Both the position numbers and the translations under genes were made by a program. Of a DNA stretch of 43,179 nucleotides, positions 1 through 43,179 are shown one piece after another. The notes beneath the pieces are model-generated. The model did not search any database. It was given only the letters and a program-made list of their open reading frames with translations, and was not told the origin of the DNA. The stretch is from Bacillota bacterium (GTDB taxonomy: Bacteria; Bacillota; Clostridia; Caldicoprobacterales; DTU083): contig JAKPIB010000034.1 in the NCBI GenBank assembly GCA_029549985.1, positions 1 to 43,179 of the forward strand, in the 5' to 3' direction. How positions within the stretch are numbered: the stretch's first letter is position 1; every line of letters begins with the position of its first letter.

Positions 1-161
1 CATCTCCGATCTCCCGATCAGAGCGTTTTAACTGTTTTGCTTGAATAGCTCTAAAACTTTTGCTTAGCTTCCGCTTCGCGTTGTTCCTTGGAATTGACTT
101 TAATTCGTCTCTACACTGTTCAGTTTTCAAGGATCAAAATACCCGCCGCCATTTTTGGCGA
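1..161 (-). other. Probable rRNA operon leader with boxA-like antitermination sequence
   Basis: Read leftward, the RNA holds CCTTGAAAACTGAACAG (complement of 116-132), which closely resembles the boxA-type leader found before 16S genes in Bacillus and relatives. The complement of the first bases of the window reads ATCGGAGATG, similar to the sequence just before mature 16S in B. subtilis. The 16S gene therefore probably starts only a few bases outside the window. No rRNA body can be seen, so this remains an inference. Confidence 0.6.
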
Positions 162-197
162 CTTTTATATAATATCAAATCCCATTCCGGCTGTCAA
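162..197 (-). promoter_or_regulatory. rRNA-operon-type promoter P2, reading leftward
   Basis: On the minus strand a perfect -35 TTGACA (192-197) is followed after exactly 17 bases by -10 TATTAT (169-174), so transcription should start near 162 and run off the left edge. The transcript begins with a short GC hairpin and then the boxA-like leader at 116-137. This is the strongest promoter on the left side. That it serves an rRNA operon is inferred from the leader, because no rRNA body is inside the window. Confidence 0.8.
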
Positions 198-259
198 CAA
201 CATTTTTATATTTCCCGTGTTCCTTTATCATCTCTTTTGCTGTTCTCGCCGGGAAAACT

Positions 260-288
260 ATATTAGCACAGTTGCATCTCAAAATCAA
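260..288 (-). promoter_or_regulatory. Upstream tandem promoter P1 of the same leftward operon
   Basis: The minus strand shows TTGATT (283-288), a 17-base spacer and TAATAT (260-265). It lies about 91 bases upstream of the P2 promoter elements. Tandem P1/P2 promoters at roughly this distance are usual for Firmicutes rrn operons. The two elements were located by eye and no start site is known. Confidence 0.6.
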
Positions 289-335
289 CATACTATTTCA
301 CATGTATATTTTTCCTCAATGCAGTATAGATAAAG

Positions 336-375
336 TAAAACCAAAGCGCAGGCGGGCCGCCGGGCTTTGGTTTTA
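336..375 (-). terminator. Intrinsic terminator of gltX
   Basis: A perfect 12-bp stem (336-347 with 364-375, TAAAACCAAAGC against its complement) encloses a GC-rich 16-base loop just after the gltX stop. The A/T-rich outer stem gives T runs on either strand. It separates gltX transcription from the rRNA promoters that lie immediately downstream. Confidence 0.8.
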
Positions 376-433
376 TACCATAGATGTATATGATGCGTAT
401 AGCGCGTATCAATATGGAGCTTTTAGCCCCAGG

Positions 434-1900
434 CTATTGTATGTCCAATGCGCCTTTCAGCTTCTCTATCCCCGCCTGCATCCGGCTCAAGGATTCCTCT
501 TTGCCCAGCAGGTAGAGGATCTCTATTGCGCCGCCGGGCGTTACCAGCTTCCCTGAGGTCGCTATCCTGACCGGCCAGAACACAAGGCTGTTTTTAACAC
601 CCAGCTCTTCGATCAGGCTGTTCAACTTATTTTTGATAGCCTCCTCAGACCAGTCGTCCAACTCATTAAGGACCTCCCCGGCTTTAAGAAGGTATTCATA
701 GGAGCTTTCCAGGGTAGACTTGCTCTTTTTATGGACATACAGGTCTGCCTCATACTCAGGCAGGCTTACGAGGAAGTCCACCATATCAGGTATTTCATTG
801 AGCACCTCGACCCGGCCTTTGAGCAGCTCGCTGACCTTCCTTAAATCCATGCCTTCCGGCAGGCCTGCGCTGCGGTAATATGGCAGGGCCAGCTCATGGA
901 ATTTGTCAAGGTCCATCTGCTTGATGTACTCGCTGTTCATCCAGCGAAGCTTGTTGACGTCAAATATGGCAGGGGCCTTGTTGAGCCCGCTGATATCGAA
1001 GGCCTGCTCCAGCTCCTCCAGGGTGAAGAACTCCCTGTTGTCGCCGGGGCTCCATCCCAGGAGGGCTACATAGTTGATGATCGCTTCTTTTAAATAGCCC
1101 TTGTTGTAGAAATCCTCGAAGGAAGCATCACCGTCGCGCTTGCTAAGCTTTCTGTGAGCATCCTTCATGATCGGTGAGAGATGTATGTACTTGGGGATCT
1201 CCCAGCCGAAGGCTTCATATATCAGGTTGTACTTGGGCGCAGATGAAAGGTACTCGCTGCCCCTGACAACCGGGTTTATCTTCATCAGGTGGTCATCGAC
1301 GACATTGGCGAAATTGTAGGTGGGCAGCCCGTCGCTTTTCAGCAGCACTCCCTCGTCAAGAGTCGAATTTTCCACGGTGATATCTCCAAACAGCTCGTCA
1401 TGGAAGGTAGTGGTCCCGGTCTCCGGTATCCGCTGGCGGATAACATACGGCTCGCCTGCCTTGAGCCTTGCCTCCACCTCTTCCTTGCTCAGCCTCTTGC
1501 AATGGCCGTCATATTTGAAGGTAGCATTGTTTTTAGCCGCTTCCTCCCTGAGGGCGTCTATGCGTTCCTTGCTGCAGAAGCAGTAATACGCTCCACCTCT
1601 TGCCACAAGCTCCTCTGCATATTTCTTATAGATCTCCTTGCGCTCGGACTGGACATAAGGCCCGTAGGGCCCGCCGATATCAGGGCCTTCATCGTGCTGT
1701 AAACCAACGAGCTTAAGTGTTTTGAAAATCACTTCCGTTGCGCCCTCAACAAGGCGTTCCTGATCCGTATCCTCTATCCTCAAAAGGAACTTTCCATTGT
1801 ATTTTTTCGCAATAAGATAGGTATACAAGGCTGTCCGCAGATTCCCGATATGCATATATCCTGTGGGGCTCGGAGCAAACCTGGTTCTCACATTGTCCAT
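434..1900 (-). CDS. gltX: Glutamyl-tRNA synthetase
   Basis: Class I aminoacyl-tRNA synthetase that charges tRNA(Glu), and possibly tRNA(Gln) if the enzyme is non-discriminating, as in many Firmicutes. The 488-residue protein has the family's usual length. The HIGH-type motif is at about residues 17-20 (GYMHIGN) and the KMSKS-type motif KLSKR at 251-255. Cys107, Cys109 and Cys134 (in YDGHC) look like the zinc site of the acceptor-binding insertion. The anticodon-binding helical domain fills the C-terminal third. I chose the ATG at 1900 because it has AGGGAGG about 8 bases upstream and starts directly before the conserved [10 protein letters not shown]; an upstream in-frame ATG would add 12 unconserved residues. 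A consensus promoter lies upstream at 1981-2009 and a terminator downstream. Whether it also charges tRNA(Gln) depends on gatCAB genes that are not in view. Confidence 0.97.
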
Positions 1901-1980
1901 AGCAAATCCTCCCTGTATAACACGAAAGCCCTTCACCCCTTGGGATGAAAGACTGTCTGCTCGCCTTCAATTGCATGATA

Positions 1981-2009
1981 AGTATAATATGCCCGCCTTG
2001 TACTGTCAA
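1981..2009 (-). promoter_or_regulatory. Housekeeping promoter of gltX
   Basis: The minus strand has perfect -35 TTGACA (2004-2009), a 17-base spacer and -10 TATACT (1981-1986). The predicted start near 1974 leaves a leader of about 75 bases before the gltX start codon. I see no T-box features in that leader. Confidence 0.8.
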
Positions 2010-2030
2010 TACAGGACAATATAAGGGATC

Positions 2031-2474
2031 CTACAGATCACATTGGGACAGGGAAAGCATCCTGCGATCGTTAGTTGTGACTGATTCTATGAGGCCATAT
2101 ACCACATTATCATCCTCGCATCCTTCCAGGTGCAGTACATCCAGCACCCTTACCACCATGTTGACGCTTGCATCATCGATCAGGATAGCTGAATCCTGCA
2201 CGATAGTATACTTTATATCCGCAAGCTTGTCGGCAGCATCCGAATGACTGTAGCCCAATGCATCGACGACATCCCGTTGGTCCTCGTTCAAGGCGCTGAC
2301 ACCGATGATATCTCCCTTGCAAATGTTTTTCCCTGTAACGCTTTGAGCACCCAATACCAGTAATACCTTGTCATAGTCCGCCTGGGCTGCCCAGGAACAT
2401 ATCATTCCGTATTTTTTCCCGTTTTTGATCAAGCAAACAGCATTTACTCCGTAGTGAAAAACATTGAGATTCAT
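2031..2474 (-). CDS. Flavin reductase-like (FMN-binding split-barrel) protein
   Basis: A 147-residue protein resembling the flavin reductase-like domain family, whose members bind FMN and reduce free flavin or act as partner reductases. Supporting features are the N-terminal pattern NGKKYGMICSWAAQADYDKVLLVLG and the following segment of G-x-F/V-type strands up to the GVSALNEDQ turn. It is small for the family (about 150-200 residues) and no catalytic residue can be named. The start ATG at 2474 is preceded by AAGGAGGG at a good distance; an upstream in-frame ATG would add 15 residues without a ribosome site. It is monocistronic, ahead of the gltX promoter on the same strand. The substrate is unknown. 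Confidence 0.65.
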   Translation of the reverse strand: MNLNVFHYGVNAVCLIKNGKKYGMICSWAAQADYDKVLLVLGAQSVTGKNICKGDIIGVSALNEDQRDVVDALGYSHSDAADKLADIKYTIVQDSAILIDDASVNMVVRVLDVLHLEGCEDDNVVYGLIESVTTNDRRMLSLSQCDL

Positions 2475-2668
2475 ACACCTTACCCTCCTTGGTGGAATAA
2501 CCGGCTTTTGCATCCCCATTATATCAAATATCTGCCTGATCCGGAAAGTGAATGGTTTGACGGTCTTGAAGGATGCTTATATGTATGTTATCAAATAAGT
2601 GGTTGCTTCGCATTGTGATATCATTGATAATACTGATAACGGAACATTTACGGGATAGGGTTGATGAG

Positions 2669-3874
2669 ATGAAATACATAGTCGTACTTGGAGACGGGAT
2701 GGCCGATTACCCTGTGAAGGAGCTGTCAGGGAAAACCCCCCTTCAGGCCGCGCACAAGCCTAATATGGACCTGCTTGCAAGCCGCGGGGAGATAGGGCTC
2801 GTGAAAACCATACCCGACTCCCTCCCGCCGGGCAGCGATGTGGCCAACCTGGCAGTATTGGGGTATGATCCTGCCATCTATTATACCGGCCGTTCACCCC
2901 TGGAAGCCGCCAGCATCGGCATCCAGATGAATGATAGCGACGTAGCCTTTCGCACCAATCTGGTCACCTTGTCAGATGCCGGTGAATACAGCCAGAGGAT
3001 CATGCTGGATCACAGCTCGGATGAGATCACTACGGCTGAGGCGGGCCAGCTTATAGATGCCATAAACGACTGCTTCAGCAACGATTTTCTGACCTTCTAT
3101 AAAGGTGTGAGCTACAGGCACTGCCTGATTTGGAAGGACGGAGGCCTGGGCCTTGACCTGACCCCGCCCCATGACATCCTGGGTGAAGGAATAGGAGCCT
3201 ACCTGCCAAAAGGCAGGGATGCCGGCATTATACTTGATATGATGCAAGGGAGCGTCAGTATCCTGGAAAACCATCCGGTGAACCAAAGCAGGGTCAAAAG
3301 AGGCTTAAAGCCCGCCAACTCCATTTGGATATGGGGCCAGGGGAAAAAGCCCGCCCTTCCCTCATTTAAAGAAAAGTATGGGCTGGACGGAGCAGTCATA
3401 TCGGCTGTTGACCTGATAAAGGGCCTCGGCTTGTCCGCCGGCCTCGATACGATAGATGTAGAGGGCGCCACCGGCAATATACATACAAATTACAAGGGCA
3501 AGGCCCGGGCAGCGCTTGAGGCGCTGAAACGTGGCAAGGATTTTGTCTTTATCCATATAGAAGCTCCGGATGAATGCGGTCACAGGTATGAGATCGACAA
3601 CAAGGTCAGGTCCATAGAGCTGATCGATGAGCTGGTAGTAGGCACCCTGGTGGATAGCCTTGAAGAGTATGGTGATTACAGACTGCTGATACTGCCGGAC
3701 CATCCCACCCCCTTGTCACTAAGGACCCACACGAGGGACCCGGTCCCCTATATTTTTTACCGGAAAAGCAGGGCAAGGCAAGGAATTGCCAGGAGCTATG
3801 ACGAATATACAGCTTTGAACGGCGAGGGTTTTTTTGAAACCGGCCCGGACCTTATGGCTTACTTTTTAAAATAA
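2669..3874 (+). CDS. apgM: Cofactor-independent phosphoglycerate mutase (ApgM type)
   Basis: Interconverts 3- and 2-phosphoglycerate in glycolysis without 2,3-bisphosphoglycerate, using two metal ions and a phosphoserine intermediate. At 401 residues it matches the archaeal-type ApgM family (about 400), not the larger GpmI type. Visible elements are VLGDGMADYP at the N terminus (metal Asp9), the catalytic serine in PGSDVANLAVLGYDP (about Ser56), HIEAPDECGH and LPDHPTP with the C-terminal metal ligands. I took the ATG at 2669 because conservation begins there; an upstream frame to 2573 encodes a hydrophobic, unconserved extension. It ends 35 bases before the GH4 gene and may share its transcript. 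Some relatives are annotated as homoserine kinases (ThrB-like), so that role is an alternative. Confidence 0.9.
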   Translation: MKYIVVLGDGMADYPVKELSGKTPLQAAHKPNMDLLASRGEIGLVKTIPDSLPPGSDVANLAVLGYDPAIYYTGRSPLEAASIGIQMNDSDVAFRTNLVTLSDAGEYSQRIMLDHSSDEITTAEAGQLIDAINDCFSNDFLTFYKGVSYRHCLIWKDGGLGLDLTPPHDILGEGIGAYLPKGRDAGIILDMMQGSVSILENHPVNQSRVKRGLKPANSIWIWGQGKKPALPSFKEKYGLDGAVISAVDLIKGLGLSAGLDTIDVEGATGNIHTNYKGKARAALEALKRGKDFVFIHIEAPDECGHRYEIDNKVRSIELIDELVVGTLVDSLEEYGDYRLLILPDHPTPLSLRTHTRDPVPYIFYRKSRARQGIARSYDEYTALNGEGFFETGPDLMAYFLK

Positions 3875-3909
3875 GTATAGCCAGTAAAATCAAAAAGAGA
3901 GGTGGAGCT

Positions 3910-5220
3910 ATGAAGATCGCTATCATTGGTGGTGGCAGCAGCTATACCCCCGAGCTCATCGAAGGCTTGATTTTGAGAACAAAAACGTTGCCTGTGACCG
4001 AGGTCGCCCTGGTCGATGTGCCTGAAGGCAAAAAAAAGCTGGACATCATTCATGGCCTGACCACGAGGATGTTGGAAAAGGCAAACGTTCCCATCAAAGT
4101 TACGGCTACCCTGGACAGAAGACAGGCTCTTGAGGGCTGCTCCTATGTAATCACCCAGATAAGGGTGGGACTTATGGACGCCCGGGCCAAGGATGAAAGT
4201 ATACCCCTCAAATACAATCATCTTGGCCAGGAGACCACCGGGGCCGGCGGTTTTGCCAAAGCCCTGAGGACCATACCTGTCATCCTGTCCATTGCCCGGG
4301 ACATGGAAGAGCTCTGTCCCGATGCCTGGCTGATCAACTTTACAAACCCCTCCGGGATCGTTACTGAAGCAGTCCTCAAGCACTCGTCCATACGCTGCAT
4401 CGGCCTGTGCAACGCTCCCATAGGTCTTTTGAGAGGCTTGTCCAAGTACCTTGAAATCGATCCGGATGACTTGTATGTCCAATATATCGGACTCAACCAT
4501 CTGAGCTGGGCAAACCGGATCTTTATCAAGGGCAGGGACGTGACCGATGAGTTGTTCAGCAATGATGACTTTCTCCAGTATGCGACATATACCCTCTCCG
4601 GCAATCCCGGCTCCAAGGAGCTCCTATCCGTTTTGAAGGCGATCCCGTCCTATTACCTGAACTACTTCTATTATGAAAGACAGGCTGTAGAAAAAGAAAT
4701 GGAGAGCCTGAGAAACGGCAAGGGCACCCGTGCCACCCAGGTTATAGCCGTAGAGAACGAGCTCTTTGAGCTCTATGCCCGTCCTGACCTCAATGAAAAG
4801 CCACCCCAGCTGTCCCAGAGAGGAGGGGCCCTTTATTCCGAGGCTGCCTTGTCCTTGGTAGAAAGCATCCACAATAATGATAACAAGATGCATATAGTAA
4901 ATGTACAGAACAAGGGCGCCATACCTGACCTTCCCTACGATGCAGTTATTGAGACAAACTGCCTGGTGAACAGCACCGGTGCCCATGCCCTGGCATCCGG
5001 CAATCTGCCTGTTGGGATCTCTGCCCTTGTAAAAGCAGTCAAAACATACGAGCAGCTCACTATCCAGGCGGCCGTTACCGGATGCAGGCAGACAGCACTG
5101 CTGGCTCTGTTGAGCAATCCCTTGATACACGGGGCTGACAACGCCATAAATATCTTAAACGACCTGCTGGAGGCCCATAGGGCATACCTGCCCCAGTTCT
5201 TTGGCGGGGAGGGCGCTTGA
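3910..5220 (+). CDS. Glycoside hydrolase family 4, probable 6-phospho-beta-glucosidase
   Basis: GH4 enzymes cleave phosphorylated disaccharides by an unusual NAD- and metal-dependent oxidation-elimination route in the cytoplasm. The 436-residue protein has the family's dinucleotide-binding start (IIGGGSSYTPEL), the metal-binding CNAP motif at 167-170 and GLNHLSW with His197 at about 194-200. GQETTGAGG at 107-115 also fits the LicH/CelF-like branch. The length is normal. GAGAGGTGG lies just before the ATG. It is followed after one base by a sugar kinase gene, and no PTS gene is in view, so the phosphorylated substrate may be supplied by that kinase rather than by PTS uptake. Substrate specificity (beta-glucoside, chitobiose-like or other) cannot be read from sequence. 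Confidence 0.88.
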   Translation: MKIAIIGGGSSYTPELIEGLILRTKTLPVTEVALVDVPEGKKKLDIIHGLTTRMLEKANVPIKVTATLDRRQALEGCSYVITQIRVGLMDARAKDESIPLKYNHLGQETTGAGGFAKALRTIPVILSIARDMEELCPDAWLINFTNPSGIVTEAVLKHSSIRCIGLCNAPIGLLRGLSKYLEIDPDDLYVQYIGLNHLSWANRIFIKGRDVTDELFSNDDFLQYATYTLSGNPGSKELLSVLKAIPSYYLNYFYYERQAVEKEMESLRNGKGTRATQVIAVENELFELYARPDLNEKPPQLSQRGGALYSEAALSLVESIHNNDNKMHIVNVQNKGAIPDLPYDAVIETNCLVNSTGAHALASGNLPVGISALVKAVKTYEQLTIQAAVTGCRQTALLALLSNPLIHGADNAINILNDLLEAHRAYLPQFFGGEGA

Positions 5221-5221
5221 T

Positions 5222-6205
5222 ATGTATGTAATGGGATTTGACGGCGGGGCGACGAAGACCCGCTGCGTAGTCGGAGACTTACAGGGCAACATATTGGCTG
5301 ATTCCCTGGGCGGTCCATCTAATCATCAGGGCTGCGGGCCGGAAGAGACAAGGCGGGTCATTCAAAGCCTGCTTGAAGAGACCCTGAGCAAGGCCTCGCT
5401 CAAAAAATCGGACCTGAGCTATGTGTTCTTAGGCCTTGCCGGAGCCGACCTGCCTGCTGATTTTGAGCTGCTCTATGGCTTGCTTGGCCCGGTTTTTGAA
5501 GGGATACCCTTCAAAATAGTCAATGATGCCTGGATAATCATGCGCAGCGGCACAACAAGCCCCTGGGGCGCCGTATGCATATGCGGCACAGGATCCAACT
5601 CCGCAGCGGCGCATCCTGACGGCACTCAGGCCATCTTAAGGTCTCTGGGTTATACGCTCGGCAACTACGGCGGCGGGAGCGACATAGCCAATGAAGCCCT
5701 CCATCATGCGTTTCGAGCCGATGAGAAGACAGGGCCTGAGACCATGCTGGAGCAGGAGCTGCCCAAGCTGTTCGGAGCATCAGACATGGATGACCTGGTG
5801 ACCAGGTTTTATCCCGAGACTGACCCCAATGTTTATCATGTCATGAAAAAGGTGCCGCCCCTTGTATTTGAACTGGCCTCAAAGGGCGACAGGGTCTGTC
5901 AGGACATATTGATCCACATGGGAGATGTGCTGGGAGAAATGACTGCAGGAGTCATAAAGCGCGTCAATATCCAGGACATGGAGGTCCCTGTGGTTATCGG
6001 GGGCAGCGTGTTTCACGGGAGCAACCCCCTGCTGATCGATGCCTTTACCCTGGCGATCCACAGGACCGCCCCAAGGGCTCATATTATCGTACCGGTCCTG
6101 CCCCCCGTGGCGGGAGCTTACCTATATGGCCTGGATGCGGTCAGGGTCAGCTACAGCAGTGAGCTGTATGACAATTTAAACAGAACGATAAATAAAAATG
6201 ATTGA
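5222..6205 (+). CDS. BadF/BadG-type sugar kinase, N-acetylglucosamine kinase-like
   Basis: ATP-dependent kinase of the ASKHA fold, closest in pattern to N-acetylglucosamine kinases. The 327-residue chain has the phosphate-1 loop GFDGGATKT at the N terminus, NDAW with the candidate catalytic Asp near residue 102, the phosphate-2 loop CICGTGSNS and LGNYGGGSDIANEAL, and the adenosine motif GGSVFHG near the C terminus. The ATG at 5222 starts one base after the GH4 stop and is preceded by GGGGAGGG, so the two are translationally coupled. A second ATG lies three codons in. Context suggests that it phosphorylates a sugar or amino-sugar that GH4 then cleaves, or that GH4 releases. A terminator follows directly. 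Confidence 0.82.
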   Translation: MYVMGFDGGATKTRCVVGDLQGNILADSLGGPSNHQGCGPEETRRVIQSLLEETLSKASLKKSDLSYVFLGLAGADLPADFELLYGLLGPVFEGIPFKIVNDAWIIMRSGTTSPWGAVCICGTGSNSAAAHPDGTQAILRSLGYTLGNYGGGSDIANEALHHAFRADEKTGPETMLEQELPKLFGASDMDDLVTRFYPETDPNVYHVMKKVPPLVFELASKGDRVCQDILIHMGDVLGEMTAGVIKRVNIQDMEVPVVIGGSVFHGSNPLLIDAFTLAIHRTAPRAHIIVPVLPPVAGAYLYGLDAVRVSYSSELYDNLNRTINKND

Positions 6206-6234
6206 GCACAAACTCTAAGCCGTTTGCAATAAAG

Positions 6235-6277
6235 GGAGCTATCTCTGTTTGATATATGAGATAGCTCCGTATTTTTT
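6235..6277 (+). terminator. Intrinsic terminator after the GH4-kinase operon
   Basis: A perfect 11-bp stem GGAGCTATCTC (6235-6245) pairs with 6258-6268, with a 12-base loop and then GTATTTTTT. It ends the apgM/GH4/kinase transcript. Confidence 0.9.
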
Positions 6278-6710
6278 AAGTTAAGTGATATTGTTTTGTT
6301 GGCCCCTGTTGTTGCTTTAATTTGCTTGTATTTCTTCTTGCAAGACTGTTCATCTGGCTTATGTAATCTTATTATTAGTGATAATATAAGCAATCCTGTT
6401 TATTCATATGTAACTGATTATACAACAGACCCGCTTTTTGCATAAGCATATATATATCCGAGTTCACCATCATTGCAAATAATATTTAGTATTTGATCAG
6501 TTGCATAGATCCAATAAATATGCAGAAAAAACGATTGTTTGTGATACATATCGTTTGGTCAAAACATACCCTCCAGTACAACAGCAAAAGAATTATCGGG
6601 AGACAGGTATTTCATGTTTTATTCGTGCTAAAATAATGTAATGGCACTATGTTAATCCCTTTTTTTATGGTAATATATTGCCGACTAAACGGACGAAAGA
6701 GGAGTAGCAT
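6278..6710. other. AT-rich gap before argS with no gene
   Basis: About 430 bases with clearly lower GC than the flanking genes. I find no open frame with a ribosome site and a recognisable product, no tRNA, and no T-box core (AGGGTGG-type motif) although argS follows. A weak promoter candidate is TTGATC, a 16-base spacer and TAAATA near 6495-6522, and a TAAAAT box lies near 6630. The argS ribosome site GAGGAG is at the right end. Confidence 0.6.
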
Positions 6711-8411
6711 ATGTATGATGCAAAATTAGAAGTTTCTAAGCTGCTGTCCAAATATGCAGAAGGACTCAATGAACAGCAGCTGTATGATATGCTGGAGGTG
6801 CCGCCAAGCCCGGAAATGGGTGATCTGGCCCTTCCATGCTTTAAGTTGAGCAAGCACCTGAGAAAGCCCCCGGTGCAAATAGCGGAAAGCCTGGCCGCGT
6901 CCATGCCGAAAGTCGACTTTATAGATAAAGTCGAGGCCGTATCTGGATACGTCAATATTTTCCTTAACCGCACCATATTTGTAGACAAATTGCTGGCGGA
7001 AGTCCTGGATACAGGCAAGGTCTTTGGTTCATCGGATGAAGGCAGGGGCAAGAACATCGTAATAGACTTTTCATCTCCCAATATCGCAAAGCCCTTTCAC
7101 ATCGGCCACCTAAGGTCAACGGTCATCGGAAATGCCCTGTACAGGATGTTCAAATTCATGGGTTACAACTGTATCGGCATAAACTATCTGGGTGACTGGG
7201 GCACACAGTTCGGAAAGCTGATAGTGGCCTACAAGAAATGGGGCGACGAGGATAAGGTCAGAAAGGACCTTGTCAAGGAGCTTGTTTCATTGTACGTAAG
7301 GTTCCACGAGGAGGCCGAATCGGATCCTTCCCTGGAGGATGAGGCCAGGTACTGGTTTGCCCAGCTTGAAAAAGGCAATGAGGAAGCCCTCGCCCTGTGG
7401 CGCTGGTTTGTGGACATCAGCCTTGAGGAATACGCTAAAATATACGATGTGCTTGGCGTGAAATTCGATCTGTTCCAGGGAGAAGCCTTCTTCAATGACA
7501 AGATGGAGCCGGTGGTGAATGAGCTCAAGGCCAAGGGGCTGCTTGTAGAAAGCGAAGGGGCTATGATCGTGGACCTTGAAGATGAGGATATGCCACCCTG
7601 CCTCATACTGAAGAGTGACGGCAGCACCCTGTATGCCACAAGAGACATTACAGCTGCCATTTACCGTAAAAACACCTTTGACTTTTACAAATGCATCTAT
7701 GTCACAGGTGTTTCCCAAAGCCTGCATTTCAAACAGGTATTCAAGGTCATAGAAAAAATGGGATATGACTGGCACAAGGACCTGCACCATGTCCCCTTCG
7801 GGACGGTGAGCATAGGCGGCGAAAAGCTGGCTACCCGGACCGGCAAGGTGATACTGCTTGAGGATCTGCTTACCCAGGCAATAAGCAAAACAGCCGCCAT
7901 CATCGAGGAGAAGAATGCTGACCTGCCCAACAAGGAAGAGGTCGCCTGCCAGATGGGAGTCGGCGCGGTCATCTTCAGCGACCTTTTCAGCAACCGCATA
8001 AAGGATGTATCCTTCTCATGGGATGAGATACTGAATTTCGACGGGGAAACCGGTCCCTATGTCCAATACACCCATGCCCGGGCTTGCAGCGTCCTGCGCA
8101 AAGCCGGCGGTGTCGAACTGAAAGCCTTTGACGCCAGCCTTCTTAAAAGCGATGAAGAGTACAGCCTGGCCAAGACCCTGGCTGACTTCCCCAGCAAGGT
8201 GAAGCAAGCCCTGGATGAGCTGGAGCCCTCTATCATCACCCGGTATCTGGTGGATGTGGCCCATGATTTCAACCGTTTTTATCATGTGCACAGCATCCTG
8301 GTCGAGGATGAGGCATTGAGGACTTCACGCCTGGCGCTGACCCAGGCTGCAAAAACGGTGCTCAAGTCCGGCCTTGAGCTTATAGGCCTAAGCGCGCCTG
8401 AGCGGGTATAA
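6711..8411 (+). CDS. argS: Arginyl-tRNA synthetase
   Basis: Class I synthetase charging tRNA(Arg), 566 residues, normal length. The N-terminal Add-1 tRNA-binding domain (about 1-110) leads into the catalytic core with VDFSSPNIAKPFHIGHLRST-like sequence: the HIGH motif lies at about residues 129-132. The second signature, normally KMS, appears as KLATRTGKVILLEDLL. The C-terminal DALR anticodon-binding domain ends with the YHVHSILVEDEALRTSRL segment. GAGGAG lies about 7 bases before the ATG. It stands between an AT-rich gap and murG and is probably transcribed from its own promoter. The neighbouring murG starts 98 bases later. Confidence 0.97.
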   Translation: MYDAKLEVSKLLSKYAEGLNEQQLYDMLEVPPSPEMGDLALPCFKLSKHLRKPPVQIAESLAASMPKVDFIDKVEAVSGYVNIFLNRTIFVDKLLAEVLDTGKVFGSSDEGRGKNIVIDFSSPNIAKPFHIGHLRSTVIGNALYRMFKFMGYNCIGINYLGDWGTQFGKLIVAYKKWGDEDKVRKDLVKELVSLYVRFHEEAESDPSLEDEARYWFAQLEKGNEEALALWRWFVDISLEEYAKIYDVLGVKFDLFQGEAFFNDKMEPVVNELKAKGLLVESEGAMIVDLEDEDMPPCLILKSDGSTLYATRDITAAIYRKNTFDFYKCIYVTGVSQSLHFKQVFKVIEKMGYDWHKDLHHVPFGTVSIGGEKLATRTGKVILLEDLLTQAISKTAAIIEEKNADLPNKEEVACQMGVGAVIFSDLFSNRIKDVSFSWDEILNFDGETGPYVQYTHARACSVLRKAGGVELKAFDASLLKSDEEYSLAKTLADFPSKVKQALDELEPSIITRYLVDVAHDFNRFYHVHSILVEDEALRTSRLALTQAAKTVLKSGLELIGLSAPERV

Positions 8412-8509
8412 GCAATCAAAGGGTATAGGCATGCCATAATGGATATAGCAGGTATCCAGCCAGCAATGCATGGATATGAATAAATGATTGATTATTCGGG
8501 AGGTGCACC

Positions 8510-9577
8510 GTGAATAGGATCGTACTGACCGGCGGCGGCACCGCAGGTCATGTGACTCCCAACCTTGCCCTGATTCCGGAGCTTAAAAAGCAGGGCTGGG
8601 AAATACACTATGTTGGTACCGAAAAAGGCATAGAAAAGCAGCTCATATCCGGTGTAGAGGGAGTGACCTATCATTCCGTAAAAACCGGAAAGCTGCGCAG
8701 GTATTTCGACCTTAAGAACCTGACTGACCCCTTCAGGGTGATTGCCGGTGTCGGGCAGTCTGTCGCCCTTATAAGTAAGCTTAAGCCAAGGATCATCTTC
8801 TCAAAGGGCGGCTTTGTATCGGTGCCTGTGGTGATAGGCGGTTGGCTGAACAGGGTCCCGGTGATCGTGCATGAGTCGGACATAACTCCAGGCCTGGCCA
8901 ACAAGATAGCGACCAGGTTTGCCAAATACGTTTGTGCCACATTTCCCGAGACGGTAAACCACTTTAAGAGCGGCAAGGCCGTCCATACGGGGACACCGAT
9001 CAGGCCGGAGCTTTTTAAAGGTGTCAGAGAGCGGGGACTAAGCCTGTGCGGTTTCAAGGATGACAAGCCGGTCATCCTCGTCATGGGCGGCAGCCAGGGC
9101 TCAGTGGCTATAAACAAGGCTATACAGGAAAACCTCCCCAGGCTTTCCAGGCGGTTTTATATAGCCCATATCTGCGGCAAAAACAATATCAATGAAGCCC
9201 TTATTGGTCATCCGGACTATATGCAGTTTGAATATGTGGATGCCGAGCTGCCCCACCTCATGGCCATAGCGGACCTGGTGGTATCCCGCGCAGGAGCCAA
9301 TTCCATTTTTGAGTTCCTCGCGCTTAAAATACCTGCCCTGCTGATACCCCTGCCCCTTAATGCCAGCCGCGGAGATCAGATATTGAATGCAAGGTCCTTT
9401 GAAAAACAGGGATTTGCAAAGGTCCTCATGCAGGAGGACCTGACAGACCAGACCCTCTATGAAAGCATCATGAGCCTGCATCTGAACAGGGGAAAATACG
9501 TTGAAGCAATGAACAACAGCAATATAGGAAGCGGCACCGAAATAATTCTTGAGCTAATAAATAAGGCTGCTAAATAG
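8510..9577 (+). CDS. murG: UDP-GlcNAc:lipid I N-acetylglucosaminyltransferase
   Basis: Membrane-associated GT-B enzyme that adds GlcNAc to lipid I to form lipid II, the last cytoplasmic step of peptidoglycan synthesis. The 355-residue protein has the N-terminal glycine-rich loop LTGGGTAGHVTPNLAL, the acceptor-side motif VHESDITPGLANK, GGSQGS in the donor domain and SRAGANSIFEFLALK with the UDP-GlcNAc-binding glutamate. The start is GTG at 8510, with CGGGAGGTG upstream. It is outside a division/cell-wall cluster and next to argS, a placement that some clostridia share. Its stop codon lies inside the terminator hairpin that follows. Confidence 0.95.
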   Translation: MNRIVLTGGGTAGHVTPNLALIPELKKQGWEIHYVGTEKGIEKQLISGVEGVTYHSVKTGKLRRYFDLKNLTDPFRVIAGVGQSVALISKLKPRIIFSKGGFVSVPVVIGGWLNRVPVIVHESDITPGLANKIATRFAKYVCATFPETVNHFKSGKAVHTGTPIRPELFKGVRERGLSLCGFKDDKPVILVMGGSQGSVAINKAIQENLPRLSRRFYIAHICGKNNINEALIGHPDYMQFEYVDAELPHLMAIADLVVSRAGANSIFEFLALKIPALLIPLPLNASRGDQILNARSFEKQGFAKVLMQEDLTDQTLYESIMSLHLNRGKYVEAMNNSNIGSGTEIILELINKAAK

Positions 9578-9585
9578 CAGCCTTT
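9565..9585 (+). terminator. Terminator hairpin embracing the murG stop
   Basis: A perfect 7-bp stem GGCTGCT (9565-9571) pairs with 9576-9582 around a four-base loop; the murG TAG stop (9575-9577) sits at the loop/stem boundary. Only three T residues follow, so efficiency may be modest. Confidence 0.6.
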
Positions 9586-9731
9586 ATCAACATATGTGGA
9601 TAAATAAATGGTTATCCACAGGTTAGCATAAGATATTTTAAATCGAGGGCAAAATAATCCCCATACTTATCAACATTATCCACAGATTTTATCCCGGCTT
9701 TTCCACACGGTATGGATAATTGTCAACAATT
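9584..9731. promoter_or_regulatory. Ectopic DnaA-box cluster between convergent genes
   Basis: Three perfect DnaA boxes (TTATCCACA) lie at 9595-9603 (minus), 9612-9620 and 9676-9684. Single-mismatch boxes are at 9584-9592, 9667-9675 (directly abutting the next), 9699-9707 and 9711-9719 (minus). A 14-base inverted repeat AATTGTCAACAATT (9718-9731) follows and overlaps the end of msrC. murG and msrC converge here, so no promoter is expected, and a role in titrating or reloading DnaA or in origin control is more likely than gene regulation. It is about 12-14 kb from oriC. Confidence 0.8.
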
Positions 9732-10233
9732 AAACAAAGCTTTCAGGCCAGGCCAGGTTTTGGTCAAGGATATCAACGAATTGCGAAAGACCTTTGGCAT
9801 CGTCCTCATCAAACCTGGCCAGCACCGGGCTGTCTATATCGAGCACGCCTATAAGCCTGTCCCTGGCTATGATCGGCACGACGATCTCAGACCTGGAGGC
9901 CTCATCGCAGGCGATATGCCCCGGGAAAAGGTGCACATCCTTCACTACCTGGATCTGCCTTATATCGGCAGCTGTACCGCATACCCCCTTGCCAAGGGGA
10001 ATGCGTACACAAGCGGGCTTCCCGTGAAAGGGACCGAGCACCAGCTCGTTTCCTTTCAATAGGTAGAAACCGGCCCAGTTTATGTTTTCAAGGGTCAGGA
10101 ACAAAAGCGAAGCCGCATTGGCCAGGCCCGCAAGCCAGTCAGGGTCGTCACTGATCAACCCTTTCAGATAAGTGTTCAGCTCCTCGTAGAATACATGCTT
10201 GTCATTGGTTTTGATACCTTGCAGCTTGAACAA
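9730..10233 (-). CDS. msrC: Free methionine-(R)-sulfoxide reductase (GAF domain)
   Basis: Reduces free methionine-R-sulfoxide with thioredoxin-type electrons, repairing oxidised methionine in the cytoplasm. The 167-residue chain is a single GAF domain. The three family cysteines are present at Cys75 (ACVRIP), Cys85 (GKGVCGTAA) and Cys109 (GHIACDEAS), with spacing of 10 and 24 residues, the same as I recall for E. coli MsrC (YebR). Asp132 and Asp134 in VLDIDS are also typical. The start is TTG at 10233, preceded by AGGAAGTGGGG. The gene stands alone, converging with murG. Conserved cysteines make this call stronger than a generic GAF assignment. Confidence 0.92.
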   Translation of the reverse strand: MFKLQGIKTNDKHVFYEELNTYLKGLISDDPDWLAGLANAASLLFLTLENINWAGFYLLKGNELVLGPFHGKPACVRIPLGKGVCGTAADIRQIQVVKDVHLFPGHIACDEASRSEIVVPIIARDRLIGVLDIDSPVLARFDEDDAKGLSQFVDILDQNLAWPESFV

Positions 10234-10342
10234 AACCCCACTTCCTTTGCGCTGAATTTTTGACTGTTGTATGCATATTAGTTGTTATGAAAAAGTATCT
10301 TTATATTCAAAATAGTATCATTGCTGTGTAAAGTCAACAGTA

Positions 10343-10885
10343 TTACCTGCCGCTTAGAAGAAATATGGCAGCAGATATAAAGGATACGGCCAAAGCTATA
10401 AAAGCAAATGCGCCTGCCAGTCTAAGCCGTTTTTCCATGCACTCAAGCCTGCGCCTGTCATGATCGACATCCTCCCGCAATCCGGCACTGCTGCTGTCAA
10501 GCTCTCCTATTTTCCCCTCCAGATCATAGATGGCTCTGCTGATATCCCCCAATCTGGCATTTATCCCCTCCAGATGGTCCCCTATCCGCTTGTCGGCAAA
10601 TGCAAGCAATTCCTTTTGGACTGACAGAAGCATGTCCCTCAGCCTGTGTATGTCCTTCGTGTATGTATCAAGCTCATGGGTCAGGCCGGCAAACTGCTTT
10701 TCATGATCTGCAAGCACAGCCTTCATCTCTGACTCCAGAGCCTTCAGAGCCTCTGATGCCTTTTCGAATTCATGCCTGGCCGATTCCGTCCTCTTTTGAA
10801 GATTTTCGAATATATTGAGGTTGTCATCCAGCCTTTGGAAAACGCTCTGCAACCTTTTATCAAGACCTTCAAAGTCTATGCCCAT
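10343..10885 (-). CDS. Tail-anchored coiled-coil membrane protein of unknown function
   Basis: I do not recognise a family. The 180-residue protein is almost wholly helical and charged, with long coiled-coil stretches at about 8-98 and 104-155. A single hydrophobic segment at about 156-177 ends three residues from the C terminus, so it is probably a tail-anchored inner-membrane protein with a cytoplasmic rod. The ATG at 10885 lies inside the last codons of the upstream helicase gene (10-base overlap), and GGAGGAGG sits a few bases before it, so translation is coupled. This suggests that it works with the helicase, possibly by tethering it to the membrane. That link is inferred from position only. 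Confidence 0.8.
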   Translation of the reverse strand: MGIDFEGLDKRLQSVFQRLDDNLNIFENLQKRTESARHEFEKASEALKALESEMKAVLADHEKQFAGLTHELDTYTKDIHRLRDMLLSVQKELLAFADKRIGDHLEGINARLGDISRAIYDLEGKIGELDSSSAGLREDVDHDRRRLECMEKRLRLAGAFAFIALAVSFISAAIFLLSGR

Positions 10886-13800
10886 AGGCCAACCTCCTCC
10901 AGCCTTCTGCTTATATTTGCCAACTGATGCTCAAGGTATCCCACGGTAACAACGTACCTGATATCGTCATCAGGCAGGCTTGCATACAGCCTCTTGGCAA
11001 GGTCTGAGTCTGTATAGGGCAGGCTGATGTTTTCCATGAGCCGGGCTGCTGCTTCTTTTGCAATATTCAAAGCTTCTGCCAGGATCCCCAGTATCCCGTC
11101 GGCATTGTGCTGCTCATCCAGCAGCTTAAGGCAGGCCAAAAGCTGGTCCGTACCGTATGCCTCCCGGCTGTCCCGCCGTAAGGTGATAATGCCGGCAATA
11201 TACATAGCCTGTGCATTGCCGGGATAGTCCTCAAGATACCTCATAGCCCTTATCTTGACGGCTTCCTGTATGCCTTCCCTGTATGCCTGCTCTATTATCT
11301 CATGGAGCCTGCCATAATCAAACAGGTTTTGGTCAAAGGCCGATCTCAGGCTGTCATACAGGCTTTCTCTGCTGGCTCCTGCAGATGTGCCAAGGGCTCT
11401 TTGGGCACTTATACCCTCTATGTCGCAAAAGCCGCAGCCCTCGGCGTAGTCGGTGCTGTCGCCAAAGTAATTCATGATAAAGTGCCTGCGGCAGACCTTT
11501 GTGTTGCTGACATAGTTCCAAATGCTCTCCAGCATATTGAGCTTCTGCCTTTTGAAGCCCTGCAGCCTGGAAACTATCGATGCGACCGCCCTGTCTATGG
11601 GTGCATCGGTGAACCCCTTGTCAAGCAGGACATGGATCCTGGCTCCCGGATCAGGGTAGTCAAGGATCTTGTAGTCCCTTACTATGGATTCCTTTTGCAG
11701 GTGATAAAGAAACTTCTGGCTCTCAGCCAGGCTGCTTTCATCACAGACAAAATGGAACTCCTTTTTTCCGGTTGCATTTATAATGAGCTTATCGATGAAC
11801 CTGTTCAGGTTCCGCTTCATAACGGACTCTTCCGGGTATTCATCGCATATGAATTTGGCCTGCATGCCGTAATCGCACTTTTTACCGCCAGTATAGCAGC
11901 AAGTCCACCTGTCGGTGCACCTGGGCTGGCCCGTATCCCCCGCCGATGACCTTATGCATTCAGGATGCCGGAGCGATGCCACAAGGACTGCATGGGCGTG
12001 CTCCTGATCCCTGCCGGCACGGCCCGCCTCCTGGTAATAGGCTTCAATGGAGTTGGAATAGCACATATGGACGATGTATCGTATGTCAGGCTTGTCGATC
12101 CCCATGCCGAAGCCCTTGGTAGCAACCAGCAGGGGTATATCCCCCTTGATATACCTGTCCTGGATATCGATCCTGGTATGGTCCGCCAGGCGCGAATGAT
12201 ACCTTTCTACAGGCAGACCCCAGCACTCGATCATGCTCTTTATGTATTCGGTGCCAAAAAACCTGGTGCTGCTGCCTCTGGGATCGGCATATATGGTGAA
12301 AACGATCCCTGACCCTTTTTTGTGCATTTCGTCAGGGCCGGCGCAGGCAAGCAGCTCAGGTATCCTTTGGGTCAAAAGCTTTTTAAGCACTCCATCCTTG
12401 CTTTCCCCGATTTCGACCGTAACTACCTCAAAGCTTATCTCCGGCCTGTCAAAGGAAACAGGCAGTATAACATTTTCCCTGTCGAGCCTGAATATCCCGA
12501 CTATATCATCCAAAACCCTGGGCGAAGCCGTTGCGGTCAGAGCCAGGACAGGAGGATCACCTAAACACTCAACCATGTCTATGATCTTGAGGTAGGACGG
12601 GCGGAAATCATGCCCCCATTCCGAAGCGCAATGGGCCTCATCTATTACAAAATAGTTTATGACATTATCCTTCAGCAGCTCTGCAAGCTCGTCCTGAAAG
12701 CTTTTTATCTGAAGCCTCTCGGGCGACACATAAAGTATTTTTATATATCCTGAACGGAACCGGTCCAAAACCGCATTCCTTTCACCCTTGTTCATTGAGC
12801 TGTCGATATAGTCCGCATGCTCAAAGCCTGCATCCCTGAGATGGTCCACCTGATCCTTCATAAGGGATTTTAGCGGAGAGACCACGATCGAAATGCCGGG
12901 CTTGAGCATAGCCGGCAGCTGGAAGCACAGGGACTTGCCTGCTCCCGTCGGCAGTATGCCCAGGGTACTCATCCCGGCGAAGGCTTTTCTTATGATATCC
13001 ATCTGGCCTTTTCTGAAGCCTTCGAAATTCCAGAACCGTTTCAGTATGAACTTAAGTGAGTTTTCATCAATATCTAGAACATTCAGCCTTTCCCGTATTT
13101 CAAAGCCGGTGAGGTTCACAAGCTCTGAATTTTCCGAGGCAGAGACTATGTTACCCTTTTCCCCTCTTGTCAGCTTGACATTGTGAGCCAGTATGATATC
13201 TCCAAAGCTTAGGCCGCCAACAGAGCATTTGCTCAGATCCAGGCTGTACTTATGGGGCCCGCACGCGCCGTCACAGATATTGAGTCTGCCGCCCGCCTTG
13301 CAGCCGGACACTATGTAAAACCTGCCGGATACTTCCTGATCCTCCTCTGCATCATCAAGCCTGATGCAATCACTGCTCAGGGGGTGACCGATATCGGCAG
13401 CACGGGTCAGTATGACGTACATCCAGTCTTCCGGCTGGTTATGGCTTTTGTCAGGTCCTGCGCCACTGCCATCTCTTTCTGTTTTAAGGCTTTCCAATAG
13501 CCTGCTTTTTATCCTGGGATCCTTTAGGCCTAGTCCGCACCCAAGGCAGCCTTCGCCCGGACCGCATGGTGAAGCTACCCATAGCCCCAGGTCTGCTGCC
13601 TTGTATTTTATGCTGTTGACTGTCAGCCCTCCATGGTCTTTGGCTGAGTCTATCAGCACTATGGCACCCTTGTCTCTAAGGCAGCCGGAAAGCCGGGTGA
13701 GCATTCCATAGCCTTTTACTATCCCGGTGCTTTGCATCATATCCTTTGCTATTATCACATCCCAGGAGCCTTGCAGCCTGATTTCATCCAGGCTTCCCTG

Positions 13801-14289
13801 GAGCAGGCGGTCATTGACGGAAAGCCTGCCTGCATCCCAGCAGCCTTTCAGCCGGGCGTATAAATAGCTGAGGCCGGTCTCCGGATCGAATCCATTGTCG
13901 GTCGATATGTTTATGGTATCCAGGCTGACCTTTTCAATGAAGGGCGTCCCATTGAAAATATTGCTGATATTATCGATCACGGACAAAAAGTCAGCTATGG
14001 CAAAAGCCCCCGCGCAGGGATCAGGGCCTATATACAGCACCTTCAGGCTATCCATGGCTTCGTTCCAGGGGAGCTTGAGCAGGGCAAGCAACACCCTGAG
14101 CATCTCCTTGTGGAAGCCCTCTATCCGGCCTTTGATCCCTTCCCCTCCGGCCTGGCGCCAATCCTCTCCCTCCTGGTTTATCAACATATCCTCCAGGGCG
14201 GCCTCGGCAAAGGTAGAAGCAATGAAGCTGTTGCCGGGAAATATCATGCTTTGAGCTATTTTTGCAGCCAGGGCCCCTTTATCGCCCAT
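10876..14289 (-). CDS. RecQ-like DNA helicase with a degenerate Rsm22-like N-terminal region
   Basis: ATP-dependent superfamily 2 helicase, 1137 residues, about twice a usual RecQ. Residues about 50-370 resemble Rsm22/METTL17-type proteins: a methyltransferase-like start (KVLYIGPDPCAGA, 83-95), a PCGPGEGCLGCG cysteine patch (241-252, Cys242/248/251), further cysteines at 330, 339, 343 and 355, and SFGD at 361-364. The SAM loop is degenerate. The helicase core spans about 405-770: Walker A LPTGAGKS (446-453), DEAH (550-553), TATA (585-588) and QEAGRAGR (753-760). A cysteine-rich insertion (791-805) follows. The RecQ zinc region is CRRHFIMNYFGD ... CGFCD (933, 952, 955), but the usual fourth cysteine is Glu958. 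Residues about 975-1137 are helical, repeat-like. The start is ATG at 14289, with GGGGTG upstream. It lies downstream of gyrA, whose terminator separates them. The helicase call is firm; the N-terminal call is by eye. Confidence 0.88.
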   Translation of the reverse strand: MGDKGALAAKIAQSMIFPGNSFIASTFAEAALEDMLINQEGEDWRQAGGEGIKGRIEGFHKEMLRVLLALLKLPWNEAMDSLKVLYIGPDPCAGAFAIADFLSVIDNISNIFNGTPFIEKVSLDTINISTDNGFDPETGLSYLYARLKGCWDAGRLSVNDRLLQGSLDEIRLQGSWDVIIAKDMMQSTGIVKGYGMLTRLSGCLRDKGAIVLIDSAKDHGGLTVNSIKYKAADLGLWVASPCGPGEGCLGCGLGLKDPRIKSRLLESLKTERDGSGAGPDKSHNQPEDWMYVILTRAADIGHPLSSDCIRLDDAEEDQEVSGRFYIVSGCKAGGRLNICDGACGPHKYSLDLSKCSVGGLSFGDIILAHNVKLTRGEKGNIVSASENSELVNLTGFEIRERLNVLDIDENSLKFILKRFWNFEGFRKGQMDIIRKAFAGMSTLGILPTGAGKSLCFQLPAMLKPGISIVVSPLKSLMKDQVDHLRDAGFEHADYIDSSMNKGERNAVLDRFRSGYIKILYVSPERLQIKSFQDELAELLKDNVINYFVIDEAHCASEWGHDFRPSYLKIIDMVECLGDPPVLALTATASPRVLDDIVGIFRLDRENVILPVSFDRPEISFEVVTVEIGESKDGVLKKLLTQRIPELLACAGPDEMHKKGSGIVFTIYADPRGSSTRFFGTEYIKSMIECWGLPVERYHSRLADHTRIDIQDRYIKGDIPLLVATKGFGMGIDKPDIRYIVHMCYSNSIEAYYQEAGRAGRDQEHAHAVLVASLRHPECIRSSAGDTGQPRCTDRWTCCYTGGKKCDYGMQAKFICDEYPEESVMKRNLNRFIDKLIINATGKKEFHFVCDESSLAESQKFLYHLQKESIVRDYKILDYPDPGARIHVLLDKGFTDAPIDRAVASIVSRLQGFKRQKLNMLESIWNYVSNTKVCRRHFIMNYFGDSTDYAEGCGFCDIEGISAQRALGTSAGASRESLYDSLRSAFDQNLFDYGRLHEIIEQAYREGIQEAVKIRAMRYLEDYPGNAQAMYIAGIITLRRDSREAYGTDQLLACLKLLDEQHNADGILGILAEALNIAKEAAARLMENISLPYTDSDLAKRLYASLPDDDIRYVVTVGYLEHQLANISRRLEEVGLWA

Positions 14290-14390
14290 ATCAGCACCCC
14301 GATACAGGAAATAGATGCAGACATACAGCTGAAATAATCTATGCTACTGCTCGTATATATAGAGTTTCTATTGAAGAATGCTAATTCCTG

Positions 14391-14424
14391 CAAAAAAAGA
14401 GACGATGCTTGTCTGCTCGCCTCT
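14391..14424 (-). terminator. Intrinsic terminator of the dnaA-gyrA block
   Basis: Read on the minus strand, an 8-bp stem with one G-U pair (14417-14424 with 14398-14405) closes an 11-base loop and is followed by seven T residues (14392-14398). It lies 17 bases beyond the gyrA stop. Confidence 0.8.
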
Positions 14425-14440
14425 TCCATTTTATATCATA

Positions 14441-17008
14441 TTATTCATCGATGTCTTCGGTTTCGCTCAGGGCCCTTTCGATCAGCTTCTCAAGGGACTC
14501 ATCGTTGTATGCGGATTTTTTGCCCTCATTTCTTTCATATGAAGCATTTTCCCCGTTGTCCTGATCGGCATCCTCGTCATCTTCTCTTTTTGCCTTTGCC
14601 ACTGAGATTATCCTGCAGTCCCCGTCCACCTTCATCAGGGTCACCCCCTGGGTGTTGCGGCTCATGGTGGATATCTCGTCCGTCCTGATCCGTATGATCA
14701 CGCCCTCGGAGTTGATGATCATCAGGTCCTCTTCGCCGGTGACGACCTTCAGGGCTGCAAGGTCACCTGTCTTCTCGGTTATGTTCATCGTGATGATCCC
14801 TTTTCCGCCCCTGGACTGAAGCCTGTACTCCGAGGCCGGAGTCCGCTTTCCGTAGCCCTTTTCACTGACGGTGAGCACTTCCGCATCTTCATTGAAGCGC
14901 TCTGCATCTATGACATAGTCATCATCATCAATGGTCATACCCTTGACGCCCATGGCTGCTCTGCCCATAGGCCTTACATCGCTCTCACTGTACCTTATCG
15001 ACATGCCCTTGCGAGAGGCCATTATGACTTCATGCCTGCCGTCGGTCTGGATGACTCTGATCAGCTCGTCACCTTCCTTGAGGGTTATGGCCATTATACC
15101 ACCCTTGCGTATCCTTGAAAACTCATTCAGGGGCGTTTTCTTCACAAGGCCGCTGCGGGTGACCATAAAGAGATACCTGTCTTCTTCGAAGTCATCTTCC
15201 CTGACCGGTATGCATGCCTGGATCCTTTCGCCCGGGTCAAGCTGCATGAGGTTTATTATGGCCGTGCCCTTGGCGTTCCTGCCCGCCTCCGGTATCTCAT
15301 AGGCCTTGAGCTCGTAAGCCTTGCCTAATGAAGTGAAGAACATGAGCCTGTTATGGGTGGATGTTATGAATATATCCTCCACGAAGTCCTCTTCCCTGGT
15401 CTGCAGGCCGGTTATGCCCCTGCCGCCCCTGTGCTGGCTCTTGTATGTAGATAAAGGCATGCGTTTTACATACCCATAATGGGTCAGGGTGATGACCACA
15501 TCATGCTCGTCTATGAGGTCCTCGAGCTCGATCTCATCCTCCATAGGCATGAGCTGGGTCCTTCTGGGGTCATTGTACTTGTTCTTTATAGCCAGGAGCT
15601 CATCCTTGATGATGCTCTTGAGCAGGGATTCGTTTGCTAGGACTTCCTTCAGGTATGCTATGGTCTTTTTGATCTCTGCATACTCTTCCTCGATTTTTTC
15701 ACGCTCGAGGCCTGTCAGCCTTTGCAGCCTCATATCAAGTATTGCCTGGGCTTGTATCTCAGTCAGGCCGAAGTTGGCAATAAGGCCTTCCTTGGCCGCT
15801 GCGACCGTCCTGGAGCTTCGGATGAGGGAGATCACTGCGTCTATATTGTCAAGGGCAATTATGAGGCCTTCCAATATATGAGCCCTGGCCTCTGCCTTGG
15901 AAAGGTCATATTTTGTCCGCCTGGTTACTACATCCCTCTGGTGCTCAAGGTAATAATAAAGCATATCCCTTATATTCAATACCTTGGGCTCATTGTCGAC
16001 CAAGGCCAGCATGATGACCCCGAAGGTCACCTGCATCTGGGTGTGCTTAAAGAGGTAGTTGAGCACGATGTTGGGATTGACATCCTTTTTGATCTCAATG
16101 ACTATCCGCATGCCGCTGCGGTCGGATTCATCCCTGATATCCGAAATGCCGTCCAGCCTTTTTTCCTTGACCAGGTCGGCAATCTTCTCTATAAGGCGGG
16201 CCTTGTTGACCTGGTACGGTATCTCAGTGACGATTATCCTTGAACGGTTGCCGGGCATCTCTTCGACCTCGGTCTTTGCCCTGACCAGGATCCGGCCCCT
16301 GCCTGTCCTGTATGCCTCCCGGATACCGTCCATACCGAGTATCATAGCCCCTGTCGGGAAATCAGGGCCTTTTATGACCTTGGCAATATCATCAGGCGTT
16401 GCATCGGGATCGTCGATCAGCATCACGACACCGTCTATCACCTCACCCAGATTGTGGGGCGGTATATTGGTGGCCATGCCTACGGCTATGCCTGATGCCC
16501 CGTTGACCAGGAGGTTGGGGAACCTGGAAGGCAATACGACCGGTTCCTTCATCGTCTCATCGAAGTTTGGCATGAAGTCAACGGTTTCCTTGTTCAGGTC
16601 CGCCAGCATTTCCATGGCGATCCTGGTCATGCGGGCCTCTGTGTAACGCATGGCAGCTGCCGGGTCGCCATCTATGGACCCGAAGTTGCCATGCCCGTCG
16701 ACCAGGGGATAGCGGATCGAAAAGTCCTGGGCCATCCGCACCATGGCGTCGTATACGGCGCTGTCGCCATGGGGATGGTATTTACCCAGCACATCACCGA
16801 CGATCCTGGCTGACTTCCTGTAAGGCTTGTCAGGCGTCAGTCCCAGCTCGGTCATGGAATAGAGTATGCGCCTGTGCACGGGCTTCAAGCCATCCCTGAC
16901 ATCGGGGAGGGCACGGCCTACTATTACGCTCATGGCATACTCAATATAGGATTTTTTCATTTCGGATTCTATGTTGACATCCAATATTCTTTCTTCATTA
17001 ATGTCCAT
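14441..17008 (-). CDS. gyrA: DNA gyrase subunit A
   Basis: Breakage-and-reunion subunit of gyrase, which with GyrB introduces negative supercoils using ATP. The 855-residue protein has the winged-helix/tower core with catalytic Tyr122 in [10 protein letters not shown]. The quinolone-determining region is [17 protein letters not shown], with Ser83 and Asp87 in the wild-type (sensitive) form by E. coli numbering. The GyrA box appears as QHRGGRG at 525-531, so it is a true gyrase and not topoisomerase IV. C-terminal beta-pinwheel blades follow, then an acidic, low-complexity tail of about 50 residues (from about 805). AAAGGGG precedes the ATG. It lies 15 bases after gyrB in the same operon. Confidence 0.98.
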
Positions 17009-17023
17009 TCGCTTGTTACCCCT

Positions 17024-19226
<2,203 letters not shown>

Positions 19227-19306
19227 AGTATGTACTTCCTTCCTGAAATACCTACAACTCCAATATACTATTATAACCTTTTTTCAGCCATGATAAAAGA
19301 GCCGGT

Positions 19307-20422
19307 TTATACCGCCTGCTCCCTTGCCTTGCCTGCTTCAATATGGAACATCTGGCCTTTAAGGTCAGATACGGCCTTCAGTTGGTTGAGATCGGTAGCG
19401 GTTATAAAGGTTTGTACCCTGCCTATATATTCGATCAGCATAGCCTGTCTGAAAGGATCGAGCTCTGACATGACATCATCGAGAAGGAGCAGGGGGTATT
19501 CACCGGTCTCCCTGTACATAAACTCCAGCTCGGAAAGCTTAAGCGACAGGACAACGGTACGTTTTTGCCCCTGGGAGCCGAATATCCTTGTATCCGCTCC
19601 GTTTATTGCAGTAAGCATATCATCCCTTTGACATCCTATGCCTGTGATACCCCTTTGTATATCGTCAGCCTGCCTTTGTTCCAGCTCCTTCAGGAAATTT
19701 TCTTTTATTTCCCTGATGTCGCCTGTGCCAAAGGGGACTGAGGATTTATATACAAGGCTTAGCTCTTCAGTGTTGCAGGATAGTTTTTTATGTATTTCCC
19801 GGGCAATATTCTGTAGAGAATTGACGAAATTCTTTCTTTGAACGGTTATGTATGTGCCTGTCTCGGCAAGCTGCTCGTTCCACACCGGCAGTGTCTTTTC
19901 AAGGGCCGGCTTTCGCTGTATTTCCTTGAGCAAGTAGTTTCTGTGGTTCAGGATCCTGTTGTACTGCTGCAAAAAATAGAAATACTTCGGTTTTATCTGG
20001 GATATCTCCATATCCATGAAACGGCGGCGTTCTACCGGGCCTTCCTCTATGATCTTAAGATCCTCCGATGAAAACATTACGCAATTTAAATGGCCCATCA
20101 GCTCGCCCATCCGTTTTGCCGGAGTGCCGTTTATGGTGACGATTTTCTTGTCGGAGCTGCTTAAGTAGATGCTGATCTCGCTTATTCCCCTCAGCTTTTC
20201 AACCCTTGTTTTCACCAGCGACCTGTCATGGTCACGCTTTATAAGCTCCTTGTCCCTGCTCGTCCTATGAGACCGCCCGGTGCATGACAGGAAAATGGAT
20301 TCCAGTATGTTGGTCTTGCCCTGGGCATTGCGGCCGATAAAAAAAATTAAGTTGGAGCTGAATTTCAGCTCCAAGCTATCATAGTTCCTAAAGCTCCTGA
20401 GGCTCAACTCTCTTAAAAACAA
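19307..20422 (-). CDS. recF: DNA replication and repair protein RecF
   Basis: SMC-like ATPase that, with RecO and RecR, loads RecA at single-strand gaps. The 371-residue chain (usual about 370) has Walker A GRNAQGKTN at about 31-39, the ABC signature GSQGQKRT near residue 280, and Walker B LLLDDVMSELD near 310. The start is TTG at 20422 (MFLRELSLRSFRNY), with GGAAGGAAG upstream. It lies 18 bases after rlbA. A near-perfect Noc-binding palindrome occurs within the gene at 19794-19807. Confidence 0.97.
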   Translation of the reverse strand: MFLRELSLRSFRNYDSLELKFSSNLIFFIGRNAQGKTNILESIFLSCTGRSHRTSRDKELIKRDHDRSLVKTRVEKLRGISEISIYLSSSDKKIVTINGTPAKRMGELMGHLNCVMFSSEDLKIIEEGPVERRRFMDMEISQIKPKYFYFLQQYNRILNHRNYLLKEIQRKPALEKTLPVWNEQLAETGTYITVQRKNFVNSLQNIAREIHKKLSCNTEELSLVYKSSVPFGTGDIREIKENFLKELEQRQADDIQRGITGIGCQRDDMLTAINGADTRIFGSQGQKRTVVLSLKLSELEFMYRETGEYPLLLLDDVMSELDPFRQAMLIEYIGRVQTFITATDLNQLKAVSDLKGQMFHIEAGKAREQAV

Positions 20423-20440
20423 GGCAAAGCACTTCCTTCC

Positions 20441-20650
20441 CTACTCCACGAGAAAGCTGCCTGCATCAGCTACATCTACCCTGTCACCGGGATATAATTT
20501 TCTGCCCCTTCTAAGCTCTGTCTCGCCATTGACCTTGACCAGGCCCTCGGTGATCATGTGATTGGCAGCTGCACCTGATTCAGCTGCATTTACCCATTTC
20601 AGGAACTGGTTTAGCTTTATGTACTCGGTATGGATCTTGATTTTTTCCAT
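20441..20650 (-). CDS. rlbA: S4-domain RNA-binding protein (YaaA/RlbA)
   Basis: A 69-residue protein consisting of one S4 RNA-binding fold: IKLNQFLKWVNAAESGAAANHMI ... GLVKVNGETELRRGRKLYPGD. The B. subtilis counterpart, between dnaN and recF, is implicated in large ribosomal subunit maturation. The placement is identical here. Start ATG at 20650, with CGGAGGCG upstream. It is 12 bases after dnaN. Confidence 0.88.
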   Translation of the reverse strand: MEKIKIHTEYIKLNQFLKWVNAAESGAAANHMITEGLVKVNGETELRRGRKLYPGDRVDVADAGSFLVE

Positions 20651-20662
20651 ATACGCCTCCGT

Positions 20663-21766
20663 TTAGCTGTAGATTCTGACGGGAAGCAACAGGTATGTAT
20701 ATTGATCTCCATCTATTGGTCTTACTATACACGGACTTACATTTGTGGTAAAATCAAGGCATATCTCCTGGTCATCCAGTACTTTTAGTATATCCAGGAA
20801 ATAGCGGGCGTTAAATGCTATCTCAAGGTCCCTGCCCTCCAGCAGTATGGGTATCTCCTCGTATATCTGGCCAGCTTCGGAATTGGAGGTTATGACCATA
20901 TGGGTATCCTGGATGTTGAGCTTTATTAGGTTGTTCTTTCCTTCCCTTGCGATCAGGGACGCACGTTCTATACTGGCTGACAGTATAGAGGTGTCTACCT
21001 TGACCCTGGTCTTGTAATCGCCAGGTATTATCTGCCTGTAGTTTATGAATTCCCCGTCAAGCACCCGAGTCACGACTTTAGTATTTCCCAGATCGAACAA
21101 CACGTTCCTGGCGGATATGGTTATCCTGATGTTTTTGTCTTCATTGTCAAGTATTTTTGAGATCTCGGACAGGGACCTGCCCGGGATCACCACCGACCTG
21201 CCCTCATATGCCATTTCAGTCCTGCCGGTCCTGAGCGCCAGCCTGTAACCGTCAAGGCAGACCATATTGATGGAGTTGCCGTCCACCTCCAGCAGGCCGC
21301 CTGTGAGGATAGGCCGTGATTCATCCACAGCTACGGCAAATATCGTCTGCCTGATCATGTCGCTTAAAAGCAGCTGGTTGACCTCGATGGTTTCACCACC
21401 GTCAACTGAAGGCAGCTCGGGGAATTCTTCCGGCGGCAGCCCTTGAATAGTTACGGTGGAATTCAGACATTTGATCCTTACCGCGTAATTGTCCAGGAGC
21501 GAGACTTCCATGACACTGTCCGGAAGCTTTCTTACGATTTCAGAAAGGAGCTTTGACGGGATCACTACGCTGCCGGGGCTTAGTACCTCCGCTTCCATCC
21601 TGCATTCTATGCCAAGCTCCAGATTGGTGCCGGTCAGCTTTATATGATCCTTGTCCGTCTGCACCAGGATGCCTTCAAGCACGGGAAGGGTGGTCCTGGC
21701 GGATGCTGCCTTCTGGACAGTGAGTACTGAGCTTAAAAAAATATTTTGATTGCATTTGATTTTCAT
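20663..21766 (-). CDS. dnaN: DNA polymerase III sliding clamp, beta subunit
   Basis: Ring-shaped processivity clamp for the replicase and a hub for repair proteins. At 367 residues it has the usual three-domain length. Recognisable segments are the N-terminal MKIKCNQNIFLSSVLTVQKA, the IVIPSKLLSEIVRKLP-like stretch, DGYRLALRTG near residue 175 and the C-terminal YTYLLLPVRIYS. ATG at 21766 with AGGAGG seven bases before it. The unwinding element of oriC lies in its leader. Confidence 0.98.
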   Translation of the reverse strand: MKIKCNQNIFLSSVLTVQKAASARTTLPVLEGILVQTDKDHIKLTGTNLELGIECRMEAEVLSPGSVVIPSKLLSEIVRKLPDSVMEVSLLDNYAVRIKCLNSTVTIQGLPPEEFPELPSVDGGETIEVNQLLLSDMIRQTIFAVAVDESRPILTGGLLEVDGNSINMVCLDGYRLALRTGRTEMAYEGRSVVIPGRSLSEISKILDNEDKNIRITISARNVLFDLGNTKVVTRVLDGEFINYRQIIPGDYKTRVKVDTSILSASIERASLIAREGKNNLIKLNIQDTHMVITSNSEAGQIYEEIPILLEGRDLEIAFNARYFLDILKVLDDQEICLDFTTNVSPCIVRPIDGDQYTYLLLPVRIYS

Positions 21767-21933
21767 GGCATACCTCCTGAGATAGGTGAATATAATAATA
21801 AGATAGCAGTAATAGTAGTAGGGCCTGTGGAAATGTGAATCTTGCTGTCGAATCCGATAACAAGCCCGAATGCAATGTGGATTAGGTGGGGATAAGTCTT
21901 CGGATCCCCACTGAAATTATCCACAGATCACCC
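21767..21933. other. oriC, unwinding half (dnaA-dnaN gap) with DnaA-trios
   Basis: Going from dnaA toward dnaN there are a perfect DnaA box (21917-21925), single-mismatch boxes at 21887-21895 and 21876-21884, a two-mismatch box at 21826-21834, a GC clamp (21822-21825), then DnaA-trios. On the plus strand six consecutive triplets (21804-21821) read TAG CAG TAA TAG TAG TAG; read 3' to 5' these are the GAT-type trios on which DnaA filaments open the strands. An AT-rich run (21791-21803) follows. The order matches the B. subtilis unwinding element. A Spo0A-box core TGTCGAA is at 21846-21852. Confidence 0.85.
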
Positions 21934-23265
21934 CTAGCTTTCATTTATGTGCTTTATCAGGTTGTTGATGGCCTTTCTGATCTGGGGATCGTTGTTCATA
22001 TCCTCTGCTATCTTGTCACAGGCATGGATCACTGTCGTATGGTCACGGCCGCCGAATATTTCCCCGATCTTCGGCAATGAAAGGTCAGTCATCTCCCGGC
22101 ATAGGTACATGGCTATCTGCCTGGGATAGGCAATGGGACGGCTCCGCTTTTTGGACTTGAAGTCCTCTATCTTGAGCTGATAAGCCTCTGCGACGACCTT
22201 CTGGATAAGCTCCACCGTGATCTTTTTAGGCTTGTGGTTGGATATGATATCCTTGAGCGCTTCCTCTGCCACTGACAGGTCAAGCTTGTTGTTGGTCAGG
22301 GCTGAATAGGCTATTATGCGTGTAAGGGCCCCTTCAAGCTCTCTTATGTTGGACTCTATCCGCTTGGCTATAAAAGCCAGCACCTCGTCATCCACATCCA
22401 GGTTTTCAAGCAAGGCCTTCTTTCTCAAGATAGCTATCCTGGTCTCTATGTCAGGCGGCTGGATATCGGCGATGAGCCCCCATTCGAACCGGGATCTTAA
22501 GCGGTCTTCCAGCGTAGGTATCTCTTTTGGTGGCCGGTCACTGGATATGATTATCTGCTTGTTGGCTTCATATAGGGAGTTGAAGGTATGGAAAAACTCC
22601 TCCTGGGTACTCTCCTTGCCGGCTATGAACTGGATATCGTCGATGAGCAGGATGTCGACGCTGCGGTACCGGTTGCGGAACTCCACATTTTTATTGGTCT
22701 GGATCGAGTTTATAAGCTCATTGGTAAACTTCTCGGAGGATACGTACAGGACCTTGACCTTGGGATTTTGTGAAAGGATATAATGCCCTATTGCGTGCAT
22801 AAGATGAGTCTTGCCCAGACCCACGCCTCCGTATATGAAAAGGGGGTTGTAGGCGGCGGCTGGCGCTTCCGCAACAGCCAGGGACGCAGCATGGGCAAAT
22901 CGGTTGCTGTTGCCTATGACGAAGGTGTCAAAGGTGTACTTGGGGTTCAGCATACCGTAGCTCTCGTTTTTCTCAGCAGCGCCTTTGTCAGGATTGTCCA
23001 TATACTTGTCGGCATCTCCGGGCAAAATGAAGTTTATGTAATAGGATTTGGATGAAACCTGCTTGACCGCATTAGAAATCAGGCTGGTGTAGCGCCCCTC
23101 CAGTATGCTCTTTGTGAAGTCATTGGGTACACAAAGGTACAGCTGATCACCCTTTGTCGAAACAGGCTCTATTGCCTTGATCCAGGTATCGTAGCTCACA
23201 TCGGTTATTTCTTTCCTTATAAGCTCGAGCACCTTTTGCCACATGTCATTTAAGTACGTATCCAT
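21934..23265 (-). CDS. dnaA: Chromosomal replication initiator DnaA
   Basis: AAA+ initiator that binds DnaA boxes at oriC and opens the duplex when ATP-bound. The 443-residue protein (usual about 445) has the N-terminal interaction domain, a short linker rich in charged residues, Walker [16 protein letters not shown] at about 145-159, Walker B LLIDDIQF, sensor region SSDRPPKEI and the C-terminal signature [16 protein letters not shown] chose ATG at 23265, which has GGGAGG at the right distance and starts with the conserved [10 protein letters not shown]; an upstream frame would add 24 hydrophobic residues with no ribosome site. Confidence 0.98.
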
Positions 23266-23378
23266 GAGAACCTCCCGCTTAAGAAAAAAATAAAGCATAA
23301 AAATAAAAACAGATGTCCCAGACAAAAAAACTCCCAAGGCAATCAGCTTTAGGGTATGGTCTATTTGTTAGGATATCT

Positions 23379-23579
23379 TTATGCACAGAGCCTTGTTGAT
23401 AGGATTCACATTATCAACAGGCTGAACATTCAATTGGAACTAAGAAAAAAGTCGAAATTTGGAGGAGTTATTCACACACTTATCCACACTTGTGCATAAC
23501 TCGAGATGCAAAGACTACTATTATTATAATGTAGAAGTTATCAACAGTAAAGGATAAAAATCAAAATATCTGTGGATAA
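23379..23579. other. oriC, DnaA-box array between dnaA and rpmH
   Basis: Perfect DnaA boxes lie at 23480-23488 (plus) and 23571-23579 (minus). Single-mismatch boxes are at 23379-23387, 23411-23419, 23468-23476, 23491-23499 (minus) and 23538-23546, with a two-mismatch box at 23394-23402. The stretch is AT-rich with ATTATTATAAT near 23519-23530. It corresponds to the incA/incB half of the bipartite Bacillus-type origin. A six-of-seven match to the Spo0A core (AGTCGAA) is at 23450-23456. Confidence 0.9.
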
Positions 23580-23603
23580 TTAAAACAGTAGGACTTGATT
23601 TTC

Positions 23604-23632
23604 TTGACACGCCTTATAAACATGAATATAAT
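23604..23632 (+). promoter_or_regulatory. Consensus promoter of the rpmH operon
   Basis: Perfect TTGACA (23604-23609), a 17-base spacer and perfect TATAAT (23627-23632). Transcription should begin near 23639, some 65 bases before rpmH. It is directly downstream of the last DnaA box and probably reads through rpmH, rnpA, yidD, yidC and jag, since I see no other clear promoter there. Confidence 0.92.
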
Positions 23633-23705
23633 ACTAGAGTAGCATAATGTCGGTTTATTGTTTATTTTTCATACACCAATAGCTAGCTTGAAAGGGGGCA
23701 GCGAA

Positions 23706-23840
23706 ATGCTCAGGACTTACCAACCCAAAAAGAGGCAGAGAAAGAAAGAGCATGGGTTCAGAAAAAGGATGTCTACGAAAAACGGCAGACTCGTGCTTAA
23801 GAGAAGAAGACAAAAGGGTAGAAAGAGACTGACAGCATAA
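23706..23840 (+). CDS. rpmH: 50S ribosomal protein L34
   Basis: Structural protein of the large subunit, 44 residues, the universal size. The sequence begins [20 protein letters not shown], includes the RMSTKNGR core and ends KGRKRLTA, all canonical. The ATG at 23706 follows AAAGGGGGCAG. An upstream in-frame ATG would add 16 unconserved residues. It is the first gene of the rightward operon. Confidence 0.99.
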
Positions 23841-23865
23841 GGCCGCTATATAAGTGGCCTTTTCT
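23839..23865 (+). terminator. Attenuator-like hairpin between rpmH and rnpA
   Basis: An 8-bp stem with one G-U pair (23839-23846 with 2354-23861 in local order 23854-23861) and a 7-base loop overlaps the rpmH stop and is followed by TTCTG. The short T run suggests partial termination or RNA processing, which would keep L34 message more abundant than rnpA message. Confidence 0.55.
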
Positions 23866-23894
23866 GCCACACAATACCTTTTGGAGGCATATGG

Positions 23895-24248
23895 GTGCAA
23901 AAAAGATATCGGCTGAGGAAAAACAGCGATTTCCTATACATATACAGGAAAGGGAAATCCATTGGGCATCCCTTTCTGGTGCTTATCTACAAAAGGTCTG
24001 GCCATTCATCATTGAGGATTGGCTTTTCCATCACTAAGAAGTTTGGGAAGGCTGTCAAGCGCAACAGGATCAAAAGGCAGCTAAGAGAGATCGTATCAGC
24101 CGAGCTGGAGAACATCAAGCATGGATATGACCTGGTGTTTTCAGTACGAAAGAACGCAGCGGACGCATCCTTTAATGAGTTGAAAAATGCGGTGATAAAT
24201 CTGCTCAGGCGGGCCAGGCTGTATAAAGAGGGTGAACCCGCAGATTGA
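23895..24248 (+). CDS. rnpA: Ribonuclease P protein component
   Basis: Protein subunit that joins the RNase P RNA to trim 5' ends of pre-tRNAs. The 117-residue chain carries the RNR signature [20 protein letters not shown] at about 47-66 and the N-terminal [19 protein letters not shown]. The start is GTG at 23895 with GGAGG seven bases before; an ATG at 23891 is out of frame. Its last four bases overlap yidD. Confidence 0.97.
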
Positions 24249-24454
24249 AGCGATTTTTGATTTTTGTGATAAAGCTTTACCAAAAGCATATCTCACCTGC
24301 CTTGCCGTCTGCGTGCCGCTTTTATCCGACTTGTTCAGAATATTCGATACAAGCGATAAGCAAATACGGGTCTGTAAAAGGGATCTACCTTTCCATCAGA
24401 AGGCTTTTGAAATGCCATCCCCTGCACCCTGGTGGATACGACCCTTTAGAATAA
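24245..24454 (+). CDS. yidD: Membrane protein insertion efficiency factor YidD
   Basis: Small 69-residue peripheral membrane protein that assists YidC-dependent insertion. Family features are [20 protein letters not shown], the TCSEYS motif and [12 protein letters not shown]. The start is TTG at 24245, overlapping the rnpA stop by four bases (TTGA) and preceded by GAGGGTG. It sits between rnpA and yidC as in most bacteria. The conserved cysteines Cys24, Cys30 and Cys57 are all present. Confidence 0.93.
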
Positions 24455-24472
24455 ACACGGGGGTATTACCTG

Positions 24473-25264
24473 ATGAACTTACCTATACCTATACTGTTGA
24501 TGGAGACCGTCCAGCAGACACAGAACCCAGGCCTATGGGGTTCCTTCGTCAATTTTTTAAAGGGTATCCTGGAAGGATTATATACCATAACCTCCAAAAT
24601 ACCTGAGCCCTTCGGCGGATATGGCCTGGCTATCATTTTATTTACGATAATTTTCAGGGCAGCGCTCCTGCCTTTGGATCTTAAGTCCAAAAAGGCCAAC
24701 CAGAAAATAGCTGAGATCCAGCCGGAGCTGAATGAGATAAACAAGAAGTATAAGAACGATCCTGAAAAGCGAAACCAGAAGACCCTGGAGCTTTATCAGA
24801 AGCATAAGATCAATCCGCTGGGCGGCTGCCTGCCGGTCCTGCTCACCTTGCCCTTGATGTTTGCAATGTTAACAGCTTTGAATAAAATTGCCGCAGAGAA
24901 TATCGCAAAAGAAGCAGTGGAAAGATTTTTATGGATCAAGAACGTATGGAGCCCGGATTCACCCTTTAAGGATGTGTTGAACAAGTCCATACCGATGTTA
25001 TCCCAGGGTTTCAATGGATTGTTCATACTCCCGATCCTGGCCGGGGTCACATCCTATTATCAGATAAAGCTGAGTCAGCCTTCAGGTGACAACCAGCAAA
25101 TGAAGGGCTTTAACATAATGATGCCCCTTATGTCGGTATGGTTTTGTACGATGTATACTTCAGCATTTGCAATATACTGGGTTACAGCCAACCTGTTCCA
25201 GATAGGTCAGTACTTTGTGATCAAGAGGCTGAACCCGCCTGTCAAGGAAGGTGAAGCAAAATGA
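24473..25264 (+). CDS. yidC: Membrane protein insertase YidC (SpoIIIJ/Oxa1 family)
   Basis: Inserts and folds inner-membrane proteins, alone or with Sec. The 263-residue protein is of the short Gram-positive type, without a large extracytoplasmic domain. Predicted helices lie near 48-68, 119-137, 181-196 and 215-245. The conserved hydrophilic-groove arginine is Arg62 in FTIIFRAALLPLDLKS. A cytoplasmic coiled hairpin (about 70-110) follows, then NPLGGCLPVLLTLPLMFAML. I see no lipobox at the N terminus, unlike B. subtilis SpoIIIJ. ATG at 24473 follows GGGGGT. It overlaps jag by four bases. Confidence 0.95.
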   Translation: MNLPIPILLMETVQQTQNPGLWGSFVNFLKGILEGLYTITSKIPEPFGGYGLAIILFTIIFRAALLPLDLKSKKANQKIAEIQPELNEINKKYKNDPEKRNQKTLELYQKHKINPLGGCLPVLLTLPLMFAMLTALNKIAAENIAKEAVERFLWIKNVWSPDSPFKDVLNKSIPMLSQGFNGLFILPILAGVTSYYQIKLSQPSGDNQQMKGFNIMMPLMSVWFCTMYTSAFAIYWVTANLFQIGQYFVIKRLNPPVKEGEAK

Positions 25265-25878
25265 AATCGATAATAACCACAGGCAGAACGGTAGAGGACG
25301 CGGTCTTGTCAGCAGCTATCCAACTGGCAGTTCAAAGGGACAAGCTGGAGATAGAGGTGCTGGAAGAGCCGGTCAAAGGTATCCTGGGTGTGTTCGGAGG
25401 CAGGGAAGCCAAGATCAGGGCTACGTTGAAGCAGACAAAGGCTGAGGTTGCCAAGAGCTTTCTCATGGAGCTTTTTGAGAAAATGAACCTTGAAGCGAAG
25501 CTGGACATAACCGAGTCTGACAATGGCCTTATGATAAAGGTCAGCGGACCGAAGATGGGGGTCCTGATCGGCCACAGGGGAGAGACCCTGGATGCAGTCC
25601 AATACCTTACCAGCCTGGTGGTGAATCGCGGTACCGACAAGTACACAAGAGTGATAGTCGACACGGAAAACTATCGCAGCAAACGGGAAGAGACGCTGAA
25701 AAGGCTCGCCAAGAGGATGGCCCACAAGGTGCAGAAAAGCGGCAGGAAAATAGTATTGGAGCCCATGAATCCCTTTGAAAGGCGGGTAATACATTCGACC
25801 CTGCAGAAGGAGCCCAATATCACGACCTATAGCGAAGGGGAAGAACCTTACAGGAAAGTCATAATCACATTGAAATAA
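25261..25878 (+). CDS. jag: RNA-binding protein Jag (KhpB, SpoIIIJ-associated)
   Basis: Cytoplasmic RNA-binding protein linked to cell elongation and, in Bacillus, named for its link to spoIIIJ. The 205-residue chain has a Jag_N domain (about 1-50, ILGVFGGREAKI), a KH domain (about 78-140, with VLIGHRGETLDAVQYLTSLV) and an R3H domain (about 145-205, with EPMNPFERRVIHSTLQ). ATG overlaps the yidC stop (ATGA), so the two are coupled. KH domain loop GHRG replaces the classical GxxG motif, as usual in this family. Confidence 0.95.
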   Translation: MKSIITTGRTVEDAVLSAAIQLAVQRDKLEIEVLEEPVKGILGVFGGREAKIRATLKQTKAEVAKSFLMELFEKMNLEAKLDITESDNGLMIKVSGPKMGVLIGHRGETLDAVQYLTSLVVNRGTDKYTRVIVDTENYRSKREETLKRLAKRMAHKVQKSGRKIVLEPMNPFERRVIHSTLQKEPNITTYSEGEEPYRKVIITLK

Positions 25879-25894
25879 CAGGATAGATACCAAC

Positions 25895-25923
25895 TAAACC
25901 CAGTAGAAATGCTGGGTTTATTT
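25895..25923 (+). terminator. Hairpin between jag and mnmE (attenuator candidate)
   Basis: A perfect 9-bp stem TAAACCCAG (25895-25903) pairs with 25912-25920 around an 8-base loop, followed by TTTAT. An in-frame upstream ATG for mnmE (25909) lies inside the loop, which supports the downstream start at 25936. Termination here would be partial, since I see no strong promoter before mnmE. Confidence 0.6.
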
Positions 25924-25935
25924 ATAGGTGAGAAT

Positions 25936-27318
25936 ATGCAGAACGATACTGTGGTTGCACTCGCGACTCCACCCGGAGAAGGCGGGATAGCAGTTATCAG
26001 GATAAGCGGGGATATGTCCGCAAGGATAATTGAAAAGCTGTTTTCGGATAAGAGCAGGAACAAAGTCAAGTCATCCGATCTTAAGGACAGGTATTTCAAT
26101 TATGGATATATAACGGATTATGAAGGGGAAGTAGTTGACGAGGTCCTGATGGTGTATATGAAAGCCCCCAGGACCTATACAAGGGAAGATATCGTTGAGA
26201 TCCACTGCCATGGAGGCATGGTGCCGGTCAGGCGGATACTGGAGCTTGTTATCGCTGCCGGGGCCCGGATGGCTGAGCCGGGGGAGTTTACCAAAAGGGC
26301 ATTTCTCAACGGCCGCATAGACCTGTCCCAGGCCGAAGCGGTAATGGACCTTATATCAGCCAGGACCGAGGAGGCTGCAAAGGCCTCCATAAGACAATTG
26401 AAGGGCAGCCTGACCGAAAAAATAGGCAGCCTGAGGGAAAGGCTGCTAAACCTTCTGGCCCATATAGAAGTAACGATCGACTATCCGGAAGAAGATATAG
26501 AGGACGTATTTCTGGATGATGTGGCAAATGCCCTGACTGCTGCAAGGCAAGAGTGCCGGAGGCTGCTGGACTCGGCCGACCAGGGCAGGCTTGTCAGGGA
26601 AGGCATCAAAACGGTCATCATAGGCAGACCCAATGTAGGCAAGTCTTCATTATTGAATGCCCTGGTCAGTGAAAACAGGGCGATCGTGACCGATATTCCC
26701 GGTACCACCAGGGACGTGATCGAGGAGCATCTGAACATAAAGGGCGTCCTTGTAAAGATAATCGATACAGCCGGCATCCGGGAAACTGTGGACCTGGTTG
26801 AAAAAATCGGGGTTGAAAGGTCACGGGACATGATGAAGGAAGCGGACCTCATCCTCTTTATACTGGATGCCTCAGAGCCCCTGGGTGAGGATGACCGCAA
26901 AATAATGGAATGGCTTGGCGGCAGGCGTGCCCTGGTCTTGCTCAACAAGACGGACAAGCCGGCCGTGATCGATGAAGCAAAGGTAAGCGAGCTCGTCAAG
27001 GCAGACGTGATACGGACCTCGATGGTGGATGGCACCGGCATAGAGGAGGTCAAGGATTATATATACAATATGGTCTTTTCGGGCGAGCTTACGGCTGACA
27101 ATGAAGTCTTCATCACCAATACCCGGCACAAGGAAGCGCTGATCAGGGCAGACAGGCATTTGAAGGATGCCCTGTCTTCAATCAAAGCCCTTGTTCCTCT
27201 CGATATAGTCACGATCGATATAAGAGACGCCCTGGATTGCCTGGGTGAAATAACCGGTGAGAGTCTGACTGAGGACCTGATTGATAAGATCTTTGCAGAG
27301 TTTTGTCTTGGAAAGTAG
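25936..27318 (+). CDS. mnmE: tRNA modification GTPase MnmE
   Basis: With MnmG it builds the 5-carboxymethylaminomethyl group on wobble U34 of certain tRNAs, using a tetrahydrofolate derivative. The 460-residue protein has the N-terminal folate-binding domain (about 1-120, DTVVALATPPGEGGIAVIRIS), a helical domain, and a G domain with GRPNVGKSS near 228-236, the IPGTTRD switch, DTAG and NKTD. It ends with FCLGK, the conserved C-terminal cysteine motif. The ATG at 25936 follows AGGTGAG; an upstream ATG is inside a hairpin. Confidence 0.97.
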   Translation: MQNDTVVALATPPGEGGIAVIRISGDMSARIIEKLFSDKSRNKVKSSDLKDRYFNYGYITDYEGEVVDEVLMVYMKAPRTYTREDIVEIHCHGGMVPVRRILELVIAAGARMAEPGEFTKRAFLNGRIDLSQAEAVMDLISARTEEAAKASIRQLKGSLTEKIGSLRERLLNLLAHIEVTIDYPEEDIEDVFLDDVANALTAARQECRRLLDSADQGRLVREGIKTVIIGRPNVGKSSLLNALVSENRAIVTDIPGTTRDVIEEHLNIKGVLVKIIDTAGIRETVDLVEKIGVERSRDMMKEADLILFILDASEPLGEDDRKIMEWLGGRRALVLLNKTDKPAVIDEAKVSELVKADVIRTSMVDGTGIEEVKDYIYNMVFSGELTADNEVFITNTRHKEALIRADRHLKDALSSIKALVPLDIVTIDIRDALDCLGEITGESLTEDLIDKIFAEFCLGK

Positions 27319-27326
27319 GATAGTCT

Positions 27327-29216
27327 ATGGAATATAACGCGGGAAAATACGATGTGATAATTACAGGCGCCGGTCATGCAGGCTGTGAAGCAGCCCTTGC
27401 TGCTGCCAGGCTGGGCCTGAGGACACTTGTCGTGGCCCTGAGCCTGGACTCCATAGCCATGATGGCCTGCAATCCTGCGATCGGCGGGACATCAAAGGGC
27501 CATCTGGTGCGCGAGGTAGATGCTCTAGGCGGTGAAATGGGGATAAATACCGACAAGACCTTTATACAGATAAGAATGATCAACACCGGAAAAGGGCCCG
27601 CAGTCCATTCCCTCAGGGCCCAGACCGACAAGAAGAGATACCAGGCTGCCATGAAGCAGACCCTGGAGAACCAGGACAACCTGGACATAAGGCAGGGCGA
27701 GGTAGTGCGCATACTCACTAATAACGGCCGGGTTTCAGGGGCTGTATTGAGCACGGGCGAAACATACGAATGCAGGGCCCTGGTCATAGCCTCGGGTGTG
27801 TACCTGCGCAGCAGGATAATAATTGGCGAATATTCAAAATCCAGCGGCCCCAACGGGCTTCATCCGGCCAATGAGCTCTCGGAAGGCCTGAAGGAGCTGG
27901 GCTTTTCTCTCCAGCGCTTCAAGACCGGCACGCCTGCCAGGGTGGACAAGCGTACCATCGACTTTTCAAGGATGGTGGTGCAGCCAGGAGATGAGGGCGG
28001 CCTGACCTTCTCCTTTATGAGTGAGCCTGTCAGACGTGAACAGGTGCCCTGCTGGCTTACTTACACCAACGAAAGGACCCATGAGATCATACGCAGCAAC
28101 CTCCACCGGTCGCCAATGTATTCGGGAGAGATCGAAGGGATAGGCACCAGGTATTGTCCTTCGATAGAGGACAAGGTGGTCAGGTTCAAGGAAAAGCAGA
28201 GCCATCAGGTCTTTATAGAGCCTGAAGGGCTCGATACCAACGAAATGTATGTCCAGGGCATGTCGTCCAGCATGCCGATAGATGTCCAGGTACAGATGTA
28301 TCGTACGATACAGGGCCTGGAAAATGTACATATAATGCGGCCTGCCTATGCCATAGAGTACGATTGCATCTATCCCAGCCAGCTGAAGCTGACCCTCGAA
28401 TCAAAGGAGGTTGGAGGGCTCTTCTTCGCCGGCCAGATAAACGGGAGCTCAGGCTATGAGGAGGCGGCTGCCCAGGGGATCATAGCAGGCATAAACGCTG
28501 CACTGTATGTAAAAGAGGAGGAACCGGTGATCCTGGACAGATCACAGGCCTATATAGGTGTCCTTATAGATGACCTGGTCACCAAGGGGACCAGGGAGCC
28601 CTACAGGATGATGACATCCAGAGCGGAATACCGCCTGCTGCTGCGCCAGGACAATGCAGATCTCAGGCTGACCGAGCTGGGATACAGGATCGGGCTGGTG
28701 GATGACAGGCGGTATGACAGGCTGATGAGAAAGAGGGAAGCCGTTGACCGCGAACTGAGAAGGCTGAAGGAAGTGATCATTTCACCGTCTCTTGAAGTGA
28801 ACCGCTATCTGGAAAGCCTGAACACTTCCCTGATAAAAAGCGGCATAAGCCTGTACGACCTGCTGAAGCGGCCTGAGCTGGAATATGAGCACATAAGGGC
28901 TTTGGATCCGGGCAGCGATGACCTGCCGGATGAAGTCAAGGAGCAAGTGGAGATCCATGTCAAGTACGAGGGTTATATAGCCAAACAGATGCGGCAGGCT
29001 GAACAGTTCAAGAAAATGGAGCAAAGGTATATTCCCAAGGGTATAGATTATGAAAGCATAAGGGGTCTGAGGCTGGAAGCCAGGCAGAAGCTCAAAGAGC
29101 TTCAGCCGGTGTCCATCGGCCAGGCCTCGAGGATATCAGGTGTGTCACCCGCTGATATATCTGTCCTGCTCGTCTACCTTGAAAAGCTTAAAAGAGAGGA
29201 GGGATCCGGTGAGTAA
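27327..29216 (+). CDS. mnmG: tRNA uridine 5-carboxymethylaminomethyl modification enzyme MnmG (GidA)
   Basis: FAD-binding partner of MnmE in U34 modification. The 629-residue chain has the usual length, with the N-terminal dinucleotide fold [19 protein letters not shown], the [22 protein letters not shown] motif and DGLHPA-type family segments. The C-terminal helical domain, about 540-629, ends [22 protein letters not shown] at 27327 lies 8 bases after mnmE. Its last 8 bases overlap rsmG. Confidence 0.98.
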
Positions 29217-29928
29217 AGAGATGGGCCTGCTGCTTGCGGGCAGTGCCGATATGGGGATAACGCTCGATACGGAAAGTACAGAAAAATTTCAAAAATACCT
29301 TGAGATGCTGACAGACTGGAACACCAGGATCAATCTGACTGCGATAACGGACCCGGAGGAGATAGTAGTACAGCATTTCCTTGACTCCCTTTCCCTGCTC
29401 ACTACAGGGCTGATAAAGAAGGATGCGGCGGTGCTGGATATGGGTACGGGGGCAGGTTTTCCGGGCATGCCTCTGAAGATAGCGGTGCCGGAGATCGGGC
29501 TTACCCTGGTGGACTCGGTCAGCAAAAAGGTCAATTTTCTAAATGAGCTTATAACAGCACTTGGGCTAGAGAAGGCAAGGGCACTCCATGGTAGGGCTGA
29601 AGATCTCGGCAGGCAGAAAAGCATGCGGGAGTCCTACGATATAGTGGTCTCAAGGGCGGTAGCTGAGCTCAGGGTCCTGCTAGAATACACCCTGCCCTTT
29701 GTAAGGACAGGGGGCTGGTGTATATTCAACAAGGGGCCCGGGGCCCTGGATGAGATCAAGGCTGCAGGCAGAGCAGCTACGGTCCTGGGTGGCGGGGAGC
29801 TGAGCTGCATTGCTGTTTCAGTCCCGATGTCTGAAAAGACTCATAATCTGGTGATGATCAGAAAGGAGAGGCCGACCCCGGAAAAGTACCCAAGGCCTGC
29901 GGGCAAGCCCAAAAAGGATCCTCTATAA
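29209..29928 (+). CDS. rsmG: 16S rRNA (guanine-N7) methyltransferase RsmG (GidB)
   Basis: Methylates a guanine of helix 18 in 16S rRNA (G527 in E. coli numbering) from S-adenosylmethionine. The 239-residue protein has the SAM loop [16 protein letters not shown] near 72-87 and [15 protein letters not shown] near 145-160. I chose the GTG at 29209, since GGAGG is eight bases upstream; it overlaps mnmG by eight bases. A longer frame to 29140 has no ribosome site. Loss of this enzyme is known to give low-level streptomycin resistance in several bacteria. Confidence 0.95.
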
Positions 29929-30091
29929 TAAGTCAAAAAGCTCCTAACAAGGCAGTATAATTGTTCGAAAACAAAAGAAAAAACGCAAAATATGAAATAA
30001 CATGGAGCTATAGTAACATAAACATAAATTACGGAGCATATGGCAGGAATATGATATTATATGGCGAATACATAAGGGTGGAGGGGATATC

Positions 30092-30931
30092 ATGTTAAGG
30101 TTTATGAACGTTTCAACCGAAGAGAACAGCATTGAGGCGGGCAAGAAGGTAGAAAACATTCCTGTCAGCCAGATAAGGCCCAACCCGTATCAGCCCAGAA
30201 AAAGCTTTTCCGTGCAGGGATTGGACGAGCTTGCACGATCGATACAAGAATATGGAGTGATACAGCCAATCACGGTCAGAAAGGCAGGCAATGACTCTTA
30301 TGAGCTCATAGCCGGTGAAAGAAGGCTGCGAGCCTGCAAGATGCTCGATATGGACACTATCCCGGCCATAGTGATGGACAGCCAGGAGCAGGACTCCGCT
30401 ATCATAGCCCTGATAGAAAACCTGCAGCGGGAAGACCTCCACTACATAGAGGAAGCAAAGGGCTATGCCAGCCTGATAAATGACCACAACATGACCCAGG
30501 AGCAGCTCGCGGAAAAGCTGGGAAAAAGCCAATCCACCATAGCCAACAAGCTCCGTATCCTGCGCCTGCCGGATAAGGTAAAGGAAATACTCGTCAGGGA
30601 AAACCTGACCGAAAGGCATGCCAGGGCTTTGCTCAAGCTGCCGGATGAAGGCCTCCAGTTGAAGGCGATCAATCAGGTAGTAGAGAAAAAGCTTAATGTA
30701 CGGCAAACCGAAGCAGTCGTCGAACGCCTGATCAGAAGGATCGAGCAAAAGGAGAACAAAGACCTGCATAAGCAAAAAAGGTTATTTAAAAGGACGAAAG
30801 ACCTGAGGGTCTTTATAAATACTATCCAAAATGCAGTTAAAATGATGAAGGACTATGGGGTGAATGCCAGGCTCCTGCAAGAGGACAAGGGCGACCACAT
30901 AGAGATCATAGTAACGATACCTAAAGGCTGA
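30092..30931 (+). CDS. noc: Nucleoid occlusion protein Noc (ParB family)
   Basis: CTP-dependent ParB-like DNA clamp that in Bacillus binds dispersed sites and blocks division over the nucleoid. The 279-residue chain shows the ParB N domain (about 23-115: IRPNPYQPRKSF, GERRLRAC, ENLQREDLHYIEEAKGY), a helix-turn-helix (MTQEQLAEKLGKSQSTIANKLR, about 133-154) and a C-terminal dimer domain. The position between rsmG and the par genes points to Noc. Unlike B. subtilis Noc, the N terminus (MLRFMNVS) lacks the FFGL-type membrane-targeting helix. GGAGGGG precedes the ATG. Confidence 0.88.
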   Translation: MLRFMNVSTEENSIEAGKKVENIPVSQIRPNPYQPRKSFSVQGLDELARSIQEYGVIQPITVRKAGNDSYELIAGERRLRACKMLDMDTIPAIVMDSQEQDSAIIALIENLQREDLHYIEEAKGYASLINDHNMTQEQLAEKLGKSQSTIANKLRILRLPDKVKEILVRENLTERHARALLKLPDEGLQLKAINQVVEKKLNVRQTEAVVERLIRRIEQKENKDLHKQKRLFKRTKDLRVFINTIQNAVKMMKDYGVNARLLQEDKGDHIEIIVTIPKG

Positions 30932-30949
30932 AAAGCCTTTCTTTATTTT
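30923..30949 (+). terminator. Terminator hairpin overlapping the noc stop
   Basis: Perfect 7-bp stem AAAGGCT (30923-30929) pairs with 30934-30940 around a GAAA loop, then CTTTATTTT. The noc TGA lies at the stem-loop boundary. Since the next gene converges, it ends noc transcription. Confidence 0.75.
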
Positions 30950-31214
30950 AAATCTTGCCCGCCAGCAGCAAGATGCCGATGATGATAAAGCCAAGGCCTG
31001 ATGCCGTGTGTATGTAGCAGGAAGGTATATACTTTGTAACGACGGAGCCGGCCAGTACACCCAGCAAGGATGAAGCGACAAGCGCCACTGAGGAACCTAT
31101 GAATACGGACCAGACGGATTTTGATTTGGTGGCCATAAGCATGGTCGCCAGCTGGGTCTTGTCTCCGAGCTCGGCCAGAAACACGATCAGGAAAGTTGTC
31201 AACAATACTTTCAT
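30948..31214 (-). CDS. Half-size GDT1/TMEM165-family membrane transporter (UPF0016)
   Basis: Bacterial relatives of the GDT1/TMEM165 cation transporters have been linked to manganese export. The 88-residue protein has three predicted helices and the family signature ELGDKTQLAT at 15-24. That signature is one half of the inverted-repeat fold, so the protein probably works as a homodimer, or with a second half encoded elsewhere. I saw no adjacent partner. ATG at 31214 follows GAGGGCG. It lies antisense between noc and parA, where most Firmicutes have no gene, so it looks like an insertion into the conserved block. Confidence 0.75.
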   Translation of the reverse strand: MKVLLTTFLIVFLAELGDKTQLATMLMATKSKSVWSVFIGSSVALVASSLLGVLAGSVVTKYIPSCYIHTASGLGFIIIGILLLAGKI

Positions 31215-31303
31215 ATCGCCCTCGCATACCGGTTTTATATAAAACTATACGCACGTCCAGCAAAAAATATGACACAGCCCTTCCAACTCCTTGAAATATA
31301 AAC

Positions 31304-31309
31304 TATAAT
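31304..31309 (+). promoter_or_regulatory. Candidate -10 box for parA-parB
   Basis: TATAAT at 31304-31309 lies 34 bases before the parA start. The hexamer 17 bases upstream is TTCCAA (31281-31286), a weak -35. Transcription from here would give a leader of about 27 bases. Confidence 0.4.
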
Positions 31310-31342
31310 AGAACTAAGAAATATAAAAGGGGTGCGGAGTAG

Positions 31343-32116
31343 ATGTCCAAGATCATTGCGATCGCAAATCAGAAGGGTGGTGTAGGCAAAACCACTACAA
31401 ATGTGAACCTGAGCGCTTGCCTGGCAGTGGCAGGCAAAAAGGTCCTGACTGTTGATATAGATCCTCAGGGCAACACGACCAGCGGACTTGGCATAAGCAA
31501 AAACAAGGTAGAAAAGTCGATATATGATGTACTTATAAACAGGCTGGATGCCCAGGAGGCTATCGTACATACGGAAATAGACAACCTTGATATTATAGCT
31601 TCAAATATACAGCTGGCCGGCGCGGAGATAGAGCTGGTATCCATGCTGTCCAGGGAGACCATCCTTAAACGGGCATTGGCACCGATAAAGGACAGATATG
31701 ATTATATAATGATCGACTGCCCGCCTTCGCTAGGCCTCATTACCATCAACGCCCTGACAGCGGCGGACAAGCTCCTGGTCCCCATCCAGTGCGAGTATTA
31801 TGCGTTGGAAGGACTTGCCCAGCTAATGAACACTGTTGAGCTTGTACAGCAGCATCTGAACCCTTCTCTTGAGATCGAGGGCGTGGTCCTGACCATGTTT
31901 GATGCAAGGACAAACCTTGCCATCGAAGTAGTCCAGGAGGTAAAAAAGTACTTTAAAAACAAGGTCTATACAACGATCATACCCAGGAACGTAAGGCTGG
32001 GAGAAGCCCCAAGCCATGGACTGCCTATCATCAAATACGATCCCAGGTGCCCGGGGGCTGAAGCATATACGGATCTGGCTGAAGAAATGCTGCAAAATGA
32101 ATTGGAGGGTGCCTGA
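31343..32116 (+). CDS. soj: Chromosome partitioning ATPase ParA (Soj)
   Basis: Walker-type ParA ATPase that binds DNA nonspecifically and helps segregate origins; Soj in Bacillus also regulates DnaA. The 257-residue protein has the deviant Walker A NQKGGVGKTTTNVNL at about 8-22, the switch region DIDPQGNTT at 37-45, and Walker B IDCPPSLG near 120. The ATG at 31343 follows GGGGTGCGGAG. It overlaps parB by one base (TGATG). The name follows the Bacillus context. Confidence 0.95.
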   Translation: MSKIIAIANQKGGVGKTTTNVNLSACLAVAGKKVLTVDIDPQGNTTSGLGISKNKVEKSIYDVLINRLDAQEAIVHTEIDNLDIIASNIQLAGAEIELVSMLSRETILKRALAPIKDRYDYIMIDCPPSLGLITINALTAADKLLVPIQCEYYALEGLAQLMNTVELVQQHLNPSLEIEGVVLTMFDARTNLAIEVVQEVKKYFKNKVYTTIIPRNVRLGEAPSHGLPIIKYDPRCPGAEAYTDLAEEMLQNELEGA

Positions 32117-32976
32117 TGAAAAAAGGTTTGGGCAGAGGGCTCGATGCGCTTTTTGAGAGCTATGGAGCCGAGCCGAAGACGGACGGAGAAAAGACCGGCA
32201 TAAAAATGCTGAAGATAACGGATATTGACCCTAATCCATACCAGCCTAGAAAGAGCTTCGACGAAGGCAAGATACAGGAGCTGGCCGAGTCAATTAAGCA
32301 GCATGGCGTAGTACAACCCATAGCGGTCAAGAAGCAGGGCGACAGGTACATGATCATCGCGGGCGAACGCAGGTGGAGGGCCGCCAGAGCGGCAGGGCTG
32401 ACAGAAATACCCGCAGTAACAATGGACCTGTCCGAGAGGGAAATAATCGAGGTGGCCCTCATAGAAAACCTGCAGCGGGAGGACCTAAACCCGATAGAAG
32501 AAGCGCAGGGCATTAAGCTTCTGATAGAGCAGTACAAGCTGACACAGGAAGAGGTTGCAGAGCGTCTGGGCCGCAGCAGGCCGGCCATAGCGAACACCTT
32601 GAGACTGTTGAACCTGTCACCTCAGATACAGGACCACTTGGTAAACGGCAGGCTGACCGAGGGCCATGCCAGGGCTTTGCTGGGGATAAGCGACTTAAAG
32701 CTCAGAGACCAGGTAGCCCAGCGAATAATAGAAAAGGGTCTGAGCGTAAGAGATACAGAGCAGCTTATCAAGAAAATCACAGGGTATCAGAAAGCAAAAA
32801 AGAAGACAAAGGCTGAAAAGCCGGTGTACTTGATGGAGCTGGAAATGAACCTGGAAGAAGCGCTGGGCACCAGGGTGCAGATAACCCCGGGAAAAAAGAA
32901 GGGGATCATAGAAATAGAGTATTATGGCGATGATGATCTCGAAAGGATCCTGGAAAAATTGACGGCCAAAAATTAA
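32116..32976 (+). CDS. spo0J: Chromosome partitioning protein ParB (Spo0J)
   Basis: CTP-dependent DNA clamp that loads at parS and slides outward, recruiting SMC to the origin. The 286-residue chain begins MKKGLGRGLDALF, has NPYQPRKSFDE, GERRWRAA and ENLQREDLNPIEEAQG in the N domain (about 38-130), then a helix-turn-helix (LTQEEVAERLGRSRPAIANTLR) and a C-terminal dimer domain. Two perfect parS sites lie immediately downstream of its stop. It is separate from the second ParB-family protein here (Noc). Confidence 0.95.
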   Translation: MKKGLGRGLDALFESYGAEPKTDGEKTGIKMLKITDIDPNPYQPRKSFDEGKIQELAESIKQHGVVQPIAVKKQGDRYMIIAGERRWRAARAAGLTEIPAVTMDLSEREIIEVALIENLQREDLNPIEEAQGIKLLIEQYKLTQEEVAERLGRSRPAIANTLRLLNLSPQIQDHLVNGRLTEGHARALLGISDLKLRDQVAQRIIEKGLSVRDTEQLIKKITGYQKAKKKTKAEKPVYLMELEMNLEEALGTRVQITPGKKKGIIEIEYYGDDDLERILEKLTAKN

Positions 32977-32978
32977 AA

Positions 32979-32994
32979 TGTTTCACGTGAAACA
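32979..32994. promoter_or_regulatory. parS: parS site 1
   Basis: Perfect 16-base palindrome TGTTTCACGTGAAACA, three bases after the parB stop codon. It matches the Firmicutes parS consensus (TGTTNCACGTGAAACA). Confidence 0.97.
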
Positions 32995-33003
32995 AAAATA
33001 TAG

Positions 33004-33019
33004 TGTTTCACGTGAAACA
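33004..33019. promoter_or_regulatory. parS: parS site 2
   Basis: Second identical palindrome TGTTTCACGTGAAACA. Its centre lies 25 bases from that of site 1. It is followed by seven T residues (33020-33026), so the same palindrome can act as a terminator for parB. Confidence 0.97.
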
Positions 33020-33026
33020 TTTTTTT
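33004..33026 (+). terminator. parS palindrome used as rho-independent terminator
   Basis: The second parS palindrome folds as an 8-bp stem without a loop, or with a minimal one, before T7. The two palindromes can also pair with each other to form a longer stem. On the opposite strand the first palindrome is followed by TTTTAATTTTT, so the pair could also end the converging CvpA-family transcript. Confidence 0.6.
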
Positions 33027-33044
33027 AATCATATATGATTTTAG

Positions 33045-33734
33045 CTACCTTATGAACAGGGTGAACATATTGGCCTTGTAGAAAATGCCGGACAGCAAGG
33101 AGGAGTCCATGAGCTCGGTTATCAAATCGATGGGAGCCACGGTTATCATGATCGGTACGAGGGCAAAGAGGAAATGGGCCGCAAAAAAGCCCCGGAGCAC
33201 TCCGATGCCGGCACCGACAAGGCTGTCATACTTGTCCAGTACCGGGATGTCCTTGACAGTCCTGAAAACAGATATCCCGGCAGACAGGAGAAACCTTAAA
33301 GCTAAAAACAGCAGGAGAAGGCTTGCTATATTGATAATAACAATAGCAACAGTAGTATCGAAATATTCAGCCAGAGTTATACTCTTGCCGGCAGAGCCGA
33401 ATGAGGAAATCAGGATGCGGCTGAAGGGGTTGGGTATCTGGGCCTGATTGACGATCTGCTTTATCTGCATGGACGAAAAGCTGGACAGAGGCATGTTCAC
33501 GCTGTTTATATCCGGTATTCTGGAGGATCCGTCAGCATAATGGCTGATGACCATCAGGAAATTGGGTATTACGCTCGTCAGCAGCTTGGAAATCAAGGGA
33601 TAGAAGATCAGGCTGAGCAGCCATGCGATCACAAACGAGACTGCTTTGAAGGCTGACAGGACTGCGCCGTTATATGAGCCTACCACAGAGAATACTGCCA
33701 TGATCAACAGTATAAAAAGGTCAATTACGTTCAC
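33045..33734 (-). CDS. CvpA-family membrane protein
   Basis: Multi-pass inner-membrane protein of the CvpA family (colicin V production protein relatives; biochemical role not settled). The 229-residue chain starts VNVIDLFILLIMAVFSVVGSYNGAVLSAFK, with a pattern typical of family members, and has about four hydrophobic segments (5-35, 37-57, 120-150, 180-210) with GAGIGVLRGFFAAHF near the third. I chose the GTG at 33734, which has AAAGGA eight bases upstream; the ATG at 33743 has no room for a ribosome site. It overlaps the upstream DUF5711-like gene by 14 bases, implying coupling. Confidence 0.78.
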   Translation of the reverse strand: MNVIDLFILLIMAVFSVVGSYNGAVLSAFKAVSFVIAWLLSLIFYPLISKLLTSVIPNFLMVISHYADGSSRIPDINSVNMPLSSFSSMQIKQIVNQAQIPNPFSRILISSFGSAGKSITLAEYFDTTVAIVIINIASLLLLFLALRFLLSAGISVFRTVKDIPVLDKYDSLVGAGIGVLRGFFAAHFLFALVPIMITVAPIDLITELMDSSLLSGIFYKANMFTLFIR

Positions 33735-34860
33735 TTCTTTCATCCTTTCGTTCGTAAGAGTAAATTGCCAATGTATTGTCAACTGTTTTTGCAAAGAACA
33801 TATCTTCCATGTAAGGAGATTTGTACAGATCCACGACCTGCTTTGTCATTCTGTAGTTCTCCTGTATCCTACCGTTCTCATCCATGATAACAAGGGTATT
33901 TCCATATTCTACACCGGCAAAGCCTCTCCCGTGGGCGATCAGGCTGTTTACCCGGGCCGGGAGCTCCAGGAGATTATACTGGCCGTCATTATTTATCAAA
34001 ACCGCATTTCCGCCTTGTGAGCCGGATGAAAGGCTGTCTTTGAAATATAGAAGCAGGCTGTCCCTGGTATATACATATTCATAAGAAGACCTATAGGTAT
34101 TGTCCACGGTCCAAAGCCTGTCGCCATATATATTGTAGCATATAATGCTGTCAGTTCCTATCAAAATTATAGAGTCCTCCTGCCTGTATATATCGTACAA
34201 CAGTTGGTCATTTTCAGTAATGACGCCGTACAACTCGTTCCTGTTCCTATACTGGAACACCCGGGTCGCTGGCACCGGTGTATCCAGACTATAGGAGAGG
34301 ACTGAAAGGCTTTTTGCGCCCTTTGATACCGCAGATGCGGCATACTTTGTATTGCCCCTGCCGTCAAGGGACAATAGGAAAGTGCTGCCGTTGACCAGTA
34401 TATAGGGTTCAACATTATACTCATCCCTGGCAAGGAGCAGCAGCAGGAAGTCAGCTCCCTCCTGGGCTCCTGCGATGACAAGGCCTTCAGGATTATCGTA
34501 TATGCGCTTGAAGGGGACGGACGCGGTGCTGTATATATGGCCGGACTTGGTTATTAGATAATTCTCCGTATGCAGTGCTATATTGATCTCGCCGTTTTCA
34601 TACAGGAGGTCATCATGAGTAAAGGGCTTGCTCATTTCGTTGCCGCTGTAGTTGTAAAAACGGGCCTGAGGGCCGGTTATGATGAACCCTTCGCTGAAAA
34701 AATGGATATCCTGATCTTCGCCAAAGGATATGGGCCTGGCTGTCGATATCTGAACCAAATCATAGGCATGGGCTTTGTTTTTAGCGCTAATTATAAAATA
34801 TGAAGCTGCCCCCAGGGCAGTGATCATCAGTATAATCACCAATAACTTTACAAGTCTCAT
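33721..34860 (-). CDS. DUF5711-like membrane-anchored beta-propeller protein
   Basis: I assign it to the DUF5711 type by overall layout. The 379-residue protein begins with a short cytoplasmic stub, a membrane helix (about 4-24) and then an extracytoplasmic region of repeated strands, such as YNYSGNEM, GHIYSTAS, NGSTFLLSLDGRGN, NDGQYNLLEL and DENGRIQENYR, that look like propeller blades. The ATG at 34860 has GGGAG seven bases upstream; upstream ATGs in frame lack this. It overlaps the CvpA-family gene, so both may belong to one membrane complex. Function is unknown. Confidence 0.7.
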   Translation of the reverse strand: MRLVKLLVIILMITALGAASYFIISAKNKAHAYDLVQISTARPISFGEDQDIHFFSEGFIITGPQARFYNYSGNEMSKPFTHDDLLYENGEINIALHTENYLITKSGHIYSTASVPFKRIYDNPEGLVIAGAQEGADFLLLLLARDEYNVEPYILVNGSTFLLSLDGRGNTKYAASAVSKGAKSLSVLSYSLDTPVPATRVFQYRNRNELYGVITENDQLLYDIYRQEDSIILIGTDSIICYNIYGDRLWTVDNTYRSSYEYVYTRDSLLLYFKDSLSSGSQGGNAVLINNDGQYNLLELPARVNSLIAHGRGFAGVEYGNTLVIMDENGRIQENYRMTKQVVDLYKSPYMEDMFFAKTVDNTLAIYSYERKDERSERN

Positions 34861-35022
34861 ATATATTCTCCCGGACATGTCATAATAGTATTTAATTCGT
34901 TGCGGACTGCTCAAAATCCTTCTTTGAGGCCTTGGCTGCCCATAGCAAGTTCAAATCTTTCAGGCCAGGCATAAACAGGCTTGCCAGTTTCATAGGATAC
35001 TAATGGAAGGCCGCCGATACTT

Positions 35023-35050
35023 GCATAAATTTGCCATATCGGGGCAAACT
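35023..35050 (+). promoter_or_regulatory. Possible forespore (sigma-F-type) promoter of yyaC
   Basis: GCATA (35023-35027), a 14-base spacer and GGGCAAACT (35042-35050) match the sigma-F pattern GYATA and GGNNANANT, though the spacer is one base or so short. It lies 37 bases before yyaC, whose Bacillus counterpart is, as I recall, a forespore gene. A weaker sigma-G reading uses the same -35. Call by eye only. Confidence 0.45.
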
Positions 35051-35086
35051 ATACCCCATTGAGTACCATGGCTGCAGGAGGTATAT

Positions 35087-35686
35087 ATGGACAGCGCAAG
35101 CAAGGTTTCGATCGATGTCAATGATGAGCACGCACTGACCCTTTTCAGCAGAGGGTTTGAGTCCATATTCAGAGAATGCTACAGCCGTCTCTACAATGAT
35201 ATAGTGATTTTGTGCATTGGAACTGACAGGTCTACGGGTGACTGCCTGGGTCCGCTGGTTGGCTACAAGCTCAAGCTTATACAATATTCAAATGTATTTG
35301 TGTACGGCACCCTTGACAATCCCGTACATGCGAAAAATCTTTGTGAAGTGTTGGATCAGATAAAGACAAAGCATGACAGGCCATTCATCATAGCCATAGA
35401 TGCCTGCCTTGGGAAAACTGACAGGGTTGGAAGGATAAATATCGGTAAAGGCCCATTAAGGCCCGGAGCCGGAGTAAACAAAAGCCTGCCTGAGGTCGGC
35501 CATATTCATATAGTGGGAGTCGTAAACATAAGCGGGTTCATGGAATACCTTATCCTGCAAAACACGAGGCTCAGCCTTGTCATGCGCATGGCTGACACCA
35601 TCAGCAGCGGAATACATTTCAATATATGGAAATTCGCAAGTGAGGCGGAAGACCAGCAAAATATACGGAGCGGTGACCTCTTTTAA
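35087..35686 (+). CDS. yyaC: Sporulation protein YyaC (putative protease of HybD/GPR-like fold)
   Basis: Forespore-associated protein family limited to spore formers. The 199-residue chain shows the family pattern CIGTDRSTGDCLGPLVG at about 43-59, IIAIDACLGK at 104-113 and GPLRPGAGVNKSLPEVG at 124-140, in keeping with a hydrogenase-maturation-protease-like fold. The acidic residues Asp48/Asp53/Asp107 would be the metal-binding candidates by analogy. AGGAGG lies just before the ATG. Its order after spo0J matches Bacillus. The last four bases overlap the convergent UPF0180-like gene. Confidence 0.9.
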   Translation: MDSASKVSIDVNDEHALTLFSRGFESIFRECYSRLYNDIVILCIGTDRSTGDCLGPLVGYKLKLIQYSNVFVYGTLDNPVHAKNLCEVLDQIKTKHDRPFIIAIDACLGKTDRVGRINIGKGPLRPGAGVNKSLPEVGHIHIVGVVNISGFMEYLILQNTRLSLVMRMADTISSGIHFNIWKFASEAEDQQNIRSGDLF

Positions 35687-35967
35687 AACAAGGGGCTGTA
35701 CAGCCTTTGCTCAATTATATCTACTATCTCTTCGACATTCTTGTCGCCGGCCCTGATGAGCAGATAGCTTGATTCGGCCTTGTCGGCTGCAGTTACTATC
35801 TTCTTAAGGGCGCTTTTTCTGGCATCATTTTCATCCGAGGCCGTGTCGTTATAAATATAAGCTGATATGCCGCCTGTTATCTCATCGGCTGCCTCCACCT
35901 GATACCCTCGTTTCTGCAGCTCCTGCTTCAGGTGATCGAGGCCCTTATCGATAGCGATTTTTTTCAC
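35683..35967 (-). CDS. UPF0180-like small protein
   Basis: A 94-residue protein whose N terminus (KKIAIDKGLDHLKQELQKRGYQVEAADE) follows the UPF0180/YkuS pattern, with no known function for the family. The rest is alternating strand and helix; two conserved-type glycines are missing, so assignment is modest. The start is GTG at 35967 with GGGAGGTG upstream. That ribosome site is in the 3' arm of a hairpin (35973-36007) that also ends the preceding gene. The 3' end overlaps yyaC. Confidence 0.55.
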   Translation of the reverse strand: MKKIAIDKGLDHLKQELQKRGYQVEAADEITGGISAYIYNDTASDENDARKSALKKIVTAADKAESSYLLIRAGDKNVEEIVDIIEQRLYSPLF

Positions 35968-35972
35968 TAAAA

Positions 35973-36007
35973 AACACCTCCCGGGCTTATTGTGCCGGCA
36001 AGGTGTT
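35973..36007 (-). terminator. Hairpin terminating DUF4446 and masking the next ribosome site
   Basis: On the minus strand AACACCT (36001-36007) pairs with AGGTGTT (35973-35979), with an inner CCGG/CCGG stem (35981-35984, 35995-35998) and a run of T after it. The 3' arm contains the GGGAGGTG of the UPF0180-like gene, so termination and start-site exposure are mutually exclusive. Confidence 0.6.
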
Positions 36008-36021
36008 GTTTTTATGCATTT

Positions 36022-36525
36022 TCAGGTTTTAGGCCTGTAAGACCGTTCTATTGCTTCCTTCTCCTCGTCGGTGAGGGGGTATGTGGACTGTCTTGCCTTG
36101 ACAGGCTTTGCAAAGGTAGTGGATGTGTTTCTGCCATACAGGCTCGTGATCACGAAACCATCGCCCCTGTCATCCAGCATGGCAATTGAAAAGCTCTGAT
36201 CGCCTCCCATGTTATCGAAGGCATTGTACCTTACTATGCCTATATGTTGCACGCAGTTTTTCATGCGTGCGCTCTGGTTCTTTAGCTCATCTTCTATGGC
36301 CGCCATCCTGTTCATGCCCTGCTGGACCGTGTCCAGATGGTTGAGCAGCATGGACTCCAAACTTTTACTGTCTGCTCCTCGCATCAGTTTTTTGTACTTC
36401 TTGAGCAGCTTTGTGGTCCGTACATAGTTGACGATGACCACTATTATTGAAACCAGAGCAACTGCGAGCGAAATCAAGACAAGCTCAGCCGAATATTCAT
36501 TGATCAATTCCAGAACCTGACTCAT
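36022..36525 (-). CDS. DUF4446 family membrane protein
   Basis: A 167-residue protein with one N-terminal transmembrane helix (about 15-35), a coiled-coil cytoplasmic stalk (40-85) and a C-terminal domain with NCVQHIGIVRYNAFDNMGGDQSF at about 90-112, the DUF4446 core. This family often lies near the par/origin region in Clostridia, role unknown. AGGAGG lies just before the ATG at 36525. It is 11 bases downstream of the lipid kinase gene. Confidence 0.8.
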   Translation of the reverse strand: MSQVLELINEYSAELVLISLAVALVSIIVVIVNYVRTTKLLKKYKKLMRGADSKSLESMLLNHLDTVQQGMNRMAAIEDELKNQSARMKNCVQHIGIVRYNAFDNMGGDQSFSIAMLDDRGDGFVITSLYGRNTSTTFAKPVKARQSTYPLTDEEKEAIERSYRPKT

Positions 36526-36536
36526 TTTTCCTCCTG

Positions 36537-37418
36537 TTACAATACGCCAAACACCTTTATGGATAGTGGCGCAGAACTAAAGCATATGGGTGTGGTTGAG
36601 GCACATTCGCCGTCAACGTTTACAACAAGGGACTCATCTGATACTATCTCTACTTCCCTGCACCGGTATGTGCTGACGTAGGGCAGGTTTAGATGCTGTC
36701 CCTTGATAAACCTGCTAAGCAAAAGGGGTATCTTGTATCTTGGTACGGGCTTTATCAGGACAAGGTCCAGGTATCCGTCATTCACCGACCCCTGAGGGTT
36801 TACCTTCATGCCGCCGCCGTAACAGGTTCCGTTGCAGATGGCTGCGAGAAAAACCTTGGTCTTAAGCTCCTGCCCGTCCATTATTATCGTGGCATCCTTT
36901 GGCTTATAGGTAAGGAACTTTACAAACACCGAAACGGGATAGGCTGCGCTGCCCTTTATGAACCGCTTCACCCTGGGCAGGTCGCGTATGATCTCTGCGT
37001 CAAAGCCTACGCTGGCCACATTGAGATATATCCGGCCGTTGAACCGAGCGGCATCTATCTGTACAGGCGGCCTTTCGGCAATTATCTTCAGGGCTTCACC
37101 AATATTCTGTAAGCCGATGGGTATGTTGAGGGCCCTGGCAAAATCATTGCCGCTGCCGAGGGGCAATATTCCCAGGGGCACTTCTGTCCCGAAAAGGCCG
37201 TTGGCGACCTCCAAAACAGTACCATCGCCCCCTATCGCAATTATCCCGTTATAGGATGTGGCATTCTCTCTTGCTATGTTGGTGGCGTCACCAGGAGATC
37301 CTGTCTCCACTATGTCGCAGGCTATGCCTCTTTCCCTGCAAAACTCTTCTATGACAGGCACAGAGCTCCTGGTCTTCTTTGTGCCTGCAACAGGGTTTAG
37401 TATGAATAATAGCTTCAT
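36537..37418 (-). CDS. Diacylglycerol kinase-family lipid kinase (YegS/DagK type)
   Basis: Soluble ATP-dependent lipid kinase. The 293-residue chain shows the catalytic-domain motifs FILNPVAGTKKT (about 5-16), IAIGGDGTVLEVANGL at 60-75 and LPLGSGNDFARALNIP at 86-101, followed by the beta-sandwich with VDGE near residue 270. This set (GGDGT and GSGNDFAR) defines the YegS/DgkB family. The exact lipid is not set by sequence; DgkB-type enzymes recycle diacylglycerol released by lipoteichoic acid synthesis. GAGAGTGAG precedes the ATG. It is 18 bases from the preceding exported-protein gene. Confidence 0.88.
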   Translation of the reverse strand: MKLLFILNPVAGTKKTRSSVPVIEEFCRERGIACDIVETGSPGDATNIARENATSYNGIIAIGGDGTVLEVANGLFGTEVPLGILPLGSGNDFARALNIPIGLQNIGEALKIIAERPPVQIDAARFNGRIYLNVASVGFDAEIIRDLPRVKRFIKGSAAYPVSVFVKFLTYKPKDATIIMDGQELKTKVFLAAICNGTCYGGGMKVNPQGSVNDGYLDLVLIKPVPRYKIPLLLSRFIKGQHLNLPYVSTYRCREVEIVSDESLVVNVDGECASTTPICFSSAPLSIKVFGVL

Positions 37419-37436
37419 ATCTCACTCTCCCGATCT

Positions 37437-38777
37437 CTATCTGAAAATGTACCTGCGTCTCCTGCGCCTTCTTTTACTGATTATATAGGGTATCAGGATT
37501 ATAAGGAGCAGTATCGTGAGAAAAACGGCTTCTACAGGGACATCTACGCCAAATATCCTGATCTTCGTAACAAGCTCCTGCTCTTTATCATCCTTGGGCT
37601 TCTCCGTATCCTTGGGCTCCTCAGGTGTCGCTGAAGGCGAAGGCTCCTGTGTCTCGGGAGGGGGCAATTTGGCAAGCTCCGCATCCAGCCACTTAAGAAA
37701 GATCGTATTGCTTACGACATATTCTTTGGCATTATCAAGGTAATTATATATATCATTATCCGAAGCGGTGCCTTGCTTCATGTAATGGTACTTTTCATAA
37801 ACTATCTTGTTCCTGGCGGCACCTTCAAGCTCGCCGAACATCGGAAGGCCTTCAAGCCGGTCGTAGACCTCCATTACCTTGTCTGTACGGTATAGCTCCT
37901 TAAGCGCCAGGGCTTTCAGGAAGAGCAGCTCGTTCTTGAGGGCAAGGTCACCCTGGGCGCTGATCAGGTCATCTATAAGCCGGGTACACTCATCATAGGC
38001 TTTGTTTGAATATGCCTCCAGGATCTTCTTCATGTTCTTGTCGCCGGGGGCCTGACCGGCTATATATGCCGGGGCGATCTGCTCGATAGGCCTGTAATAC
38101 ATCCTGATATAGTCAGGTATCTCTGAGCCCGGGCCATACTCCCAGGTTATGCTGTTGTTGTCATATCCGGAGGGCATAACGGAGGGGTTGGGCTCAAAAA
38201 CATAGGGCCCAGCCGGAAAAAAACGGACCGTCAGTCTTGTGTTTTGTACAGGCCCGGGCCAGCTTTTGAGGTAACCCACGGGCATATATATGATCCGGGT
38301 ACCGTTTGGCTCGACCGGATAATCTACTCTGTAGGTCATTTCGATCAGCTTGTATTCGCCAGGCTGCAGCTTTAAGGTCAGTACAGACCAGTTTTTTGGA
38401 AGGTCGGTAATGGATACTTCCTCTGGATCTATGTTGTTCCTTCTGGTTTTCAGGCTTTGTCTTTTTCCGTCTACCGTTATGCGGATATCATTGACGTCAA
38501 TGCTGTCATTGTCGAGCTTTTGCGGGATTGCTATCAAGATCTCGGTAGCTCCATCGGAAATGGTGTTTCTGATGACCATGGACTCAGTGACTGCTGCGGG
38601 TTCCTGTGTGATGTCTATATCGATCTCATACGCGACAAGCTGGGCTTTAGGGTCCTCATTCATCACTACCGCACTGTGTCCGGATACTTTCAAAACAGGC
38701 AGTGAAACTGCTCCTGCATTTGCAGGCAAAGCCAATACAGCAATTGCCAGCAGAAGCGCAAAGCACTTTTTGATCAT
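37437..38777 (-). CDS. Exported protein with C-terminal membrane anchor, unknown function
   Basis: No family recognised. The 446-residue protein has a clear signal peptide (MIKKCFALLLAIAVLALPANA, probable cleavage near 23), an extracytoplasmic beta-rich half (about 25-235), a helical TPR-like stretch (about 245-340), a proline/glutamate-rich linker with PPPETQEPSPSATPEEP near 368-384, and a membrane helix (about 416-434) followed by seven consecutive arginines. This makes a Gram-positive wall-facing anchored protein. GGGGGG precedes the ATG. Operon partner of the lipid kinase. Confidence 0.75.
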   Translation of the reverse strand: MIKKCFALLLAIAVLALPANAGAVSLPVLKVSGHSAVVMNEDPKAQLVAYEIDIDITQEPAAVTESMVIRNTISDGATEILIAIPQKLDNDSIDVNDIRITVDGKRQSLKTRRNNIDPEEVSITDLPKNWSVLTLKLQPGEYKLIEMTYRVDYPVEPNGTRIIYMPVGYLKSWPGPVQNTRLTVRFFPAGPYVFEPNPSVMPSGYDNNSITWEYGPGSEIPDYIRMYYRPIEQIAPAYIAGQAPGDKNMKKILEAYSNKAYDECTRLIDDLISAQGDLALKNELLFLKALALKELYRTDKVMEVYDRLEGLPMFGELEGAARNKIVYEKYHYMKQGTASDNDIYNYLDNAKEYVVSNTIFLKWLDAELAKLPPPETQEPSPSATPEEPKDTEKPKDDKEQELVTKIRIFGVDVPVEAVFLTILLLIILIPYIISKRRRRRRRYIFR

Positions 38778-38828
38778 GGCAAACCCCCCAGCTATATATA
38801 AAGGATATACAATAATATAAGTTTACCA

Positions 38829-38877
38829 CAGGCATATCAAAAGGACAAGATTATATGCTCCTGGATGCCTGTTTTTT
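38829..38877 (+). other. Long hairpin followed by T6 ahead of the GAF-domain gene
   Basis: CAGGCAT (38829-38835) pairs with ATGCCTG (38865-38871), with a 29-base loop, and TTTTTT follows. No plus-strand gene precedes it, so it could be a leader hairpin or the end of a small transcript starting between the divergent genes. The stem is short for the loop, so confidence is low. Confidence 0.3.
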
Positions 38878-39038
38878 GTAAGTAAAGTCGATTTTTATAA
38901 TATATTATATAATGGTGTAAATAGAAAATTATGGGTAATATACTGGGAAATAAAGGTTTGGCCATCAGCCGGGAAGAATTAGGATGTGTGCAAAATGCAC
39001 ATATGAGGCCCAACCGGCCTACAGGCGGAGGAAAGCAT

Positions 39039-40136
39039 ATGGAGCTGCAGGAGGCAAAGGGCAGCACAAGGCTGTCTGTCAAGGTGCTTCTGTCATATAG
39101 AGCCATCATATTGCTGTTCAGTGCAATGCTGCTCGCGAGCAGGCAGCCGGCCGGTCCCGGCCCTGGCCTTGACTGGGTGGCGATAGCGGCGTATGGCATA
39201 TATAACGGGATCGCAATGCTTTTTTACATCCCGGTGATGAGCAGCGGCGCAAGGCTTGCGTTTTGCCTGGCTGATATACTTGCTGCCTGCCTTGCGGCAT
39301 TTCTCTCCGGCGGAGTCGACAGTCCTCTGATTTTCTGCTTCTTTATTTCCCTTTTCTCTCTTCATTGCCTATATGGCATCAAAGGCCTTATTTATGGCAT
39401 ATTGTCTGCAAGCCTGGGGGTCATGGGGGTGCTGCTGACAGACAGGGGGGCTTTGATCCGGGAGATGCCCTTGGGCGCAGGAGCCGGCAAAATAGTGTAT
39501 ATGGCCCTGGCGTCAGCCCTTCTGTATGCAGTGCCTTATCTGGTCGTCAAAAGGTACTATAGGGACAGCTTTCGCATAAGAGAGCTCGAGCAGGAGCTTG
39601 ATGACCTTGATGACACAAACAGCAGGCTGATCGTTTTGTGTGAGATGACAGGCAGCCTAAGCCTGGAGTCAGGCATTAGCCATAACATGGATAAAATATT
39701 GATGGCTGTCAGCGAGCTGTTTGAGGCGGAAAGGGCGAGCATATTCGTCAACCACAAGGGTGAAGTGTCGGTCTTCGGCAACCCGACCCAGGAAGAGGTA
39801 ACGGAGATATATAAGCTCATGACAAGCCATATCACAGGATCTGAAGATCGCAGCGACAACCTTCCCAAGGGCGAAGGGATCACCCTGATCCCTATAATAC
39901 GCGGTGTAAACCTGAAGGGTGTCCTATCGCTATACAGGCGCAAGACTGCCGGCCTCACGGAAAGGGAAGCCGTGCTCCTTTCTGTGGCTGCCAATATAAT
40001 AAGCACATACCTGGAGAACGCAGACTATGCTGGATCCCTTATGTTCCAGCCTGAGACCAGCATCCAGATAAACAAGCTGGATTCAGGGAAAGCAGTAAAA
40101 GGCATAGTTGATAAGAGGATCTTATCATCACCCTGA
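39039..40136 (+). CDS. Six-helix membrane sensor with GAF domain
   Basis: I do not recognise a named family. The 365-residue protein starts with about six transmembrane helices (about 14-33, 46-67, 71-91, 95-114, 117-134, 151-171), a short coiled coil (176-207) and a GAF domain (about 215-335, with FEAERASIFVNHKGEVSVFG and GVLSLYRRK). There is no kinase, cyclase or phosphatase output domain, so signalling needs a partner. The ATG at 39039 has GGAGG ahead; upstream in-frame ATGs have none. A terminator (40180-40210) follows. Confidence 0.72.
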   Translation: MELQEAKGSTRLSVKVLLSYRAIILLFSAMLLASRQPAGPGPGLDWVAIAAYGIYNGIAMLFYIPVMSSGARLAFCLADILAACLAAFLSGGVDSPLIFCFFISLFSLHCLYGIKGLIYGILSASLGVMGVLLTDRGALIREMPLGAGAGKIVYMALASALLYAVPYLVVKRYYRDSFRIRELEQELDDLDDTNSRLIVLCEMTGSLSLESGISHNMDKILMAVSELFEAERASIFVNHKGEVSVFGNPTQEEVTEIYKLMTSHITGSEDRSDNLPKGEGITLIPIIRGVNLKGVLSLYRRKTAGLTEREAVLLSVAANIISTYLENADYAGSLMFQPETSIQINKLDSGKAVKGIVDKRILSSP

Positions 40137-40179
40137 CATAGACGCCTCATGCCGGCCGGTGATCGTGGGACATAAATCA

Positions 40180-40210
40180 CAGACTGCATCTATTGCGGTC
40201 TGTTTTCTTA
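40180..40210 (+). terminator. Intrinsic terminator after the GAF-domain gene
   Basis: An 8-bp stem with one G-U pair, CAGACTGC (40180-40187) with GCGGTCTG (40195-40202), closes a 7-base loop and leads into TTTTCTTATT. Confidence 0.8.
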
Positions 40211-40417
40211 TTACCCTGCCACGCTTTTGCTTATTTTTCCCTGACGGAAGGAAACAGGTGGTCAGGCGGCGAATCATAAGTCAACCTGATTCAGAATGGG
40301 ACAATACCGGGAAGCCCTGCGGGACATCCAGGAAAGCCAGGCATGGAGCCGGTGACATAGGCAGCAGGGAGATCGATGACCAGCTCAGGCTGATATATGA
40401 AAAGGGAGATCGGTAAT
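40211..40417. other. Gap with possible decayed coding remnant
   Basis: No intact gene. One frame (40296-40355) reads MGQYREALRDIQESQAWSR then stop; another, ending at 40415, reads REIDDQLRLIYEKGDR then stop. Together they look like two frame-shifted pieces of an amphipathic protein. This could be chance, and no start with a good ribosome site is present. Confidence 0.3.
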
Positions 40418-40903
40418 ATGAGGTATGTTGTCAAGCAAAGGGTATTTTCTTTTGGTGATAACTTCACAATAAAGGATGAAGCGGGCAACGACTGCTTTGT
40501 GGTGAAAGGAAAGGTATTTACCTTCGGCGACAAGCTCAGCATGTATGACATGTACGGCCAGGAGCTGGTGTACATAGAGCAAAAGCTCTTCCGCTTCCTG
40601 CCGGAATACAGCATATACTACAAGGGGCAGCTCTACGCTACGGTAAAAAAGGAATTTACCTTTTTCAGACCCAGGTTCAACATACACAGCCATGTAGGCA
40701 GCTACTCTATACAAGGGGAATTTTTCAACCTGGATTTTTCCATTTTCAAAGGGGGCAGGCATGTTGCCACCGTATCGAAAAAATGGCTGTCCTGGGGCGA
40801 TACCTACGGTGTAGATATAGCGGATGATGAAGACCATCCATTCATACTGGCGCTTGTCATAGTCATAGACCAGGTACTCCATGATGACAGTAAGCAGGAT
40901 TGA
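40418..40903 (+). CDS. LURP-one-related (YxjI-like) protein
   Basis: A 161-residue protein of the LURP-one-related family, a tubby-like beta-barrel seen in plants and bacteria with no firm function. Supporting features are the repeated strand pattern: RYVVKQRVFSFGDNFTI, NDCFVVKGKVFTFGDKLSMYD, YIEQKLFRFLPEYSIY and ATVKKEFTFFRPRFNI, ending with DDEDHPFILALVIVIDQV. The ATG at 40418 follows GGGAGAT. It lies 50 bases before glnA with no terminator between, so both may be transcribed together. Confidence 0.8.
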   Translation: MRYVVKQRVFSFGDNFTIKDEAGNDCFVVKGKVFTFGDKLSMYDMYGQELVYIEQKLFRFLPEYSIYYKGQLYATVKKEFTFFRPRFNIHSHVGSYSIQGEFFNLDFSIFKGGRHVATVSKKWLSWGDTYGVDIADDEDHPFILALVIVIDQVLHDDSKQD

Positions 40904-40953
40904 GGGTATAAGGCAAGGACATGACAAATTCAACGGGATAAAGGAGTAGGTAT

Positions 40954-42285
40954 ATGCATAAATACAGCAAGGATGATATCCTGCATATTTGCAGGGAGGA
41001 AAAGGTGGAGTTCGTAAGGCTGCAATTCACCGACATGTTCGGCACTCTCAAAAACGTGGCGATCACTACAGGCCAGCTGGAAAAGGCCCTGGACAACCAG
41101 ATCATGTTCGACGGGTCCTCCATCGAGGGTTTTGTCCGTATCGAGGAGTCAGACATGTACCTGCATCCGGACCCTGACACCTTTGTCATTTATCCCCCTT
41201 CGATAGCGGATACCAAGGTTGCCAGGCTGATATGCGATGTCTACGATTCACAGGACAGACCTTATGAGGACTGCCCTAGGAACATCCTGAAGCGTGCGCT
41301 CAAGCAGGCCGGAGAAATGGGATATACCATGTACGTTGGGCCTGAGGCGGAATTCTTCCTCTTCCTGAGGGACGCTGAGGGCAAACCGACGATGATCACC
41401 CATGACAATGCATCCTATTTCGACTTAGGGCCGGTAGACCACGGAGAAAGCGCCCGCCGCGACATGTGCCTGGCCCTTGAGAGCATGGGCTTTGAGATCG
41501 AGGCATCCCATCATGAGCTGGCACCAGGCCAGCATGAGATCGATTTCAAGTATGATGACGCCTTGAGGACTGCGGACAACATAATGACCTTCAAGATGGT
41601 CGTAAGGATCATCGCTCAGAAGCACGGACTACATGCAACCTTCATGCCAAAGCCTGTCTATGGCATTGCGGGCTCAGGCATGCATTTGAACCAATCTCTC
41701 TTCAGGGACGGGAGAAATGCCTTCTATGACCCTGACGGAGACCTTATGCTGAGTAAAGAAGCATATTATTATATGGGGGGCCTTTTGAAGCACGCGCCTG
41801 CAATAACGGCCGTCACGAACCCCCTGGTGAATTCCTACAAGCGGCTGGTGACGGGCCATGAAGCGCCCGTATATATAGCGTGGTCGGCGCGCAATAGAAG
41901 CCCGCTGATCCGCATACCATCCAAGCGGGGCTCCCACACCCGGATCGAATACAGAAGCCCGGACCCCTCATGCAACCCCTATCTTGCCCTGGCTGTCCTG
42001 CTTACCGCCGGGCTTGATGGTATAAGAAACAAAATAGAGCCCCCGCCACCGGTAAACCGCAACATATACAGCATGACCGATGAAGAGCGGCTCGAAGGCG
42101 CAGTGCCTGCCCTGCCCAACAACCTGTACAGCGCGTTGAAAGAGCTGGAAGGCAACAGGCTGATCCGCGAGGCGCTGGGCGAGCACCTGTTTGAAAAGTA
42201 CTATGAGGCAAAAATGATCGAATGGGATGAGTACAGGGTCCAGGTGACCAGGTGGGAACTGGAAAAATACCTTAATAAATTCTGA
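40954..42285 (+). CDS. glnA: Type I glutamine synthetase (GSI-alpha)
   Basis: ATP-dependent synthesis of glutamine from glutamate and ammonia. The 443-residue protein is the compact GSI-alpha length of Firmicutes. Motifs include [16 protein letters not shown] near 50-65, [17 protein letters not shown] at 232-242, RSPLIRIP and [17 protein letters not shown] near 330-346. The adenylylation tyrosine loop of enteric enzymes is not evident, consistent with feedback and GlnR-type control. GATAAAGGAG precedes the ATG. It is 31 bases before the amidotransferase-like gene. Confidence 0.97.
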
Positions 42286-42316
42286 TTTACTATAAAACAT
42301 ACTGGAGGGCTCGAGC

Positions 42317-43027
42317 ATGAAGCCTGTTATCGGAGTGACCTGCGATTTTGATCTGCATGAGCATAGAAGCCAGGTCTTCAGTGGCTACTATGAAAGCATC
42401 ATACATGCCGGGGGCATACCGCTTCTGATACCCTGCTCAGAAGGCCTGTCCGCCGAAGAGCTTTTTGACAAGTTCGACGGCCTCCTGCTCACGGGCGGCC
42501 AGGATATAGATCCATACCTTTACGGTGAAGAGCCCCATCCGGATATCGGGAGCGTATATACCGCCAGGGACCGCCTGGAGATAGACCTGTGCAGGAAGGC
42601 CGCTGAGGCTGATATGCCCGTCCTCGGGATCTGCAAGGGCTTGCAGGTCATGAATGTTGCCATGGGCGGCACCCTTATTCAGGACATCAGGTCTGCCCTG
42701 GGGGAGAAAGCCTTGTGCCACAGCCAGAAAGCGCCGGGCTTCTTAAGTATACACGATATCCATATCTCCAGGGGATCGAAGCTGGGATCCATATTCAACA
42801 GTGAAACCTTGAGGGTGAACAGCTTCCACCATCAGGCGATAAAGGATACGGGCGGACCTTTGGTGATAACCGCCAGAGCGGGGGACGGTATCGCAGAGGC
42901 GGCGGAATCATCAGTCCACCGCTTTTTTGTCGGGGTCCAATGGCATCCCGAACGAATGATATCGAAAGCGCCTGAAATGCTTAAGCTGTTTGAGGCATTG
43001 GTAAGAGAGGCAGGAAGACTCCGATGA
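42317..43027 (+). CDS. Class I glutamine amidotransferase-like hydrolase (peptidase C26, PuuD-like)
   Basis: Cytoplasmic hydrolase of the gamma-glutamyl-gamma-aminobutyrate hydrolase type. The 236-residue chain carries Cys106 in the nucleophile elbow GICKGLQ and His210/Glu212 in VQWHPE, the full triad. TGGQDIDPYLYGEEP is the family's PuuD-type segment. Related proteins hydrolyse gamma-glutamyl-GABA in putrescine breakdown, but the substrate is uncertain. It follows glnA after 31 bases, which suggests linked glutamine/glutamyl metabolism. GGAGGG precedes the ATG. Its stop overlaps the next gene (ATGA). Confidence 0.88.
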   Translation: MKPVIGVTCDFDLHEHRSQVFSGYYESIIHAGGIPLLIPCSEGLSAEELFDKFDGLLLTGGQDIDPYLYGEEPHPDIGSVYTARDRLEIDLCRKAAEADMPVLGICKGLQVMNVAMGGTLIQDIRSALGEKALCHSQKAPGFLSIHDIHISRGSKLGSIFNSETLRVNSFHHQAIKDTGGPLVITARAGDGIAEAAESSVHRFFVGVQWHPERMISKAPEMLKLFEALVREAGRLR

Positions 43028-43179
43028 ACAAACCGGATAAAAGCAAAACCTGCGGTATGAAGATCAGCATCGATGAGGCAGGCAGTGATTATTTGATAAA
43101 TATCAAGGAGACCGCGCTTCAGGGCTATGACAAGAAACAGGCGTCCGGCAGCTTTTCCGTAGTCATAACCGGCACTTCC
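43024..43179 (+). CDS. Unidentified gene, cut by the right edge
   Basis: Only 52 codons are present. The reading frame opens with ATG overlapping the preceding stop by four bases (ATGA), so it is translationally coupled to it. The start reads MNKPDKSKTCGMKISIDEA and continues to the last base without a stop. No domain can be assigned. It may be a further member of the glnA unit. Confidence 0.6.
   Translation, partial: MNKPDKSKTCGMKISIDEAGSDYLINIKETALQGYDKKQASGSFSVVITGTS

What the first reader, a model, noticed from the sequence alone, without database searches (positions are those of the whole stretch)
10343..14289. Translationally coupled pair: giant RecQ-like helicase plus tail-anchored coiled-coil protein
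A 1137-residue helicase overlaps by ten bases with a 180-residue rod-like protein that ends in a membrane helix. The latter has no recognisable family. A helicase coupled to a membrane tether, downstream of gyrA, suggests a membrane-linked DNA or RNA remodelling unit. Its partners and role are unknown to me.
Basis: partly seen in the sequence, partly recalled or inferred. Interest (0 to 1): 0.75.

Follow-up and report, generated by a model that had tools for sequence, protein, structure and literature searches.

The report
RecQ-type helicase with membrane-anchored partner
Next to the DNA gyrase gene lies a large RecQ-type DNA helicase whose gene overlaps that of a rod-like protein ending in a membrane anchor; the same two-gene pair occurs on plasmids and chromosomes of five other phyla, often with a nuclease or toxin-like domain added to the helicase, so this looks like a widespread membrane-tethered helicase module, probably of defence origin, that has settled in a housekeeping locus here.

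Summary
In detail: a 1137-aa RecQ-type helicase (minus strand, 10876-14289) overlaps by 10 nt a 180-aa tail-anchored rod-like protein (10343-10885), downstream of gyrA. The pairing is real and deep. In a helicase-core tree, 11 helicases with an adjacent coil gene plus one more form a clade apart from ordinary RecQ (99/97). Ten of the 11 (Bacillota, Thermomicrobiota, Deinococcota, Rhodothermota, Bacteroidota, E. coli plasmids) have a tail-anchored partner; one partner lacks the anchor. The twelfth helicase ends in its own hydrophobic helix. None of 16 canonical RecQ loci has such a neighbour. The helicase N-terminus is a degenerate Rsm22/METTL17-like methyltransferase that kept its metal-ligand cysteines but lost the SAM motif. 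Relatives carry an intact methyltransferase, a DUF559-like nuclease, or HAD + phosphoribosyltransferase + nuclease beside a ShosA-type DprA, which points to a defence or toxin-antitoxin origin. In the window's lineage the pair sits between gyrA and msrC, and ordinary RecQ was not found in those genomes. Most likely the small protein holds the helicase at the membrane; tethering and function are inferred, not shown. The tether idea is supported; 'RNA remodelling' is not.

The parts
10876..14289 (-). RecQ-clade helicase gene, 1137 aa
13090..14289 (-). N-terminal domain (residues ~1-400): degenerate Rsm22/METTL17-like methyltransferase; SAM motif I replaced by LYIGPDP, cysteines C242, C248, C251 (and C339) kept
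11965..13080 (-). RecQ ATPase/helicase core (residues 404-775), motif II DEAHCASEWGHDFRP
11419..11559 (-). RecQ zinc-binding subdomain (residues 911-957)
   Evidence: PF16124 E=2.5e-9
10879..11391 (-). C-terminal all-helical domain (residues ~967-1137) with the conserved KIRAMRYLEDYPDN motif
10876..10885 (-). 10-nt overlap of helicase stop and partner start, with an internal Shine-Dalgarno GGAGGAGG just upstream
10343..10885 (-). partner gene: 180-aa helical rod with C-terminal membrane anchor
10355..10426 (-). tail anchor (hydrophobic residues ~154-177), preceded by basic residues, tail SGR
9730..10233 (-). neighbour msrC-like GAF gene (free-Met sulfoxide reductase type): one border of the insertion site in sister genera
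14441..17008 (-). gyrA: other border of the insertion site

Best explanation
The pair encodes a membrane-tethered RecQ-clade helicase. The helicase (probably through its C-terminal helical domain) binds the rod-like partner, whose tail anchor sits in the cytoplasmic membrane with the rod inside the cell; translational coupling keeps the two in step. Across phyla the same module carries interchangeable N-terminal effectors (methyltransferase, DUF559-like nuclease, HAD + phosphoribosyltransferase + nuclease) and sits on plasmids or beside recombinases, so the parent system most likely acts against foreign DNA, perhaps as it enters at the membrane. In the window's lineage the effector has decayed to a cysteine-bearing (probably Fe-S) pseudo-methyltransferase, the cassette is fixed between gyrA and msrC, and no ordinary RecQ was found, so here it probably works as the cell's RecQ. 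Shown by sequence: the pairing, the anchor profile, the clade, the degenerate domain, the insertion, and no ordinary RecQ detected in the assemblies. Inferred: physical interaction, membrane location, defence origin, take-over of RecQ duties.
For: Clade: 11 pair helicases + G090 separate from 14 other RecQs, support 99/97. Partner: 10 of 11 coils tail-anchored by one rule, against 0 of 16 canonical RecQ loci; relatives were found through the helicase, not the partner. G090: helicase of the clade with its own C-terminal hydrophobic helix. Overlap or near-overlap conserved: 10, 4, 14, 17, 4, 4, 4, 4 nt and a 1-nt gap. N-domain: G112 copy hits Rsm22 E=3.6e-7; profile match to true Rsm22s 95%, E=4e-8; yeast Rsm22 chains rank 3-5 by fold with the highest TM among the listed hits; three cysteines invariant in 12 sequences. 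Defence links: DUF559-like nuclease; in E. coli DprA = ShosA E=7e-68, ShosT-like PRTase, and a DpdF model matching residues 471-1471; tyrosine recombinases. Insertion and missing RecQ.
Against: No biochemical, localisation or interaction data. The Deinococcus partner lacks the anchor, Salinibacter has a 102-nt gap, and in Thermus a transposase gene lies between the two. The window locus has no DprA, nuclease, PRTase or defence island around it. Absence of RecQ rests on draft assemblies (97, 91 and 86% complete). The full-length model was too poor to use (pLDDT 57). The Rsm22-like model gives only TM 0.45. The N-domain of the nuclease-bearing plasmid helicases did not match the window's N-domain significantly (5.7%), so one origin of that domain across the clade is not shown.
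Confidence: 0.6

Rival explanations
1. The small protein is mainly an inhibitor or antitoxin of the helicase (as RqlI restrains RqlH), and membrane location is incidental.
For: Helicase relatives sit with TA/defence genes; overlapping two-gene operons are typical of TA pairs.
Against: The anchor is kept in 10 of 11 partners and is on the helicase itself in G090; in E. coli the antitoxin slot is already filled by a ShosA-type DprA; the partner shows nothing DprA-like.
Confidence: 0.17
2. It is an active defence system in this organism, not a domesticated RecQ.
For: Relatives on plasmids and mobile DNA with nuclease and PRTase domains; weaker constraint than neighbours (dN/dS 0.20-0.31 versus 0.06 for gyrA and recF).
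Against: No recognisable effector left: SAM motif lost, no nuclease hit; fixed beside gyrA in two genera; ordinary RecQ not found.
Confidence: 0.25
3. The Rsm22-like domain makes it an RNA or ribosome-assembly helicase at the membrane.
For: METTL17/Rsm22 binds small-subunit rRNA with an Fe4S4 cluster (PMC11046306); no Rsm22 hit in the window's own family of genomes.
Against: RecQ core and zinc domain are DNA-helicase types; relatives join it to DNA nuclease and DprA; Rsm22 is also absent from sister genera that lack the pair.
Confidence: 0.06
4. The coupling is a chance operon of two unrelated genes.
For: Overlapping unrelated genes are common in bacteria (general knowledge).
Against: Conserved pairing over several phyla with matching partner architecture.
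Confidence: 0.02

Closest known systems
Canonical RecQ (TIGR01389/TIGR00614)
   Same: SF2 RecQ core and RecQ zinc-binding subdomain; passes TIGR00614 (310 vs cut-off 220)
   Different: Fails the RecQ equivalog cut-off (345 vs 640), no HRDC hit, long N- and C-terminal domains, separate clade, coupled anchor gene
Rsm22 / METTL17
   Same: N-domain fold and cysteine pattern; SAM motif lost as in yeast Rsm22 (PMC11046306)
   Different: Fused to a helicase; no Pfam Rsm22 hit for the window protein itself
RqlHI, PsyrTA, ShosTA
   Same: RecQ-like helicase and/or PRTase with a DprA-like partner, as in the E. coli relative of this clade
   Different: The window pair has neither PRTase nor DprA; the RqlHI paper's text does not mention 'transmembrane' or 'coiled'
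DpdF of the Dpd (7-deazapurine DNA) system, as modelled in PADLOC
   Same: PADLOC model PDLC02868 aligns over residues 471-1471 of the E. coli relative
   Different: Window helicase matches DpdF models only over the RecQ core; NCBIfam DpdF cut-off not met (176 vs 550)

Membership tests
RecQ-family helicase | RecQ-type SF2 core | tested here: met
   TIGR00614 310 bits over cut-off 219.8; PDB RecQ hits
RecQ-family helicase | RecQ zinc-binding subdomain | tested here: met
   PF16124 38.1 bits over 25
Canonical RecQ equivalog | TIGR01389 cut-off | tested here: not met
   345.5 vs 640.2
Canonical RecQ equivalog | C-terminal HRDC domain | tested here: not met
   no HRDC hit at E<=1
Rsm22/METTL17 | Pfam PF09243 | tested here: not met
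   no hit for P0001; met by the G112 relative, 30.3 vs 23
Rsm22/METTL17 | SAM-binding motif I | tested here: not met
   LYIGPDP in place of DxGxGxG; also lost in yeast Rsm22
Rsm22/METTL17 | four cluster cysteines | tested here: met
   C242, C248, C251 invariant in 12 sequences; the fourth, C339 in ICDG, matched to LCT of Rsm22 by eye only
Rsm22/METTL17 | bound Fe4S4 cluster | not testable with these tools
   needs purified protein
RqlHI / PsyrTA / ShosTA | DprA-like partner gene | tested here: not met
   window neighbours are gyrA and msrC; met in the E. coli relative
RqlHI / PsyrTA / ShosTA | phosphoribosyltransferase domain | tested here: not met
   no PRTase hit in P0001
Dpd system (DpdF) | DpdF equivalog cut-off NF041063 | tested here: not met
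   175.9 vs 550
RecQ + tail-anchored rod module (this report) | adjacent gene for a helical protein with a single C-terminal hydrophobic helix | tested here: met
RecQ + tail-anchored rod module (this report) | helicase bound to the membrane through the partner | not testable with these tools
   needs fractionation and pull-down

The most novel reading that the evidence does not exclude
A previously undescribed, cross-phylum immune module in which a RecQ helicase with exchangeable N-terminal effectors is held at the membrane by a dedicated tail-anchored rod so that it meets foreign DNA at the point of entry; in the window's lineage it lost its effector and took over the duties of RecQ.
Probability: 0.35. 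Interest if true: 0.85.

Novelty: new variant of a known kind. Interest (0 to 1): 0.62.

Why it matters
RecQ helicases are usually thought of as soluble repair enzymes. A clade whose members nearly all come with a membrane anchor, in several phyla and often with nuclease or phosphoribosyltransferase parts, would link RecQ-type toxin/defence systems (RqlHI, PsyrTA, ShosTA) to the cell membrane and give a testable idea of where they act. The window's lineage would be a case of such a module becoming a housekeeping gene, with an Fe-S pseudo-methyltransferase as a relic or regulator.

Tried and rejected
Full-length structure prediction: pLDDT 57, not used. Searches of plasmids, phages and viral contigs with the N-domain or helicases of the window and G112: no relative with the N-domain. 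Degenerate DNA patterns in viral contigs gave no relatives by tblastn. Phylum-wide search with the N-domain gave only weak short hits outside the window's own genome. Papers: none joins DUF1848 with helicase; Rsm22 with RecQ only in an unrelated yeast paper; none on RecQ with an anti-phage membrane coil. Global heptad periodicity of the rod: not significant. Common origin of the window N-domain and the N-domain of nuclease-bearing relatives: not significant by hhalign, though similar by eye; left open. PADLOC 'DpdF' label considered and rejected for the window protein: only the RecQ core matches.
Full report
Observation. Both genes are present as described, on the minus strand: a 1137-aa helicase (10876-14289) and a 180-aa protein (10343-10885) that overlap by ten bases. 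A GGAGGAGG ribosome-binding site lies inside the end of the helicase gene, 8 nt before the partner's ATG, so translational coupling is plausible. The helicase has a RecQ-type core at 404-775, a RecQ zinc-binding part at 911-957 and no HRDC hit; it passes the RecQ subfamily cut-off of NCBIfam but not the RecQ equivalog cut-off. The partner has one hydrophobic helix next to its C-terminus and is the only one of 32 window genes with that profile. It is helix-rich and low in proline and glycine; a simple global heptad test did not reach significance, so I call it a helical rod, probably a coiled coil.

Close relatives. The pair occurs in the other genome of the genus (81% and 67% identity) and in a second genus of the family (helicase 48%, partner 30%), each time overlapping (4 and 14 nt). 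In the second genus the helicase is cut by a contig end, so its join is inferred from matching ends on two contigs. Domain-wise dN/dS against the sister genome is 0.11-0.32 for every part of the helicase and 0.31 for the partner, so all parts are under purifying selection, though more weakly than gyrA and recF (0.06).

The locus. In sister genera gyrA is followed by ilvE, often a thiol peroxidase gene, and then msrC. In the genus of G006 the pair lies between ilvE and msrC; in the window's genus between gyrA and msrC. The pair is therefore an insertion in, or was lost outside, this lineage. The three genomes with the pair gave no other RecQ match, while nearly all sister genomes have an ordinary RecQ of about 500 aa. 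The assemblies are 97, 91 and 86% complete, so this is suggestive, not proof.

The N-terminal domain. It has no Pfam hit in the window protein. A more distant full-length relative in another family (G112, 36% identical over the whole length) keeps an intact SAM motif (LDVGSGVG) there and matches Pfam Rsm22 (E=3.6e-7, over the cut-off). Profile comparison with true Rsm22 proteins from the same order gives 95% probability (E=4e-8) with G112 included and 42% without it; against free-standing methyltransferases of G022 and G019 it gives 89% for the window lineage alone. In a 12-sequence alignment P241, C242, C248 and C251 are invariant, while the SAM motif is replaced by LYIGPDP in all three members of the window lineage. 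A model of the domain (pLDDT 70, pTM 0.76) matches methyltransferase folds, with yeast Rsm22 at ranks 3-5 and the highest query TM-score among the listed hits (0.42-0.46). In METTL17 four cysteines bind an Fe4S4 cluster, and the SAM motif is the less conserved feature (PMC11046306). The window domain is thus best read as an Rsm22-like pseudo-methyltransferase, probably with an Fe-S cluster.

Distant relatives. Searching with the helicase, not with the partner, led to: G112 (helicase, tail-anchored partner, then a DUF1848 gene, on a contig with three tyrosine recombinases); G090, whose 603-aa helicase has no N-domain and no partner but ends in its own hydrophobic helix; Thermomicrobium roseum (1141 aa, partner of 213 aa, 17-nt overlap); Thermus thermophilus plasmid pAA1-1b (1185 aa; the partner lies beyond a transposase gene); Rhodothermus marinus (1243 aa, 4-nt overlap); Salinibacter ruber (1313 aa, 102-nt gap); Haliscomenobacter hydrossis (1476 aa, 4-nt overlap); Deinococcus wulumuqiensis (1163 aa, 4-nt overlap, partner without anchor); and E. 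coli plasmid pLAO18 (1558 aa, 4-nt overlap). A maximum-likelihood tree of the helicase cores puts these and the window's helicase in one clade (99/97) apart from 14 other RecQs. The E. coli row has a long branch, so its exact place in the clade is unsure. Ten of 11 partners meet one tail-anchor rule, against none of 16 canonical RecQ loci. The rods are too simple and divergent for a convincing sequence alignment; their kinship rests on position, size, composition and anchor.

What the relatives carry. Rhodothermus has a significant DUF559-type nuclease hit (E=3.6e-6, over the cut-off); Salinibacter and Thermus weaker ones. The E. coli protein has, by sequence, HAD-like and phosphoribosyltransferase-like parts (ShosT-like hit E=1.5e-7) and a restriction-enzyme-like hit; the gene before it is a ShosA-type DprA (E=7e-68), and one PADLOC 'DpdF' model matches residues 471-1471. 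The E. coli trio is in 7 of 5426 complete E. coli genomes, on four plasmids and three chromosomes, twice with an IS element inside the matched stretch. DprA-like proteins act as antitoxins in shosTA, syrTA and rqlHI, and DprA + PRTase protects against phages (PMC9122126); RqlH is genotoxic through its PRTase domain unless RqlI is present (PMC4670107). I infer that the clade is of conflict/defence origin.

Mechanism. The most economical reading is a helicase held at the membrane by a dedicated tail-anchored rod. For: near-universal pairing in the clade, translational overlap, and the G090 variant with the anchor on the helicase itself. Basic residues before the anchor and a tail of a few residues predict the rod in the cytoplasm. 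In mobile members the tether would place a nuclease- or PRTase-bearing helicase where foreign DNA arrives; this step is inference. In the window's lineage no working effector can be recognised, the locus is chromosomal and stable, and no ordinary RecQ was found, so I favour a domesticated, membrane-linked RecQ. Binding between the two proteins, membrane location and function were not tested.

Comparison and novelty. It is a RecQ-family helicase, but not canonical RecQ; its N-domain resembles Rsm22 without passing the Pfam test; it is not RqlHI, PsyrTA, ShosTA or Dpd by their defining features, though its E. coli kin overlap with them. Searches of the open-access library found no description of the pair; subscription papers and preprints were not searchable, so prior description cannot be excluded. 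I rate it a new variant of a known kind.

Noticed in passing
L131:7832-9643 (G090): A RecQ of the same clade, without N-domain or partner gene, ends in its own hydrophobic helix; the next gene is a calcineurin-like phosphoesterase.
   Followed up: yes
L139:2630-8774 (E. coli plasmid pLAO18): DprA (ShosA-type) + 1558-aa HAD-PRTase-nuclease-RecQ protein + 162-aa tail-anchored rod, in 7 of 5426 complete E. coli genomes, sometimes interrupted by IS1 or IS5; candidate defence system with a membrane part.
   Followed up: partly
L056:1391-8449 (G022) and L086:6217-10422 (G019): Operons of TPR protein + Rsm22-like methyltransferase + DUF1848 protein, in G022 also a PLD-type protein, without a helicase: the methyltransferase module is reused.
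   Followed up: partly
L087:8246-10401 (window's own genome, contig C21): DUF1848 gene (C-terminal CxxxCxxC, radical-SAM-like) directly after ogt and an alkA-like glycosylase gene, which suggests a DNA-repair role for DUF1848.
   Followed up: no
L055:224-3111 (G112): Three consecutive tyrosine recombinase genes, resembling the trio of Tn554-type elements, about 2 kb from the methyltransferase-RecQ, rod and DUF1848 genes.
   Followed up: no
L132:5352-7304 (Thermus pAA1-1b): A transposase gene separates the helicase from its rod-like tail-anchored partner.
   Followed up: partly
L135:1-7645 (Deinococcus pDrdI): Helicase and anchor-less rod follow, with 4-nt overlaps, another helicase whose C-terminus looks like a phosphoribosyltransferase; a HAD hydrolase gene follows.
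   Followed up: no
window 9730-17008 and L109-L115: The stretch between gyrA and msrC is a variable site within the family: ilvE, thiol peroxidase or the helicase pair.
   Followed up: yes
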